Shown one piece after another: positions 1-58,362 of a DNA stretch of 58,362 bases. This stretch comes from Actinomyces denticolens (GTDB taxonomy: Bacteria > Actinomycetota > Actinomycetes > Actinomycetales > Actinomycetaceae). The stretch's first letter is position 1. The number at the start of each line of letters is the position of its first letter. The translations under genes were made by a program, and so were the position numbers. The notes under the pieces were generated by a model, which did no database searches, was not told the origin of the DNA, and saw only the letters and a program-made list of their open reading frames with translations. The stretch lies in contig NZ_MVIW01000019.1 in assembly GCF_002072185.1 (NCBI RefSeq), positions 1 through 58,362 on the forward strand, given 5' to 3'.

Positions 1-1
1 C

Positions 2-97
2 CTCAAACGCGCCGTCGCCCGAAACCTCCACCACGCCCTCAAACAAGCCCTGAACAACCCCACCTACCACCCCACCACCTTGACACCCACAACATAG
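2..97 (+). CDS. IS110-type transposase, C-terminal fragment (5' part outside window)
   Basis: An open frame enters from the left edge and ends at the TAG at 95-97, giving the last 31 residues of a protein. It begins LKRAVARNLHHALKQAL, which resembles the extreme C-terminus of IS110/IS116/IS902 transposases, where an ALKR.L...VY.AL helix follows the Tnp_20 domain. IS110 enzymes are DEDD recombinases with a serine in the Tnp_20 domain. None of those catalytic residues lies in this fragment, so the family call rests on the tail, on the insertion into a REP-like repeat (105-152), and on the matching IS end at 58253-58362. The stop codon lies inside the right end of the element, leaving no room for an RNA gene downstream. 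Other IS families cannot be excluded from 31 residues. Confidence 0.55.
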   Translation, partial: LKRAVARNLHHALKQALNNPTYHPTTLTPTT

Positions 98-104
98 GAG
101 CGCT
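88..104. mobile_element. Right end of the IS110-type element
   Basis: The bases CCCACAACATAGGAGCGCT lead up to the repeat that begins at 105. Reverse-complemented, they read CTATGTTGTGGGTG, which matches the left IS end at 58254-58271 (CTATGTTGGTTGTGGGTG) apart from two inserted bases. These are imperfect terminal inverted repeats. The dinucleotide CT occurs at both junctions (103-104 and 58254-58255), as expected if CT is the recombination core of an IS110-type element. The exact boundary is inferred. Confidence 0.5.
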
Positions 105-152
105 GGTCCGGAGGACCGGCCACCGGTTTCGATGACGGTTTCGACCGGTCTC
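105..152. repeat. REP-like GAGACCGGTC repeat, interrupted by the IS
   Basis: This contains the palindrome GGTCCGGAGGACC (105-117) followed by an inverted copy of a 22-bp unit, GAGACCGGTCGAAACCGTCATC in reverse complement at 131-152. The same unit occurs twice in direct and once in inverted orientation at 26011-26108, and once at 58225-58246. In the intact 26-kb copy, reverse complement, ATCGAGACC is followed directly by GGTCCGGAGG, so the IS appears to have split the repeat exactly between these halves. Confidence 0.8.
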
Positions 153-167
153 GCATATAGAGGGGGG

Positions 168-1388
168 CTATGAGACGGCGGAGGCGGACAGGTCGACGTC
201 CGAGGCCTCGACCCTCACATCGATGCCGTCGACCCCCACCTGGGCACTGGTGGCCCGGAACCCGGCCGGGAGGGCATCGGCCGGGAGCTCGATCGACGAG
301 GACCCCATCCCCAGCCACTCCAGCGCGGTCCTGCCGGCGATGCTCTGATCGGCGGGGATCTCCTTGCCCGCCCATGAGATGCTCGTCACGGTCAGGCTCA
401 CGCCCCCCGCCTCGGTGACGGCGGGCGCCAGGTTGATCCCCACGCCCTGGCCGCAGATGGTCCCGCTCAGGATCGCCGTGCCGGGGGAGTCGGCCGTGCT
501 CTCCTGGAGCGCCGATGAGGAGGGCGAGGACACGCCGACGACGACGAGGCCCGCCATGCGATCGAGCTCGGCCCAGGGCAAGGTCCCGGTGAGGGCCACG
601 TGGTCGGCGTGATGCGCGCCCGAGGTGCTCAGTCCCTCGACCGCCACGACGACATCGCTCAGCTGCGCGCCCTGGATCGCCGCGGGGTCGCCGACCCCGG
701 GAACGGAGCAGTCCTGGGCGCCCGTGACGATGTTGAGGAGCCCCCCGAACAGGCCCCTGTCCCCCGGGGTCGGCTCGGGCGCGGGCTCCGGGGCCGGCGC
801 GGCGGCCTGGGTCGCGGGGGCCCCTCCACGCGCGATGGTCAGGGTCGATGCCGTGACGCTGAGACTGTCGAGCTCTCCGCGCACGACCTGGGGCAGGACG
901 GGTCCGTCGAGGCTGAGCCTGGCATCCGGGGAGAGCCCGTGGAGGGAGCCGAGAACCCGGGAGGTGATCTCGCGGCGCGCGTAATGCTCCGCCCCCACCC
1001 CGGCCAGGCCGAGGAGCGCCGCCAGGATCACGACGACGGCGATCCCCCGTCGCCAGGTCAGGAGGCGGCGCCGGGGCTCCTCATCGGCATCCCCGAGGCC
1101 CTGCGGGCCCTCGGAGTTCTCATGACCCTCGGGGTCCTCGGCGACCGGGGGCCCATCCTCAGGGCGCTCATCGGGGTCGTCGGCCCCCGCCGCTCCCCCG
1201 GCCCCCGCGGGGCCGCCGGAGGCGTCAGTGCCATCCGCACCGTCGGCACCGTCGGTACTGTCAGCGCCGTCAACGCAGTCTGGATCATCGGCGCCGATGG
1301 GATCGGAGGGCTCGTCGGCGTCGCCGGGACCGTCAGGGGCCCCGGCACCGGCGACGGCGTCGCGCCCGCCCAGGTCCTCGTCGGTCAT
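168..1388 (-). CDS. LmeA-like DUF2993 membrane-anchored lipid-binding protein
   Basis: The protein has 406 residues. An acidic, low-complexity N-terminus of about 105 residues (runs of D, G, A and P) is followed by RRR and one transmembrane helix (VVVILAALLGLAGVGA). After the helix comes an extracellular DUF2993 domain that opens with AEHYARREITSRVLGSL and contains LDGPVLPQVVRGELDSLSV. In mycobacteria LmeA of this family binds phosphoinositides and is needed for lipomannan elongation; the same role here is inference. The gene is the last of a five-gene operon, 17 bp after its paralogue at 1406-2245. The cytoplasmic tail is much longer than usual for the family and could bind partners such as the FHA proteins upstream. 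The start is the first ATG after the upstream stop and was not checked against an alternative. Confidence 0.8.
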   Translation of the reverse strand: MTDEDLGGRDAVAGAGAPDGPGDADEPSDPIGADDPDCVDGADSTDGADGADGTDASGGPAGAGGAAGADDPDERPEDGPPVAEDPEGHENSEGPQGLGDADEEPRRRLLTWRRGIAVVVILAALLGLAGVGAEHYARREITSRVLGSLHGLSPDARLSLDGPVLPQVVRGELDSLSVTASTLTIARGGAPATQAAAPAPEPAPEPTPGDRGLFGGLLNIVTGAQDCSVPGVGDPAAIQGAQLSDVVVAVEGLSTSGAHHADHVALTGTLPWAELDRMAGLVVVGVSSPSSSALQESTADSPGTAILSGTICGQGVGINLAPAVTEAGGVSLTVTSISWAGKEIPADQSIAGRTALEWLGMGSSSIELPADALPAGFRATSAQVGVDGIDVRVEASDVDLSASAVS

Positions 1389-1405
1389 GCCCGCTCCTGC
1401 CCGTC

Positions 1406-2245
1406 CTACTCGCTCATGGTCACGTCACTGCCGGCGAGAGAGATCTTCAGGCCGTTGTCGGTGACCATGACCTGGCTGATCCTCAAGCCCTGGGGCAGCT
1501 GATCGGGAGTGATCTCCACTCCGTCGATCGGGATGCCCAGCAGCGTGAGAATCCTGCCCCCCTCGGAGTCGGGGCCGTCAATGGGCACCTCGACCCCGTC
1601 GGCCTTCGCCGAGCTGACGGTGATGCTCAGGCCGCCGTCGTCCGTGACCCGCGGCTCGAACACGATCTCGAAGGCGGAGCCGTAGCCGACGCCGGAGGCG
1701 CGGGCGCTGCCGGGGTCCGTTTCCGTGCCCGGGCGCACCACGTCCACCGTCACATCGTTGGGATTGATGTTGGCGGTGGTCACCAGGTCGTTGGCCCCCT
1801 GCCAGTCGACGATCCCCGTGGCGAGCGCACTGCGCGCGCGATGCGGGCCGGAGGTGCTCACGCCGGTGAGTTCCACGTGGACGTCGCCGACGCTCAGGGT
1901 GCTGGCCGTATCCGCTCTCACGGGCAGGTCGAGCCGGGAGGCATCGATGCTGATCGAGTCGACGCGGCCGTGGAGGAGCTGGAGGATGAGGTCATCACCG
2001 GTGGTGATGGAGGCGTCCTTGTCCAGTCCGGGAAGCGCCTGGCGGATGGCGGAGGCCACGCGCCCGGAGAGGTAGGAGTCCAGGGCGGGGCGGGCCGCGA
2101 AGTTGCCCACGGCGAGCAGGGCGACGAGGCAGGCGGCCGTGATGGCCAGTGCCCGCCCCCGGCGGGGGGAGGGACTGGCGGCGGAGGGGACGGGGGCGGA
2201 GGAGGAGGGGTTCAGGGAGGACGCGAGCGAGGAGGTCTCAGGCAC
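1406..2245 (-). CDS. LmeA-like DUF2993 membrane-anchored lipid-binding protein, paralogue
   Basis: The protein has 279 residues. It has a short cytoplasmic N-terminus, a transmembrane helix near residues 32-50 (ALAITAACLVALLAVGNFAA), then a DUF2993 domain beginning RPALDSYLSGRVASAIRQAL. The motif LQLLHGRVDSISIDASRLDL corresponds to VVRGELDSLSVTASTL in the neighbouring gene at 168-1388, so the pair is a tandem duplication that has diverged. It lacks the long acidic tail of its neighbour. Its start overlaps the end of the FHA/winged-helix gene by 8 bp, which argues for translational coupling. A role in handling envelope lipids, perhaps lipoglycan, is inferred from the mycobacterial family member. 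Confidence 0.8.
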   Translation of the reverse strand: MPETSSLASSLNPSSSAPVPSAASPSPRRGRALAITAACLVALLAVGNFAARPALDSYLSGRVASAIRQALPGLDKDASITTGDDLILQLLHGRVDSISIDASRLDLPVRADTASTLSVGDVHVELTGVSTSGPHRARSALATGIVDWQGANDLVTTANINPNDVTVDVVRPGTETDPGSARASGVGYGSAFEIVFEPRVTDDGGLSITVSSAKADGVEVPIDGPDSEGGRILTLLGIPIDGVEITPDQLPQGLRISQVMVTDNGLKISLAGSDVTMSE

Positions 2246-3077
2246 GGTCGGCTCCCGCCCCCTTCGCGGCGCCGTCCATCTTGGTCGGAGCAGTGGTCAC
2301 CGGGGCGACGGCCGCGGCTCGGTTGGCGGCCAGCTCCTCGTCGAGCATGGGCAGGTCCTCGGCGGTGACCATGAGGGTGGAGACGGCGTGCTCGACGAGC
2401 GCCGTCCGGCGGTTGGAGGCGGCACCCTCGGCCCTGCCCCCTCGCAGCCCTCGCACGCCGACGCGGTCGAGCTTCTCGCAGACGTTGTCGAGCTTGCGGT
2501 TGAACTTGGTGATCGGCCATCCCAGGCGCGCGGCGGCGGCCTGCGAGGAGGGGATCTCCGCTGCGCCGGTGCCCGCGCGGCGCAGCACCGGCTCGGACAG
2601 GGCGAGGATGAGCAGCAGCTGGGAGCGGGTCATCGGGGTGACGCCGATCGTCGTCTGGCCGGTGGACTGCCGGGCGCCGTCGATCCCCGCGAAGTGATCC
2701 TCGCCGGCGGTGATGAGGTCGATCTCATAGGTGGTGGGGCCGGCGGAGAAGGTGAGGATGACCCGCGGGAAGACCAGGGGCATGCGCGCGCCGGGGGCGA
2801 GGCGGGACTGGACGAGCCCATCGCCGTCGGTGAGGGTGGCGGACAGGCGCGAGCCCTCGTTGGCGATCCACCACAGGCCGTTCTCCCGGACGAGCACGAC
2901 GAAGCGCCGGTGGAGGTAGGGGTTGTCATCGATGTCGAGGTCCCCGCCGCGGCCGATGACGAAGGTCTCGTCCGGGGCGATCCTGTGCACCTCGCCGGAG
3001 AAGTCGAGCACGAGCTCCTCGGGGCGGTCGGGGTCGACGGAGGGCAGCGATTCCGTCCACGTTGCGTCACTGGTCAT
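2238..3077 (-). CDS. FHA-domain protein with C-terminal winged-helix-like region
   Basis: The protein has 279 residues. The N-terminal half has FHA features: FVIGRGGDLDIDDNPYLHRR, then LWWIANEGSRLSATL. It is a divergent version, with HRR in place of the usual SRxH. The second half has MTRSQLLLILALSEPVLR followed by IPSSQAAAARLGWPITKFNR, which resembles a winged helix-turn-helix. FHA domains bind phosphothreonine peptides, so the protein could couple a Ser/Thr kinase signal to DNA or protein binding. No kinase gene lies in the window; the cognate phosphatase is two genes upstream. The ATG at 3077 is preceded by AAAGGA at a suitable distance, which is better than the further-upstream starts that run into the neighbouring gene. 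Confidence 0.75.
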   Translation of the reverse strand: MTSDATWTESLPSVDPDRPEELVLDFSGEVHRIAPDETFVIGRGGDLDIDDNPYLHRRFVVLVRENGLWWIANEGSRLSATLTDGDGLVQSRLAPGARMPLVFPRVILTFSAGPTTYEIDLITAGEDHFAGIDGARQSTGQTTIGVTPMTRSQLLLILALSEPVLRRAGTGAAEIPSSQAAAARLGWPITKFNRKLDNVCEKLDRVGVRGLRGGRAEGAASNRRTALVEHAVSTLMVTAEDLPMLDEELAANRAAAVAPVTTAPTKMDGAAKGAGADRA

Positions 3078-3093
3078 GGGGAGAATCCTTTGC

Positions 3094-4386
3094 TTACTGC
3101 TGGTAGTGCTGGAATGGGTGGACCGAGGGCGGCGATGGCTGCGACGGGATCCACGGAGTCGCCGATGACGAGGATACAAGCGGCGGCATGGGCAGCGGAC
3201 CCGCCGGGAGCATCTCGGCCTGCGGGGCCGATGAGGCGGTCGCCGACGGGGCGATGGCCGGTTGGGCCGGCGGCGCCGCCCCCGGCGACGCGGAGGGGGC
3301 GACGAGTCTGAGGGTGATGCCATCGCCGATGCTGAGCACATCCCCCATGCTCAAGGGCGTGGGCAGGGCCGAGGCGATGAGCACGGAAGGGCAGCCGGGG
3401 CGGTTGAGGGTCGTGCCGTTGGAGGAGTCGAGGTCCTGCGCCAGGAGCGAGGAGCCGGCGGTGGTGATCCGCACGTGGGAGCGGGAGACCATGTGGGAGG
3501 TCGAGGGGACGACGACGAGCGCGGCCCGTGCGCTGGTCGACTGGGGCGCCCTGCCGACCACCACCTCGCTGCCCGCGCGGACGAGGACGTCCTGCCCCGT
3601 CGACAGGCGCAGCAGGGCGAGGACGGGGCGGGCGTCGCGCACCATCGCCGTCGCCAGGGCCTCGGCGACGGCGGAGGAGGGCAGGGTGCTGGGCACCGAC
3701 GCACTGCCCGCGGCCCCGATCGCGGGGCTGCCCGCGGACGCACTGCCCGCGGTGGGCGCCGAGGAGGCTCGGCGCCGACGCCTGCCCGAGCCGGGCTCGG
3801 GCTCGGGGAAGGAGTCGAAGAGGTCGTAGCTGTCGGAATCATCCTGGGAGGCCTGCGCCGGGCCGGGCATCTCGGCCGTCGCGGGCCCGACGTCCTCCTC
3901 GGCCTCGTCCCAGACGCCGGTGGCGGGCAGGTCCTCGTCGTCGACGCCGTCGATCGCGTCCCACGGCGAGGCGGCCTCATCGGGGCTCGGCGCGCTGGTC
4001 GCACCCGCCGCGCCCACTGCCTCCCCTGCGCCCCCTGCGCCCGCGACGGCCGGGGATGCGGGGACCGGGGCGTCCGGGGAGGGCTCCGCCCCCGCCGGGT
4101 CATCGGGCTCGTCGGCGGCGGCGAGCCGGTCCGGCTCATCGGGATCGGGGGGCTCCGGCCCGGTGGAAATGGCGGCCTGGGCGGCGGCGCCCTGGACGGC
4201 GCCGTCGTCGCCCTGGACCACGGGGCCGCCCAGGGCCGCCAGAACGGCGGCGGCCACGTGCTCGGGGGCACCGGGGACCAGGAGGGCCGTGCCGAGCATC
4301 CCGACGATCACCTCGCCGCGCTCGGCCTCGGTCAGGGTCTCCGCCGAGCGGCCCTCGGGGACAGCGCCCTCATCAGCCGGGGGCAT
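3094..4386 (-). CDS. FHA-domain protein with long acidic, proline-rich linker
   Basis: The protein has 430 residues from the ATG at 4386, which overlaps the PP2C gene by 14 bp. The N-terminal 50 residues include LTEAERGEVIVGMLGTAL. A long Asp/Glu/Pro/Ala-rich disordered segment follows, then a canonical FHA domain near residues 270-370: EVVVGRAPQ, HMVSRSHVRI, LLAQDLDSSNGTTLNRPG and GDVLSIGDGITLRLV. The Arg, Ser, His and Asn phosphothreonine-reading positions are all present. The C-terminus is a Pro/Ala/Ser tail. By context it is a reader or adaptor in a phosphosignalling module with the phosphatase at 4373-5203. The very high GC coding makes the exact start uncertain, but the overlap supports coupling. 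Confidence 0.8.
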   Translation of the reverse strand: MPPADEGAVPEGRSAETLTEAERGEVIVGMLGTALLVPGAPEHVAAAVLAALGGPVVQGDDGAVQGAAAQAAISTGPEPPDPDEPDRLAAADEPDDPAGAEPSPDAPVPASPAVAGAGGAGEAVGAAGATSAPSPDEAASPWDAIDGVDDEDLPATGVWDEAEEDVGPATAEMPGPAQASQDDSDSYDLFDSFPEPEPGSGRRRRRASSAPTAGSASAGSPAIGAAGSASVPSTLPSSAVAEALATAMVRDARPVLALLRLSTGQDVLVRAGSEVVVGRAPQSTSARAALVVVPSTSHMVSRSHVRITTAGSSLLAQDLDSSNGTTLNRPGCPSVLIASALPTPLSMGDVLSIGDGITLRLVAPSASPGAAPPAQPAIAPSATASSAPQAEMLPAGPLPMPPLVSSSSATPWIPSQPSPPSVHPFQHYQQ

Positions 4387-5203
4387 CCGACGCACCTCCC
4401 CCCGGCTGCTCGGGGGCCGTGACGACGCCGACGAGCGACGGGCGCTCCACGAGATCGACGACCAGTGCCGTGGCGTTGTCATGCCCGCCGTTCTCCAGGG
4501 CGGCGGCGACGAGGGCCTCGGCCGTGCGCTGCGGGGTGAGGCCGGCGCCCAGGATGAGGGCGAGCTCGTCGTCGTCGAGCTCGTCGCTCAGGCCGTCGGA
4601 GCACACGAGGAAGCGCTCGCCCCCCGTGGCGGGCAGGAGGCGCGCGCTCGGCGTGAAGGGGCCCGCCAGCCCCCCGCCCAGGGCGCGGGTGACGATGTTC
4701 TTGCGGAAGTCCTCGCGGGCGTCCGCCCGACTGAGCTCACCGGACTCGATGAGCTCCTGGACCTTGGAGTGATCGGTGGTGACCTGGTGGAGCCCGCCGT
4801 CGCGCAGGAGGTAGACGCGCGCATCACCCAGGTTGAAGACCAGCCAGGCGGGGACGCCGCCGGGGTGGAGAAGGGCGATGCCGGCGATGGTCGCGCCGGG
4901 CCGGTGCGAGCCGGAGGAGGGCAGCGCGTCGACCTCCTCCCCGGCGTCCTCGATCGCCTCGATGACCTGAGCGGCGTCGTCGATGACGCTCCCGGCCAGG
5001 GCGGAGATCCGCTCCAGGGCGGTGCGGGCGGCCAGGCGCCCGGAGGAGTGCCCGCCCATGCCGTCGACGACGACGTACACGGGCTCCAGCGCCAGGTAGC
5101 CGTCCTCATTGGCGGTGCGCATGCGACCGACATCGGTGGCGGCGCCGACGATGGGGGCCCGGGACACGGCCGCGCCGGCGACCGGATCAGTGGTCTCGCT
5201 CAT
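4373..5203 (-). CDS. PP2C-family serine/threonine protein phosphatase
   Basis: The protein has 276 residues. All PP2C signature blocks are present: GAATDVGRMRTANEDGYLA, VVVDGMGGHSSG, GATIAGIALL, WLVFNLGDARVYLLRDG, VCSDGLSDELDDDEL and GGHDNATALVV. These provide the metal-binding aspartates. It is predicted to be a cytosolic Mn/Mg-dependent phosphatase that reverses Ser/Thr kinase signalling. It is the first gene of the operon that continues with two FHA proteins. The ATG at 5203 has AAGGAGGG about 11 bp upstream, so it is preferred to the ATG at 5233. The partner kinase is not in the window. A 176-bp gap separates it from the divergent gene at 5380. Confidence 0.93.
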   Translation of the reverse strand: MSETTDPVAGAAVSRAPIVGAATDVGRMRTANEDGYLALEPVYVVVDGMGGHSSGRLAARTALERISALAGSVIDDAAQVIEAIEDAGEEVDALPSSGSHRPGATIAGIALLHPGGVPAWLVFNLGDARVYLLRDGGLHQVTTDHSKVQELIESGELSRADAREDFRKNIVTRALGGGLAGPFTPSARLLPATGGERFLVCSDGLSDELDDDELALILGAGLTPQRTAEALVAAALENGGHDNATALVVDLVERPSLVGVVTAPEQPGGGASDAPG

Positions 5204-5379
5204 CGGTTGGTCCCGCCCTCCTTGTTGCCGCACTGGGGCTGACCATACCGTTCCTTCCCGCTCCCTATGGTCATCACGGCTCCCTCAGGTAGGCTCGCAG
5301 CCGCTAGTGCCCCCCGGCACTCCGGGACCCTCGCCTCCCCCGGCGGCTCCCGGCCCCCGATCGCCGCTGAAGGACCGTC

Positions 5380-6444
5380 ATGTCTCAGGCTCAGGACGAG
5401 CTCATCGCACGCGCTCAGGATCCCACGACCCCCTGGGCGGAGCTGCACGAGCTCGCTCAGAACTACCCGGGGCTGCGCCCGTACGTCGCGCGCAATCCGA
5501 ATACCTACCCGGACCTGCTGAACTGGTTGGGATCCCTGGGGGACGCCGCCGTCGACGCCGCGCTGGCATCCCGGCCCAGCGGGGCCGGCCCCATCAGCCC
5601 GATCGACCCCGCCGCCATGAGGGGCCCCAGCACGCGCGCCATGCCCGGCACGATCGCGGTCCCGCCCGCGGCCCAGTCCGCCGCGACGGCGCAGGCCGCG
5701 CAGCCGATGGACCCCGCCTGGGCCGCGCAGCAGGCCTCCCCGCAGGCCTTCCAGCCCGCGTACCAGCAGCCCGGCTACGCGGGAGTCGCGCAGCAGCCGC
5801 AGTACTCCTACGCGCAGGGCTACGACCAGCAGCCGCTCCTGCCCGGAGTCGGCGAGCCCGTGCCGCCGAGGAAGGAGAGCCACCAGCGCTCCAACCTGTT
5901 CCTGTGGTTCCTGGCCCTGCTGGTCCTGGCCCTCATCGGGGGGATCGTCTTCTGGGTCCTCGCCGAGGACGACGACGCCACCAAGGCCAGCCGGGCGAAC
6001 ACGGAGCAGCCGGTGGCTTCGGCCACCGCCCAGGACGCCGCGCCGCCGACCCCCTCGGCCAGCGCCTCGGCGAGCCCGACGGGCAAGAAGGCCTTCCCGG
6101 CGCCGTCGGACGCCGCCGAGCTCGGAGCCTTCACAGCGCCGTCGGGCAATATCTCCTGCACCCTGACCGACTCGGGCGCGACCTGCATCATCAAGGAGCA
6201 CTCCTTCAGCCAGGGCGGCTGCACCTCCTCCCCCTACGAGGCCACCGTCGGCAATGGTGAGGCCACCGGGAAATGCACGACCTCATTCTCCGGCGGGGGC
6301 GTCACGCTCAACTACGGCGCCTCGGCGAAGCACGGCGACTACGCCTGCACCTCCTCGGAGTCCGGGATCTCCTGCTGGAGCCAGGTGACCGGCAAGGGCT
6401 TCACGCTCTCGCGCGAGAGCGTCCAGAGCACCTCGAAGAACTGA
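5380..6444 (+). CDS. Single-pass membrane protein with variant-LRR-like N-terminus and secreted Cys-rich domain
   Basis: The protein has 354 residues. The first 70 residues (PWAELHELAQNYPGLRPYVA, NPNTYPDLLNWLGSLGD) resemble one to two variant leucine-rich repeats, as in many actinobacterial proteins. A Gln/Pro/Ala-rich linker follows (PAYQQPGYAG), then a transmembrane helix near residues 170-190 (FLWFLALLVLALIGGIVFWVL). The exterior part has a Ser/Ala/Pro linker and a C-terminal domain with six cysteines (ISCTLTDSGATC, GGCTSSPYE, KCTTS, YACTSSESGISCW), probably disulphide-bonded. The inside-reader, outside-domain layout suggests an envelope sensor or adaptor, but the function is unknown. The start has AAGGA six bases upstream. 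Confidence 0.75.
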   Translation: MSQAQDELIARAQDPTTPWAELHELAQNYPGLRPYVARNPNTYPDLLNWLGSLGDAAVDAALASRPSGAGPISPIDPAAMRGPSTRAMPGTIAVPPAAQSAATAQAAQPMDPAWAAQQASPQAFQPAYQQPGYAGVAQQPQYSYAQGYDQQPLLPGVGEPVPPRKESHQRSNLFLWFLALLVLALIGGIVFWVLAEDDDATKASRANTEQPVASATAQDAAPPTPSASASASPTGKKAFPAPSDAAELGAFTAPSGNISCTLTDSGATCIIKEHSFSQGGCTSSPYEATVGNGEATGKCTTSFSGGGVTLNYGASAKHGDYACTSSESGISCWSQVTGKGFTLSRESVQSTSKN

Positions 6445-6520
6445 ACCCGCGCGGCGCCCGCGCCCCGGCATCGCGGCGCCGTCAGGGCTCGGGCGGCGCG
6501 CCCGCGTCTACCATCCACGT

Positions 6521-7804
6521 ATGCCGTCCTACCGCCGAATCCTGCGCCAGCCCGGTGCCCTGCGCTTCTCCAGCGCAGCGCTCATCGCCCGGTTCCCCAT
6601 GTCGATGCTGGGGATCTCCCTCATCCTCACCGTCCAGGCGGTCTACGGCTCCTACTCGGCGGCCGGCGCGGTCAGTGCGGCCTTCGTCGTCGCTCAGGCG
6701 ATCGGCTCACCGCTCCTGGCCAGGCAGGTCGACACCCGGGGACAGGCGGCCGTCATGCGCCCGGCGCTGGCCGTCTCCGCGAGCGCGTTGGTAGCGCTCA
6801 TCGCTTGCCTGTCCACGCGCGCTCCCCTGCCCGCGGTCCTCGTCCTGGCAGCGGTGGCGGGCGCCTTCACCGGGTCGATGGGCTCGCTGGCCCGCTCGCG
6901 GTGGACCATGGCGCTGGACACCCCGCAGGACCTCCACGCGGCCTTCTCCCTTGAGGCGGCGCTCGATGAGGTCGCCTTCGTCATCGGCCCGCCGCTGGCC
7001 ACCGCCCTGAGCACCGCGTCGGCGCTTCCCGCCGCCTCGGGCGTCGTCGCCTGCGCGCTGCTGCAGACCGGGGGTGGGGCGTGGCTGCTGTCCCAGAGGT
7101 CCACGGAGCCCCCGGCGCATCCCCGCACCCGGCGCGGGCGGGGCCGTGCGAGGGGCGGGGCGCCGTCGGGCGGGGGCGGCGTCGCCCCGTCGGGCGGGGG
7201 CGCCTCCCGGACCCCGGTGCTGCGGCACGGGGCGGTTCTCGCGGTCATCGCCGTGTTCATGCTCACGGGCGGGCTGTTCGGGGCGAATGACGTCGCCGCC
7301 GTCGCCGTCGCCAAGGAGCTCGGGCACCCCTCCGCGGCGGGCATCGTGCTCGCCGCGTGGTCGGTGGGCTCGCTCAGCGCGGCACTCGCCTTCGGGGCGC
7401 GCGCCTGGGGGTGGCCGCTGTGGAAGCAGCTCCTGGCCGGCGTCACCGGGCTGGCCGTCGGGTGCTCGGCCCTGCCGATGATGCCGGGCCTGGTGTCGAT
7501 CGCCGTCGTCATGGCGCTCACCGGCATGGCGATCGCCCCCACGGTGACGATCGGCAACAACATCGTCCAGGTGACGGTGGCCGCCTCCCAGCTGACCGAG
7601 GGCCTGGCCTGGATCGGCACCGCCCTCAACATGGGGGTCTCCCTGGGCTCCCTCGTGGCGGGCTACGCGATCGACCGCACCGGCTCCCATGGCGGATACC
7701 TCCTCGTGGCGGGCTTCGCCTGGATGGGAGTCCTCGCTACCATCGTCGGGCTGCCGACGCTGCGATCAGCCAAGGCGAGAACCGATTTGGAGAAGCACGA
7801 ATGA
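6521..7804 (+). CDS. MFS transporter
   Basis: The protein has 427 residues and about 12 predicted transmembrane helices. It has the actinobacterial MFS efflux layout: RRILRQPGALRFSSAALIAR at the N-terminus, LLARQVDTRGQ as the loop 2-3 motif, and a Gly/Ala-rich cytoplasmic loop in the middle (about residues 200-235). The substrate cannot be told from sequence. TACCAT at 6509-6514 ends six bases before the ATG and there is no Shine-Dalgarno sequence, so the mRNA is probably leaderless. The stop overlaps the start of the mannosyltransferase gene (ATGA), so the two are co-translated. A link between this carrier and envelope glycan synthesis is possible but not shown. Confidence 0.85.
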   Translation: MPSYRRILRQPGALRFSSAALIARFPMSMLGISLILTVQAVYGSYSAAGAVSAAFVVAQAIGSPLLARQVDTRGQAAVMRPALAVSASALVALIACLSTRAPLPAVLVLAAVAGAFTGSMGSLARSRWTMALDTPQDLHAAFSLEAALDEVAFVIGPPLATALSTASALPAASGVVACALLQTGGGAWLLSQRSTEPPAHPRTRRGRGRARGGAPSGGGGVAPSGGGASRTPVLRHGAVLAVIAVFMLTGGLFGANDVAAVAVAKELGHPSAAGIVLAAWSVGSLSAALAFGARAWGWPLWKQLLAGVTGLAVGCSALPMMPGLVSIAVVMALTGMAIAPTVTIGNNIVQVTVAASQLTEGLAWIGTALNMGVSLGSLVAGYAIDRTGSHGGYLLVAGFAWMGVLATIVGLPTLRSAKARTDLEKHE

Positions 7805-9132
7805 CATCAGCCCCGCACGGCCCCGCGGCGAGGGGAGCCTCGCACCAGCGCGCGCTGGACACCATCCTCCGCTCCCCCGCCCTCCTCGTCCTGGGCTGCG
7901 CGGGCCTGCTGCTCATCCCCGTCCACCAGTTGTGGAACGACCTGGTGCCCTCGTTCAAGCTCGACGCGTGGATCTACTACCACGCCGTGGCCCAGTGGCA
8001 TGCCGGCGGCTCGCTCTACGACTGGTACGCCAACCCCGGGCAGAGGACATGGCCCTTCACCTACCCGCCCTTCGCCGCGTGGGTCTTCACACCCATGCTG
8101 CTCATCACCGATCGCGCCGCGCAGGTCCTGCTCACAGCGCTCACGCCCTGGGCTGCGGCCCTCACCGGCTGGGCGAGTCTGCGCTGCCTGGGAGCGCGCG
8201 GGAGGGAGGCTCTCACCGGCGGGGTGTGGCTCGCGCTGGCGGGCTGCCTGGTGGCCGAGCCGCTGGACAAGACCATGGAGTACGGGCAGATCAACGCGAT
8301 CCTCATGATGCTCGTCGCGCTCGACCTGCTCGTGGTGCCCGCCGGCTCGCGCTGGCGGGGGGTGGGCAGCGCCGTGGCCGCGGCCATCAAGCTCACCCCG
8401 GCGATCGCGATCCTCGTCTTCCTCGTGCGCCGCGAGTGGCGGGCGGCGACGACGATGGTCGCCACGGCCGCCGGGCTGACGGCGGCGGCGTGGGTGGCCT
8501 CGCCCCAGGAATCGGCGCGGTTCTTCGGTCAGGCGATGCTCGACCCCTCGCGCGCGGGGCTCCCCGATTACTCGGGCAATCAGAGCCTGCGCGGGCTCGT
8601 GGCCCGGGCCCTGCCGGAGGGGATGTGGGGCCCGGCGTGGGCGGGGCTCGCGCTCCTGGCGGTGATCGGCGCCGTGCTCCTGGCCAGGGCCCTGGGACGA
8701 GGCGCCTCCGCCTCGGACGGCCTGATCCTGCTGCTCCAGACCGGCGTGGTGATGACCTGCGGGCTGCTCGTCTCCCCCATCAGCTGGTCGCACCACTGGG
8801 TGTGGTGCCTGCCGCTGCTCATGGGCCTCGGCGTCGCCTCCTGGCGCTGGTGCTCGCCCGCCCTCATGACGGTGACGGCGGCCGGCGGGCTCGTCTTCGC
8901 CCTGGCCATGCAGTGGTGGTTCCCCGAGCAGAACCACGTGGAGCAGGACTGGCCGTGGTGGGCGGGACCGCTGGGCTCCTCCTACACGCTGTGGGCGCTC
9001 GTCGCCGGAGCGGTGCTGTGGGCCCGCGCCCCGCTCGGCGCGCACGGCCCGGACGCCGACGCATACGATCCGGACGCCGACGCGCCGGAGGGCGAGGGCG
9101 CGGACCGCCCGGCTGACTCCCGGGAGTCGTGA
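7801..9132 (+). CDS. GT87-family polyprenyl-phosphate-mannose-dependent mannosyltransferase-like membrane protein
   Basis: The protein has 443 residues with about ten membrane helices. Features of the DUF2029/GT87 family include the exterior loop KLDAWIYYHAVAQWHAGGSL, YDWYANPGQRTWPFTYPPFA, and later SPISWSHHWVWCLPLL. Actinobacterial relatives transfer alpha-1,2-mannose from polyprenyl-phosphate-mannose to lipomannan-type glycans outside the membrane. Together with two LmeA-like proteins at 168-2245 this hints at a lipoglycan in this organism, which is inference. The ATG at 7801 overlaps the preceding MFS stop by four bases; longer in-frame starts upstream lie inside the MFS gene. The C-terminus is an acidic tail with a DPDADA repeat. 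Confidence 0.85.
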   Translation: MTSAPHGPAARGASHQRALDTILRSPALLVLGCAGLLLIPVHQLWNDLVPSFKLDAWIYYHAVAQWHAGGSLYDWYANPGQRTWPFTYPPFAAWVFTPMLLITDRAAQVLLTALTPWAAALTGWASLRCLGARGREALTGGVWLALAGCLVAEPLDKTMEYGQINAILMMLVALDLLVVPAGSRWRGVGSAVAAAIKLTPAIAILVFLVRREWRAATTMVATAAGLTAAAWVASPQESARFFGQAMLDPSRAGLPDYSGNQSLRGLVARALPEGMWGPAWAGLALLAVIGAVLLARALGRGASASDGLILLLQTGVVMTCGLLVSPISWSHHWVWCLPLLMGLGVASWRWCSPALMTVTAAGGLVFALAMQWWFPEQNHVEQDWPWWAGPLGSSYTLWALVAGAVLWARAPLGAHGPDADAYDPDADAPEGEGADRPADSRES

Positions 9133-9173
9133 GGCTACGTCCACGGGAGCGGCGCGGAGCGCCCCCGCGTCAC

Positions 9174-9281
9174 TTCTGCTGCCGTGGCGGAGGAGGCGCA
9201 CCGGAGGCATGTGAGGGATCGGCGGGATCCCAACGATCGCTGCCGGCGCTTCCTCAGCGGGATCGTCCCACGGCAGCAGAA
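9174..9281. repeat. 108-bp structured element with perfect 14-bp inverted ends
   Basis: TTCTGCTGCCGTGG (9174-9187) is repeated exactly in inverted form as CCACGGCAGCAGAA (9268-9281). Inside, GAGGAGGCGC (about 9190) pairs with GCGCTTCCTC (about 9246) with one wobble, and GGGATC...GATCCC forms a smaller inner stem. It lies about 40 bp after the mannosyltransferase stop. It could be a bidirectional terminator, a small MITE-like element or a structured RNA. No protein-coding potential is seen. Confidence 0.6.
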
Positions 9282-9382
9282 TTGACACCTCCGGCCGAGG
9301 AACGAGTGCGCGGGGTCATCCCGCCCGGCGGGGAGAACCGTGACTGGCCCCGTCCGCACCCACCGGCGTCGCACACCGACCA

Positions 9383-9446
9383 GTGGAGAACTCCACTACC
9401 GCCCTATGGAGTTCTCCACCAGGAACTAGCGGATTTCTCCACCAGG
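9383..9446. repeat. 13-bp perfect hairpin plus 12-bp direct repeat (TTCTCCACCAGG)
   Basis: GTGGAGAACTCCA (9383-9395) and TGGAGTTCTCCAC (9407-9419) form a perfect 13-bp stem with an 11-base loop. Each arm is also nearly self-palindromic. TTCTCCACCAGG occurs at 9412-9423 and again at 9435-9446, so GTGGAGAA-type half-sites occur three times in 60 bp. It could be a repetitive element or an operator; no neighbour makes the choice clear. Confidence 0.6.
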
Positions 9447-9547
9447 CGGCGTGTTCCGCCGCCATGACCTGCCTCTCGTCCTCACCGGCTCCTTCACTCC
9501 CGACGACGACCCGCTGCGCCACTCCGGGGCGGATGATGGGCTCGACC

Positions 9548-9891
9548 ATGCGACCTATGACCCTCAGCGAGACCGCCGATTCCTCCGCCGGGGTCTCCCT
9601 GACGTCCCTGCTACGGGGCGAGGAGCCCGCGGGTGTCGATGGCCCCGGCGGAATGGAGGACGTCACCTCCCGGCTGGTCCGTGCCGGATGGCCGGCCTGG
9701 TTCGGTCTGGACGAGCCCATGAGGTCGAACTCGGGGTGAACCCCGTCGATGAGGCGGCGGCGAACCTCCTACGGGTCTCGGCCAAGGTTGAGCGTCCACC
9801 GGTCCGTTGCGTCGTGGTCATCCCGACCGGCATCGCCTATACGCGTCCCGACGGCGACGCCGTCGTGCCGCTGACGGCACTCGGGGCGTGA
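9548..9891 (+). pseudogene. Small unknown gene broken by a one-base frameshift
   Basis: From the ATG at 9548 the frame reads MRPMTLSETADSSAGVSL..., then LVRAGWPAWFGLDEP, and terminates at 9739 shortly after. Inserting a single C into the C-run at 9716-9718 continues the protein smoothly as HEVELGVNPVDEAAANL, RVSAKVERPPVRCVVVIP and TGIAYTRPDGDAVVPL to the stop at 9889-9891. The joined product would be about 114 residues. The smooth join suggests a genuine gene inactivated by a deletion, or a sequencing error in a homopolymer. No family is recognised. Confidence 0.45.
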
Positions 9892-9929
9892 TCGCGCACC
9901 GGGGGCGGCGGCGCCCGTAAAATCGGCGG

Positions 9930-11060
9930 GTGCCGCTCTTCGATATCGCCCGCGCCGTGGAGGACCAGTTCCATCGCGACGTCATCCCCGTGCTCAAGCG
10001 CCGTGGCTGGCGCCCGCGCGTTGTCGCCTACGACGGCTACGGAACCAGCTCTGACCAGGCGGGCGGCGCCGATATGGCGCGTGTGCTGGCTCGAATGGTG
10101 CTGCGGCCCGTGGACGCCCCCACCGAGGGTCCGTTGTTCCGCTCCCTGCCGGAGAGGCGCCCGGCCTCGGCGGCGGAGGTGATCGACAACGCCCGCATCT
10201 CCCTGGCGGATGCGCAGCGGGGCTGGCGCCTGTTCATCGACGCGCCGGTGCCCTTCCTCCCGGTGACGATCACGGTGGGCGGCGCCCGGATCCGCACGCG
10301 GGCGGATCGTGAGGGGTACATCGACGTCGTCGTGCGCGGGCACGGCCTGGGCGCCGGCTGGCATGACGCGGTGATCGACGCCGCCGGGGCCGGGCGGTCC
10401 AGCGCGCGCGTGCTCGTGGTGGGCCCGGAGCCGACCCTGGGGATCATCTCGGATATCGATGACACGGCGATGATCTCGCACGTGCCGCGCATCCTCGTGG
10501 CGGCGTGGAACCAGCTCGTGAAGTACTCCTCGGCGCGCGAGCCGGTGCCCGGGATGGCCCGGCTGTACCGGCGCGTTCAGCGGGCCCATGAGGGGGCGCC
10601 GGTGTTCTACGTGTCCACGGGCGCGTGGAATGTCATGCCGACGCTGCGCGCCTTCTTCGCCCGCCATGGCTTCCCGGAGGGGCCCGCGCTCATGACGGAC
10701 TGGGGGCCGACCAACACGGGGTGGTTCCGCAGCGGCATCGAGCACAAGCGCACGGAGTTGCGCCGCCTCATGATCGATCTTCCCCAGGTGCGCTGGCTGC
10801 TCGTGGGCGACGACGGCCAGCACGACCCCCTCATCTACGGCGAGGTGGCCCGTGAGCACGCGGATCGCGTGGCCGCGGTGGCGATTCGCCGACTGAGCGC
10901 CACCGAGCAGGTGCTCGCCGGGGGCATCACCGCTCATCCCATGGGCATCGGGCCGGCGGCCCACACGCTCGCGGAGGCCGATGTCCCGGTGATCACGGGC
11001 ACCAATGGCTTCGAACTGGCCTCCCGACTGCCCGCTGCGATCGGCGGCGAGGGACGCTGA
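9930..11060 (+). CDS. App1-like phosphatase (DUF2183, phosphatidate phosphatase fold)
   Basis: The protein has 376 residues. The catalytic part carries the HAD-type signature SDIDDTAM (DxDxT-like), VFYVSTGAWNV and LLVGDDGQHDPLIY, as in the App1 catalytic domain. App1 of yeast is a Mg-dependent phosphatidate phosphatase; bacterial members are largely uncharacterised, so the substrate is inferred. The N-terminal 150 residues form a beta-rich accessory domain (VPFLPVTITVGGARIRTRAD). The start is GTG at 9930. TAAAAT at 9918-9923 ends six bases earlier and no Shine-Dalgarno is present, so the gene is probably read from a leaderless mRNA. No operon partner is apparent: the next gene starts 413 bp later. 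Confidence 0.85.
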   Translation: MPLFDIARAVEDQFHRDVIPVLKRRGWRPRVVAYDGYGTSSDQAGGADMARVLARMVLRPVDAPTEGPLFRSLPERRPASAAEVIDNARISLADAQRGWRLFIDAPVPFLPVTITVGGARIRTRADREGYIDVVVRGHGLGAGWHDAVIDAAGAGRSSARVLVVGPEPTLGIISDIDDTAMISHVPRILVAAWNQLVKYSSAREPVPGMARLYRRVQRAHEGAPVFYVSTGAWNVMPTLRAFFARHGFPEGPALMTDWGPTNTGWFRSGIEHKRTELRRLMIDLPQVRWLLVGDDGQHDPLIYGEVAREHADRVAAVAIRRLSATEQVLAGGITAHPMGIGPAAHTLAEADVPVITGTNGFELASRLPAAIGGEGR

Positions 11061-11473
11061 AGGACGAGGACGATCGGCCGACGGTCAGACCGCTGGGCCG
11101 GAGACCGAATCTCCGGCGGTGTCGGATCCAGTCGTGGTTGGTGAGGGCGGTGGGGTGTTGCGCCAGATCGGGGGCGTTCCGGCCTCGACCACACGGGTCC
11201 CGACCTAGTCCATTGAGTCGGGTGTCGTGCATGCCGTTCCGAGCCTCCTTGTCCCTCTCGGCATCGGATTGGCCGGGCTCGTCGGCCAACTCATGCTTCG
11301 CCTCCCTGCCCGCCCAGCGCTGGGAACGGACCCGCCGTCGGCGCCGCCGATGGCATCCCCGAGGCTCCGGCACCGCCGCCATCCGCGCGCCTCGCCCAGG
11401 AGTCGTCGGACGGCTAGGCTGGGCGCCGCGGCCCGGGCACAACGCGCCCGCCGCGCATATCTAGGAGGCACGC
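11061..11473. other. Gene-free stretch with one hairpin
   Basis: No convincing gene is seen in these 413 bases. A 7-bp hairpin, CCGGAGA-ccgaa-TCTCCGG at 11098-11116, lies 38 bp after the App1-like gene and may act as its terminator, without a T-run. The bases TAGGAGGCACGC just before 11474 are the ribosome-binding site of the next gene. Minus-strand frames here (for example TNHDWIRHRRRFGLRP) show no recognisable family. Confidence 0.5.
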
Positions 11474-11788
11474 ATGAGCAAGCTCCCCTTCGTCCTCGGC
11501 CTCGGCGCCGGGTACGTGCTGGGCACCCGGGCGGGCCGCGCCCAGTACGAGCGCATCAAGGCGACCGCCCGGGGCGTCGCCGAGCAGCCCTTCGTCCGCA
11601 CCCGGGTCGACGCCGCCCAGGCGAAGGTCGCGCAGGCCGTGCGCCAGCAGGGTGAGGCCGTCACCGACAAGGTGGCCGACGCCGTCAAGGAGCGCCTCTT
11701 CGGCTCCCCCGCCGCCCCGGCCCCGGCGAGGGGCTCGGAGCCGACCGCGGTCGCCGTCGACGACGCCACGATCCGCCCCGTCGAGTAG
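11474..11788 (+). CDS. Small YtxH-like membrane-associated protein
   Basis: The protein has 104 residues. The N-terminus KLPFVLGLGAGYVLGTRAGR is a short hydrophobic glycine-zipper-like helix ending in AGR, followed by QYERIKATARGVAEQP and a charged amphipathic helix (AQAKVAQAVRQQGEAVTDKV). This is typical of small actinobacterial YtxH-type proteins of unknown function, often linked to envelope stress. The start has a strong ribosome-binding site (TAGGAGG). It stands alone between an App1-like phosphatase and the convergent channel gene. No catalytic motif is visible. Confidence 0.75.
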   Translation: MSKLPFVLGLGAGYVLGTRAGRAQYERIKATARGVAEQPFVRTRVDAAQAKVAQAVRQQGEAVTDKVADAVKERLFGSPAAPAPARGSEPTAVAVDDATIRPVE

Positions 11789-11840
11789 CGCCACCGCGCG
11801 GCACCCCTCCTCCGCGCGGCTCCGACGAGAGCCCTGGCCC

Positions 11841-12863
11841 TCAGAGGTCCTCGGGGGCGAGGGGCTTGCGGCCGCGCCGTCCCCGGGAGGATCCGCCGTC
11901 GCCCGTGCTCGCCCGCCGGGCGCCGTCCCCCCTGAGACGAGGGCCCATGAGCCCGCGGCGCCATCCGATCGCGGATGCGCTCGGGATCGCCCACCGGGCG
12001 GGCCTGGCCCCCGCCCCGCCCCGGGCGCGCCGCCGCATCTCACGGTCCCCCACCACGGGCAGTTGCCAGCAGCGCCAGTAGGCGAGCAGGCACATCCCGG
12101 CCCCCACGAGCGTGGCGACGAGAATGCCCCAGCTCTCGTGGAAGCCGACGCGCACCATCGCCACATCGGTGAGCGCCGCGCACAGCGCCGGGATCGCGTA
12201 GAGCTTGTTGCCGCCGAAGACCGCCGGCGTCTCCCCCACCGACACGTCGCGGATCATCGACCCTCCCACCGCCGTCAGGCAGCCCAGGAGCAGCGCCGGC
12301 ATGACGCCCAGCCCGTTCGCCAGGGCCTTGGTGGCGCCCGTGGCCGCCCACACCCCCAGGACCACGGCATCGGCCACCACGAGGAAGCGTCGGGCCGGGC
12401 GCGAGGTGAAGGGAACCACCCAGGCGATCACCGCCCCGGCGCAGGCGGCGTAGAGGTAGTAGGGGTCCGTCAGGGCGAAGGGAGGGCCGTTCTGGATCAT
12501 GACGTCGCGCAGGATGCCGCCGGCCGTCGCCGTGAGGATCGCCAGGACCACGAAGCCCACGAGGTCGAAGTTCTTGCGACGGGCGATGAGCGCTCCCAGG
12601 ATCCCGTTGAGCAGCACGCCGGACAGGTCGATGGCGCGGAAGGTGACGGGCAGGGCGCCGAGGGCCGTGATCTGCGCCGGGTGAAGCGCGATGGGGAGGC
12701 AGATCGCTGACAGCACGGCCACACGATAGAGGATGCGCGGCGGCCAGGCCCGCACGCGGCGGGGTCGAACCACGGGCGCGACCGCGCCGCCCTGTCTCCA
12801 GCACTGCCGCCCGCCGACCGGCACTGCCGCCTCAGGCTCGCCGAAACCACCGCTGGCGGGCAC
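11841..12863 (-). CDS. TRIC/YadS-type trimeric membrane channel protein (UPF0126)
   Basis: The protein has about 340 residues. Two homologous halves of three helices each carry the family glycine motifs: ATAGGILRDVM and AVGGSMIRDVSVGETPAVF. Prokaryotic TRIC proteins are K+/cation-selective trimeric channels, and some relatives have been proposed as glycine transporters, so the permeant is uncertain. A basic, low-complexity tail of about 80 residues (RRRARGGAGARP...) follows the last helix. The start is uncertain: the GTG at 12863 has no ribosome-binding site, and the first helix only begins near residue 44 (ILYRVAVLSAICLPIAL). The gene diverges from the CDF gene. Confidence 0.8.
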   Translation of the reverse strand: MPASGGFGEPEAAVPVGGRQCWRQGGAVAPVVRPRRVRAWPPRILYRVAVLSAICLPIALHPAQITALGALPVTFRAIDLSGVLLNGILGALIARRKNFDLVGFVVLAILTATAGGILRDVMIQNGPPFALTDPYYLYAACAGAVIAWVVPFTSRPARRFLVVADAVVLGVWAATGATKALANGLGVMPALLLGCLTAVGGSMIRDVSVGETPAVFGGNKLYAIPALCAALTDVAMVRVGFHESWGILVATLVGAGMCLLAYWRCWQLPVVGDREMRRRARGGAGARPARWAIPSASAIGWRRGLMGPRLRGDGARRASTGDGGSSRGRRGRKPLAPEDL

Positions 12864-12890
12864 GACCGGCCCGGGGGGAGGATCGGGCGC

Positions 12891-13886
12891 GTGCCGTCGC
12901 AGTCCCTGCCCCCTCAGCCTCCTCAGCCCTCCCGGCCCTCGCCGTCGCCCCCGGCGCCGCGGCGCTCGCCCATGGGCTCGCGCTACGCCCCGCCCCAGGA
13001 CCTTTCCAAGTACGCGTGGCTGTCCATCGGGGCCGCCCTGACCACCATCGCCCTGAAGTCGTGGGCGGCATGGGTGACCGGCTCGGCCGGGCTCCTCTCG
13101 GACGCCGCGGAGTCAGTCGTCAACCTGGTGGCAGCAGTGGTGGCCCTGTGGGTCCTCAAGGTCTCGATCCGCCCGGCGGACGAGGACCACCAGTTCGGCC
13201 ACTCCAAGGCGGAGTACTTCTCAGCGGTGGTCGAGGGCGTCATGATCTTCGTCGCCGCCGCCTTCATCATCGTCACGGCGGCCGAGAGGATCATCCACCC
13301 GGTCATGCCCGAGAAGCTGGGACTGGGCCTGGCGGTCTCCGTGATCGCCTCGCTCATCAACGGCGGGGTCGCCTGGGTCCTGCACCGGGCGGGGCGCGCC
13401 GAGCGCTCGGCCACGCTCATCGCCGACTCCAAGCACCTGGCCACCGATGTCATCACCTCCGCGGCCGTTCTCATCGGCGTGGGGATCGTGGCGATCACGG
13501 GCTCACCGGTGCTCGACGCCCTCGTGGCCCTGGGAGCGGGCCTCAACATCATGTGGATGGGCTTCAAGCTCATCAACGAGTCGGTGAGCGGGCTCATGGA
13601 CGCGGCCCCCGCCGCCGAGGCGATCGCCCGGGTGGAGGAGGTGCTGGGCGCCCGCCGCGAGCCCGGGCGCATCGACTTCCACGCCATGCGCATCCGCGAG
13701 GCGGGCAACCGCCGTTTCATGGACCTCCACGTGCTCGTACCCGACGCCTGGACGGTCAAGCAGGGGCACGATTACACCGAGGACCTCATCGATGACCTGG
13801 TCCGCTCGGATCCGGGCCTGCGAGTCTCCGCCCACCTCGAGCCGATCGGCGATCCGAAGAGCTACGAGGATCTCGACGACGTCTGA
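12891..13886 (+). CDS. Cation diffusion facilitator (CDF) family metal exporter
   Basis: The protein has 331 residues. Six transmembrane helices carry CDF signatures: SAGLLSDAAESVVNL in helix 2, DEDHQFGHSKAEYFSA after it, and ADSKHLATDVITSAAVL in helix 5. The H-x3-D and D/S metal-site residues favour a Zn/Fe-type exporter. The cytoplasmic C-terminal domain (RIDFHAMRIREAGNRRFMDL, HVLVPD...) is the usual dimerising ferredoxin-like fold. The start is chosen as GTG 12891 because GGGGGAGGA lies about nine bases upstream; an ATG at 12972 is the alternative. A terminator-like hairpin follows at 13936-13958. The next gene, cutC, is also annotated in metal homeostasis. Confidence 0.88.
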   Translation: MPSQSLPPQPPQPSRPSPSPPAPRRSPMGSRYAPPQDLSKYAWLSIGAALTTIALKSWAAWVTGSAGLLSDAAESVVNLVAAVVALWVLKVSIRPADEDHQFGHSKAEYFSAVVEGVMIFVAAAFIIVTAAERIIHPVMPEKLGLGLAVSVIASLINGGVAWVLHRAGRAERSATLIADSKHLATDVITSAAVLIGVGIVAITGSPVLDALVALGAGLNIMWMGFKLINESVSGLMDAAPAAEAIARVEEVLGARREPGRIDFHAMRIREAGNRRFMDLHVLVPDAWTVKQGHDYTEDLIDDLVRSDPGLRVSAHLEPIGDPKSYEDLDDV

Positions 13887-13935
13887 GCGCCCGGGCCCGA
13901 GGTCCTCGACGCCGGCCATCGTGCAGGCGCGGCAC

Positions 13936-13958
13936 GGCGCCGGACCGTGTCCGGCGCC
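13936..13958 (+). terminator. Hairpin after the CDF gene
   Basis: GGCGCCGGAC-CGT-GTCCGGCGCC is a perfect 10-bp stem with a 3-base loop, 50 bp after the CDF stop codon and 44 bp before cutC. No T-run follows, which is common in high-GC actinobacteria. Confidence 0.55.
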
Positions 13959-14001
13959 GCATTCGATCGCGAGATGGGGCGCTGCGTGCCACACTCGTGC
14001 C

Positions 14002-14937
14002 ATGAGCCCAGCAGTTCTGTCCGCGACCGCTCCGTCCCTGCGCCATCACACCGCGCCGCACCCCGCCCCCTGGCGCGACCTCGACCATATCGGGGTCGAG
14101 ATCTGCCTGGAGAACGTGGCCGGCGTACGGCTCGCGGTCCGCGCGGGAGCGGATCGCGCCGAACTGTGCGACAACCTCACCGTCGGCGGCACCACGCCCT
14201 CGATCGGCGCTGTCGAGGCCGCCATCCTGGCCGCCGCCGAGGAGGTCGAGGCCAAGCGCCAGCGCATCGGCGCTTACTGGGCCTCCTCCAAGGACGGCGC
14301 CCCCTTCGGCCTGCGCATCATGATCCGCCCCCGCGGCGGCGGCTTCATCTACGACGGCGACGGCAGGCGCGCGATGATCGCGGATGTCCGCAGGATCGCC
14401 GCCCTGGCGCGGGAGATGAGCGAGTACACCCGACCGGTGCCCACATCCAACCCGGCCCAGCCGCTGCCCCCGGCCGTGGACCTGGGGATCGTCGTCGGCG
14501 GCCTGACGGATGACGGCGCCGTCGACCGCGGCCTCATCCGCCTCCTCAAGGACCTCGCCGACGGCGCCACCCTGACCTACCACCGGGCCATCGACGCCAG
14601 CCGCGACCCCCTGGAGGCCTACCGCGACCTGCGTCGGCTCGGCGTCGACTACGTGCTCACCAGCGGGGCGGCGGACACCGCCCTCGACGGGGCGCGGACC
14701 ATCGCCGCGATGGTGGCCGAGGAGGGGCCGAGGGTCATCGCCACCGGCACGGTGCGCAGCCACAACGCCGCCGAGGTCATCGCGGCCACGGGCGCCCGGG
14801 AGATCCACCTGCGCTGCTCCTTCCCGGACCTGCCCCCGCACCTGCCCCAGAACACCGATGAGGAGCAGGTGCGCGAGATCGTCGAGGTGACGCGTGCCCT
14901 GCCGGTCCCGGGCGGTCCGGGCCGCTCGGAGGGCTGA
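14002..14937 (+). CDS. cutC: CutC family protein (copper homeostasis)
   Basis: The protein has 311 residues. CutC TIM-barrel motifs are present: VEICLENVAGVRLAV, ADRAELCDNLTVGGTTPS, RIMIRPRGGGFIYDG, LTYHRAIDASRDPLEAY, YVLTSGAADTAL and IHLRCSFPDL. CutC was named for copper tolerance in E. coli, though its biochemical role is disputed. The protein is somewhat longer than the E. coli form (about 248 residues) because of an insertion near residue 160 (PTSNPAQPLPPAVDL). CACACT at 14002-12 to -7 lies six bases before the ATG, a weaker version of the leaderless pattern seen elsewhere here. It converges on metE with a 32-bp gap. Confidence 0.9.
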   Translation: MSPAVLSATAPSLRHHTAPHPAPWRDLDHIGVEICLENVAGVRLAVRAGADRAELCDNLTVGGTTPSIGAVEAAILAAAEEVEAKRQRIGAYWASSKDGAPFGLRIMIRPRGGGFIYDGDGRRAMIADVRRIAALAREMSEYTRPVPTSNPAQPLPPAVDLGIVVGGLTDDGAVDRGLIRLLKDLADGATLTYHRAIDASRDPLEAYRDLRRLGVDYVLTSGAADTALDGARTIAAMVAEEGPRVIATGTVRSHNAAEVIAATGAREIHLRCSFPDLPPHLPQNTDEEQVREIVEVTRALPVPGGPGRSEG

Positions 14938-14969
14938 GAGACCCGGACCGGCCCGAACCGTTCCAGCGC

Positions 14970-17387
14970 TCAGTCCTCCAGGCCGCCCCGCACGCGCGCC
15001 GCAGCGGCCACGAGGTTCCTCAACGAGCTCGTGGTCTCCGCATAACCGCGGGTCTTGAGCCCGCAGTCGGGGTTGACCCAGACGCTCCCGGCGCCCAGGG
15101 CGTCGACCGCGCGGCCGATGAGCTCGGCGCACTCCTCGGTGCTGGGCACCCGCGGGGAGTGGATGTCCCACACGCCCGGGCCGAGCTGGCGGGTGAACCC
15201 ATGCGCGGCGACCGCCGGGAGGATGTCCATCCTGGAGCGGGAGGCCTCGATGGAGGTGACGTCGGCGTCCAGGTGGTCGACGGCGTCGATGACCACGTCG
15301 AACTCCGAGTAGCACAGGTGGGTGTGGATCTGGGTGGCGCTCGCCGCCCCGCCGGTGGCCAGGCGGAAGGAGCCGACGGACCACTCCAGGTAGGCGGGCT
15401 GATCGGCGCGGCGCAGCGGCAGGGTCTCGCGGATGGCCGGCTCGTCGACCTGGATGACGCCGATGCCCGCGGCCTCCAGGTCGGCCACCTCGGCGCGCAG
15501 GGCCAGCCCCAGCTGATCGGCCACCTCGGCGCGGGGCAGGTCGTCGCGGACGAAGGACCAGGCCATGATCGTCACGGGCCCGGTGAGCATGCCCTTGAGG
15601 GGCCTATCGGTGAGAGACTGGGCGTAGGAGGACCAGGCGACCGTCATCGGGGCCGGCCGGGCGACGTCGCCCCACAGGATCGAGGGGCGGGTGCAGCGCG
15701 AGCCGTAGGACTGGACCCAGCCGTGCTCGGTGGTGGCGAAGCCGTCGAGCAGCTCGGCGAAGTACTGGACCATGTCATTGCGCTCGGCCTCGCCGTGAAC
15801 GAGCACGTCCAGACCGATCTCCTCCTGGAGGCGCACCACGCGCTCGATCTCGGCCCTCATCTGGGCCCCGTAGCCGGCGGCGTCGAGCTCGCCCCTGCGA
15901 TGGGCTGCGCGGGCAGCGCGGATCCCCGGGGTCTGGGGGAAGGATCCGATGGTCGTGGTGGGCAGGAGCGGCAGGCCCAGGCGGGCGTCCTGGAGCGGCT
16001 TGCGCTCGGCGTAGGGCGGGCGCGCCCGATCGGCGGGGGTGATGGCGCCGACGGCGTCGCGCACATCGGCGCGCCGCACCCCGGGGTGGGCGGCCCGCTG
16101 GGCGCGCAGGCTCGCATCACGGGCGAGCTCGTCGGCGATGGCCTCCCTGCCCTCGGCCAGGCCGCGCGCGAGGGTGAGGACCTCCCCCACCTTCTGGTCG
16201 GCGAAGGCCAGCCAGGAGCGGATGGCCGGGTCGAGGCGGGTCTCGCGCTCGACGTCGTGCGGGACGTGCTGAAGGGAGGTGGATGTGGCCACGGTCAGGG
16301 GCGTGCCCGCGGGCAGGGCGCCGCGCAGGCGCTCGAGGACGGTCAGCGCCGCCTCGAGGTCCGTGCGCCAGATGTTGCGGCCGGAGACCACCCCGGCGAC
16401 GAGGCTCTTGCCGCCCAGGGCTGCCAGGTCGTCGGCCGGGGGCAGCTCCCCGGCCACGAGGTCCAGGCCCACGGCCTCGATCCCGGTGGCCCCCAGCACG
16501 GGCAGGGCGTCGCCGAGCGAGCCGTAGGCGCCGGTGACGAGGACCCGCGGGCGCTCAACGATGGCGGCGATCCAGGTGCAGGCCCGGTGGACGGCGGCCA
16601 GGACCTCCTCGCGGGGCACGCCCCAGGTGTCGGAGACGAGGGCGGGCTCGTCGATCTGGACCCACTGCGCCCCGGCGGCCCACAGGTCGGCCAGGAGGTG
16701 GCCGTAGGCGCCCAGGAGGTCGTCCAGGCGGTCGATCGGCCGGAATCCGGGGGCCGCGCCGTCGGCGGGCTTGGAGGCGAGCAGGTAGGTGACCGGGCCG
16801 ACGATGACCGGCCGGGGATCCGGCTCGCCCGCGGCGAGGGCCTCCAGGACCTGGGCGGCGGGCCCGTCCGTGGGGTCGACGGCGCCGAATCCGGGGACGT
16901 AGTCGAGGACGGTGGACTCGTCGATCTCGGGGACGAGGTAGTGGTAGTTCGAGTCCATCCACTTCGTCATCTCCTGCGCCGCGAGGTCCCCCTGGCCGCG
17001 CGCCACCGTGAAATGCCCCTCGAGGCCCAGGCCGGGGTGCCCGTGCCCGGCGCCGCCGCGCAGGTGGGCGAAGCGGGAGGGCACGGCGCCCAGAGCGCTC
17101 GTGATCTGGAGGACCTGGTCGTAGTAGGCGAAGTCGGCGGGGACGGCGGCCGGTCCCGACAGCCCCAGGCCGCGCAGGCGCTGCCGGGTGGCGCGGCGCA
17201 GCTCGGCGGCGGAGGCGCGCAGCTCATCGGCGCTGGTGGCGCCCCTCCAGTAGGACTCGACGGCGCGCTTGAGCTCGCGACCCGGCCCGATGCGCGGGTA
17301 GCCGAGGATGGTGGCGGCGGGCAGGGGCGTCGAGGGGATGGGCGTGGTCGTGGCGGCGGGCGTGGTCGGGGTCGTCGGCGTGGTCAT
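14970..17387 (-). CDS. metE: Cobalamin-independent methionine synthase MetE
   Basis: The protein has 805 residues and is a two-barrel enzyme that transfers methyl from 5-methyltetrahydropteroyl-triglutamate to homocysteine. The N-terminal barrel begins LGYPRIGPGRELKRAVESYW. The C-terminal barrel has TTTIGSFPQTPGIR, LVHGEAERNDMVQYF, YGSRCTRPSILWGDV and QVDEPAIRETLPL. The zinc ligands are visible in HTHLCYSEF (His and Cys near 687-689) and NPDCGLKTRGY (Cys near 772). A short Thr/Pro-rich leader precedes the fold. It lies 24 bp downstream of metF and so should share that gene's SAM riboswitch control. MetF supplies the methyl donor for MetE. Confidence 0.97.
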   Translation of the reverse strand: MTTPTTPTTPAATTTPIPSTPLPAATILGYPRIGPGRELKRAVESYWRGATSADELRASAAELRRATRQRLRGLGLSGPAAVPADFAYYDQVLQITSALGAVPSRFAHLRGGAGHGHPGLGLEGHFTVARGQGDLAAQEMTKWMDSNYHYLVPEIDESTVLDYVPGFGAVDPTDGPAAQVLEALAAGEPDPRPVIVGPVTYLLASKPADGAAPGFRPIDRLDDLLGAYGHLLADLWAAGAQWVQIDEPALVSDTWGVPREEVLAAVHRACTWIAAIVERPRVLVTGAYGSLGDALPVLGATGIEAVGLDLVAGELPPADDLAALGGKSLVAGVVSGRNIWRTDLEAALTVLERLRGALPAGTPLTVATSTSLQHVPHDVERETRLDPAIRSWLAFADQKVGEVLTLARGLAEGREAIADELARDASLRAQRAAHPGVRRADVRDAVGAITPADRARPPYAERKPLQDARLGLPLLPTTTIGSFPQTPGIRAARAAHRRGELDAAGYGAQMRAEIERVVRLQEEIGLDVLVHGEAERNDMVQYFAELLDGFATTEHGWVQSYGSRCTRPSILWGDVARPAPMTVAWSSYAQSLTDRPLKGMLTGPVTIMAWSFVRDDLPRAEVADQLGLALRAEVADLEAAGIGVIQVDEPAIRETLPLRRADQPAYLEWSVGSFRLATGGAASATQIHTHLCYSEFDVVIDAVDHLDADVTSIEASRSRMDILPAVAAHGFTRQLGPGVWDIHSPRVPSTEECAELIGRAVDALGAGSVWVNPDCGLKTRGYAETTSSLRNLVAAAARVRGGLED

Positions 17388-17411
17388 GATCGTCGCTTTC
17401 GTCGTCGAGAT

Positions 17412-18464
17412 TCAGGGGCGCGCGGAACCGGCGTGAGCCGGCTCGGGCATTCGACGATCACCGCCGGGCGTGGCGTTGAGGTAGGCGCGGCGCACGTCGC
17501 GCTGCATGGAGGCCGAGACGCGCTCGCCGCCGAGGATGCCGCCCAGCCGCAGCTGACTGATGACGTCGAGGGCGGGACGGGTGCGGTTGAAGGTGTAGAG
17601 GTGGATGCCGGGGGCGCCGCCGTCGAGGACCTCGGTGGCCAGCCTGAGGGTGGCGTCGATGCCTCGCGCGACGGTCTGGGCGCCCCGGGCGGGCCCGAGG
17701 CTGGCGGCGAGCCCCGCGGGGATGGGCACGCCGGTGAGGGCGGCCAGGCGGGAGAGCCGGGCGAGGTCGGTCATCGGCAGGATGCCGGGCAGCAGGGGCA
17801 TGGAGACGCCGCAGTAGGTGGCGGCACGGGCCAGGGAGAGGTAGTCCTCGGGGTCGTAGAAGACCTGGGTGATGGCCAGGTCCGCGCCGGCGGCCTGCTT
17901 GGCGGCGAGGATCTCGACGCCGCGCCCGTGGTCGAGCACCGCCGGGTAGGCGGCGACGGCGATCGTGAGGTGCCGCTCGCCGTCGTCGAAGTACTCGGCC
18001 TCGACCTCCCGGATGACGCGCACGAGGTCCTCGGCGTGGGCGAGCTCGCCGGGCAGCTCATCGGCGTCGTGCCCGCGAGGAGGGTCCCCGCGCAGGGCCA
18101 GGAAGCGGCGCACGCCCAGGGCCAGGAAGAGGCGGACGATCTCCACGACGTCGCGCTTGCGGTAGCCGATGCAGGTCAGGTGCGCCATGAGCGGGGTGCT
18201 GGAGCGCGCCAGCACGTGGGTGACGACGTCCTCGGCGGGGTTGTGCTCGCGGATGACCCTCACGGCGGGCTCGGCGGGGCGGGTCCCCAGGACGAAGGTC
18301 GGCCGGTAGGTGACGGAGACGAAGTCCGGGGCGGTGGCCAGCAGCCGGTCCAGGGCGCTCCAGGTCTGGGAGGCGGCGGCGCCGGCGCGGGGAGGGAAGA
18401 GCTCGAGGGAGAGCGTGGGCGCCCCGTGCGGGGCGGGCGCCGAATCGTCTGGGGTGGTCGACAT
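17412..18464 (-). CDS. metF: 5,10-methylenetetrahydrofolate reductase MetF
   Basis: The protein has 350 residues. It is a flavin-dependent TIM barrel that makes 5-methyl-THF. Motifs include LSLELFPPR (N-terminal strand with the catalytic Glu), FVSVTYRP, MAHLTCIGYRKRDV, FLALRGDPPRG and ITQVFYDPEDYL. The C-terminal LYTFNRTRPALDVISQL is also typical. The tail (NATPGGDRRMPEPAHAGS) is unstructured. GGAG in GGAGAAGAC forms the ribosome-binding site, and the 3' strand of the riboswitch P1 stem abuts it. It is the first gene of the metF-metE unit. Confidence 0.96.
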   Translation of the reverse strand: MSTTPDDSAPAPHGAPTLSLELFPPRAGAAASQTWSALDRLLATAPDFVSVTYRPTFVLGTRPAEPAVRVIREHNPAEDVVTHVLARSSTPLMAHLTCIGYRKRDVVEIVRLFLALGVRRFLALRGDPPRGHDADELPGELAHAEDLVRVIREVEAEYFDDGERHLTIAVAAYPAVLDHGRGVEILAAKQAAGADLAITQVFYDPEDYLSLARAATYCGVSMPLLPGILPMTDLARLSRLAALTGVPIPAGLAASLGPARGAQTVARGIDATLRLATEVLDGGAPGIHLYTFNRTRPALDVISQLRLGGILGGERVSASMQRDVRRAYLNATPGGDRRMPEPAHAGSARP

Positions 18465-18471
18465 GTCTTCT

Positions 18472-18540
18472 CCATCGGTCCTGGCGGAAGCACCCTCAGG
18501 GGTTGCTGCGACGTCGTTGAGCCAGGTCTCTCGATCGCTC
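18472..18540 (-). promoter_or_regulatory. SAM-clan riboswitch upstream of metF-metE
   Basis: Read on the minus strand, ATCGAGAGA opens the element. CCTGGC (18526-18521) pairs perfectly with GCCAGG (18485-18480) as P2. The SAM-I/SAM-IV hallmarks AGCAACCC and GGGTGCT lie inside and form a stem across a 4-base loop. GACGTC makes the remaining inner helix. P1 is ATCG/CGAT, and its 3' strand touches the metF ribosome-binding site (GGAG at 18472-18469), eight bases from the ATG. This favours control of translation over transcription termination, since no terminator is visible. Whether it belongs to SAM-I or SAM-IV needs covariance scoring. Confidence 0.82.
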
Positions 18541-18731
18541 TGGATGGGTGCCCGTATCCTGCCAGGGCCCCGCCGGGGCCGCCCCCCGAGTCCGTTCTCC
18601 GAGACGCGGCGTCATGTTGCGGGAATCCGTGAGCATTGCGTCGCGTCGGCAGTCACGCTTCGAGCGCAATCGGCTGATCTCCCCCTGTGGGGGGATGGCC
18701 GGGGCGGCGGCGCTGCCTTACCTTGGTGCTC

Positions 18732-19565
18732 ATGGCTGATCAGCGCATCGAGGCGCGTATCGACACCGCCCGGGGCATCGGCCTCGCGGTGGAGCTCGCC
18801 CTGCCCGTCGGGGTCCCCGACCTCGACCCCGACGACGGACGACGGGTGGTGGACACCGGCGGCGCGATGCCCGAGCGCCCAGAGGCCATCGTCATCCTCG
18901 CCCATGACTTCCTCGCAGACCGCCACGGGCCCGGATGCAGCCTGGACCGGATGGCCGCCGCGTACAGGGAGGCCGGCCTGGCGACCCTCCAGTTCGACTT
19001 CTCGGGCCTGGGCGCCTCCGACGACGACATCATCACCCTGGCCGGCGAGGTCGCCGATCTCCAGGCGGTGTGCGGATGGCTCGCCCACCTGGGTTACGCG
19101 CGCCAGGGGATCCACGGACATGGCCTGGGGGCCACGGCGGCGCTCGTCGCCAGGCCGGAGCAGGTGCGCACGGTGGTGGCCGTCGGCGCGATCGTCGGGC
19201 CGCAGTCGATCCTGTGGGAGGAGGTCTTCTCCCCCAGCCAGCTCGACGAGCTCGCCAAGCACGGCATGACCCGCCTGCCGGATGACAACCCCAATGACCG
19301 CGCCTGGGATGTCCTGACCAAGGAGACCCTGGCGGACGTGTCGATGCAGCGCCCCGATGCCGTCATGGAGGGTCTGCCCTGGCCGATCCTCATGGTGCAC
19401 GGCGCGCAGGTCGAGGAGTCCTCCGACGCCGCCGACGAGACCGCCAAGGGCTTCCCCCTCCTGCCCGACGGCTCGCGCATGCTTCAGATCCACTCCTCGG
19501 GCGAGGAGGCCGATGTCGAGCTCGCTCGCGCCGCAGTGGACTGGATGGCCCTGCGCCTGCGCTAG
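18732..19565 (+). CDS. Alpha/beta-hydrolase-fold protein lacking the nucleophile serine
   Basis: The protein has 277 residues. It resembles the hydrolase half of OsmC-associated hydrolases: EAIVILAHDFLADRHG, MAAAYREAGLATLQFDFSG and LGASDDDIITLAGEVADLQA. The nucleophile elbow reads IHGHGLGATAALVA, so the expected GHSLG serine is glycine; AGC to GGC is a single transition. The usual acid position (VHGAQVEES) and histidine region (LQIHSSGEE) also deviate. It may be a non-catalytic binding protein, or the site may have moved. TACCTT at 18719-18724 lies seven bases before the ATG with no Shine-Dalgarno, suggesting a leaderless mRNA. It diverges from the metF riboswitch. Confidence 0.75.
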   Translation: MADQRIEARIDTARGIGLAVELALPVGVPDLDPDDGRRVVDTGGAMPERPEAIVILAHDFLADRHGPGCSLDRMAAAYREAGLATLQFDFSGLGASDDDIITLAGEVADLQAVCGWLAHLGYARQGIHGHGLGATAALVARPEQVRTVVAVGAIVGPQSILWEEVFSPSQLDELAKHGMTRLPDDNPNDRAWDVLTKETLADVSMQRPDAVMEGLPWPILMVHGAQVEESSDAADETAKGFPLLPDGSRMLQIHSSGEEADVELARAAVDWMALRLR

Positions 19566-19599
19566 CGCCCGCGACGCCCACGCCAGTCCTCTCCTCTCG

Positions 19600-19668
19600 C
19601 GAGTTCGTACTTTTGGCGACGAGCCCGTCCCCCTACCCACCGAAGTCATCACCAGAAGTACGAACTCG
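19600..19668. repeat. 17-bp inverted repeat forming a long hairpin (GAGTTCGTACTT type)
   Basis: CGAGTTCGTACTTTTGG at 19600-19616 pairs with CCAGAAGTACGAACTCG at 19652-19668. The only mismatch is a U-G wobble in RNA, and the loop is 35 bases. It lies 35 bp after the hydrolase stop and may terminate transcription. The size and form also fit a dispersed palindromic element. No second copy was found in this window. Confidence 0.65.
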
Positions 19669-19804
19669 GCGGGGCGTGCGTTTCCGTGGGCGATGGAATG
19701 CGGGGAGCGCTGCCCTGAACGGCCCGGCGCTGCCCTCCTCGCCCCTTCCTCCCCGGTGAGGGCTCCCCCTGTGGCTCTCCCGCGGTTCCCCGGAGAATCG
19801 GGGC

Positions 19805-21157
19805 ATGGCCCTGTCATCCTCGCCTTTCGCCGTCCGCCCGCCCCTCGCACCCCTGAGCCGCCGAGCACTCATCGCCCTGGCGGCGCTCACCGCCGGATCC
19901 CTCGCAGCCTGCTCCGGCAAGCCGCCGCGCCCGAGCATCGGCGGCGAGGCGCTCATCGGCTCGGTCGCCCGCACGGCCGTGCCCGTATCGCAGGTCCCGG
20001 ACCTGGCCGCCGCCGTCGCCGCCTGCGACACCCTGGGAGCCGCGGCGCTGACCGCCCAACTGGCCGACGGCGCTCACGCCAACACCCTCGTCAGCCCCGC
20101 CTCCCTGGGCCTCAGCCTGGCGGCGGCTGCCCTCGGCGCCACCGACCCCGCCGCTCAGGGGCTCAACACGGGACTGGGTTGCGCCGACGAGCCCACACGC
20201 AACACCACCTGGTCGGCCATCCAGAACGCCCTCCTGGCCTACGACGGCGACCCCGCCTCCTTCGATACCTCCGCCAAGGCCCCCGAGAAGCCCCTCCTCC
20301 ACGTGGCCTATCAGCTCCTCGTCATCGAGGACGGGGAGTCGGCAGTGGCCCAGGAGTTCATCGACGGCGTCGGGCAGTGGTTCAGCGCGGATCTGCGCCG
20401 CTGCTCCCCCGGCGAGGCTCATGGCGTCCTCAGTGAGTGGTCTCGTCTGCACACCGGGGGACTCATCGAGGAATCGGCGATCACCCGCACCGATCCCGGT
20501 TTCGTCATTCAGAACGCGGTGCTGTTCGCGGCGCGCTGGGCGGCCATGTTCGAGGAGTCGAGCACCCACGGCCAGGACTTCACCCTGCCCGACGGGACGG
20601 TGGTGCAGGTTCCGATGATGCACCAGTCCTCCCACATGACCTGCACCATGGGCTCCTCCGGCGATTCGGGCTGGAAGGTGCTGCGCGTGCCCTACACGGA
20701 CGGCTTCGCCCTCGGCATCATCCTTCCCGACGCCGGGCTCCTGCCCGAGTCCCTCCCCGCCGACACCTGGGCGCGCGCCACCGCCCTGCTCGACGAGGCG
20801 GATGGCGAGGGGATCTCCCCGACCGTCCGCCTCGCCCTGCCGCGCATCGACGTGACCACCCCGGGCGGCGGCCTCGACGTCCTGGCGATGCTGGACGGCC
20901 TCGGGATCAACGTCGTCCCGATGGACCGCGCCGGGACGGGCCTGGTCACCGACGAATACCGCCAGCAGGTCCGCCTGCTCGTCCAGGAGGACGGCACGAA
21001 GGCAGCGGCCGTCTCAGAGCAGCACGTCGGCGTAAGCGCGCCCAACCCCGGCGAGACCACCGACTTCATCGTCGACCGCCCCTACGCCATGCGCCTGCGC
21101 CACCTCAGCACGGGCCTGAGCCTCTTCGAGGCGATCATCAACGACCCCCGCGGCTAG
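19805..21157 (+). CDS. Serpin-family lipoprotein (serine protease inhibitor)
   Basis: The protein has 450 residues. A Sec signal ends in the lipobox LAAC (Cys36), so the product should be anchored outside the membrane. The serpin core includes NTLVSPASLGLSLAAAALGA, VIQNAVLFAARWAAMFEES and VQVPMMHQSSHMTC. The hinge of the reactive loop reads QEDGTKAAAVSE (consensus EEGTEAAAAT), so small residues are kept where strand insertion is needed and the protein is likely inhibitory. Counting from the hinge Gly as P15, the scissile region is about VGVSAPNP, suggesting elastase-like targets; this is inference. The closing strand (TTDFIVDRPYAMRLR) is typical. Serpins are uncommon in bacteria; those of Bifidobacterium block host elastase. 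Confidence 0.9.
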   Translation: MALSSSPFAVRPPLAPLSRRALIALAALTAGSLAACSGKPPRPSIGGEALIGSVARTAVPVSQVPDLAAAVAACDTLGAAALTAQLADGAHANTLVSPASLGLSLAAAALGATDPAAQGLNTGLGCADEPTRNTTWSAIQNALLAYDGDPASFDTSAKAPEKPLLHVAYQLLVIEDGESAVAQEFIDGVGQWFSADLRRCSPGEAHGVLSEWSRLHTGGLIEESAITRTDPGFVIQNAVLFAARWAAMFEESSTHGQDFTLPDGTVVQVPMMHQSSHMTCTMGSSGDSGWKVLRVPYTDGFALGIILPDAGLLPESLPADTWARATALLDEADGEGISPTVRLALPRIDVTTPGGGLDVLAMLDGLGINVVPMDRAGTGLVTDEYRQQVRLLVQEDGTKAAAVSEQHVGVSAPNPGETTDFIVDRPYAMRLRHLSTGLSLFEAIINDPRG

Positions 21158-21231
21158 CCCCGCCCCGGGCGGGCCCGCCGGGCCACCCGTCGGAGCACGG
21201 GCCCCGCCGCATGGGGGACAATGGGCGGCAT

Positions 21232-24200
21232 ATGGATACCACCAGTGCTGCCGGCGACGCCGGTGAGAGCCGCGGGCACCAGCAGGAGCGCCGCGATCGC
21301 CGCGACTCGGGCGGTCGGCGGGAGGGCAGTGGCCGGGGGTGCCGCCCCGCCCGGAAGCAGGACGGGCATGGCCGCCGGCGCCATGGGAATCGCCAGGGCA
21401 GGCGCCCCCGGCGCTCCTGGCCGGGATTCACCCCCGAGCAGCTGGCCGAGCGCGCCGCCTCCGTCCCGGCGATCGTCTACCCCGATGAGCTGCCCGTCAC
21501 CGCCCGCCGCACCGAGATCGCCGAGGCCATCCAGCACAACCAGGTGGTCATCGTGGCCGGGGAGACCGGGAGCGGCAAGACCACGCAGATCCCCAAGATC
21601 TGCCTGGAGCTCGGCCGCGGCATCACCGGGATGATCGGCCACACCCAGCCCCGCCGCATCGCCGCCCGCTCCGTGGCCGAGCGCATCGCCGATGAGCTGG
21701 GCACCCGCATCTCCTCCGAGGGGATCGTCGGCTACCAGGTGCGCTTCACCGAGGAGGTCGGGGCGCGCACCCTCATCAAGCTCATGACCGACGGCATCCT
21801 CCTGGCCGAGATCCAGTCCGATCCCATGCTCACCCGCTACGACACGATCATCGTGGACGAGGCCCATGAGCGCAGTCTCAACATCGATTTCATCCTGGGC
21901 TACCTCGCCAGGCTCCTCCCGAGCCGCCCCGGTCTCAAGGTCATCATCACCTCGGCCACCATCGACTCCGAGCGCTTCGCCGAGCACTTCGGCACTGAGC
22001 GCTCGCGCCCCGACGGCGGCGGAGCGCCGGATGGCGACGCCCGCTCCGACGGCGCCGCCCCCACCCCGGCCGCGCGCGTGCCCGCCCCGGTCATCGAGGT
22101 CACGGGCCGCACCTACCCGGTCGAGATCCGTTACCGGCCCTTGAGCGCGGACGAGCCCGACGACGGCGCGGACGCAGCCGATGGCACCGGCAGAGCCCCG
22201 CGGGCCGGGCGCGCCAAGCGGCCGGAGCCCGCCCCCCGGGAGGACCGCGACCAGGTCACCGGCATCCTCGACGCCGTCGACGAGCTCCTGGCCACCGGCC
22301 CCGGCGACATCCTCGTCTTCCTCGCGGGCGAGCGGGACATCCGTGACACCGAATCGGCCCTGGCCGATCACCTCGGACCGCGCCTCGCCGTCGATGGGCG
22401 CTCACGGCTGCCCGGTGGGGTCGAGGTGGTGCCCCTGTACTCGCGCCTGAGCGCCGCCGAGCAGCACCGCGTCTTCGAGCCGCACTCGACGCGCCGGATC
22501 GTCCTGGCCACGAACGTCGCCGAGACCTCGCTGACGGTGCCCGGCATCCGCTACGTCGTCGACCCGGGCCTGGCCCGCATCTCGCGCTACTCCAACCGCA
22601 CGAAGGTCCAGCGCCTGCCCATCGAGCCGATCAGCCGGGCCAGCGCCAACCAGCGCTCGGGGCGCTGCGGGCGCCTGGCCGACGGCGTCGCCATCCGCCT
22701 CTACTCCGAGGCCGATTTCGGTTCCCGCCCCGAGTACACCGAGCCGGAGATCCTGCGCACCTCGCTGGCCAGTGTCATCCTGCAAATGGCGGCCCTGGGG
22801 CTCGGCGCGGTGGAGGACTTCCCCTTCATCGATCCCCCGGACCGCCGGGCCGTGCGCGACGGCATCGCCCTGCTCGCCGAGATCGGCGCGATCGAGCCCG
22901 ACGGCGCCGCACGCGCCGACGGGCCGCGCCTCACCGCCGTCGGGCGCCGCCTGGCGCGCCTGCCCATCGACCCGCGCCTGGGCCGGATGCTCCTGGAGGC
23001 CGGCGAGCTCGGCTGCGCCGGGGAGGTGCTCGTCATCGTCGCTGCCCTGTCCATCCAGGACGTCCGCGAGCGCCCGGTGGACAAGCAGGAGGCCTCCGAC
23101 GCTCTGCACCGCCGCTTCGCCGACCCCACGAGTGATTTCCTCACCTACCTCAACCTGTGGCGCTACCTGCGCACGCAGTCCCGTGAGCTGTCCGGCTCGG
23201 CATTCCGGCGCATGTGCCGCGCCGAGTTCCTGCACTACCTGCGGATCCGCGAGTGGCAGGACGTCCACACCCAGCTGCGGCAGATGTCGCGGCAGCTGGG
23301 GCTCAGCCCCTCCCCCGTCGAGCTGCCGACGGCGCGCGCCATCCGCGCCGCCGGGGCGGCCCTGGAGCCCGGCTCGCACGCCGCCCAGATCGCCCACGGG
23401 GACGTGGCGGCCGCCGTCGTGGCGCTCGGGCGCAGCGCCGACACCCCCGACGCCGATGCCATCCACCGCTCGCTGCTGGTGGGGCTGCTGTCCAATGTGG
23501 GCAACTGGGATGAGCGGCGCCGGGAGTACGCCGGGGCGAGGGGCACGCGCTTCACGATCTGGCCCGGCTCGGGGCTGCGCCGCAAGACCTACGACTGGGT
23601 GATGACGGCGGAGCTGGTGGAGACGTCCCGTCTCTTCGCGCGCACCGTGGCGAAGGTCGACGAGCGGTGGATCGAGGAGGCGGCCGAGCGGGCGGGCCTG
23701 CTGCGCCGCGTCTACGGCGAGCCCTACTGGTCCACGCGCCACGGGGCCGCGATGGTCCACGAGAAGGTCATGCTCTACGGGATGACGCTCGTGGCTGACC
23801 GCCCCTCCACGCTGGCGTCGGTGGGCACGGACTCCGCGCGGCAGGTGGCCCGGGAGATGTTCATCCGCTCCGGGCTCGTCGAGGGCGGCTGGCACGCCCG
23901 GCACGGATTCGTGGAGCGCAACCGGGAGCTGCGCGAGGAGCTGGAGGATGTGGAGCGGCGGCGCCGCGAGCACGGCCTGCTGGCCAGTGACGAGGCGCTG
24001 TTCGACTTCTACGACGACCGCCTGCCCGAGGATGTCCATGGCGCCGCCGACTTCGACGCCTGGTGGAAGCGGGAGCGGGGCCGCCACCCGGATCTGCTGG
24101 ACTTCACGCGCGAGCTACTGCTGCCCGGCGATGACGACGCCACGGGCTACCCGGACGCCTGGACGCAGGGGGACCTGACCCTGGGCCTGGAGTACGTCTT

Positions 24201-25983
24201 CGAGCCGGGGCATCCTCACGACGGTGTCACCGTGCGGGTGCCGATCGAGGTGCTGGGGCGCCTGGAGCCGAAGGGCTTCGACTGGCTCGTGCCGGGGATG
24301 CGGCCCGAGCTCGTCGTGGCCACGATCCGAGCGCTTCCCAAGCGGGTGCGCCGCCAGCTCGTCCCCGCCCCGGATGTGGGCGCGCAGGTGTGGGCGCTCC
24401 TGCAGGAGGAGTACCCGACGCCGCCCGGCGCCTCCTGCCCGGATACCCCCTTCGAGGAGGCCTTCGCGGCTGCGGTGGGGCGCCTGCGGGGCGTGGAGAT
24501 CCGCGACGACGACTGGGCCGAGGCCGCCGAGCGCCTGCCCGATCACCTGTCGATCGCCTTCGTGGCGCTCGACGCGCGAGGAGGGGTTCTGGGGCGCGGC
24601 AAGGATCTCGTGGCGCTGCAGAGGCGCCTGTCGGGGCGCACGCAGGAGGCCGTGCGCTCGGCGGTGCACGGGGCGCTCGCCCAGGCGATGGAGGAGGCGC
24701 GGGCCCGCTCCGACGGGCGTGACGGATCGCGGGGCCCGGGCAAGAAGAAGGGCGGGCGCGGCACGCGCCACGGCAACCAGACCGGGAAGCGCGCCCGGAA
24801 CGAGCCGAGTACTGGCGACGGCGCGAGCCCTGCCGGCATGGCGGCGCGCGGCGCCGGCTGCGCCGGACCGGCCGGCGTGAGCGCGGGGCTGGCCGAGCGG
24901 GCGGGCCTGGAGGAGTGGCCGAACGGCCTCGCCGGGCTCACCGGCCGGGATTCCTCCACGATCCCCGCCACGGTGGAGTCCACCGGCGTGGCCGGGCTCG
25001 TCGTGCGAGGCTACCCGGCCCTCGTGGCCAGTGGCGGCGCGACCCGACTGCGTCCCGGCGGGGCCGACTCGGGCGACAGCGGGGGACGCGCGCCCCAGGG
25101 GCCCTCGGCGACAGGCTCGAGCGGCAGGGTCTCGGGAAAGGGTCGCGGCGAGAAGGCGGGCGGCACCGGCGGGGGCGGCAGGCCCGCGGCCCCCGCCGCG
25201 GATCTGGTGATCCTGTCCGACGCCGTCGCCCAGGAGCGGGAGCATCCTGCCGGCGTGATCACGCTGGCGCTGGCGCGCGCGGCGCTGCCGACGGGGCGGA
25301 TCACGAGCCGCTGGAGCGGCGGGGAATCGCTCATGCTGGCGGCGAGCCCCTACCGGTCCACCGAGGCGCTGGTCGCCGATCTCCAGCTGGCGGCGGCGCG
25401 CGCCGTCGCCGAGCAGTGGGCGGCCCGCACCGGCCGACGGCTCGCCGAGGTGCGCGAGAAGGCCGCTTTCGATGAGCTCGCGGGGGCGATGCGCGAAGGC
25501 CTGGAGGACGAGGTCCACAGGATCGCCCTCATCGTGGTGCGCGCGCTGGAGGCGCGGCGGGAGGTTCAGGACGCGGTGGATGCGCATACCTCGCTCGCGC
25601 TGCTGACCACGCTGCAGGAGGTGCGCGAGCAGGCCGCCGCGCTCATCGCCGATGGGTTCATCGCCGCCGCGCCCGCCAGCCGATTGCAGCACCTGCCCAG
25701 GTACCTCAAGGCACTGGCGATGAGGGTGGAGCGGGCGGCCTCCTCGCCGTCGGCGGCATCGCAGGACGCGGCCCTGGCCTACCAGGCGCGCGAGGCCCTG
25801 GCCCTGGTCGAGCGGGCGCGGGAGAGGAGCGCCGACCTCCCGCCGGACGCGGCGCGCGAGGCGGCGCTGACCGAGGCCCGATGGATGGTGGAGGAACTGC
25901 GGGTGAGCCTGTTCGCCCAGACGCTGGGGACCTCCCAGAAGGTCAGCCCCCAGCGCATCTCCAAGCTCGTCGCCACCATCTAG
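21232..25983 (+). CDS. hrpA: ATP-dependent RNA helicase HrpA (DEAH-box)
   Basis: The protein has 1583 residues from the ATG at 21232 (21211 is an alternative). A basic Arg/Gly-rich N-terminus of about 62 residues is followed by helicase motifs: AGETGSGKTTQIPK (near 110), IVDEAHERS (209-215), TSATIDSERF (about 240), NVAETSLTVPGIRYVVDPG and NQRSGRCGRLADG. The HA2, OB-fold and DUF3418 regions follow (for example QELFDFYD-like ALFDFYDDRLPEDV). It is longer than the usual 1300 residues because of an Arg/Gly/Ala-rich, probably disordered insertion between about 1160 and 1320 inside the C-terminal region. HrpA acts in mRNA and ribosome-linked RNA processing. It is transcribed alone and ends next to a repeat cluster. 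Confidence 0.95.
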   Translation: MDTTSAAGDAGESRGHQQERRDRRDSGGRREGSGRGCRPARKQDGHGRRRHGNRQGRRPRRSWPGFTPEQLAERAASVPAIVYPDELPVTARRTEIAEAIQHNQVVIVAGETGSGKTTQIPKICLELGRGITGMIGHTQPRRIAARSVAERIADELGTRISSEGIVGYQVRFTEEVGARTLIKLMTDGILLAEIQSDPMLTRYDTIIVDEAHERSLNIDFILGYLARLLPSRPGLKVIITSATIDSERFAEHFGTERSRPDGGGAPDGDARSDGAAPTPAARVPAPVIEVTGRTYPVEIRYRPLSADEPDDGADAADGTGRAPRAGRAKRPEPAPREDRDQVTGILDAVDELLATGPGDILVFLAGERDIRDTESALADHLGPRLAVDGRSRLPGGVEVVPLYSRLSAAEQHRVFEPHSTRRIVLATNVAETSLTVPGIRYVVDPGLARISRYSNRTKVQRLPIEPISRASANQRSGRCGRLADGVAIRLYSEADFGSRPEYTEPEILRTSLASVILQMAALGLGAVEDFPFIDPPDRRAVRDGIALLAEIGAIEPDGAARADGPRLTAVGRRLARLPIDPRLGRMLLEAGELGCAGEVLVIVAALSIQDVRERPVDKQEASDALHRRFADPTSDFLTYLNLWRYLRTQSRELSGSAFRRMCRAEFLHYLRIREWQDVHTQLRQMSRQLGLSPSPVELPTARAIRAAGAALEPGSHAAQIAHGDVAAAVVALGRSADTPDADAIHRSLLVGLLSNVGNWDERRREYAGARGTRFTIWPGSGLRRKTYDWVMTAELVETSRLFARTVAKVDERWIEEAAERAGLLRRVYGEPYWSTRHGAAMVHEKVMLYGMTLVADRPSTLASVGTDSARQVAREMFIRSGLVEGGWHARHGFVERNRELREELEDVERRRREHGLLASDEALFDFYDDRLPEDVHGAADFDAWWKRERGRHPDLLDFTRELLLPGDDDATGYPDAWTQGDLTLGLEYVFEPGHPHDGVTVRVPIEVLGRLEPKGFDWLVPGMRPELVVATIRALPKRVRRQLVPAPDVGAQVWALLQEEYPTPPGASCPDTPFEEAFAAAVGRLRGVEIRDDDWAEAAERLPDHLSIAFVALDARGGVLGRGKDLVALQRRLSGRTQEAVRSAVHGALAQAMEEARARSDGRDGSRGPGKKKGGRGTRHGNQTGKRARNEPSTGDGASPAGMAARGAGCAGPAGVSAGLAERAGLEEWPNGLAGLTGRDSSTIPATVESTGVAGLVVRGYPALVASGGATRLRPGGADSGDSGGRAPQGPSATGSSGRVSGKGRGEKAGGTGGGGRPAAPAADLVILSDAVAQEREHPAGVITLALARAALPTGRITSRWSGGESLMLAASPYRSTEALVADLQLAAARAVAEQWAARTGRRLAEVREKAAFDELAGAMREGLEDEVHRIALIVVRALEARREVQDAVDAHTSLALLTTLQEVREQAAALIADGFIAAAPASRLQHLPRYLKALAMRVERAASSPSAASQDAALAYQAREALALVERARERSADLPPDAAREAALTEARWMVEELRVSLFAQTLGTSQKVSPQRISKLVATI

Positions 25984-26010
25984 CCCCACCCATCGCTCCT
26001 CCCTATCACC

Positions 26011-26108
26011 GAGACCGGTCGAAACCGTCATCGAGACCGGTCGAAAACGCCATCGAAACCGGTGGCCGGTCCTCCGGACCGGTCTCGATCGCCACTTCGA
26101 CCGGTCTC
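26011..26108. repeat. Intact REP-like cluster of 22-bp GAGACCGGTC units
   Basis: Two direct 22-bp units (26011-26032 and 26033-26054) share GAGACCGGTCGAAA and end in ATC. The palindrome GGTCCTCCGGACC (26068-26080) and an inverted unit (26087-26108) follow. The cluster fills the gap between hrpA and the convergent gene at 26135, so it could also stop transcription from both sides. It is the only copy in the window not cut by the IS and shows the presumed empty target: ATCGAGACC followed by GGTCCGGAGG in reverse complement. Confidence 0.85.
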
Positions 26109-26134
26109 GATGGAGGCGGCGGGCCGCCTCGCCG

Positions 26135-27607
26135 TCAGGCCGGCCGCAGGCCCTCGGCGGCCAGCGCCGCCCGGGCCCTGCCCCAGCGCCGGTCATCACG
26201 GAAGGCGAGCCAGAGGGAATCGAGCCCCCGGTCGGCGACGGCGGCGTAGAAGGCCTCCGGCCCCCGCTCGGCGCCGCGTCTCAGGGCGCGGGCGTTGACG
26301 ATCTCCTCCTCAGTCCGGCCGCCGCCCAGATGCGCGATGAAGGCCCTCCGATCGGACCACGCGGTGCCCGGATCGCTCTCATCGAGGTGGAGCCAGCGAT
26401 GCCCGGGCGCGATCCCGAGCGCGGCATCGCCCTCGAGCGGCGGGGTCACCGGCCGCGTCCAGTCCCGACCGGCCCGGGTGGCGAGGATCGAGGCGGGCCA
26501 GACGACGCCGGTGTCCAGATCCAGCCAGACGCCGTCGCGCTGCCCGCCGGCGGCGACGGAGGTCACCAGCGCCCCCAGGCGCAGCGGAAGGGGCGAGCCG
26601 GCGGGGCTCTCCCCTCGCAGCCGGGCCATGATCAGCTCGGCGAGGACGTCGTCGCCGGGCCATCCGCGCAGTTCGAGCTGGGTGATGGCGGAGAGCATCG
26701 CGGCGGTCATCGGCTCGCGCAGCGCGTGGCCGGGCCCGTCGCTGGAGCGCCAGGTGCCCGCCAGGCAGGCGCCGACCTGCTGGAGGGCATGGCGGCAGTC
26801 GGCTCCGGTGATGGCGGACACGAGCGAGGGGATATCGCGCCGGGCCCGGGCCCTGCGCACCGCGTCGACGTCGACCGGCTCAGCCACCGGGGCGCCGAAC
26901 TCCTCGAGGAAGGCCAGGTGCCGGGGGCGCTCCCCCCACTGCCCGCGCGGGTTCCGCGGATCCCGACGCTCCTCACGGTCCGGATGGTCCCAGCGGTCCC
27001 GGGCCTCGGCGCGCTCGGCGGCCCTGCGGGCGCGACGGCTCCGCCTCCCCTCGAGGGCCTCGGGCGCGGGGCGGGCTCCGGAGTTCCCGTCGCCGTCGGC
27101 CTCCCGGCGCCCGGCGCTCCGGCCGCGCTCGGGGTCGGGTCGAGTCCGGCCGTACTGGTCCGGGAGGTCGCCCCAGCCTCGGATGGGCTGCGGGCCGGTG
27201 ATGCGCGGGCCGATGAGCTGCTCGACACTGATCTTGTCGGTGACCGTGCAGCGGTACACCCAGCGGTCGGACAGGTCGAAGACGTAGCGCATCGTGTCCC
27301 CGCGCTCCAGGAGCGGCTTGACCGTGGTGGTGCCGGGCAGGACTCGGTCGAGGATGGGCCCGCCGATGGCGGCTCGGGCGGCGAGGTCGCGATGAGGGAC
27401 GTCGTCGATGACGCGGGTGCCGTCGGCGAGGGCGAATTCGTGGTGATGAGCCCGGTCCCAGCGGGCGAAGGCGAGGTCGATGGCGCGGGCGAGCTCGGCG
27501 AAGGTGGTCGACGGCGGCGCGATGAGATCGCGCCCGGGGGGCGGGTCGAGGTCGATACCGCGACCGCCCAGGAGCTCCACGGTGATGACCTGCCAGCGTC
27601 TCGCCAT
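26135..27607 (-). CDS. Plasmid pRiA4b ORF-3-like protein with extended C-terminal domain
   Basis: The protein has 490 residues from the ATG at 27607. The N-terminal 150 residues match the pRiA4b ORF-3-like domain: VITVELLGGRGIDL, TFAELARAIDLAFARWDRAH, HHEFALADG and MRYVFDLSDRWVYRCTV. A highly charged Arg/Glu/Asp linker follows (residues about 165-250). A second domain then includes LVSAITGADCRHALQQVG and DGVWLDLDTGVVWPASIL, the latter resembling UPF0158 proteins. Functions of both domains are unknown. CAGCAT lies seven bases before the ATG, a weak leaderless-type match. Its 3' end faces hrpA across the repeat cluster. Confidence 0.7.
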   Translation of the reverse strand: MARRWQVITVELLGGRGIDLDPPPGRDLIAPPSTTFAELARAIDLAFARWDRAHHHEFALADGTRVIDDVPHRDLAARAAIGGPILDRVLPGTTTVKPLLERGDTMRYVFDLSDRWVYRCTVTDKISVEQLIGPRITGPQPIRGWGDLPDQYGRTRPDPERGRSAGRREADGDGNSGARPAPEALEGRRSRRARRAAERAEARDRWDHPDREERRDPRNPRGQWGERPRHLAFLEEFGAPVAEPVDVDAVRRARARRDIPSLVSAITGADCRHALQQVGACLAGTWRSSDGPGHALREPMTAAMLSAITQLELRGWPGDDVLAELIMARLRGESPAGSPLPLRLGALVTSVAAGGQRDGVWLDLDTGVVWPASILATRAGRDWTRPVTPPLEGDAALGIAPGHRWLHLDESDPGTAWSDRRAFIAHLGGGRTEEEIVNARALRRGAERGPEAFYAAVADRGLDSLWLAFRDDRRWGRARAALAAEGLRPA

Positions 27608-27776
27608 GGCCCTGATGCTGCCATAGCCTCGCGGAGCGCGCATGAGCCCCGGGCTGGGAAAATCCTGGAGGTCGCGCGTCTTCCCGGCGCGGGCCCCACC
27701 CACCTGCGGCGGGAAGCGGACGGCCGTCGCGATGCGCGTGATTCCGCGAGGCGCGGATCGCACGGGGCTCAGCGGC

Positions 27777-29375
27777 TCACAGCACCGACGACATGAGCCG
27801 GCACACGTTGTCGATGTAGCGCAGGTAGCGGGGCTCGGCGGCCCACTGCTCGGCGGTCAGCTCCTCGGAGACGGCCCGGTAGGCCTCATCGTTGGCGCGC
27901 AGGAGGTCGTCGAGGTCCCCGCCGAAGGCCAGCAGCATGACCTCGTAGTTGAGGGTGAAGCTGCGGAAATCCATGTTGGACGAGCCGATGACCGCCACCT
28001 CGCCGTCCACCGTCATGTACTTGGAGTGCAGGACGGTGGGCGGGGGGTAGCGGAAGATCCGTACCCCGGCGGCCAGCAGCGCCGGGTAGTAGGAGCGCTG
28101 GGCGTGGTTGACGATGAACTGGTCGGACTCCTTGCCGACGAACAGCTCGACCTGCACGCCCCGGTAGGCGGCCGACGTGATCGCGGCCAGCAGCGCCTCG
28201 TCGGGGATGAAGTAGGGGCTGGTGATGGACACCCGCCGGGTGGCCCCCTGGATGAGGGACAGGAACATCCGCAGGTTCGGCTCCAGGGGGTAGCCGGGCC
28301 CGGACGGCACGAGTTGCATGGCGTTGACGACGGCGCCGGGGCGCCCGGGGCGGGGCGCGGCGGAGCCCACGGTGGGCACGGGCCCCTGACCCACCTCGGG
28401 GATGGCCTCGGGCAGGGCCTCGGCGATGGTGGAGGTGGAGCGCTTGTGGACGGGCCGCGAGACACCGGGCTTGCGCTTGCGGGCCGGGCTGAGGGCGAAG
28501 ACGTCGAGGAGCTCGTCGGCCTCGAAGAGCCAGTCCATGGCGAAGACGGCCTGCGCCTCGGCGACGATCGCGCCCGTGACCTCCACGGTGAGGTCCTTCC
28601 AGACGCGCCCCGCCCAGCGGTTGCGGCGCAGCAGATAGGTGGGGTCGATGATGTTGTGGGAGCCGATGAAGGCCCGCTCGTTGTCGATGATGAGGAGCTT
28701 GCGGTGATTGCGCAGGTCGGGGCGGCGCCAGCGCAGGCGGAAGGGCAGGAGGGGCATCATGAGCCACCACTCGATGCCCGCCGCGCTCAGGCGCTTGCCC
28801 AGGGTCCTCCAGCCGGGGTACTTGCGGCTGCCCAGGTGGTCGAGCAGGAGACGCACCTTGACGCCGCGGGCGGCGGCGCGCTCCAGGGCGCTGTAGAAGA
28901 CGTCGGTGACGTCGTCCCAGGACTGAATGTAGCACTCGACGTTCACCGAGGTGGTGGCCTCATCGATGGCGCGGGCCATGGCGGCGTAGGTGGCCGCGGA
29001 GTCGTCGTGGAGGGCGATGACCTCCCCGGTGAGGCAGGGCAGTCCGGTCAGGCGCCGGTTCATGCGCAGGATCGACTCGAGGTGCCCGGACTCACTGGCC
29101 CCGGGCGGGGCGTCGGGCAGGTGCGCGGTGTAGCGCAGCGCCATCTCGTTGACCTCGACCTGCTGGCGGTAGCGCTTGCCGGTCACGCGCGGGCTGCCCA
29201 GGAGCAGGTAGAGGGGGAGTCCGACGACGGGCAGGAGGAAGATGAGGATGAGCCAGGCCGTCGACGACGACGGGCGGCGGTTCTCGGGGATGGTCCCCAG
29301 GGCGACGATCTTGATGACGTACTCGACGACGACCCACGCGGTGGCGAGGGAGGAGGGGAGCGTCATCAGCCTCAT
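27777..29375 (-). CDS. cls: Cardiolipin synthase, phospholipase-D type
   Basis: The protein has 532 residues. Two N-terminal membrane helices (ATAWVVVEYVIKIVALG and TAWLILIFLLPVVGLPLYLL) precede two PLD domains. The HKD motifs are RNHRKLLIIDNERAFIGSHN and LHSKYMTVDGEVAVIGSSN. Both active-site halves are intact, consistent with a bacterial ClsA-like enzyme that joins two phosphatidylglycerols. A roughly 50-residue Pro/Arg-rich insertion (KRKPGVSRPVHKRSTS...) separates the halves, which is unusual in length. CATCAT ends six bases before the ATG, suggesting a leaderless message. It is transcribed away from the exported protein gene with a 95-bp gap. Confidence 0.93.
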   Translation of the reverse strand: MRLMTLPSSLATAWVVVEYVIKIVALGTIPENRRPSSSTAWLILIFLLPVVGLPLYLLLGSPRVTGKRYRQQVEVNEMALRYTAHLPDAPPGASESGHLESILRMNRRLTGLPCLTGEVIALHDDSAATYAAMARAIDEATTSVNVECYIQSWDDVTDVFYSALERAAARGVKVRLLLDHLGSRKYPGWRTLGKRLSAAGIEWWLMMPLLPFRLRWRRPDLRNHRKLLIIDNERAFIGSHNIIDPTYLLRRNRWAGRVWKDLTVEVTGAIVAEAQAVFAMDWLFEADELLDVFALSPARKRKPGVSRPVHKRSTSTIAEALPEAIPEVGQGPVPTVGSAAPRPGRPGAVVNAMQLVPSGPGYPLEPNLRMFLSLIQGATRRVSITSPYFIPDEALLAAITSAAYRGVQVELFVGKESDQFIVNHAQRSYYPALLAAGVRIFRYPPPTVLHSKYMTVDGEVAVIGSSNMDFRSFTLNYEVMLLAFGGDLDDLLRANDEAYRAVSEELTAEQWAAEPRYLRYIDNVCRLMSSVL

Positions 29376-29470
29376 GGGCGCATGATGCCACGCACGGGTC
29401 CGTCGTCACCGACCCACACCGACGGGCGCCGAGGGGCACAGCCGGGGAGGGCACGGCGGGGCGGGCCGGC

Positions 29471-30442
29471 CTAGCCCGTGACGAGCGGGGAGCCGAAGAA
29501 CGTGCGATAGTAGCCGTAGAAGTTCCAGTTCCCCCAGGTCGTGCAGTCATCCCCGCCGGAGGCCGCGGCGTCGTTGGTCAGGTAGGGGGTGTAGTCGTAG
29601 AGCCCCGCGGTGGCCTGGTTGGCGACCGTCACCTCCCCCGACCCGCAGGCGGCGTCCGGGGAGTAGGCGATCGTCGTCGGCGTCCCGGCGATGAAGGCGT
29701 AGCCGCCGGGGTCGAGGCGATAGCGCTGGAACTGCCCGGCGGCGCCGTAGAGCTGGGCGAAGAACCCGCTGAACGCCGGATCGCACTGACCGCCGTCGGG
29801 GCAGGCGTAGCCGGCGGCGGCTTCGTAGTCGTGGGCGGTGAGGCGGCTGCCGGAGGCGGTGAGGAGCCCCTGCTCCTTATGGATGAGCACGAGGAGGACC
29901 CGAGGGTTGATGCCGCAGGCCGAGGCGACGCCGGAGATGACCCGGGCGGCGCTCTGCCCGCCGGCGGCGATGTAGCCGCCGGGGCAGACATCGGAGACCT
30001 CGCGGGTCTGGGTCTCGAAGACGGCGTCGGCGAGGCACGGCGTGCCGTCGCGACCCGGGACGCAGCCCTCGTTGACCGTGGCGATGAAGGCGGCGATCTC
30101 CTCCTCGCTCATGGCATCGGAGTCGTAGAAGACCTCGTCGTCGATGATGCGGGAGGCGGTGTAGCCCGTCATGTCCGGGACGACGGGCGCAGGCCCCGCG
30201 GGCTCGGGGGTGGCGGTCGGACCGGTCCCGAGGGAGACGAGCCGGCCCTCGAGGGACAGGGCGAGGACGGCCACGAGCACCGTGATGAGGAAGGAGAGGA
30301 TGAGGACGGCCAGTGGGCCGAGCCGACGACGGCGCCGCGCGGGCACGCGCGAATGGGCGCGGGCCGAGGTGCTCAGACGCTGGCCCGCGCCGCTGGGCTG
30401 GTCACGGCGGGAACCGGGGGGTGAAGGGGGCACTGGCCTCAT
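29471..30442 (-). CDS. Exported, membrane-anchored protein with lysozyme-like segment
   Basis: The protein has 323 residues. A basic N-terminus (ARRRRRLGPLAV) precedes one transmembrane helix (LILSFLITVLVAVLALSL). The exterior domain has MTGYTASRIIDDEVFYDSDA and MSEEEIAAFIATVNEGC. It also has SACGINPRVLLVLIHKEQGL, which resembles the catalytic-glutamate helix of lysozyme or lytic transglycosylase folds (INPxLLxxLIxxESG). Eight cysteines may form disulphides. The C-terminus WGNWNFYGYYRTFFGSPLV is characteristic of an actinobacterial family of wall-associated proteins. Peptidoglycan cleavage is inferred, not shown. Confidence 0.7.
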   Translation of the reverse strand: MRPVPPSPPGSRRDQPSGAGQRLSTSARAHSRVPARRRRRLGPLAVLILSFLITVLVAVLALSLEGRLVSLGTGPTATPEPAGPAPVVPDMTGYTASRIIDDEVFYDSDAMSEEEIAAFIATVNEGCVPGRDGTPCLADAVFETQTREVSDVCPGGYIAAGGQSAARVISGVASACGINPRVLLVLIHKEQGLLTASGSRLTAHDYEAAAGYACPDGGQCDPAFSGFFAQLYGAAGQFQRYRLDPGGYAFIAGTPTTIAYSPDAACGSGEVTVANQATAGLYDYTPYLTNDAAASGGDDCTTWGNWNFYGYYRTFFGSPLVTG

Positions 30443-30557
30443 GCTGCCATACTCGGGGCGGGGCGTTCACGTCTTCGGGGCGCCGGGCGCCGAGGGCGCC
30501 GGCCCCCGAGGGCGGCGGCCCTCCGGAGACAGCGGGGGCCGGCCGTACCCTTGGCCC

Positions 30558-31169
30558 GTGGATCCTCACGACGCCCTGACCCTCGCGCGCGGCCTCATGG
30601 AGGCGCACGGCGTGGGCGACTGGGAGCTGGCGCTCGACCGGGCCCGGCGCCGCGCGGGCCAGACCGATCACGCCCGGCGCCGCATCACCCTTTCGCGCCC
30701 CCTGACGGCGCTGTACTCGCCCTCCGAGGTGCGCGAGACGGTCCTGCACGAGATCGCCCACGCGCGGGTGGGGCCCGCCCATGGTCACGACGCCGTGTGG
30801 GCGGCGGAGGCCCGGCGCCTGGGCGCGAGCGGCAGGCGCCTGGTCGCGGCGGACGCGCCGAGCCTGCCCGGCCGGTGGGTGGGGATCTGCCCGGCGGGCC
30901 ACACGGTCGATCGGATGCGCCGGCCCCGGCGGCCGATGTCCTGCGCGCGCTGCGGCGGGCGCTTCGACCCAGCCCATCTCATGCGCTGGGAGCTCGACGG
31001 CGTCCCCGTGGCCCCCGGCCGGATCGGCGCCGAGTACGAGCGGGCGCTGCGCCGCCTCGGCGGGGAAGCCTCCCCCGCGGGCAGTGTTGCCGCCGGGAGC
31101 GGTCTCAGGCGAGGATTGCACCGAACCGAGCCACGGGAAGCCGTCGGACCCACTGAGGAGACACGATGA
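30558..31169 (+). CDS. SprT-like zinc metallopeptidase-domain protein
   Basis: The protein has 203 residues. [18 protein letters not shown] contains the HExxH zinc motif with a third His after ten residues, as in SprT/SprT-like domains. A C-terminal [12 protein letters not shown]...CARCGGRF looks like a treble-clef zinc ribbon. SprT-like domains are related to SPRTN proteases, and the bacterial role is unclear. The start is GTG 30558: TACCCT at 30546-30551 ends six bases before it and no Shine-Dalgarno is present, so the mRNA is probably leaderless. The stop overlaps the next start in an ATGA arrangement, coupling it to the YbjQ-like gene. Confidence 0.8.
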
Positions 31170-31534
31170 TCGTCACCACCACCCCCACCGTCGAGGGATA
31201 CCCCGTCAGCCAGTACCTGCGCGTCGTGTGCGGGGAGACGATCGCCGGGGTCAACATGTTCAAGGACATCGCCGCGGGCTTCCGCAACATGGTGGGCGGG
31301 CGCTCGGAGTCCTACGAGCGCGAGCTCATCCAGGCCCGCGAGACCGCCCTGGCGGAGATGGTGCAGCGCGCCACCGAGCTCGGCGCCGAGGGCGTCGTCG
31401 GCGTCGATATCGACTACGAGACGCTCGGCTCGGACAACGGCATGCTCATGGTGACCGCCTCCGGCACGGCAGTGCGCTTCACCCCCGTCCAGCAGGCCTC
31501 GGCCGCGGGGGCGGCGGGCGCCGTCGGCTACTGA
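31166..31534 (+). CDS. YbjQ/UPF0145 family protein
   Basis: The protein has 122 residues. It matches the YbjQ family, a pentameric beta-alpha fold: [54 protein letters not shown] and [15 protein letters not shown]. Family members are sometimes labelled heavy-metal-binding, but this is not well established. The start overlaps the preceding SprT-like stop by four bases. A perfect 14-bp hairpin 7 bp after the stop ends the unit. Confidence 0.9.
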
Positions 31535-31540
31535 CCCGCT

Positions 31541-31573
31541 GGGCCCTGCTGCCGTCCCGCGGCAGCAGGGCCC
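31541..31573. terminator. Bidirectional hairpin between convergent genes
   Basis: GGGCCCTGCTGCCG (31541-31554) and CGGCAGCAGGGCCC (31560-31573) form a perfect 14-bp stem with a 5-base loop. It sits between the stop codons of the YbjQ-like gene (plus) and the UMF1 gene (minus) and should serve both. Confidence 0.8.
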
Positions 31574-31585
31574 GGGCGGCCCCGG

Positions 31586-33073
31586 TCAGGCGAGATGCTG
31601 GAGATGGCCGTCGGGATCCTTGACCCCGGCCATGAGGACGAGCCCGGCGATGAGCACCGTCATGATGCCGAGGATCCCCCAGTAGCCGGCCCCCTGCCCC
31701 ATGAGGCGCGCGCCCACCCAGATCGCCGCCCCGTACAGGGCGGGGGCGAGGAAGGACGCGGCGCGCCCCGTCGTCGCGTACAGTCCGAAGATCTCGCCCT
31801 CGCGCCCGTCCGGGATGAGTCGGGCGAGGAAGGTGCGCGAGGCCGACTGGGCCGGCCCCACGCACGCGGACAGGGCCAGGCCGAGCGCCCAGAACACCGC
31901 CTTGCCGCCGTCGTGGAGGAAGAAGACGGCGTTGCCCGCCACGACGAGGATCGCCAGTGAGCCCATGATGACCCGTCGCGGCCCGATGAGGTCGTCGAGC
32001 CTGCCGCAGGCGATCGTGGCGATGCCGGCCACCACGTTCGCGGCGACGGCGAACTGGATGACCTCGGCGTCGGAGAAGTCGAAGGTGGTGCGCGCGATGA
32101 TGCCGCCGTAGGCGAAGACCCCGGCGAGCCCGTCCCGGAACACGGCCGAGGCCAGGAGGAACCGCAGGACGTTCGGGTGGGAGCGGTACAGGGAGCGCAG
32201 CGTGCGCCACAGGTGCCGGTAGGAGGCGAGGATCGACTCGCGGCGCCCGGTGCCCGCGGCCCCCGCGAGACCCCCCACGCCGGCGATGTCCCCGGGCACC
32301 ACCGGCTCGGTCTCCATCTCGGGGATCTGCCTGGCGAGATCCGCCTCGGGCCCGCCCGCGGCCCGCGCCCCGGGCCGACGGCGCCGACTGGCGGCGCGGG
32401 ACTGGGTGACGAGCACCGGGATCGCCGATAGCCCGAACCAGGCGGCGGCGACGAGCATGGCGACGCGGACATTGAGGCCGTCCGCACTGCTCACGCCGAA
32501 CCAGCCGACCTCGGGACTGATGAGGCCGGTGTAGACCACGAGCAGCAGGACGATCCCGCCCAGGTACCCCATGCCCCAGCCGATCCCGGAGACCGCGCCG
32601 ATCCGCTCCTTCGTGGTCACGTGGGACAGGAGCCCGTTGTAGTTGACGGAGGCGAGCTCGAAGAAGAGGTTGCCCACCCCCATGAGCGCGATGCCGAGCC
32701 ACAGGTAGCCGGGGGCGGGTCTGACGAGGAAGAGCGCGGCGGAGACGGCCACGACCAGCGCGGTGTAGATCCCCAGGGAGGCGACGGCGCGCCCGGTGCG
32801 ATCCGCCCGCTGCCCCGTGACGGGGGCGAGCAGGGCGATGAGCAGGCCCGCGATGGCCATGCCCGCGGACAGGCGCGACTGGTTGGAGGTGGTGTCCCCG
32901 AAGAGTGAGGAGACCAGGTAGGTCGCGAAGACGAAGGTCGTGATGACGGCGTTGAAGGCGGCCGAACCCCAGTCCCACAGCCCCCAGGCGAGGACGGGCC
33001 AGGTCAGGAGGCGGGGCTTGGTCTGCTGCCCGGAGGCGGTGGTCGCCCCCAGGGATGAATCAGGGGAGGGCAT
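31586..33073 (-). CDS. UMF1-type MFS transporter (Atg22-like)
   Basis: The protein has 495 residues with about 12 helices. The N-terminus WPVLAWGLWDWGSAAFNAVI is the UMF1 family signature, followed by TTFVFATYLVSSLFG, PVTGQRADRTGRAVASLG and SHVTTKERIGAVSGIGWGMG. An Arg-rich central loop (about residues 200-240) divides the halves. Substrates of bacterial UMF1 proteins are unknown; the yeast relative Atg22 exports amino acids from the vacuole. TAGGCT at 33085-33080 lies six bases before the ATG without a Shine-Dalgarno, pointing to leaderless translation. It is downstream of ispD but has its own promoter signal. Confidence 0.85.
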   Translation of the reverse strand: MPSPDSSLGATTASGQQTKPRLLTWPVLAWGLWDWGSAAFNAVITTFVFATYLVSSLFGDTTSNQSRLSAGMAIAGLLIALLAPVTGQRADRTGRAVASLGIYTALVVAVSAALFLVRPAPGYLWLGIALMGVGNLFFELASVNYNGLLSHVTTKERIGAVSGIGWGMGYLGGIVLLLVVYTGLISPEVGWFGVSSADGLNVRVAMLVAAAWFGLSAIPVLVTQSRAASRRRRPGARAAGGPEADLARQIPEMETEPVVPGDIAGVGGLAGAAGTGRRESILASYRHLWRTLRSLYRSHPNVLRFLLASAVFRDGLAGVFAYGGIIARTTFDFSDAEVIQFAVAANVVAGIATIACGRLDDLIGPRRVIMGSLAILVVAGNAVFFLHDGGKAVFWALGLALSACVGPAQSASRTFLARLIPDGREGEIFGLYATTGRAASFLAPALYGAAIWVGARLMGQGAGYWGILGIMTVLIAGLVLMAGVKDPDGHLQHLA

Positions 33074-33157
33074 GCCCCGAGCCTACGGCGTGCACCCGCC
33101 GCTCCGCTCTCCCCCAGGGCACAGATGGGGCACGGTCATGTTGGGGGTTCCGCGCAC

Positions 33158-33916
33158 CTACCCGCGCCGGGCGGACCGGCCCTCCTCGGCGAGGAGGGCC
33201 TCGGCGAGGAGGAGGTCGATGCGCGTGGTCACCTTGAGGGCGAGCGCGTCCCCGGCCACGGCCACGACATCCACGCCCATCGCCTCGACCAGTCCGGCGT
33301 CGTCGGACGCGGCGAGCGCCTCACTGCCCGCGCGCCGGGCCCCGGCGCGGTGAGCGGCCAGCAGCGTGTCGCGCGCGAAGCCCTGGGGTGTCTGGACGGC
33401 GCGCAGCCGGGCGCGGTCCGGGGTGGCGACGATCGGCTCGGCCGCCTCACCGGGCCGGACCTCCTTGATGGTGTCGGTCACCGGCATGACGGGGATGACG
33501 GCCTCGTGCCCCTCGCGCAGGGCGGTGACGACGCGCCGGATGACATCGGGGGGCGTGAGCGCACGGGCGGCGTCGTGGACGAGGATGAGGGCGGCGTCGG
33601 GCTGGGCGCGCAGGGCCGCCTCGAGACCGAGGGCGACGCTGGCCTGACGGGAGGCGGGGGATCCGGCGACCACGTCGACGGCGCCGAGATCGGTCACCTC
33701 GCGGCGGAAATCCTCGATCCGGCCCTCCGGCGCTGTGACGACGACGCGCTCGAGGGTGCCGGAGGCCAGCAGGCCCCGCACCGCGCGCCGCACGAGCGAC
33801 TGCCCGGCGAGGGGGACGAGGCCCTTGGGGAGCTCGGCGCCGAGGCGGCTGCCCGAGCCGGCGGCGGTGACCACGGCGATCACCGGGGCTGGGGCGTCCG
33901 GGGCAGCGGCGGTCAT
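33158..33916 (-). CDS. ispD: 2-C-methyl-D-erythritol 4-phosphate cytidylyltransferase IspD
   Basis: The protein has 252 residues. The non-mevalonate isoprenoid enzyme motifs are present: AVVTAAGSGSRLGAELPKG (CTP-binding loop), ILVHDAARALTPP, VIPVMPVTDTIKEV and LRAVQTPQGFARDTLL. The catalytic Arg and Lys of the glycine-rich loop are intact. It follows carD by 56 bp, an arrangement seen in many actinobacteria. IspF, often the next gene, is absent here. No Shine-Dalgarno is obvious for the ATG at 33916, and an internal GTG could also be used. Confidence 0.95.
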   Translation of the reverse strand: MTAAAPDAPAPVIAVVTAAGSGSRLGAELPKGLVPLAGQSLVRRAVRGLLASGTLERVVVTAPEGRIEDFRREVTDLGAVDVVAGSPASRQASVALGLEAALRAQPDAALILVHDAARALTPPDVIRRVVTALREGHEAVIPVMPVTDTIKEVRPGEAAEPIVATPDRARLRAVQTPQGFARDTLLAAHRAGARRAGSEALAASDDAGLVEAMGVDVVAVAGDALALKVTTRIDLLLAEALLAEEGRSARRG

Positions 33917-33972
33917 GACGGGGCGCAGTCGGTCGGGCGGGGACGGCGGTGGCGCCGGCGACTCGAGCGCCG

Positions 33973-34467
33973 TCAGGCGGCGGCTCCGGCGGCGAGGACC
34001 TCGTCGAGGCGGCTCTCGGCCTCGTCCTCGGGGGTCTTCTGCGCCAGGGCGAGCTCGGAGACGAGGATCTGGCGGGCCTTGGAGAGCATGCGCTTCTCAC
34101 CGGCGGACAGACCGCGATCGGTGTCCCGGCGGGACAGGTCCCGCACGACCTCGGCCACCTTGATGACGTCGCCGGAGGCGATCTTCTCCTGATTGGCCTT
34201 GAAGCGGCGCGACCAGTTGGTGGGCTCCTCGGTGAAGGGGGCGCGGAGGACCTCGAAGACCTTCTCCAGGCCCTTCTCGTCGACGACGTCGCGCACGCCG
34301 ATGAGCTCGACGGACTCCGCGGGGACGAGGATCGTCAGATCGCCCTGGGCGACCTCGAGCTGAAGATAGGTCTTCTCCTCGCCCTTCACCTTGCGCTGAC
34401 GAATATCGATGATCCGGGCCGCGCCGTGGTGGGGATAGACGACGGTCTCTCCGACTTCAAGGGTCAT
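33973..34467 (-). CDS. carD: CarD-family RNA polymerase-binding transcription regulator
   Basis: The protein has 164 residues. The N-terminal RNA-polymerase interaction domain reads [19 protein letters not shown] and [19 protein letters not shown]. The C-terminal helical DNA-binding domain has [18 protein letters not shown], whose Trp wedges the upstream edge of the promoter bubble in M. tuberculosis CarD. CarD stabilises open complexes at rRNA and housekeeping promoters. The family size is about 162 residues, so this is full length. Upstream, TGGTAAACT about 55 bp before the ATG may be an extended -10 element. Confidence 0.97.
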
Positions 34468-34550
34468 GGGTGAGGTCTCCAGTCAAGCAAACAGGAACCT
34501 CAGTTTACCAGTGCTCCACGGCGCGATACCGGGGGAGGTTGCTCACAGCG

Positions 34551-34591
34551 CGCGGCGGCGCCGGACCCACGAGGGGTCCGGCGCCGCCGCG
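34551..34591 (-). terminator. 18-bp perfect hairpin after gpmA
   Basis: CGCGGCGGCGCCGGACCC (34551-34568) pairs completely with 34574-34591 around a 5-base loop. It lies 25 bp downstream of the gpmA stop on the minus strand and upstream of carD, separating the two units. No T-run is present. Confidence 0.75.
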
Positions 34592-34615
34592 GAGCGCACC
34601 CGGGGGGCGCTGGGC

Positions 34616-35353
34616 TCACTTGCCCTGGTTGGCCACGGCCGCGATCTTCGCCTCGGCCTCGGGGTCGAGGTAGCGGCCGCCCTTCTTGAGCGGCTGGAGG
34701 GTCTCCTCGTCGAGCTCGTAGACCAGCGGGATGCCGGTGGGGATGTTGACGGCGGCGATGTCGTCATCGGAGATGCCGTCGAGGTGCTTGACGATCGCGC
34801 GCAGGGAGTTGCCGTGGGCGGCGATCATGACGGTCCTGCCGGTCTTGATCTCGGGGACGATCGTGGACTCCCAGTAGGGCAGGAGCCGGGCGAGGACGTC
34901 CTTGAGGCACTCGGTGGCGGGAATCGGCTCGCCGGCGTAGCGCGGGTCGGCGTCCTGGGAGAACTCGCTGCCGAGCTCGATGGCCGGCGGCGGGACGTCG
35001 TAGGAGCGGCGCCAGAGCATGAACTGCTCCTCGCCGTACTCGTCGCGGATCTCCTTCTTGTTCTTGCCCTGGAGGGCGCCGTAGTGGCGCTCATTGAGCC
35101 GCCAGTCGCGCTCGACGGGGATCCAGTGGCGGTCCGCCGCGTCCAGGGCGAGGTTCGCCGTCATGATGGCGCGGCGCAGCATCGAGGTGAACAGCTTCTC
35201 GGGCAGGACGCCGGCCTCCTTGAGGAGCTCGCCGCCGTGGACCGCCTCGGCGCGGCCCTTCTCGGACAGGGGGACATCGACCCAACCGGTGAACAGGTTC
35301 TTCGCATTCCATTCGCTCTCGCCGTGGCGGAGCAGCACAAGGGTGTAAGCCAT
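34616..35353 (-). CDS. gpmA: 2,3-bisphosphoglycerate-dependent phosphoglycerate mutase GpmA
   Basis: The protein has 245 residues, the usual family length. The phosphohistidine motif is [20 protein letters not shown], with the other active-site parts in [25 protein letters not shown] and [16 protein letters not shown]. It interconverts 3- and 2-phosphoglycerate in glycolysis. It is flanked by the terminator at 34551-34591 and, upstream, by lsr2 170 bp away. AGGATAGG before the ATG provides a ribosome-binding site. Confidence 0.97.
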
Positions 35354-35523
35354 GGGCCTATCCTGCCAGGCGCGCGCGCCGCGCGCGAGGCCCCTGGTCC
35401 CATCCGGGTCATCCGGAACTGGGGCCAGGGGCCCGGCGGTCAGCGGCGCTCAGGAGCGAGGGCTCTCCCGAGCGGCGCGGTCATGGGTCCCCGCGCCTTC
35501 GGCGAGGCGCGCTGGGCGGTCCT

Positions 35524-35844
35524 TCAGTGGGCCTGGTTGTAGGCCTCGCGGATCGGGGCGGGAATGCGCCCGCGGTCCGAGACCTCCATGCCCTGACTGC
35601 GGGCCCACTCGCGGATCTTCTGGGTCTCGGCCGAGGAGCCGGCGCCCCGACGGCGGACATTGCGGCGACCGGAGACGCGACGGGCCTTGGCGGACCACTC
35701 CTCAATGGACTCGCGCAGCGCGGCGGCGTGCTCGTCGTTGAGGTCGATCTCGTAGGTCACCCCATCCAGGCCGAACGTGACCGTCTGCGATGCGGCGGAC
35801 TGGTCGATATCGTCGACGAGGATGATCTGGGTCTTCTGGGCCAT
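35524..35844 (-). CDS. lsr2: Lsr2 nucleoid-associated xenogeneic silencer
   Basis: The protein has 106 residues. The N-terminal oligomerisation domain is QIILVDDIDQSAASQTVTFG and YEIDLNDEHAAALRESIEEW. The C-terminal DNA-binding domain is IREWARSQGMEVSDRGRIPA, with the Arg-Gly-Arg clamp that enters the minor groove of AT-rich DNA. In a genome this GC-rich it probably silences acquired DNA. The 5' region (35845-35950) is clearly AT-richer than its surroundings and may hold an autoregulated promoter; TAATCC about 45 bp upstream is a possible -10. AGAAGAG acts as ribosome-binding site. Confidence 0.96.
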   Translation of the reverse strand: MAQKTQIILVDDIDQSAASQTVTFGLDGVTYEIDLNDEHAAALRESIEEWSAKARRVSGRRNVRRRGAGSSAETQKIREWARSQGMEVSDRGRIPAPIREAYNQAH

Positions 35845-36249
35845 GGTTCACTCTTCTCTTCGTGACGTCTGAGGATTACCGAGATGAATCCCCTTGCGAA
35901 CACCCTGAAGGATAATGGAGGAATACAGGCCGCGCAATATCGGCCAGGGATTCGCCTCTTCGGACTCCATGCATTTCCTCTGTGAGAAGCCTGGGAGCGG
36001 CCCGGTCCCCATCGCACGGGGATCGGATGGGACGGCGCGAGCGGGCCGGACGGCGCGGGGCGCGAGTTCCGCCCGGGCCAATAGGGCGCGAGGAAGAGGA
36101 GAGGGAGGATGGGCGCGGCGGGGGTCGGAGAAGCTCGCGGGACTCATGCCGCCCGCCGTTCGCGGGCCGAACCGCCCGGGGCGGACGGCGGTTGGGCAGC
36201 ACCGGATGAGCGCCGACCGGCGGCCCGGCGACGAGAAGGCGCGACAAGA
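35845..36249. other. Gene-free stretch between lsr2 and the tRNA gene
   Basis: No gene is recognised. The first 110 bases are relatively AT-rich and should contain the lsr2 promoter on the minus strand (TAATCC, with TTCGCA 16 bases upstream, is one candidate). The remainder is very GC-rich with weak open frames on both strands that match no family. Confidence 0.5.
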
Positions 36250-36278
36250 AGGCCCCGGGATCGTTGGTCCCGGGGCCT
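36250..36278 (-). terminator. Intrinsic terminator of the tRNA-Thr gene
   Basis: On the minus strand an 11-bp stem (AGGCCCCGGGA with its complement, 7-base loop) is followed by CTTCTTGT. It starts six bases after the tRNA 3' end, so it is the best-formed intrinsic terminator in the window. Confidence 0.85.
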
Positions 36279-36283
36279 GGGCG

Positions 36284-36356
36284 AGCCACCTGTGGGAATC
36301 GAACCCACGACCTATTCATTACGAGTGAATCGCTCTGCCGACTGAGCTAAGGTGGC
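36284..36356 (-). tRNA. tRNA-Thr, anticodon CGT
   Basis: The gene is 73 nt and reads on the minus strand. The acceptor stem is GCCACCT/AGGTGGC with discriminator T. The D-arm region is TAGCTCAGTCGGCAGAGC. The anticodon loop ACTCGTAAT carries CGT, decoding ACG. The T-arm is GTGGGTTCGATTCCCAC. CCA is not encoded. All stems pair well and a terminator follows directly. Confidence 0.96.
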
Positions 36357-36634
36357 ATGCCGCCAACGGCAGCGTGAGGACTCTACAGCGCCTCGCGCGC
36401 CCGGTGCAACGCGGAAGCCCCCGCCGTCCAGTGGCGCTGAGCACAGGCACGGCGTGGCGCGCGCCCGGCCCCGCGGAACGACGCGTGATGGGGCGCGGGA
36501 CCGTGAGATACTGGGCATGACGCGCAACGGCGCAGGCCATGGCGCGTGCCGGCAAACGCCCACGCGCATTCCGATCGGGCCCCGCTGCCCCTGCGGCGCC
36601 GGCCAGGCCCCTCCTCCTGGAAAGGACCAGCAGC

Positions 36635-38104
36635 ATGTCGCAGCAGACAGATCCCTCGGCCGGCGCGGCGGCCCCAGCGGCGTACGACAAGGGCGACGCC
36701 GGTTACAACAAGGAGTTGAAGAACCGCCATCTGCAGATGATCGCCATCGGGGGCTCGATCGGCACCGGCCTGTTCCTGGGTGCCGGCGGGCGCCTGGCCC
36801 AGGGCGGGGCGATCCTCATCGTCGCCTATGCGATCTGCGGCGTCTTCGCCTTCCTCATGGTGCGCGCCCTCGGCGAGCTCGCGATCCGCCGCCCCTCCTC
36901 GGGAGCCTTCGTGTCCTACGCGCGCGAGTTCCTCGGGGAGAAGGGCGCGTACATCACCGGTTGGTTCTTCTTCCTCGACTGGGCGGTGACCGTCATGGCG
37001 GACATCACCGCCGTCGCCCTCTACCTGCACTACTGGAGCGCCTTCAAGGTCGTTCCCCAGTGGGTTCTCGCACTTGTCGCGCTCGCCCTGGTCTTCGTGC
37101 TCAACATGCTCAATGTCAAGATGTTCGGCGAGGCCGAGTTCTGGTTCGCCCTCATCAAGGTGGCGGCGATCGTCTCCTTCATGCTCGTGGCCCTGTGGGC
37201 GATCGTCTCCGGCGCGGAGGTGGGCGGCCAGGCGGCGGGCCTGAGCAACATCACTGAGCACGGTGGTTTCGCCCCCGCAGGCATCGGGGTCATCTTCACC
37301 CTCACCCTCGGCGTCGTCTTCGCATTCGGGGGCACCGAGATGGTCGGCGTGGCGGCCGGTGAGGCGAAGGACGCGATCACCGTGCTGCCCAAGGCCATCA
37401 ACTCGATGATCCTGAGGATCTTCGTCTTCTACGTCGGCTCCGTGCTCCTCATGGCCTTCGTCCTTCCCTACACCTCCTACTCCAAGAACGAGTCGCCTTT
37501 CGTCACCTTCTTCTCCGGCATCGGCGTCCCCCACGCCGGGGACATCATCCAGGTGGTCGTCCTGACCGCGGCGCTGTCCAGCCTCAACGCCGGGCTCTAC
37601 GCCACTGGCCGCACGCTGCGCTCCATGGCGGTGGCGGGCGAGGCGCCCGGCCTCGCGGCCGGCCTCAACAAGCACCAGGTCCCCGCGGGCGCCATCGCCA
37701 TCACCTCCGCGCTCGGCCTCGTGGGCGTCGCCCTCAACGCGTTCCTCGCCGAGGACGCCTTCAACATCGTCATGAACCTCGCGGGCATCGGCATCGCCGG
37801 CACCTGGGTGGCGATCCTCGTGACCCACCTGGCCTTCCTCAAGCGGGTCCAGGCCGGCCTCGAGGAGCGCCCGGCCTATCGGATGCCCGGAGCCCCCTAC
37901 TCCAACTACATCGCGATCGCCTTCTTCGCGCTCATCGTCGTCGCCAATGTCCAGGAGCCCGAGGGCCGGTGGACGCTCGCCCTGTTCGGCCTCGTCATCG
38001 TCATGATGGTGGCAGGCTGGTACCGGGTGCGGGGCAGGATCCGCGGCGACCTCCTCGATCACGTCCTCGATGAGGCGACCACCGGCCCCGACGACGAGCA
38101 GTAG
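36635..38104 (+). CDS. ansP: Amino acid permease of the APC superfamily, probable L-asparagine permease
   Basis: The protein has 489 residues with 12 helices. The AAT-family signature is LKNRHLQMIAIGGSIGTGLF in helix 1, followed by RALGELAIRRPSSGAFVSYA, KMFGEAEFWFALIKVAAIV and FGGTEMVGVAAGEAKD. The asparaginase gene begins 64 bp downstream, which makes asparagine the likely substrate, as for AnsP. The ATG at 36635 has AAAGGA nine bases upstream and is preferred to ATGs further upstream in a low-quality N-terminal extension. The C-terminus ends in an acidic tail. Confidence 0.88.
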   Translation: MSQQTDPSAGAAAPAAYDKGDAGYNKELKNRHLQMIAIGGSIGTGLFLGAGGRLAQGGAILIVAYAICGVFAFLMVRALGELAIRRPSSGAFVSYAREFLGEKGAYITGWFFFLDWAVTVMADITAVALYLHYWSAFKVVPQWVLALVALALVFVLNMLNVKMFGEAEFWFALIKVAAIVSFMLVALWAIVSGAEVGGQAAGLSNITEHGGFAPAGIGVIFTLTLGVVFAFGGTEMVGVAAGEAKDAITVLPKAINSMILRIFVFYVGSVLLMAFVLPYTSYSKNESPFVTFFSGIGVPHAGDIIQVVVLTAALSSLNAGLYATGRTLRSMAVAGEAPGLAAGLNKHQVPAGAIAITSALGLVGVALNAFLAEDAFNIVMNLAGIGIAGTWVAILVTHLAFLKRVQAGLEERPAYRMPGAPYSNYIAIAFFALIVVANVQEPEGRWTLALFGLVIVMMVAGWYRVRGRIRGDLLDHVLDEATTGPDDEQ

Positions 38105-38138
38105 CCGCCCGCGACCCGGCGGATCCGGCGCCAGGGGA

Positions 38139-38162
38139 GCAGGAGGGCAGGAGGGCAGGAGG
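38139..38162 (+). repeat. Three tandem GCAGGAGG units before the asparaginase gene
   Basis: GCAGGAGG is repeated exactly three times (38139-38146, 38147-38154, 38155-38162), ending five bases before the ATG at 38168. Each copy contains an anti-Shine-Dalgarno match, so the start is preceded by a triple ribosome-binding site. Short perfect tandem repeats like this can change copy number by slippage. Confidence 0.85.
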
Positions 38163-38167
38163 GCCCC

Positions 38168-39226
38168 ATGATGAGCAACGTCCACATCATCTACACCGGC
38201 GGAACCATCGGCATGGTGGACTCCCCCCAGGGCCTCGTCCCGGGGGCGGATCTCGCCGGATGGCTCGCGGGCCTGCTCCCGCCCGATCGTCCTGCGGCGC
38301 CGGGCCTGGAGGCCCTGGGCTCCACCACGCTGACCGCCCTCGAGCCGCTCATCGACTCCTCGAACGCGACGCCGGAGTCCTGGCAGGCGATCGTCGACGA
38401 GGTGCGCGCGCACGCGTCGGGCCACCCCGATGAGCCGATCGTCGTCCTCCACGGCACGGACACCATGGCCTACACCTCGGCCGCCCTGTCCTACGCCCTG
38501 GCGGGGCTGGGGGCCCCGGTCGTCATCACGGGCTCCCAACTGCCGCTGGGGGCGGAGGGCAGCGACGCCGAGGCGAATGTCCTGGGGGCGCTGCGGGCCG
38601 CCGTCAGCGGGAGGGTGAACGGGGTCGCCCTGTTCTTCGGCGGCCTGCTCCTGGCCGGCGGCCGCGCCACGAAATCCTCCTCCTGGGACCTCATGGGCTT
38701 TGCCTCCCCGGTGGCCCCGCCGCTGTCCCGCGCTGCTTCCGACTCCGGCCCCTGGGAGTGGACCGCCGATGTCGGGGGCGCCGGATCCTCCGTCCCCTCC
38801 ATCACCCGGGCCGCGCCCAGGCCCTACGCCCGGCACGACGTCGTCGTCATCGATATGGTCCCCGGCATCACCGGGGCTCGCGCGGCGGCACTGCTCGATC
38901 CCCTGCCGGAGGCGGTCATCCTGCGGGCATTCGGGGTGGGCAACGTGCCCAGTGACGAGCCGGGACTGGTCGAGGCGATCGCGCGGGCGATCAGGGCCGG
39001 GACCGCGGTCATCATCGCCTCCCAGTGCCACCAGGCCGAGGTGATCCTCGGGCACTACGCCACCGGGGACGCCATCGCGCGGGCGGGTGCCGTCGGCGCC
39101 GCCGACATGACCCTGGAGGCGGCCTACGCCAAGGCCCAGTTCCTCCTGGCGCAGGGCCTGACCGGCACGGCCCTCGCCGAGGCGATGGGGCACCCGATCG
39201 CGGGAGAGCTCAGCCCTCGCAGGTGA
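38168..39226 (+). CDS. ansA: L-asparaginase
   Basis: The protein has 352 residues. Both threonine active-site motifs are present: IIYTGGTIGMVDS and VVLHGTDTMAYTSAAL. VVITGSQLPLGAEGSDAEAN and the closing ADMTLEAAYAKAQFLL are typical of type I cytoplasmic asparaginases. No signal peptide is seen. With the permease upstream it would turn imported asparagine into aspartate and ammonia, which also raises pH. A second ATG lies at 38171. The last 17 bases overlap the 3' end of the convergent peptidase gene. Confidence 0.94.
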   Translation: MMSNVHIIYTGGTIGMVDSPQGLVPGADLAGWLAGLLPPDRPAAPGLEALGSTTLTALEPLIDSSNATPESWQAIVDEVRAHASGHPDEPIVVLHGTDTMAYTSAALSYALAGLGAPVVITGSQLPLGAEGSDAEANVLGALRAAVSGRVNGVALFFGGLLLAGGRATKSSSWDLMGFASPVAPPLSRAASDSGPWEWTADVGGAGSSVPSITRAAPRPYARHDVVVIDMVPGITGARAAALLDPLPEAVILRAFGVGNVPSDEPGLVEAIARAIRAGTAVIIASQCHQAEVILGHYATGDAIARAGAVGAADMTLEAAYAKAQFLLAQGLTGTALAEAMGHPIAGELSPRR

Positions 39227-40853
39227 GGCCCTCGGCGGGCATCGTCCCCTTGAGCAGGTACTCATCCACGGCAGTGGTCACGCACTTGCCGGCGCGCCCG
39301 TAGGCCGTGTGCCCATTGCCCTTCCAGGTCAGCAACTGGCCCGAGTCGAGCTGATCGGCCAGCGACTGCGACCACTCGTAGGGCGTGGCCGGGTCCCCCG
39401 TCGTCCCGATGACCAGGATCGGGTTGGCTCCCGAGGCGTGGATCGCCTTGCGATCATTGCCCGACGGGTGCCCCCAGGCCTGGCAGGAGACGTCGGTGTA
39501 CTGGAGGCTGTCGCCGAAGGTCGGGGAGGCCGCCTTGATCTCCGAGGCCTCCTGATCCCAGGAGGCGGCATCCCCCGAGACGGGGAAGTCCGCGCAGTTG
39601 ATGGCGCTGATGGCCTCATCGCCGTTGCCGGAGTAGGTGCCGTCATTGCCGCGCTGCGCGGCGAGATCGGCGAAGTACAGGAGCGTGGAGCCGTCGGGCT
39701 TCCCGTCATCCGTGGTCTTGCCCATCGCCCGTGACAGGGCGAAGCTCAGCTGGGACCAGGCCTCGGACTGGTACAGGGGAACCATGATCCCGGAGATGGC
39801 CAGGGAGCGGGTCAGCGGGCGGTTATCGTCCGAGGTCGCAATCGGGTTGGCCTCCAGGGAGGCGAGGAGGTCCTGGATCTGCTTGACCCCGTCATCCGCC
39901 GAGCCCGTCAGCGGGCAGTCCGAGCCCGACTGGCAGTTCTCCACATAGGCCCGCAGCGCGTTCTCGAAGCCCTTCGCCTGGCCCAGCGCCATCTGGCCGC
40001 CGCTGATCGAGGGGTCGACGGCGCCGTCGAGGACGAATCGGCCCACGTTGCCCGGGAAGAGGTCGGCGTAGGTCGCCCCCAGGAAGGTCCCGTAGGAGTA
40101 GCCGAAATAGGTGAGGGCGGGGCTGCCCGTGACGGCGCGCAGGATGTCGAGGTCCTTGGCGGCCGAGACCGTGTCAACGTGGTCGAGCAGGGCGGCGGGC
40201 TGGGTCTTGGCCTCGCACTTGGCCTCGCGCTTGGTGGTCTCATCGGCCACGGCGGCGCGCTTCTGCTCCCCCGTGGCGTCGTCGGGAAGGCTGGAGGACT
40301 CCGTCCCGGAGCGCTCGGCGTCGAGCTCGGCATCGGTCAGGCAGTCGATCGCCGTGGAGTCCCCCACCCCGCGAGGGTCGAAGCCGATGACGTCGTAGGC
40401 GGTGATGAGGTCCTTGGAGAACTGGCTCGATGTGACCCGGGGAAGGAAGTCGACACCGGAGCCGCCCGGACCGCCCGGGTTGATGAACAGGGTGCCCGTG
40501 GCGGTGTCGGCCGAGGCCGAGCGCTTCTTCATCGCGATCTGGATCGTCTCGCCCCCCGGATCGCTGTAGTCCAGCGGCACCGTCACCCGCGCGCAGCTCA
40601 TCGTGCCGGGCCCCGTGTCGCCGCCGCGCTCGGTCATGCCGTCATCCTCCTTGCACGGGTACCAGTCAACACTCTGGCTGTAGAAGGACTCCAGGCCCGC
40701 GGGGACGGAGGCGGTGGCGGCGCCGGTCGCCTGGGTGGCGTCGGAGACCGACGGGCTGCCGCAGGCCGACAGCGCCGACGCGGCGGTGAGAGCGGACAGG
40801 ACCGCGAGAATCTTGATCCGACGGGGGCGGGAAGAGGCGTCAAGGATGCTCAC
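39210..40853 (-). CDS. Secreted alpha/beta-hydrolase lipoprotein, tripeptidyl-aminopeptidase type
   Basis: The protein has 547 residues. A signal peptide ends in the lipobox LSAC (near Cys31). The fold shows TLFINPGGPGGSGVDFL (oxyanion region), YDVIGFDPRGVGDSTAID, and the nucleophile elbow FGYSYGTFLGATYADLF. The C-terminal TAP-like domain carries ILVIGTTGDPATPYEWS (Asp) and WKGNGHTAYGRAGKCV (His). These place it with SlpD/SlpE-like tripeptidyl aminopeptidases of Streptomyces. It would release peptides outside the cell. Conserved cysteines near CxxxCP suggest disulphides. TAGGCT lies 18 to 13 bp upstream of the ATG as a possible -10. Confidence 0.9.
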   Translation of the reverse strand: MSILDASSRPRRIKILAVLSALTAASALSACGSPSVSDATQATGAATASVPAGLESFYSQSVDWYPCKEDDGMTERGGDTGPGTMSCARVTVPLDYSDPGGETIQIAMKKRSASADTATGTLFINPGGPGGSGVDFLPRVTSSQFSKDLITAYDVIGFDPRGVGDSTAIDCLTDAELDAERSGTESSSLPDDATGEQKRAAVADETTKREAKCEAKTQPAALLDHVDTVSAAKDLDILRAVTGSPALTYFGYSYGTFLGATYADLFPGNVGRFVLDGAVDPSISGGQMALGQAKGFENALRAYVENCQSGSDCPLTGSADDGVKQIQDLLASLEANPIATSDDNRPLTRSLAISGIMVPLYQSEAWSQLSFALSRAMGKTTDDGKPDGSTLLYFADLAAQRGNDGTYSGNGDEAISAINCADFPVSGDAASWDQEASEIKAASPTFGDSLQYTDVSCQAWGHPSGNDRKAIHASGANPILVIGTTGDPATPYEWSQSLADQLDSGQLLTWKGNGHTAYGRAGKCVTTAVDEYLLKGTMPAEGLTCEG

Positions 40854-41227
40854 ACCACCAGCCTAAGCGCCTCCCGTCAAGCAGCACCCTCCTCCCCGAG
40901 GGGGAGAACGCCCCGGCGAGGTCATTCTGGCCGACGACGTGACGAGACGACGACGCCGAGTGGTCCGGTCCGCGGGGTTGTGGACGCGCCTTGTGGTTGT
41001 GAACGTGCAGCGGGGTTGCCAACGCGCCCCCGGAGCGCGTCGGCGACCTCGCCGCACGTCGGCGACCCCGGCCCGGCCCGCCGCGACCCCGCCGAACCCC
41101 GATCGAACCAGCGCTTGACGGCCCTGCGCGACGACCCGGGAACCACAAGCCCGCCGGAGCCGCCCTTCCCTGTGCACTGGGGGACGACGGCCCCGGAGTG
41201 GTCGGCGCCGCCGTCATCGTGGAGACC
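40854..41227. other. Intergenic stretch containing repeat copy A
   Basis: Beyond the palindromic repeat at 40949-41090, no gene is supported here. Minus-strand frames (for example VHNHKARPQPRGPDHSAS) come from the repeat itself. The start of the endonuclease-like gene at 41228 is preceded by TCGTGGAGACC, a poor ribosome-binding site. Confidence 0.5.
40949..41090. repeat. Palindromic repeat, copy A (left of the endonuclease-like gene)
   Basis: It begins GACGACGCCGAGTGGTCCG and contains CCTTGTGGTTGTGAACGTGC followed by AGCGGGG, GCCAACGCGC and GCGCGTCGGC. The same ordered blocks occur in direct orientation at 42365-42501. The inner stem GCCAACGCGC/GCGCGTCGGC pairs with one mismatch. The outer arm is decayed here, unlike in copy B. 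Confidence 0.75.
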
Positions 41228-42394
41228 ATGGTCTTCCCACAATCCGTCCCCGCCATCCCGAGCAATTCGATCGGCGCCGGCCTTCGCCCCGTGATCGCCC
41301 GCACGACCCGCGCCTCTCGCGTCCGCGAGGCCCCCGGCGGCCTGCGCCTGGCCCGGGGAGTCCTCTGGCTGCCCGAGGCCACGGCCCCCGCCTGGCAGCA
41401 CCGGTACACGCTCTCCTTGGCCCGAACGGAGGCGGCGCGGCTGACACACGCGCCATCCGCTGTTCTCACGCACGCCTCCGCCGCGCTTCGCCTCGGATTG
41501 CCGATGTCGACCCGCCAGCCCGATGTCTACATCGCTGTCGCCTATGCACCAGCGGCCTCCGGGACGGCGCTTCCCCTGATCAGGATTCCGGCACGAGGTC
41601 GCCCCACCAGTGCACGGCGACCAGCGCCGGACGCGCCCGCCGTCAGGCTCTGGCGCCGCAAAGCGGTATTCGACGCCGATGACGTCGTCGTCGCCGACGG
41701 CGCCCTGGTCACGTCCCTTCTGCGCACCGCCTTCGACTGCGCCTGCGACGAGCCGGCCCACAACGCCCTCGTCATCGCGGACGCGGCGCTGCGGCTCTTC
41801 ACAGGGGCCGCACGCGCGCACCCCGAGGAGGCACTGCGCCGCGCCGAGCCGGGGCGAGAGGCATGGCGGCACATGCTCGAGCATGCGGGCCGGCGCAAGG
41901 GCATCGCCACCGCGCGGGCAGTCCTGGCCATGGCCTCACCGCTGTCGGAATCGCAGCTCGAGAGCACGATCCGGTGGCTCATCGGATGGCTCGGACTGCC
42001 CCCGCCAGTCCTCCAGTACCGGATCGACACCCGCTCGGGCAGCTATTGGGTCGACCTGTGCTGGCCGGATCCGCGGCTCATCATCGAGATCGACGGACGC
42101 GGCAAGTACGACGAGCCGGCCTCCTTCTGGCGCGAGAGCGATCGACAGGAGGACATCAGCGGTCAGCGCTGGACGGTCAGGAGGATCCGCAGCGACCAGC
42201 TCCACGATCTCGCCTCACTCGCCGCGAGGATCCTGTCCTGGTTCCCGCCTGTCGTCGTCGCCGCTGCCCGTCGCCGCCCCGAGCTGGCCACGCCCGGATG
42301 GGAGCCGGCGCACGGGCTGAGGCGAGGATCGCTCCTGGCCGGGCGCCGGGGCCCCGTTGCGGGGGACGACGCCGAGTGGTCCGCGGGGCTGTGA
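41228..42394 (+). CDS. AbiEi-like/DUF559-type protein with C-terminal endonuclease-like domain
   Basis: The protein has 388 residues. The N-terminal half resembles the actinobacterial AbiEi-like type: RASRVREAPGGLRLARGVLW, SAVLTHASAALRLGLPM and LVTSLLRTAFDCACDEPAHN. The C-terminal part reads YWVDLCWPDPRLIIEIDGRG, then FWRESDRQEDISGQRWTVRR. This is a PD-(D/E)xK/Vsr-like (DUF559) core with D, E and a downstream Q/R region. Such genes are common in Actinomyces and are often annotated as endonucleases or antitoxin-like proteins; a defence role is inference. The last ten or so codons (GDDAEWSAGL) lie inside repeat copy B, so the original C-terminus may have been replaced. Confidence 0.7.
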   Translation: MVFPQSVPAIPSNSIGAGLRPVIARTTRASRVREAPGGLRLARGVLWLPEATAPAWQHRYTLSLARTEAARLTHAPSAVLTHASAALRLGLPMSTRQPDVYIAVAYAPAASGTALPLIRIPARGRPTSARRPAPDAPAVRLWRRKAVFDADDVVVADGALVTSLLRTAFDCACDEPAHNALVIADAALRLFTGAARAHPEEALRRAEPGREAWRHMLEHAGRRKGIATARAVLAMASPLSESQLESTIRWLIGWLGLPPPVLQYRIDTRSGSYWVDLCWPDPRLIIEIDGRGKYDEPASFWRESDRQEDISGQRWTVRRIRSDQLHDLASLAARILSWFPPVVVAAARRRPELATPGWEPAHGLRRGSLLAGRRGPVAGDDAEWSAGL

Positions 42395-42501
42395 ACGCGC
42401 GATCGCCGGGGTCGCGGACGCCCCTTGTGGTTGTGAACGTGCGGCGGGGCAGCCAACGCACTCCGGGGGCGCGTCGGCAACCCCGCCGCACGTTCACAAC
42501 C
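42365..42501. repeat. Palindromic repeat, copy B (right of the endonuclease-like gene)
   Basis: It begins GACGACGCCGAGTGGTCCG like copy A. A perfect 21-bp inverted repeat lies at 42429-42449 (GGTTGTGAACGTGCGGCGGGG) and 42481-42501, with the inner stem GCCAACGC/GCGTCGGC. The whole 73 bases can form one long hairpin. It overlaps the last codons of the endonuclease-like gene and abuts a truncated minus-strand gene fragment. Confidence 0.85.
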
Positions 42502-42502
42502 C

Positions 42503-42687
42503 CGCAGGGCGTCGAGCTCAGGCGGCAGATCGCCCTGGCGCCCGATGAGCGCCATCTGCCGGTCCTTCCCGTCGTCGGAGACCAGGTACCCCTTGGCGAC
42601 CGTCGAACGGCCGCGGTACTCGAAGACGGCGACCAGCTGGTGGCGCGAGGCCGGCCGGGGAACGCTCCGGGGCCGGATCCCCTTCAG
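42503..42687 (-). pseudogene. Gene fragment cut by repeat copy B
   Basis: In one minus-strand frame the bases read HQLVAVFEYRGRSTVAKGYL, VSDDGKDRQMALIGRQGDLP and PELDALRG. This has the look of a real protein core (charged and hydrophobic alternation, few Arg/Pro runs) rather than a GC-rich shadow. The frame has a stop just upstream (42688-42690), no credible start, and runs into the palindromic repeat at 42501. It is best read as a remnant. The family is not recognised. Confidence 0.4.
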
Positions 42688-42874
42688 TCACAGCGCCTTG
42701 GAGCACGGGGAGGCGTCCCCACTCGGCCGGCGCCGCCGGCCCCGGCCCGATCCGCCCGTCTCCTCAGCGCCGACGGCCCGCGGGGAGGATGGCCCGGGCC
42801 CGTCAGGGGCTGCCGGGCCTGCCAGGGCTTGTCAGGGCCTGCCTGCGCGCGCCGCCCACGCGTAGCCTGACCGC
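42688..42874. other. Rest of the gap before the XRE regulator
   Basis: No gene is supported. The segment holds a run of GGGCCTGCC-type direct repeats around 42805-42845 and the TAGCCT -10 box at 42863-42868 that serves the gene at 42875. Confidence 0.5.
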
Positions 42875-43834
42875 ATGAGCCGATCCGACGCCGTCGCGCC
42901 CCCCGCCGCTGATCCTCGCGCTCAGATCAAGGAGTTCCTCACCTCCCGCCGCGCGCGGGTGACCCCGGAGATGGTGGGGCTGCCCGTCGTCGGGGCGATC
43001 AGGCGCGTGCCCGGGCTGCGGCGGGAGGAGGTCGCCATGCTCGCCGGCGTGAGCGTCGACTACTACACGCGCCTGGAGCGCGGTTCGATGGCCGGCGCCT
43101 CCACCGAGGTCCTGGAGTCCCTGGCCGGCGCACTCCTGCTCGACGACGCAGAGCGCGAGCACCTCCTGGACCTGGCCCGCGCGGTCTCCCCCACCGGCAG
43201 GCCGCGCCGTCGCCCGAGGAAGGCCCGGCGCTCCGCCGTCCGCCCGGGCACGCAGTGGCTCCTCGACGCCATGCGCGTCCCGGCGATCGTCCGCGACGGC
43301 CTGGGCCGCTGCCTGGCCGCGAACACGATGGCGCGGGCGCTCTACTCCCCGCTGTTCGTCGACCCGATCCCCGAGATCGCCGACGACGCCCCATCCCTCA
43401 CGCGCTTCATGTTCCTCGATCCGCGCGCCCGTGACTTCTTCCCGCACTGGGACACCGGCGCGGAGGACAGCGTGGCGATGCTGCGCCTGACCAGTGGGGC
43501 CGACCCCACGGAGCCGGACCTGACGGCGCTGGTCGGCGAGCTGTCCACCCGCAGCCGCGATTTCGCCGGGCTGTGGGCGCGCCACGACGTGCGCTACATC
43601 TGCCGGGGCGCCAAGGTCATCCACCACCCGGTGGTCGGCGATCTCACGCTCGCCTATGAGCCCACGGAGATGACCTCGAGCCCCGGCCTCACCCTCGTGG
43701 CCTACGCGGCCGAGCCCGGCAGCCCGAGCGCGCAGGCCCTGCGGCTGCTCAGCTCCTGGGCCGCCACCGAGCTGGTCGCCCCGGCCGAGCAGTGCGACGC
43801 GCTCAGCGCGCCTGGGGGCGCAACTGGATCATGA
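42875..43834 (+). CDS. XRE-family regulator with MmyB-like ligand-binding domain
   Basis: The protein has 319 residues. The N-terminal helix-turn-helix is IKEFLTSRRARVTPEMVGLP, RVPGLRREEVAMLAGVSVDY and YTRLERGSM. The C-terminal MmyB-like domain includes GTQWLLDAMRVPAIVRDGLG, RFMFLDPRARDFFPHWD, RDFAGLWARHDVRYICRGAK and LTLAYEPTEM. Family members act as repressors or activators of an adjacent oxidoreductase gene; none lies next to this one. TAGCCT ends six bases before the ATG and there is no Shine-Dalgarno, so the mRNA is probably leaderless. The 3' end overlaps holB (convergent) by 32 bp. Confidence 0.92.
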   Translation: MSRSDAVAPPAADPRAQIKEFLTSRRARVTPEMVGLPVVGAIRRVPGLRREEVAMLAGVSVDYYTRLERGSMAGASTEVLESLAGALLLDDAEREHLLDLARAVSPTGRPRRRPRKARRSAVRPGTQWLLDAMRVPAIVRDGLGRCLAANTMARALYSPLFVDPIPEIADDAPSLTRFMFLDPRARDFFPHWDTGAEDSVAMLRLTSGADPTEPDLTALVGELSTRSRDFAGLWARHDVRYICRGAKVIHHPVVGDLTLAYEPTEMTSSPGLTLVAYAAEPGSPSAQALRLLSSWAATELVAPAEQCDALSAPGGATGS

Positions 43835-45038
43835 GGGCCTCGACGGCGAGCAGCGGCGCGGCATTGGAGCGCAGCCTCCCACGGCACTCCTCGATGGCGG
43901 CGATGCGCGCCAGCGACTGCTCGGGCCCGGTGGAGGCGGCCGCCCGCTCGATCTGCTCGGCCAGGTCGATGTTGACGCGCTCGACGTCGCTGCCCATCTG
44001 AGCGGCCAGGACGTCGCGGTAGAAGGAGAGCAGGTCGATCATGGCCCGGTCGAGCACATCGGTTCGGGCCCTCTTGGCCCGGCGCTTCTGATCCTCCTCC
44101 AGGGCGCGGATCTGGGCGCGCAGGGCGGGCGGGACGCGCCCCTCCCCCTCCAGGCCGAGGGCCCGCATGAGATCGGCGCGCTCGGCGGCGTCGCGCTCGG
44201 CCGTGCGGGCCTGGGCCTCGGCCTCGGCGCTCTCGACGAGGTCGGCGGCGGCGAGCACGGCGTCGCCCACACTGCGCAGCGTCACCGGCGCGAGCAGGAG
44301 GCGGCGACGGCGCTCCCAGGCGTCGGGGTCGGTGGCCAGGTGCCGGGCCAGTCCGATATGCGACTGACTGGCGCGGGCCGCGCGGGCGGCGAGGGCGGGA
44401 TCGGCGCCGTCGCGGCGCACGAGGAGGTCGGCGACGGCGCCCGCGGGCGGAATGCGCAGCGTGATGAGCCGGCATCGCGAGCGGATGGTGGGCAGGACGT
44501 CGTCGGCGCTGGGGGTGCACAGGAGCCATACGGTCTGGGGCGGGGGCTCCTCGATGGACTTGAGCAGGACGTTCGTGGTGCGCTCGGCCATGCGATCGGC
44601 GTCCTCGACGAGGATGACGCGCCACCGGCCGGTCCAGGGGCGGCGCTGCGCCTCGCCGATGAGCTCCTTGACCTCGTCGAGGGTGATGATGAGCTTCTCG
44701 GTGGCCAGGCGGACGACGTCGGGGTGGGCGCCGCTCATGACGTCCCGGCAGGGCTTGCACTGGCCGCATCCGGGGACGGGGCCGGTGCACTGCAGCGCGG
44801 CGGCGAAGGCGAGTGCGGCGTTGGAACGGCCCGAGCCGGGCGGGCCGGTGACGAGCCAGGCGTGGGTCATGGCCGCTCCGGAGCCGGTGGGATTCGAGAG
44901 GGCCTCGGCCTGCCCGCTGCCGTCGGCGCCGCCGACCCGGGCCTCCCGCTGCTCGGCGAGGCCCCTCGCGGCCGCGGCCGCCCCGGACAGGACGGAGACG
45001 ACCGCATCCTGCCCGACGACGTCGTCCCACACGCTCAT
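43803..45038 (-). CDS. holB: DNA polymerase III delta' subunit
   Basis: The protein has 411 residues. MSVWDDVVGQDAVVSVLSGA opens the clamp-loader AAA+ module, followed by WLVTGPPGSGRSNAALAFAA (Walker A), CTGPVPGCGQCKPCRDVMSG (zinc cysteines), VILVEDADRMAERTTNVLLK (Walker B) and SIEEPPPQTVWLL (SRC-motif region RSRCRLI). It loads the sliding clamp as part of the clamp-loader complex. Its start overlaps the tmk stop by four bases, the common tmk-holB order in actinobacteria. The 3' end overlaps the XRE gene by 32 bp on the opposite strand. Confidence 0.95.
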   Translation of the reverse strand: MSVWDDVVGQDAVVSVLSGAAAAARGLAEQREARVGGADGSGQAEALSNPTGSGAAMTHAWLVTGPPGSGRSNAALAFAAALQCTGPVPGCGQCKPCRDVMSGAHPDVVRLATEKLIITLDEVKELIGEAQRRPWTGRWRVILVEDADRMAERTTNVLLKSIEEPPPQTVWLLCTPSADDVLPTIRSRCRLITLRIPPAGAVADLLVRRDGADPALAARAARASQSHIGLARHLATDPDAWERRRRLLLAPVTLRSVGDAVLAAADLVESAEAEAQARTAERDAAERADLMRALGLEGEGRVPPALRAQIRALEEDQKRRAKRARTDVLDRAMIDLLSFYRDVLAAQMGSDVERVNIDLAEQIERAAASTGPEQSLARIAAIEECRGRLRSNAAPLLAVEALMIQLRPQAR

Positions 45039-45739
45039 GAGGCCCCCTGCGCGGTGCGGCCCATGCGCGCCGCGGCCCGGAGGAAGGCGGCGCGAGCGCC
45101 CGATGCCTCGGGGAGGAGGTCGGCGACGCGCTGATCGACATCCTCGGCGACCTCCTCGATGGTCCGTCGGGCGTCGAGGACGGCGAAGCGCTCGGGCTCG
45201 GCGGCGGCCAGGGCGAGGAACTGCTCGCGCAGGGCGGCGCGGAAGACCGCCCCCTCGCTCTCCAGGCGGTCCTTGGCGCCCCGGGCCCCGGTGCGGAGGT
45301 CGGCCACGGACGGGTCGGCGTCGAGGAGGATCGTCAGATCAGGGAGCAGGGAGTCGGTGGCCCACTCGGACAGGGACCGGATCTCGGCGGCCCCCAGCGA
45401 GCGGGCAGCGCCCTGGTAGGCGATGGAGGAGTCGAGGTAGCGGTCGGTGAGGACCACCTGACCGCGCGCCATGGCGGGCCGGATGACCTCGGCGACGTGC
45501 TGGGCGCGATCGGCGGCGTAGAGCAGGGCCTCGGCGCGCGGATCCACCGCTCCCCCGTGCAGGAGAAGGCGGCGGATCTGGGCCCCCAGCTCAGTGCCGC
45601 CGGGCTCGCGAGTGAGGCGGTAGTCGATCCTGGCGGCCGCGAGCACGGTGGCGAGGCGCTGGATCTGGGTGGTCTTGCCGACGCCGTCGCCCCCCTCGAA
45701 GGAGATGAGCGGGCCGGGTCGGTTCTGGGTGGCGGTCAC
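45035..45739 (-). CDS. tmk: Thymidylate kinase
   Basis: The protein has 234 residues from GTG 45739. LISFEGGDGVGKTTQIQRLA is the P-loop, YRLTREPGGTELGAQIRRLL carries the DR/E-type motif region, VVLTDRYLDSSIAYQGAARS follows, and the LID region is ARGAKDRLESEG. It phosphorylates dTMP. The GTG start is chosen because TACCCT (45751-45746) ends six bases before it, matching the leaderless pattern of other genes here. The ATG at 45787 would add an unlikely 16-residue Pro/Arg extension. The stop overlaps the holB start. Confidence 0.95.
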   Translation of the reverse strand: MTATQNRPGPLISFEGGDGVGKTTQIQRLATVLAAARIDYRLTREPGGTELGAQIRRLLLHGGAVDPRAEALLYAADRAQHVAEVIRPAMARGQVVLTDRYLDSSIAYQGAARSLGAAEIRSLSEWATDSLLPDLTILLDADPSVADLRTGARGAKDRLESEGAVFRAALREQFLALAAAEPERFAVLDARRTIEEVAEDVDQRVADLLPEASGARAAFLRAAARMGRTAQGAS

Positions 45740-45956
45740 GGCCCCAGGGTAGCGGCGCGCGGTCGAAGGCGCCCGGGGCGCGATCACCCCCGGCCCCGCG
45801 CGCCCTCCCCGGCGTGGCGGCCCCCTGCGGACCCGCGCGGCCCCGCCGTCCCGGATGATGGGGACGACGGGGCGGCGCGAGGCCGTGCGGGGCCGTGCGA
45901 GGCTGTGCGGGGGTTGTGCGGACCCGTGCCGGGCAGCGGATCCCTGCCCGCCACCG

Positions 45957-45977
45957 CCCGCCGCTCCGGGCGGCGGG
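45957..45977 (-). terminator. Hairpin after the DUF3060 gene
   Basis: CCCGCCG (45957-45963) and CGGCGGG (45971-45977) form a 7-bp GC stem immediately after the DUF3060 stop on the minus strand. Alternative pairing one register away is also possible. A second imperfect 13-bp stem lies near 45840-45875, between this unit and tmk. Confidence 0.5.
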
Positions 45978-45978
45978 A

Positions 45979-46665
45979 CTACTTCCTGGTGGTGACGCTC
46001 CCGGTCCCCTCATCGGTGATCACGGGATCAGCGCCCTCATAGACCACGGAGGAGCCCACCGAGCTCGTGCCGAAGGAGACCGAGCCGACGCTCCCGGCGC
46101 ACACCGTGTCCCCCGTGCCGTTCATGACGAGGCTGTCCACGGCGTCGACGTAGACCACCACGCCCACGCCCTCGACGGTCAGCGTCTCCGCCTTGCCCGT
46201 GATGCGCTTGACACCGCCGGTGTCGTTGATCCACATGGTGCGGCTCGCCGCCTGGACGTTGACCCCGCTCTCCCCCATGGCTGCGCACAGGCCGCTCGCC
46301 GTGCCGTCCTCACCGGGGGAGGCGGCGGTCGAATCGGCGCCACTCGCGCCCGGGCCTCCCGCGCCGCCCTGACCGGCCGTCGGCCGGTCGGAGGAGGCGA
46401 CGTCGCCGGCCCTGGCCAGTCCGCCGCCGGCCGTGCCGGAGGGGGCCGGGGCCGCTGCGGACCGAGTGGGAGCGGTGCTGCCCTCCGCCGTCGGCGCGGC
46501 GCTCGCCGCGGGCGCTCCCGTCTCATCGGCCCCATGGTCCTTACTGGACTTCAGGCTCAGCGCGCAGCCGGTGGTCGAGGCGAGGGCCAGGGCGAGGGCC
46601 GCGAGCGCGGCCGCGCGGACCGCGCCCGTTCGGCGGCGGAGGAGCTGGGACTCGGGACTATTCAC
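45979..46665 (-). CDS. DUF3060-domain lipoprotein
   Basis: The protein has 228 residues from GTG 46665, with AAGGAG nine bases upstream. The signal peptide AALAALALALASTTGC ends in a lipobox-like TTGC. A long Ala/Gly/Ser/Pro linker (residues about 40-125) leads to a DUF3060 beta domain: TLTVEGVGVVVYVDAVDSLV, MNGTGDTVCAG and GSVSFGTSSVGSSVVYEG. DUF3060 folds look like short beta-solenoids of unknown function. It lies 47 bp after the OmpA-like gene and probably shares its promoter. Confidence 0.8.
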   Translation of the reverse strand: MNSPESQLLRRRTGAVRAAALAALALALASTTGCALSLKSSKDHGADETGAPAASAAPTAEGSTAPTRSAAAPAPSGTAGGGLARAGDVASSDRPTAGQGGAGGPGASGADSTAASPGEDGTASGLCAAMGESGVNVQAASRTMWINDTGGVKRITGKAETLTVEGVGVVVYVDAVDSLVMNGTGDTVCAGSVGSVSFGTSSVGSSVVYEGADPVITDEGTGSVTTRK

Positions 46666-46712
46666 GGTTCGGTTCTCCTTGGGCGGGTATCGGGGCGCGG
46701 TGGGCGCTGCCC

Positions 46713-47972
46713 TCAGAAGGCGGGGACGAAGATCTCGACGCGCCTGTTGAGCTGTCGTCCGGCGGGGCTGTCGGAGCCATCGGCGTTCTCATTGGGAGCC
46801 ACGGGGCGGGTCTCGCCGTAGCCGGTGGCATCGATGGACGATGTCGCGCCAGCGCCCTTGAGGATGTCGACGACGGCCTGGGCGCGCTGCTCGGAGAGGG
46901 TCTGGTTGAAGGCCTCGTCGGAGACGGAGTCGGTGTGCCCGTAGACGTGGATCGTGGGGGCCCCTGCCTTCGTGAGGACACCGGACAGGCTGGTGAGGGT
47001 GGTGGTGGCCTCGGGGCGGACCTCGGCCGAGCCGAAGTCGAACAGGACGCCATCGTCAAGGGTGATGACGGTGCCGCAGGAGGTGATGGGCTTGATGGAT
47101 GACATGGGAGGGAAGTCCCCGACCTTGCCGACCGGGGGCAGGGGCTCCATGTCCACCGCCTGGCCGTTGACGGTTCCCGTGCCGTTGCCGTTGTTGATGA
47201 TCAACAGTCCGGTCCCGTCCGAGTAGGTCCCCGAGCCGTCGCCCGCGTTGGTGTTGGTGACCTGGTCGGTGCTGTAGGTGCCCGAACCATCCGCTGAGAC
47301 GGTGATCGTCTCGCTCGTCCCCGAGTTCGAGTAGGTGCCCGAGCCGTTGCCGTCGGACGTGATCGTGACCTTGCCGTCGGAGTACGTGCCCGAGCCGTCA
47401 CTGTCGGTGGTCACCGTGATCTCGCCGGCCGAGTAGGTGCCCGAGCCGCTGCCGTCGGACGTGATCGTGACCTTGCCGTCGGAGTACGTGCCGGAGCCGT
47501 CGCCATCGGTGGTGACGGTCGCGCCGTCCCCCATGGTCGTGCCGCCCGCGGATCCGTCCAGCAGCGTCCGCCCGTGGGAGCTGTCCAGAGCCCCGGAGGC
47601 GTCGCAGCGGGCGGGGCCCACGGTGATGCCGGGCTGGGAGGACACGGTGGCGGCCAGGTCGGGGGCGTAGGAGGCGGGCTCGGCGCCGAGCACGGACAGA
47701 TCGGGCATTGAGAACAGGGGGATCGGCGGGATCTCACCCACCTGGTAGCCGGCCACGGCGGGCAGCCCGGAGGCTTGGCCGCCCGCAGCGGCAGTGCCGG
47801 TGGCGGCTCCTGCCGGGCTCGCGGCCGAGGAGCCGGCGGTCGAATCGGCGGAGTCGCTCGACTCCGAGGACGAGCCGCAGGCCGCCAGGGAGCCGGCGAC
47901 GACGAGGGCGGCGGTCAGGGTGATCAGGGGGGAGCGCCGATGAGCCGGGCGCCCGGAGAATGCGAGGTTCAT
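46713..47972 (-). CDS. OmpA-domain lipoprotein with GSGTYS repeats
   Basis: The protein has 419 residues. The signal peptide ends in SLAAC. After a Ser/Ala linker and a globular N-terminal part, six GSGTYS motifs occur between about residues 155 and 260 in units such as DGSGTYSDGKVTITSDG. The C-terminal OmpA-like domain reads GVLFDFGSAEVRPEATTTL, IHVYGHTDSVSDEAFNQTLS and GYGETRPVAPNENADGS. The Asp/Arg residues that hold peptidoglycan are present (NRRVEIFV). In a Gram-positive this would link membrane and wall. TATGCT ends six bases before the ATG, so the mRNA is probably leaderless, and a three-repeat operator precedes it. The 3' neighbour is the DUF3060 lipoprotein. Confidence 0.88.
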   Translation of the reverse strand: MNLAFSGRPAHRRSPLITLTAALVVAGSLAACGSSSESSDSADSTAGSSAASPAGAATGTAAAGGQASGLPAVAGYQVGEIPPIPLFSMPDLSVLGAEPASYAPDLAATVSSQPGITVGPARCDASGALDSSHGRTLLDGSAGGTTMGDGATVTTDGDGSGTYSDGKVTITSDGSGSGTYSAGEITVTTDSDGSGTYSDGKVTITSDGNGSGTYSNSGTSETITVSADGSGTYSTDQVTNTNAGDGSGTYSDGTGLLIINNGNGTGTVNGQAVDMEPLPPVGKVGDFPPMSSIKPITSCGTVITLDDGVLFDFGSAEVRPEATTTLTSLSGVLTKAGAPTIHVYGHTDSVSDEAFNQTLSEQRAQAVVDILKGAGATSSIDATGYGETRPVAPNENADGSDSPAGRQLNRRVEIFVPAF

Positions 47973-47978
47973 GCGACG

Positions 47979-48022
47979 AGCATAAATGGCGTGATGTCGC
48001 CGTAATGTCGCGTCACTGTCGC
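47979..48022 (-). promoter_or_regulatory. Promoter with three GCGACA direct repeats at 11-bp spacing
   Basis: On the minus strand GCGACAG (48022-48016), GCGACAT (48011-48005) and GCGACAT (48000-47994) repeat with an exact 11-bp period. Nine bases later comes the -10 box TATGCT (47984-47979), six bases from the OmpA-gene ATG. Direct heptamers on one face of the helix at the -35 position are how OmpR/PhoB-type regulators bind, and such a regulator gene lies just upstream (49020-49799). The repeats overlap the last bases of the kinase gene. Confidence 0.65.
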
Positions 48023-49023
48023 GGTCCTGCGACAGGCAGTCGCAGCCACACCTGGGTCCCCACTCCGACCTGTGAGGCGATGGAGGCGCTGCCGCCGTGC
48101 CGCCGCACGATGGTGGATACGAGCGCCAGCCCCAGTCCCGATCCGGCGAGCCCGCGCGCGTTGCCGGCGCGGGCCAGCTCCTCCCAGACGCTGGGCAGGT
48201 CCTCCTCGGGGATGCCCATGCCGGTGTCCGCCACCTCGATGGTGACGACGCCGGCCTCCTGGCGCCCTCTCACCTCGACCCGCCCGGCGGGCGGGGTGTA
48301 CTTCATGGCGTTGGCGACGACGTTGCGCACCGCCGAGTAGAGCAGGTCGCCGTCCCCGCGGACCGCGGGGAGCGGCTGCGGCGCGCGGGGCAGGTCGAGG
48401 TGGACCTGGGGGATGGGCCCCTTGGCCGCCCCCTCCTCGATGGCCGCGGACACGGCGTCGGAGATCGTCTCGCCGAGGTCCACCCGCTCCAGGGATAGAG
48501 GGGCGGTCTCCAGCTCGGCGAGCTTGCGCAGGTCCGTGAGCAGAGAGCTCATGCGCCGCGACTGACTGTCGATGAGCGCCAGGCGGTCCCCCACGACGCC
48601 CTGGGACGGGCCGCCCCTGCCCGCCCCCGCGGCCTGCGCGGTCTCCGCCAGGGCGGCGCGCACCGCGGTAAGGGGGTTCTTGAGCTCGTGGTCGAGGCGG
48701 GCGAGGAACTGGCGGTGCCTCGCCCGCGCGGCGTCCTCGGTCCGGGCGGCCTCGTGCCGGCGCCGGGCGGCGGCACGACGACGGGCCGCGGCGACGGCGG
48801 GGGCGGCGATCGCGATGGGCGCGACGAGTGAGGCGATGACGGTGGGCATGGGGGCCCTGATCGTCAGTTCCTGGTCGCGCAGCGCGAGGGCGGCGGTCAG
48901 GGCCGCGATCGCCAGGACGGCGAGGGCCAGGAGGAGGGCCGCTGCCAACGGCCGCGCGGCCCCGGTGGTGGGGCGCCCGTCCGGCCCGCCCGCCGAGCTC
49001 CGCCCGCGCGCCTCGGCGCTCAT
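48013..49023 (-). CDS. Sensor histidine kinase
   Basis: The protein has 336 residues. Two membrane helices (about 25-47 and 61-80) are joined by only about a dozen exterior residues, so it has no real extracellular sensor and probably detects membrane or intramembrane signals. The H-box is FLARLDHELKNPLTAV (His112). The ATPase motifs are VVANAMKYTPPAG (N), VEVADTGMGIPEEDLPSVWE (G1/F) and RGLAGSGLGLALVSTIVRRH (G2). It starts within the response regulator stop (ATGA), so the two are co-translated. Confidence 0.94.
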   Translation of the reverse strand: MSAEARGRSSAGGPDGRPTTGAARPLAAALLLALAVLAIAALTAALALRDQELTIRAPMPTVIASLVAPIAIAAPAVAAARRRAAARRRHEAARTEDAARARHRQFLARLDHELKNPLTAVRAALAETAQAAGAGRGGPSQGVVGDRLALIDSQSRRMSSLLTDLRKLAELETAPLSLERVDLGETISDAVSAAIEEGAAKGPIPQVHLDLPRAPQPLPAVRGDGDLLYSAVRNVVANAMKYTPPAGRVEVRGRQEAGVVTIEVADTGMGIPEEDLPSVWEELARAGNARGLAGSGLGLALVSTIVRRHGGSASIASQVGVGTQVWLRLPVAGPRQ

Positions 49024-49799
49024 GGATGGACCTCGTGGCAGAACCGGTAGCCGATGCCGGGGGCCGTCTCGATGTAGCGCGGGGCGCTCGCGTCATCGCC
49101 GAGGACCCTGCGGATCTCTCGGATGCGGTGGTCGACGGCGCGCGTGGTGGTCGCGAAGTCGATGCCCCACAGGGCGGAGAGGAGCGCCTCGCGGGTGTGG
49201 AGCTCACCGGGGCGGCTCATGAGGAAGTCGAGGAGGGTGACCGCCTTGGGGGTCAGGACGAGCTCGCGCCCGCCCATCTCCACCCGGCGGCTGGCGCGGT
49301 GCAGGACGAGGTCGCCCGCCACGAGGCGCTCCGCGGCGGTCAGCGGCCGGCCGGGCCCTTGGGCGCGGCGCAGGATGGCGCGGATGCGGGAGACGAGCTC
49401 GGCGGGGTCGAAGGGCTTGGAGAGGTAGTCGTCGGCGCCGTCGTCGAGGGCGGAGATGCGCTCGTAGGTGGCGTCGAGCTGGGTGAGGAGGATGACGGGG
49501 GTCCAGGCGCCCTCGGCCCGCAGGCGCCGAACGAGTTCGCGCCCATCCATGCGGGGCATGAGGACGTCGGAGACGATGATGTCGACGGCGCCGCCGGCGA
49601 CGCCGTTGCCGCCCCCTCCCGGGACGGCGCCGCGCGCGCTCGCGCCCCGCGGGCGCAGCAGGTCGAGGGCCTCGACGCCGTCGGAGGCGAGGATCACCCG
49701 GTACCCCGACCTCTCCAGGTAGGGGCCGAGGGTGGAGCGGATGGGGGCCTCGTCGTCGACGAGCAGGACGGTTCCTGCGGATGTGCCGGGGTGGTGCAC
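49020..49799 (-). CDS. OmpR/PhoB-family response regulator
   Basis: The protein has 259 residues from GTG 49799, with GAGGA nine bases upstream. The receiver shows VLLVDDEAPIRSTLGPYLER, phospho-acceptor IIVSDVLMPRMDGREL (Asp78) and DDGADDYLSKPFDPAELVSR. The winged-helix output domain has GRELVLTPKAVTLLDFLMSR, DFATTTRAVDHRIREIRRVL and APRYIETAPGIGYRF. Between helix 2 and strand 3 an extra stretch of about 18 Gly/Ala-rich residues (SARGAVPGGGGNGVAGGAVD region) is inserted, which is unusual in a receiver. The gene diverges from arcA with a 440-bp gap. Confidence 0.93.
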   Translation of the reverse strand: MHHPGTSAGTVLLVDDEAPIRSTLGPYLERSGYRVILASDGVEALDLLRPRGASARGAVPGGGGNGVAGGAVDIIVSDVLMPRMDGRELVRRLRAEGAWTPVILLTQLDATYERISALDDGADDYLSKPFDPAELVSRIRAILRRAQGPGRPLTAAERLVAGDLVLHRASRRVEMGGRELVLTPKAVTLLDFLMSRPGELHTREALLSALWGIDFATTTRAVDHRIREIRRVLGDDASAPRYIETAPGIGYRFCHEVHP

Positions 49800-50239
49800 G
49801 GGCGGGTCCTCATTTCGCGGGCATGGACGGGCGACGGGGCGCGGGGATGCGGCCGCTTGGGCCCAAGTATGCCCGGACGGGCATCGCGTCCCTCGTGGAC
49901 CGGGCCCTGGGGGTTCGCGCCCGCTGAGCGCTCCCCCTCCGGCGGCGACCAGGCGCGGGCGCGCTCGGCGGGCGTCGGAGGCCTGCGGCATGAGTGACTT
50001 CCCTCACTCCTGTTGTAGACGCGCGTCACGATTGGTACGCTTGTACCAATGGTACGAACGTACCAATCCGAGAGGGTGACGCCGTCCCGATCAGAAACGC
50101 CCGGGGCCCCGCATCACCGCCACCCCTTCAGACCACACCCTGAACTCACCACCGCATCAGCGCAGGGCGAAGAGGCCCTGGGCCGAACCGCGTGCGCCCA
50201 TGCCGGGCGCCGCGCCAGATTCCAGAGGAATAGGACGCG
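49800..50239. other. Divergent control region between the response regulator and arcA
   Basis: No gene is supported. It contains the arcA promoter and operator at 50013-50067, then an untranslated leader of about 170 bases with no obvious riboswitch. AGAGGAATAGGA just before 50240 gives the arcA ribosome-binding site. The GTG start of the response regulator is at the left edge, with its GAGGA at about 49809-49813. Confidence 0.6.
50013..50067 (+). promoter_or_regulatory. arcA promoter overlapped by a 37-bp palindromic operator
   Basis: TTGTAG (50013-50018) and TACGCT (50036-50041), 17 bp apart, look like -35 and -10 boxes. The -10 lies inside ATTGGTACGCTTGTACCA-A-TGGTAC... (50031-50067), which equals its own reverse complement except at two symmetric positions. 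It contains four GGTAC/GTACC half-sites. Occupancy would block the promoter, so a repressor is likely. GntR/FadR-like or TetR-like proteins use such sites; the TetR gene at 57598 is one candidate. Confidence 0.6.
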
Positions 50240-51469
50240 ATGCTCACGCCATCCATCGACTCAGAGATCGGTCGACTCCAGACCGTCATCATCCACCGGC
50301 CCGGCAAGGAGATGCTGAGGCTGACCCCCGAGAACAAGGACGAGCTCCTCTTCGACGACGTCCTGTGGCTCGAGAGGGCCCAGCAGGAGCACGACGAGTT
50401 CGCGCGGGTGCTGCGCAGCCGCGGCGCCCAGGTCCTCTACCTGCAGGACCTGCTGGCCGAGACCCTGGAGATCCCCGAGGCGCGCGCCTTCCTGCTGGGG
50501 GCCGTCCTGTCCGAGGACTCCACGGGGCTGGCGGCCTCCCCCGCCATCCGCCAATGGGCCGAGAGCGTGGAGGCGCCCACCCTCGCCGAAACCCTCATCG
50601 CGGGGATCACCAAGGAGGAGCTCCTCGAGCACGTCCCGGGCATCTCCTCGATGGTGCTGGCCTCGATGGACCCCGAGGACCTGCTCATCGGCCCCCTGCC
50701 CAACCACCTGTTCACCCGGGACACCTCCTCGTGGATCTACAACGGCGTGTCGATCAACTCCATGTCGCGCGAGGCCCGGCGCCGCGAATCGCTCAACTAC
50801 CGGGCCATTTACACCTGGCATCCGCTCTTCGCCGCCAAGGGCTTCCCCATCTGGTCCGATGGCACGATCAGCCCCGCACTGTCCACCGAGGGCGGGGACA
50901 TCCAGATCATCGGCAACGGCGCCGTGCTCATCGGCGTCTCCGAGCGCACCTGCCCCCAGGGCGTGGAGCGCCTGGCCACTCAGCTCTTCGCCGGCGGCGT
51001 GCGCGAGATCGTCGCCGTCAAGATGAGGAAGACGCGCGCCCAGATGCACCTGGACACCATCATGACGATGGTCGACCACGGGACCTTCACCAAGTACGCC
51101 GGAGCGGGGATGCTCCCCACCTTCACCCTGCGCCCCGGCGAGCGCGAGGGCACGGTCGACGTCATCGAGAACCCCGCCGAGGCCATGCACGACGCCATCG
51201 CCGCCGCCCTGGGCATCGACGAGCTCACCGTGCTCACGACCCCCCAGGACAGCCGGGCGGCCGCCCGCGAGCAGTGGGACGACGGCGCCAACTCCCTGGC
51301 CGTCGCGCCCGGTGTGATCATCACCTACGAGCGCAACGTCAACACCAACGAGTACCTGACCTCCAAGGGCATCGAGGTGCTGACCATCCCCGGTAGCGAG
51401 CTCGGGCGCGGGCGCGGCGGCCCGCACTGCATGAGCTGCCCCGTGGTCCGTGAGCCCCTCGGCTCGTGA
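50240..51469 (+). CDS. arcA: Arginine deiminase
   Basis: The protein has 409 residues. It hydrolyses arginine to citrulline and ammonia. Motifs include [56 protein letters not shown] and [14 protein letters not shown] (His). The nucleophile is in [15 protein letters not shown] (Cys397). All guanidino-binding positions appear conserved. It is the first gene of an ADI operon, with arcB 56 bp and arcC further downstream. AGAGGA precedes the start. Expression is likely controlled at the palindrome 50031-50067. Confidence 0.97.
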
Positions 51470-51525
51470 CTACTCTTCCTCCCATCGCCCCCATTCACCT
51501 CGATTCCAACGAAGGACGGAACGAC

Positions 51526-52536
51526 ATGACCCACCCTCTGCACAACCGCCACTTCCTCAAGGAGACCGACTTCACCACCGCCGAGTGGATGAGTCTGCTG
51601 GACCTCGCCGCCCAGCTCAAGGCGGACAAGAAGGCCGGCCGGGAGGTTCAGCGCCTCAAGGGCAAGAACATCGCGCTCATCTTCGAGAAGACCTCCACGC
51701 GCACCCGCTGCTCCTTCGAGGTCGGCGCCGCCGACCAGGGCGCCCACACCACCTACCTCGACCCCTCCGGCTCGCAGCTGGGCCACAAGGAGTCCGTGGC
51801 GGACACCGCTCGCGTGCTCGGGCGCATGTACGACGGCATCGAGTACCGCGGTGACGACCAGGCCAAGGTCGAGACCCTGGCCGAACTGTCCGGCGTGCCC
51901 GTGTGGAACGGCCTGACCGACGCCTGGCACCCCACCCAGATGCTCGCCGATCAACTGACGATGATCGAACTGGTGGACAAGCCGATCACGGAGATCTCCC
52001 TGGCCTACCTGGGCGATGCCCGCAACAACGTCGCCAACTCCCTGCTGGTCTCCGGCGCGCTGGTCGGCATGGACATCCGCCTGGTGGCGCCTAAGGAGCT
52101 CCAGCCCGAGGCCGAGGTCGTCGCCATCGCCGAGGGGCTCGCCGCCATCTCCGGGGCCCGCATCACGATCACCGACGACGTCGACGAGGGCGTCAAGGGC
52201 GTCGACTACCTCTACACCGACGTGTGGGTCTCCATGGGCGAGCCCAAGGAGGTCTGGGCCGAGCGCATCGCCCTGCTCAAGGACTACCAGGTCAACGGCG
52301 AGCTCGTGAAGCGCACCGGCAACGACGACGTCAAGTTCCTCCACTGCCTGCCGGCCTTCCACGACCGCAACACGAAGGTCGGCCAGCAGCTCTTCGAGGC
52401 CACCGGCATGGACGGCCTGGAGGTCACCGACGACGTCTTCGAGACAGAGCGCAACGTCTCCTTCCAGCAGGCCGAGAACCGCATGCACACCATCAAGGCC
52501 GTCATGGTCGCCACCCTGGGCGACTGGGAGGACTGA
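51526..52536 (+). CDS. arcB: Ornithine carbamoyltransferase (catabolic)
   Basis: The protein has 336 residues. Carbamoyl-phosphate-binding motif [20 protein letters not shown] is followed by [14 protein letters not shown] and [17 protein letters not shown]. The ornithine-binding motif is DVWVSMGE, and [16 protein letters not shown] follows. In the ADI pathway it splits citrulline to ornithine and carbamoyl phosphate. The ATG at 51526 has GAAGGACGG upstream; an upstream ATG at 51466 overlaps arcA and lacks a ribosome-binding site. arcC starts three bases after the stop. Confidence 0.97.
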
Positions 52537-52539
52537 CCC

Positions 52540-53505
52540 ATGCGCATTGTCGCTGCCCTGGGCGGCAACGCCCTCATGCGCCGGGGGGACAAGCCCGACG
52601 CCCGCACCCAGATCGCCAACGTGCAGGCGGCCGCCAAGCAGCTGGCCCTGCTGGCCGAGAAGCACGAGCTCATCATCACCCACGGCAACGGCCCGCAGGT
52701 GGGCGTGCTCGCCCTGGAGTCCGCCAATGATGACCGCCTGAGCGAGTGCTACCCCTTCGACACCCTGGGCGCGGAGACCCAGGGGATGATCGGCTACTGG
52801 CTCCTCCAGGCCATGCAGAACGCCCTGCCGGGCAGGCAGGTCGCCTCCCTGGTGAGCCAGACCCTCGTCCTGGCCGGGGACCCGGCCTTCGCCAACCCGA
52901 CGAAGTTCGTCGGCGAGGTCTACGACGAGGCCACCGCCAACCGGCTGGCCGCCGAGAAGGGCTGGACGGTCAAGAAGGACGGCGAGCACTACCGCCGCGT
53001 CGTCGGCTCGCCCAGGCCCCAGCGCGTCATCGAGACCCGGATGGCCCGGGCCCTCCTCCACGCGGGCGCCGTCGTCATCTGCGCCGGGGGCGGGGGCGTG
53101 CCAGTCATCCGCAACGAGCACGGCAAGCTCCAGGGGGTCGAGGCGGTCATCGACAAGGACCTGACCGCCGCGGTCCTCGCCGAGCACCTCGACGCCGACG
53201 CCCTGCTCATCCTCACCGACGTCGACGGCGTCCAGGAGGGATTCGGGACGCCCGGGGCCAAGCGGGTGGACCGCGCGACCCCGGCCTCGCTGCGCGCCAT
53301 GGACCTGCCCGCGGGATCCATGGGCCCCAAGGTGGAGGCCGTGTGCCGCTTCGTGGAGCTCACGGGCGACATGGCCGCCATCGGCCGCCTCGAGGACGCC
53401 ATCGGGATCATCGAGGGGGTCTCCGGGACGATCGTGACCCCGGGAGGGAACTACGGCGGGCCGGATGACATCCGACCGCCGGTGCCCGACCGCACGACCA
53501 ACTGA
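52540..53505 (+). CDS. arcC: Carbamate kinase
   Basis: The protein has 321 residues. Signature stretches are RIVAALGGNALMRRGDKP, LIITHGNGPQVGVLALESAN, VICAGGGGVPVIRNEHGKLQ and VIDKDLTAAVLAEHLDADAL. GSMGPKVEAVCRFVELTG is also typical. It converts carbamoyl phosphate and ADP to ATP, CO2 and ammonia, giving the energy yield of the ADI pathway. The C-terminus runs about ten residues past the usual end. It is translated right after arcB. Confidence 0.97.
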   Translation: MRIVAALGGNALMRRGDKPDARTQIANVQAAAKQLALLAEKHELIITHGNGPQVGVLALESANDDRLSECYPFDTLGAETQGMIGYWLLQAMQNALPGRQVASLVSQTLVLAGDPAFANPTKFVGEVYDEATANRLAAEKGWTVKKDGEHYRRVVGSPRPQRVIETRMARALLHAGAVVICAGGGGVPVIRNEHGKLQGVEAVIDKDLTAAVLAEHLDADALLILTDVDGVQEGFGTPGAKRVDRATPASLRAMDLPAGSMGPKVEAVCRFVELTGDMAAIGRLEDAIGIIEGVSGTIVTPGGNYGGPDDIRPPVPDRTTN

Positions 53506-53650
53506 CCGGGCGCTGATCGGCCGTCATCGCCCGGCGCGCCACCAATCCCAGGAGGGAGGTCTTCCCCGCACAGCGGATCTGTCAACCATCCATTCTCGAT
53601 GCATCGATACCCGCGGCGCACCGCCGCACTCACAAAGGAGTGATTCTTCC

Positions 53651-54778
53651 ATGACGAAGATCGTGAACTCGTGGAACGACTTCGACCCCCTCAAGCGCGT
53701 CATCGTCGGGCGCGCCGACTTCTCCGTCATCCCGCCCGAGGAGCCCGCCACCAGCGAGAAGGTGCCGATCGACTCCGAGATGCGCGGCATGTGGGGCCCC
53801 CGCCCCACGGAGACCGTCGAGAAGGCGAACGCCCAGCTCGACTACCTCGCCAAGGTCTGCGAGGACCACGGCGTCATCGTCGACCGCCCGACCCCGCTTC
53901 AGTGGAACCAGCCCGTCATCACCCCGGACTTCCGCACCGACTCGATGATGACCTGCATGCCGCCCCGCGACATCCTGCTGACCATCGGCAACGAGATCAT
54001 GGCCTCGGCCAACTCCTTCCGCTGCCGCTACTTCGAGTACCTGGCCTACTGGCCCCTCATGAAGAAGTACTTCGACGAGGACCCGGAGTTCAAGTGGACG
54101 CAGGCCCCCCGCCCGCGCCTGACCGACGCCTCCTACAAGCACAACTACTACGACGAGAAGATCTCGCTGGAGGAGCGCCTCGAGCGCACCGCCGCGAAGG
54201 ACTTCGTCACCACCGAGGCCGAGCCCATGTGGGACGCGGCCGACGTCCTGCGGCTGGGCAAGGACCTGTTCATCCAGCACGGCCTGACCACCAACCGCAC
54301 CGCGATGGAGTGGTTCAAGCGGTACTACCCGGACCTGCGCGTCCACGCCGTCAACTTCCCGGGCGACCCCTACCCGATCCACATCGACGCCACCTTCGTG
54401 CCGCTGCGGCCGGGGCTCATCATCAACAACCCCCACCGCCACCTGCCCGAGGAGCAGAGGAAGATCTTCGAGGCCAACGACTGGCAGATCGTCGACGCCG
54501 CCATGCCGGCGCACGAGACCCCGCCGCCGCTGTGCTACTCCTCGGTGTGGCTGTCCATGAACTGCCTGGTCCTGGACCACAAGACCGTCATCTGCGAGGC
54601 CAGCGAGGTCCACCAGATGGAGCAGATGGACAAGCTCGGCATGAACGTCATCCCCGTGCCGTTCCGCGACGCCTACCCGTTCGGCGGTGCCCTGCACTGC
54701 GCGACGGCGGACGTCTACCGCGAGGGCGGCTGCGAGGACTACTTCCCGAACCAGGTCGAGGACCCCACCCTCGTCTGA
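53651..54778 (+). CDS. Glycine amidinotransferase-like enzyme (AGAT family)
   Basis: The protein has 375 residues. It starts MTKIVNSWNDFDPLKRVIVG. The catalytic triad of arginine:glycine amidinotransferase can be placed: Asp195 in AEPMWDAADVLRLGK, His244 in YPIHIDATFVPLRPG, and Cys350 in FGGALHCATADVYREGG. Spacings (49 and 106) nearly equal those of human AGAT (254, 303, 407). WLSMNCLVLDHKTVICEASE also matches. Such enzymes move the amidino group of arginine to glycine or another amine, releasing ornithine. The acceptor here is unknown. It lies 145 bp after arcC with its own AAAGGAG site and a TCGATGCATCGA palindrome at 53596-53607. A 15-bp hairpin ends the unit. Confidence 0.85.
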   Translation: MTKIVNSWNDFDPLKRVIVGRADFSVIPPEEPATSEKVPIDSEMRGMWGPRPTETVEKANAQLDYLAKVCEDHGVIVDRPTPLQWNQPVITPDFRTDSMMTCMPPRDILLTIGNEIMASANSFRCRYFEYLAYWPLMKKYFDEDPEFKWTQAPRPRLTDASYKHNYYDEKISLEERLERTAAKDFVTTEAEPMWDAADVLRLGKDLFIQHGLTTNRTAMEWFKRYYPDLRVHAVNFPGDPYPIHIDATFVPLRPGLIINNPHRHLPEEQRKIFEANDWQIVDAAMPAHETPPPLCYSSVWLSMNCLVLDHKTVICEASEVHQMEQMDKLGMNVIPVPFRDAYPFGGALHCATADVYREGGCEDYFPNQVEDPTLV

Positions 54779-54785
54779 CGCACCG

Positions 54786-54825
54786 GGTCCCCGGGGGCCG
54801 CTCCTCCTTCCGGCCCCCGGGGACC
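54786..54825 (+). terminator. 15-bp hairpin after the amidinotransferase gene
   Basis: GGTCCCCGGGGGCCG (54786-54800) pairs perfectly with CGGCCCCCGGGGACC (54811-54825) across 10 bases. It begins seven bases after the stop codon and should separate the arc unit from the transporter genes. Confidence 0.8.
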
Positions 54826-54936
54826 ACCCCCACCTGACCAGGCAATCGCGCCCGGTCCCTGTGCCCACCGGGGCCTTCCAGGCAAAGACGCCTGAACCGG
54901 ATCCACCACGTGCAAGGACGCATAGGACGCACCCCA

Positions 54937-55965
54937 ATGAACGACACCTCGACCACCCCTGATCTCAAGGCCGCCGGTTCCACCTACGTCATGGACAAGA
55001 GGCTCGGCGCCATCGCCATGCTCATCTCCGCCACAGGCATGGGCCTGGTGGGGACCTTCAGCCGGGGCGCCACCAATGGCCTGATCCCCGATGACAAGGC
55101 CGTCATCGGCTCCTTCCTCGCCTCGGGCCGCATGCTCACGGGCCTGGCGGGCTTCACCGTCCTGCTCCTCGTGACCGGTAGGACCGCGCTGTTCCGCGCC
55201 ACCCGCCTCAGCCCGGCCATCATCATGGGAGGGATCTCCATCGGCCTGTCACTGGGCTGCTACATCTCCTCCACGCTGCTGACCACGATCGCCAACGCGG
55301 TCTTCCTCATCTACACCGGACCGCTGTTCTGCACGATCCTGGCCAGGATCTTCCGCAAGGAGAGGATCAGCCGCCTCAACGGGCTCTTCCTGCTCATCGT
55401 GTTCGTCGGCATGCTCATGACGATCGGGATCATCGACTACAAGGACGGGGCGCTCTCCTTCGGGCTGGACCTGTCGGTGACCTCGACCGAGTACCCGAAG
55501 AAGGCCCTGGGGGACCTCCTGGGCCTGCTGTCCGGCCTCTTCTACGGCATGGCCCTGTTCTTCAACGGGTACCGCAAGGACGTGGACTCCATCGTCCGCG
55601 GCGTGTGGAACTTCGTGTGGGCCTCCGTCGCGGCGCTGAGCATGGCGCTCGTCCTGCGCCCCTGGCACGGGGTGAGCGCCTTCACCGGCTCCAACTGGGG
55701 CTCGGCCGGGCTGCTGTTCGTCTTCAGCGGGCTGGTCGCCCTCGGATTCCTCGTCGTGGCGGGGAGGAACCTGCCCGCCGTGGAGATGTCCACGATCTCC
55801 TACTGGGAGTGCCCGGTGGCGATCATCTGCGGCCTGCTGATCTTCCACGAGCAGCTGACCCCGATCGGTATGATCGGTGGAACCCTGATCGTGGGCGGAG
55901 GCTTCGCCCCGATCATCGTCGATGCCCTCGCTCGAGCCGGTAAACGCTCTGTCGCTACCGCCTGA
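54937..55965 (+). CDS. DMT/EamA-type transporter
   Basis: The protein has 342 residues with ten predicted helices in two EamA-like halves: RLGAIAMLISATGMGLVGTF, TRLSPAIIMGGISIGLSLGC, AVFLIYTGPLFCTILARIFR, and later STISYWECPVAIICGLLIFH followed by EQLTPIGMIGGTLIVGGG. DMT proteins usually export amino acids or metabolites. Its position next to an ADI operon without arcD suggests ornithine, citrulline or a guanidino product as substrate, which is inference. The longer inner loop near residue 175 (ALSFGLDLSVTSTEYPK) is unusual. The ATG at 54937 lacks a strong ribosome-binding site. It is bracketed by hairpins. Confidence 0.85.
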   Translation: MNDTSTTPDLKAAGSTYVMDKRLGAIAMLISATGMGLVGTFSRGATNGLIPDDKAVIGSFLASGRMLTGLAGFTVLLLVTGRTALFRATRLSPAIIMGGISIGLSLGCYISSTLLTTIANAVFLIYTGPLFCTILARIFRKERISRLNGLFLLIVFVGMLMTIGIIDYKDGALSFGLDLSVTSTEYPKKALGDLLGLLSGLFYGMALFFNGYRKDVDSIVRGVWNFVWASVAALSMALVLRPWHGVSAFTGSNWGSAGLLFVFSGLVALGFLVVAGRNLPAVEMSTISYWECPVAIICGLLIFHEQLTPIGMIGGTLIVGGGFAPIIVDALARAGKRSVATA

Positions 55966-55971
55966 CCTCAT

Positions 55972-56015
55972 CGACGGCCGCCCCCGTTCCTCCATGGCAC
56001 GAGGGGCGGCCGTCG
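55972..56015 (+). terminator. 13-bp hairpin after the DMT gene
   Basis: CGACGGCCGCCCC (55972-55984) pairs with GGGGCGGCCGTCG (56003-56015). It starts seven bases after the DMT stop and ends 45 bp before the next start. Confidence 0.75.
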
Positions 56016-56059
56016 CCACTGAACAGCCCCTGACAGTCCACGAACCCGGAGAGACGCCC

Positions 56060-57448
56060 ATGACCACCGACGGCAGTACTGCCCCTCCACCCTCAACCGC
56101 GATCCCCAGCAGCGCCCGGGGGGCGACGGTGCGCCGAGCGGCGGCGGCGTCCTTCATCGGCAACTTCATCGAGTGGTTCGACTACGCCTCCTACGGATAC
56201 CTCGCCGTCGTCATCGGCAAGGTCTTCTTCCCGGAGAGCGATACCTCCGTCCAGCTCATGTCCACCTTCGCGGTCTTCGCGATGTCCTTCCTCCTGCGGC
56301 CCGTCGGCGCCGTCGTCTGGGGGGCCTGGGGGGACAGGTTCGGGAGGCGCTGGGCGCTGTCGTGGTCGATCCTCATCATGTCCGGCTCCACCTTCCTCAT
56401 CGCCTTCCTGCCCGGGTACTCGATGATCGGGCTGGGCGCGGCCATCCTGCTGCTGCTCCTGCGACTCGTCCAGGGGTTCTCCGCCTCGGGCGAGTACGCG
56501 GGCGCGGGCACCTTCCTCGCCGAGTACGCCCCCGCGGACAGGCGCGGCCTGTACACCTGCCTCGTGCCGGCCTCCACGGCGACGGGGCTGCTCGCCGGCT
56601 CCACCCTGGTGGCCCTGCTCCACTGGCTCCTCGACGACGCCTCCATGGAGTCCTGGGGCTGGCGCATCCCGTTCCTGCTGGCCGGCCCCCTGGGCATCAT
56701 CGGGCGCTACATCCGGGTGCACCTGGAGGACTCCCCCGCCTTCCAGGAGATGAACGCGCAACTGGAGGCCGCCTCCGGCCCGTCGCGGCGCACGCCCGTG
56801 CTCGATGTCCTGAGCAGGCACGGCCGGACGGTGGCGATCGCCTTCGGGGTCTCCTGCCTCAACGCCGTCGGCTTCTACCTGCTGCTGAGCTACATGCCCA
56901 CCTACCTGCAGAAGGAGATCGGCATCGGGGAGGGCACCTCCAACCTGCTGACCTCGATCATGCTCTGCGGCTACATCTCCTCGATCTTCGTCATGGGGCA
57001 CTTCTCGGACACCGTTGGGCGCCGCAAGATGCTCATCGGCGCCTGCGTGGCCTTCATCGCTCTGTCCGTGCCGCTGTTCTGGATCATGGAGGGCGGCAAC
57101 ATCTGGGTCATCCTCGCCTGCGAGCTGCTCTTCGCGGTCATCCTGACCGCCAATGACGGGACCCTGGCCACCTTCCTCGCCGAGTCCTTCCCCACCGAGG
57201 TGCGCTACTCCGGCTTCGCCCTGTCCTTCAACACGGCGAACGCCCTCCTCGGCGGCACGGCGCCCTTCCTCGCCACCTGGCTCATCTCCGTCACCGGCTC
57301 CCCCCTGGCGCCCGCGGTCTACCTCAGCGTCGTCGCGCTGGCCGCCCTGGGCGCGATGATCGTGGCGCCGGAGCACTCCGACGCCGACCTCACCGCCTTC
57401 ACCCAGGAGGGCTCGAAATCCCCGTCCCCGGTCAGTACACCTAGCTGA
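56060..57448 (+). CDS. MFS transporter of the metabolite:H+ symporter (MHS/ProP) family
   Basis: The protein has 462 residues with 12 helices. The MHS hallmark at the N-terminus is AASFIGNFIEWFDYASYGYL, followed by RPVGAVVWGAWGDRFGRRWA, LVQGFSASGEYAGAGTFLAE and the second loop motif GHFSDTVGRRKMLIG. LAESFPTEVRYSGFALSFN is also characteristic. MHS members import organic acids, betaines or proline; the substrate here is unknown. With the DMT gene it offers a possible transport pair for arginine-pathway metabolites. The ATG at 56060 follows GGAGAG. Confidence 0.9.
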   Translation: MTTDGSTAPPPSTAIPSSARGATVRRAAAASFIGNFIEWFDYASYGYLAVVIGKVFFPESDTSVQLMSTFAVFAMSFLLRPVGAVVWGAWGDRFGRRWALSWSILIMSGSTFLIAFLPGYSMIGLGAAILLLLLRLVQGFSASGEYAGAGTFLAEYAPADRRGLYTCLVPASTATGLLAGSTLVALLHWLLDDASMESWGWRIPFLLAGPLGIIGRYIRVHLEDSPAFQEMNAQLEAASGPSRRTPVLDVLSRHGRTVAIAFGVSCLNAVGFYLLLSYMPTYLQKEIGIGEGTSNLLTSIMLCGYISSIFVMGHFSDTVGRRKMLIGACVAFIALSVPLFWIMEGGNIWVILACELLFAVILTANDGTLATFLAESFPTEVRYSGFALSFNTANALLGGTAPFLATWLISVTGSPLAPAVYLSVVALAALGAMIVAPEHSDADLTAFTQEGSKSPSPVSTPS

Positions 57449-57597
57449 GCGTCCTCGCCCACGCTCTTCGGCCCGCCGGCCCGCCGGGCCCGCCGCCGGA
57501 GGGCGGACCCGGGATCTCCCAGGTCCTGGGGCCCTTCTCACGCGCAGCCATCTCGATTCACATCCCTGCGGCGCCGTTTTGGTCTTATCGTGTCAGC

Positions 57598-58206
57598 ATG
57601 TGCAGCGCCGTGGAAACGACCAGTGACCGGCGGGAGACGGCGTCGACCGCCAAGGGGGAGGCCCGGAAGCAGGCGATCATCGACGCAGCGGCCGCCATCA
57701 TTCGCGAATCGGGCCCGAAGGAGGTCACTCACCGGGCCGTGGCCGAGCGCGCCGGGTGCTCGCTGTCGGCCACCACGTACTACTTCGACGGCCTCGATGA
57801 CCTCCTCTACCAGGCCGGCCTGCTCAACATCAGCCTGTGGGCCGCGCGCGCGGAGCGGGTGGCCGACGCCGTCGAGGCCCTGGGGAAGCGGCCCGGCCTC
57901 GATGAGCGGATCGAGTACCTGCTGCGCGCCACCCTGCCGGAGAGGGGCCCGTACCTCGGCCATTACCTCCAGCTGATCTCCGCCGGGGCCTCGGCGCCCG
58001 TCGGATCGGCCTACCGCGAGGGGCGCCAGCGGCTCAACGCCGCCATCAGCCGCATCGCGGAGCGCTTCTCGCTGCGCTACTCGGCCGAGGTCATCATCGC
58101 GGTCGTCGACGGCGCCGCCGTCACCGCCCTGTCCGAGTGCCGCGACGTGCGCGAGACCGCGGCCGCCCTCGTGCGCGCCCTCGCCGAGCAGGCCCGCGCC
58201 AACTGA
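57598..58206 (+). CDS. TetR-family transcription regulator
   Basis: The protein has 202 residues. The N-terminal domain is RKQAIIDAAAAIIRESGPKE, VTHRAVAERAGCSLSATTYY and FDGLDDLLYQA, a standard TetR helix-turn-helix. The C-terminal ligand domain is unassigned. TATCGT (57586-57591) ends six bases before the ATG and there is no Shine-Dalgarno, implying a leaderless mRNA. It is the last gene of the transporter/arginine region and may control it, although no copy of the arcA operator is seen upstream of it. Confidence 0.9.
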   Translation: MCSAVETTSDRRETASTAKGEARKQAIIDAAAAIIRESGPKEVTHRAVAERAGCSLSATTYYFDGLDDLLYQAGLLNISLWAARAERVADAVEALGKRPGLDERIEYLLRATLPERGPYLGHYLQLISAGASAPVGSAYREGRQRLNAAISRIAERFSLRYSAEVIIAVVDGAAVTALSECRDVRETAAALVRALAEQARAN

Positions 58207-58224
58207 CCCCCTCCCTCTCTCGCC

Positions 58225-58252
58225 GAGACCGGTCGAAAATGTCATCGAGACC
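58225..58252. repeat. REP-like GAGACCGGTC unit, cut by the IS
   Basis: A complete 22-bp unit (58225-58246, GAGACCGGTCGAAAATGTCATC) is followed by GAGACC (58247-58252), where the similarity stops and the IS begins. It provides the left half of the target whose right half starts at 105. Confidence 0.8.
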
Positions 58253-58362
58253 ACTATGTTGGTTGTGGGTGGGTGGGTCTGACTCAATCGAGACCTGACG
58301 GCCCCTGGTTTGCGGGGTGTGTCCTTGGACCGGCCTGTCGGCCCTTGCCCGCCCACGGTTCA
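58253..58362 (+). ncRNA. Left end of the IS110-type element with candidate bridge RNA (target-binding part)
   Basis: No open frame is seen from the IS boundary to the window edge. Inside it, ATCGAGACC (58287-58295) is identical to the target bases just outside the element (58244-58252). CCCC/GGGG (58302-58305, 58314-58317) forms a small hairpin. TTGGACC (58325-58331) is complementary, with two U-G pairs, to GGTCCGG of the right flank at 105-111. GTGGGTGGG (58265-58273 or 58269-58277) pairs with CCCGCCCAC (58348-58356) to enclose the loop. This is the order expected for a bridge RNA target-binding loop: outer stem, left guide, hairpin, right guide. The donor-binding half and the transposase start lie outside the window. 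Confidence 0.6.

Follow-up and report, generated by a model that had tools for sequence, protein, structure and literature searches.

A close described counterpart of the element reported here is IS621, an IS110-group element of Escherichia coli (PMC11208160, PMC11208158). As given in the text of these papers, IS621 carries a target-binding loop in a long left end and inserts into REP targets; its left guide equals the left target through the core, and its right guide starts at the core and continues over the right target (to position 14). Its donor is flanked by ATA/TAT, its right end bears a −35 box, and handshake bases adjoin the right guide. All of these traits recur in our element. In contrast, IS621 has the core CT in both target and donor, whereas our element shows CC at the target and CT at the donor, and the bridge RNA of IS621 is known with its donor loop and its transcript, whereas both are putative in our element. 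Once the top strands of IS621 have been exchanged, its right guide pairs anew with the core of the incoming donor, and the handshake bases pair with donor positions 6-7, which aids this re-pairing (text of PMC11208158). The IS1111 group with its seekRNAs (text of PMC11187229) shares with our element RNA-guided DEDD transposases, the lack of target duplication and inverted repeats near the ends, but places the guide RNA downstream of the transposase. RNA-guided elements are thus already known, and the present one is a further example: a multicopy bridge-RNA element of Actinomyces that targets REPs and whose guides fit 14 of 14 target bases.

The window, i.e. the whole stretch of 58,362 nucleotides that was analysed, is the entire contig C11 of a 2.83 Mb Actinomyces genome in 90 contigs, and each of its termini falls within a separate copy of one insertion sequence. 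Positions 58253-58362 (forward strand, as all features below unless noted) very probably represent the non-coding left end of a member of the IS110 group, and the target-binding loop of a bridge RNA is most likely encoded within them. An origin in the IS110 group and a target-binding loop in the left end are supported by complete elements of the group, whose ends and guide positions are homologous, and by an IS110-like C-terminal peptide, and REP-like targeting is supported by a target preference within the genome. The enzyme, visible only as a C-terminal tail, is a putative actinobacterial bridge-RNA recombinase.

In total, 10 left ends and 9 right ends of this insertion sequence were detected in the genome, all with sharp borders and all stopping at most 116 nt from the border. 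The longest left end (116 nt) belongs to a copy on contig C14 (L002), and the copy in the window is cut by the contig end after 110 nt. The interior of the element, comprising the transposase body and the donor-binding loop, was not found anywhere in the assembly, as expected of a repeat beyond the resolution of short reads, and none of the copies is visible with both of its own flanks. As the target guides are identical in all copies seen within the genome, any covariation of guide and target comes from relatives only. When 48 further genomes of the genus, as well as plasmids and phages, were searched, the left end gave no match. The C-terminal peptide gave none at E 0.01 in a set of 212 further genomes of the family and none in plasmids; in 395 other genomes of the order (a partly overlapping sample) it gave four chance-level matches (E 0.027-0.040), and the ORFs at these four loci contain no IS110 gene by eye. 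An exact pattern of 28 letters and two patterns of 21 and 22 letters were absent from viral contigs, as was one pattern of 30 letters from genome contigs.

Close to its outer border, the left end carries CTATGTTG (58254-58261), which includes TAT and forms an 8-bp inverted repeat with the right-end sequence CAACATAG (90-97); ATA/TAT flank the donor in the IS110 group (text of PMC11208160). This repeat is followed by the 5' arm of the target-binding loop's outer stem (58263-58283), found in the predicted fold and matched by a homologous stem with compensatory changes in relatives, and by the scaffold TGACTC (58280-58285; TGACYC, conserved in relatives) just before the left target guide AATCGAGACC (58286-58295). 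Nine letters of this guide equal the left flank, the core guide lying at 58294-58295, and its register agrees with that of the relatives (16 nt from the start of TGACYC to the guide end). An inner stem (GACG/TGTC) with a C-rich/G-rich apical hairpin occupies 58297-58323; it is present in the fold, and the stem is kept in relatives with some double changes. The right target guide GGACC (58327-58331) complements the right-flank GGTCC in a register taken from the relatives, and the core guide GG (58332-58333) and the handshake-guide bases CC (58334-58335) are position-homologous to the relatives' GATC. The scaffold TGTCGG and the 3' arm of the outer stem (58336-58358; from the fold and the relatives) complete the loop. 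Overall, the order TGACTC, AATCGAGACC, TGACG, hairpin, TGTCCTT, GGACC, GGCC, TGTCGG has the same parts and spacing as in the relatives. The visible end of 110-116 nt stops just short of the donor-guide position: among the 53 listed relatives where a donor-guide-like motif was found, its start lies 117-225 nt away from the junction in 46.

An earlier note, made from the sequence alone, had described a 9-nt exact copy of the left flank, a CCCC/GGGG hairpin and an outer stem. All three hold: 58244-58252 and 58287-58295 both read ATCGAGACC, a 9-mer that none of 20,000 dinucleotide-shuffled versions of the 110 bases contained and that is not a chance match, and the predicted fold forms both the hairpin (58303-58307 with 58313-58317) and the outer stem (58263-58283 with 58337-58358; 20 pairs, interrupted). 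Among 8,312 sampled 110-bp stretches of the window, 58 contain the nine bases preceding them. The note had placed the right guide at 58325-58331. The 7-nt pairing of TTGGACC with GGTCCGG (105-111), including two U-G pairs, does exist, but its register had to be revised. GGACC at 58327-58331 stands, whereas the first two bases, UU, belong to the conserved scaffold TGTCYTT, so that the guide starts at 58327 and not at 58325; the core bases GG (58332-58333) were added by comparison with relatives. Moreover, 105-111 belongs to a different copy of the element, and the two flanks that had been compared are therefore not those of one insertion; even so, GGTCC or GGTTC follows all 9 right ends found, and ATCGAGACC or a near match precedes all 10 left ends.

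The predicted fold of the window's left end is only mildly better than that of shuffled sequences (9/200 as good, z −1.75). In this fold, six pairs join parts of the two guides to each other, which a palindromic target allows, and the guide loop is therefore not predicted to be fully open. Against Rfam, the window gave only a tRNA at the gathering score. A covariance model built from 28 relatives, without the window sequence, scored the left end at 21.0 bits (E 0.002), which is about the level of a false match at 31591-31692 (21.8 bits) in long coding ORFs of the window, and our reading does not lean on this score; among the genome's own left ends, 8/10 scored 15.4-22.1 bits and two went undetected. 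Fifteen relatives outside the training set reached 25-77 bits, and a second place in L189 scored 22.3 bits.

The element sits in REP-like repeats. The left target flank (58244-58252; target positions 1-9, ATCGAGA plus the core CC) is the end of a REP-like repeat before the element, and the right target GGTCC (105-109) starts the remaining REP half at 105-153, where the best REP match of the window begins. An unoccupied exact target, ATCGAGACCGGTCC, lies in a free REP-like repeat of the window (26076-26089, minus strand). Homology to free repeats ends at 58252 on the left and begins at 105 on the right. Across the copies, the left flank reads ATCGAGACC in 8/10 cases and ACCGAGACC and ATTGAAACC in one each (one with 1 mismatch, the other with 2); the right flank is GGTCC in 8/9 and GGTTC in 1/9. 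The targets of the other copies likewise fit the guides. In the genome, GAGACC and GGTCC abut 21 times and are separated by spacers of 1-4 nt in 20 further cases, compared with 10 for all spacers in a reversed control. The stops of the flanks and the abutting free sites place the element between ATCGAGACC and GGTCC without target duplication, and none was seen at the borders of the 10 left and 9 right ends. REP-like palindromes as such are very numerous genome-wide (e.g. 26010-26111 in the window).

The host's REP family has several right-target subtypes (GGTCC, GGTCG, GGTTC and GGCCC), so that the genome itself offers a natural experiment on the right guide. With the left target intact and no more than one mismatch in the rest, the sites comprise 10 with GGTCC, 20 with GGTCG, 21 with GGTTC, 11 with GGCCC and one with GGTCT; six of the 10 exact GGTCC sites are the far arm of an occupied REP. 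The sole occupied site other than GGTCC carries GGTTC, a change that still wobble-pairs with the guide G. Comparing occupied and free subtypes among sites with 0 or 1 mismatch and an intact left target, Fisher's test gave p 3e-5 when all 10 exact sites were taken as free and p 7e-7 with only the four outside far arms of occupied repeats. The value was 7e-4 after adding 11 sites with a one-mismatch left target, an addition made for GGTCC only, and 0.013 when four look-alike right flanks also counted once. These numbers support that the element favours the REP subtype fitted by its right guide, in line with the REP-like targeting that the earlier note had proposed; REP subtypes may differ in other respects, and as the REP is palindromic, part of the guide complementarity is not independent.

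At the other terminus of the window, positions 2-97 encode the last 31 codons of a transposase (LKRAVARNLHHALKQ...) and its stop codon, from a different copy of the element. The right end (80-104), seen in 9 copies, comprises the −35-like TTGACA (80-85), ATA (94-96), the left donor AGGAGCG (96-102) and the donor core CT (103-104), and it resembles the relatives' TTGACAnnnATAGGAGCATC. Only 7 nt separate the stop codon from the right border. A right end this short, together with a left end of at least 110-116 nt that holds the guide slots, is the pattern of the IS110 group. The earlier note had presumed an IS110-like transposase, and the visible end agrees: in the longest copy, the tail of 35 residues reaches 19.7 bits against a profile of the relatives' C-termini (59 distinct segments, at least one of which, L129, is misplaced), compared with 15.1 for the best of 20,000 shuffles, and fits the IS110 C-terminal pattern RCLKRxxARExxxxL. 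This very short tail has no NCBIfam match, and in Pfam only a sub-threshold one (DUF4614, E 0.064). In the two relatives tested, L119 and L182, PF01548 and PF02371 are both present, and NCBIfam names L119 and L096 'IS110 family RNA-guided transposase'.

A scan with the aligned transposases of IS110-group elements from the same genus collected relatives, and 80 were kept of at least 443 relatives in at least 594 stretches. These 80 listed relatives are mostly actinobacterial, and 63 of them have the right-end motif TTGAC...ATAGGAGC, or nearly so, close to the stop codon. The left-end layout was assignable in 62/80. Its first half consists of the junction, TGATGATGG or similar, the outer stem, TGACYC and a 10-nt left guide, and its second half of a TGAC-like motif, the inner hairpin, TGTCYTT, a 5-nt right guide, a GATC-like motif and TGTCSG. 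Anchors were placed automatically in 58/80 relatives, of which 8 were removed (wrong motif); 14 were set by hand and two dropped for short flanks, which leaves 62 and 18 uncounted. Placement by hand was not blind, since the flanks were in view, and four of the 13 hand-placed loci (L154, L179, L183, L189) score only 5. In RNAalifold on 28 relatives, both guides lie on opposite sides of one internal loop, and 15 of 19 pairs show double changes.

Across these relatives, a guide fits the flank of its own element far better than a foreign guide does. Among the 62 listed relatives, the left guide matched the own upstream flank in at least 8 of 10 letters in 43, compared with 120 of 2,914 trials for foreign guides; with automatic anchors only, the counts were 34/49 and 88/1,862. 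When each distinct guide was represented by a single locus, 30/48 reached this level. When only the first seven letters were counted, which discounts the common GAC ending of the guides, 28/62 reached 6 or 7 (foreign guides: 5.4%). For the right guide, 39 of the 62 loci could be used (right end found and left match of at least 6): 6/39 match the own right flank in 5/5 letters (foreign: 0.1%), and 16/39 match it in the first three (foreign: 3.5%). The window's left guide matches its own flank in 9/10 letters, 49 foreign guides reaching at most 7/10, and its right guide fits GGTCC in 5/5. The covariation that the earlier note had suggested looking for is seen among listed relatives but not within the genome, where all copies carry the same guides.

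Which other origins could give such an end? A member of the IS1111 group, in which sub-terminal inverted repeats are long and the transposase is followed by the guide RNA, seems very improbable to us. The 8-bp repeat CTATGTTG/CAACATAG would suit it, as this length falls within the IS1111 range of 7-17 bp and exceeds the 2-3 bp of the IS110 group (text of PMC11208160), but the 7 nt after the stop codon leave no room for a guide RNA in the right end, the left-end guides stand in IS110-group order and spacing, and the C-terminus fits the same relatives. Slightly less probable still is that the left end captured a piece of a REP-like repeat, so that the match reflects descent and an ordinary insertion sequence chooses REPs via its protein. 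REP-like letters are indeed common, with 238 near-matches to the 14-mer ATCGAGACCGGTCC (at most 2 mismatches) in the genome compared with 17 in the reversed control. Against a capture, the match occupies guide slots whose counterparts in relatives match quite different targets, scaffold motifs flank both slots, the two pieces lie 31 nt apart around a hairpin, and searchable REP similarity ends at the border.

Chance complementarity within an unrelated DDE-type insertion sequence would account for the shorter match, as GGACCGG alone appears in 4.5% of the 20,000 shuffles mentioned above, but not for the 9-mer, which none of them contained; the missing target duplication at 10 left and 9 right ends and the resemblance of the ends and the C-terminus to IS110-group elements also speak against it, and we regard this explanation as extremely unlikely. 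An IS110-group left end with a target-binding loop, as the earlier note had read it, is the reading that we retain; the same guide slots exist in complete IS110-group elements.

Following the model of IS621, the element would excise as a circle in which the right end abuts the left end, and the junction is expected to read AACATAGGAGCGCTACTATGTTGG. Such a junction would create a candidate promoter, composed of TTGACA from the right end, 18 nt and TACTAT; the joined ends can alternatively be read as TTGACA, 21 nt and TATGTT. By analogy, the joined sequence is compatible with the circle-junction promoter described for IS621 in the text of PMC11208158. The bridge RNA would presumably be transcribed from this promoter, and its putative donor-binding loop would carry a copy of ATAGGAGCGCT. 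Recombinase activity and strand exchange are likewise assumed here; if the top strand were joined after the core, the target core CC would stay on the left and the donor core CT on the right.

The borders of the window's element in fact differ in this way, with CC on the left (target core) and CT on the right (donor core). Relatives show AC on the left and TC on the right in 42 of 44 listed loci, the other two (L123, L198) looking like matches that are one letter off. When the flanks of four relatives were rejoined, frames stayed open across the junction in L163, L168 and L187, but no frame did so in L155. Insertion-free related DNA exists in plasmid records for L163 and L187, encoding IS5 and IS3 transposases where annotated, and three plasmid loci that were read have the junctions GACAAG (L199), GACAAC (L200) and, synonymously, GATAAT (L201). 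Because of the uninterrupted frames and the insertion-free plasmid junctions, the native target core of the relatives is most likely AC, and TC was probably brought by the element. According to the text of PMC11187229, these families do not characteristically duplicate their target, so that unequal borders as such are not new. A core shared by target and donor, such as the CT of IS621, is absent here and may not be required of the family.

Within the listed loci, the right guide agrees with the donor in 49/52 cases at position 7 and in 48/52 at position 8, and with the target in 3/44 at each of the two; at position 9 it agrees with the donor in 51/52 and with the target in 41/44, target and donor being mostly the same there. 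Most of these loci share one conserved motif, and the agreement of right guide and donor is therefore not independent covariation. Two informative exceptions are in favour: in L159 the donor is TTC and the guide is fitted to it, and in the window's element the donor is GCT and the guide fits positions 7 and 8, with a G-T wobble at 9. In L148, L158, L173, L179, L185, L186, L187 and L189, the guide misfits the donor at some position, and guide position 6 of the window's element matches the target, not the donor.

We see an even chance that the clade including the window's element recombines sites with unequal cores and that its right target guide is fitted to the incoming donor strand and not to the target. 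This donor-fitted reading does not appear in the passages of PMC11208160, PMC11208158 and PMC11187229 consulted for comparison. If true, the handshake known at position 7 of IS621 would reach into the core in this clade, equal cores would be no requirement, and the pairing would favour the forward reaction. The unequal cores would then record the surviving top-strand product, with the target core on the left and the donor core on the right. They touch on one of the rules for designing bridge recombinases, namely that the cores of donor and target should match.

Several elements of the same genus resemble that of the window. The element of Actinomyces ruminicola DSM 27982 (L113/L119) has the left-end start TATGTTGGTTGTG, the same guide slots and a similar right end, TTGACACACATAGGAGCATC, but differs in guide and target (7/10 letters; TCATTTTGAC vs ...GTTTTTGAC), in its donor core TC and in a C-terminal helix-turn-helix on the transposase. 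The elements of A. johnsonii (L112/L182), G032 (L111) and group A of G025 (L095-L101) share the end motifs and left-end architecture and differ in their targets, which in G025 group A is presumably an ISL3-like transposase gene. The right ends of these same-genus elements (L111, L112, L113, L095-L101) read cTTGACAcacATAGGAGcatc. G025 also holds a second multicopy IS110 (group B, L102-L109; ends TCAGACGCTA...TACATATCAG), which was left out of the comparison as an IS110 of another type.

The helix-turn-helix spans residues 345-380 of L119 (HTH_3, E 8e-6) and residues 345-383 of L182, there under its cut-off (HTH_31, E 1e-4), and by eye, the C-terminus is extended in a similar way in many other relatives. 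Several relatives have a right end whose TTGACA box includes the stop codon TGA. Within the window's own genome, the profiles DEDD (PF01548) and Tnp_20 (PF02371) detected only two decayed IS110 copies of another type (L041, L042, L053, L054; contigs C23 and C41). A further candidate, L084/L114, was rejected as a relative: its likeness to the right end is of low complexity, and by eye it is a degenerate, unrelated copy. Next to this decayed IS110 copy, CRISPR-like direct repeats are visible by eye in the first 500 bases of the minus strand of L114. Finally, IS110 relatives with the right end TTAGAAGGGCGTCC were found in records titled E. coli and Klebsiella michiganensis (L190, L191).
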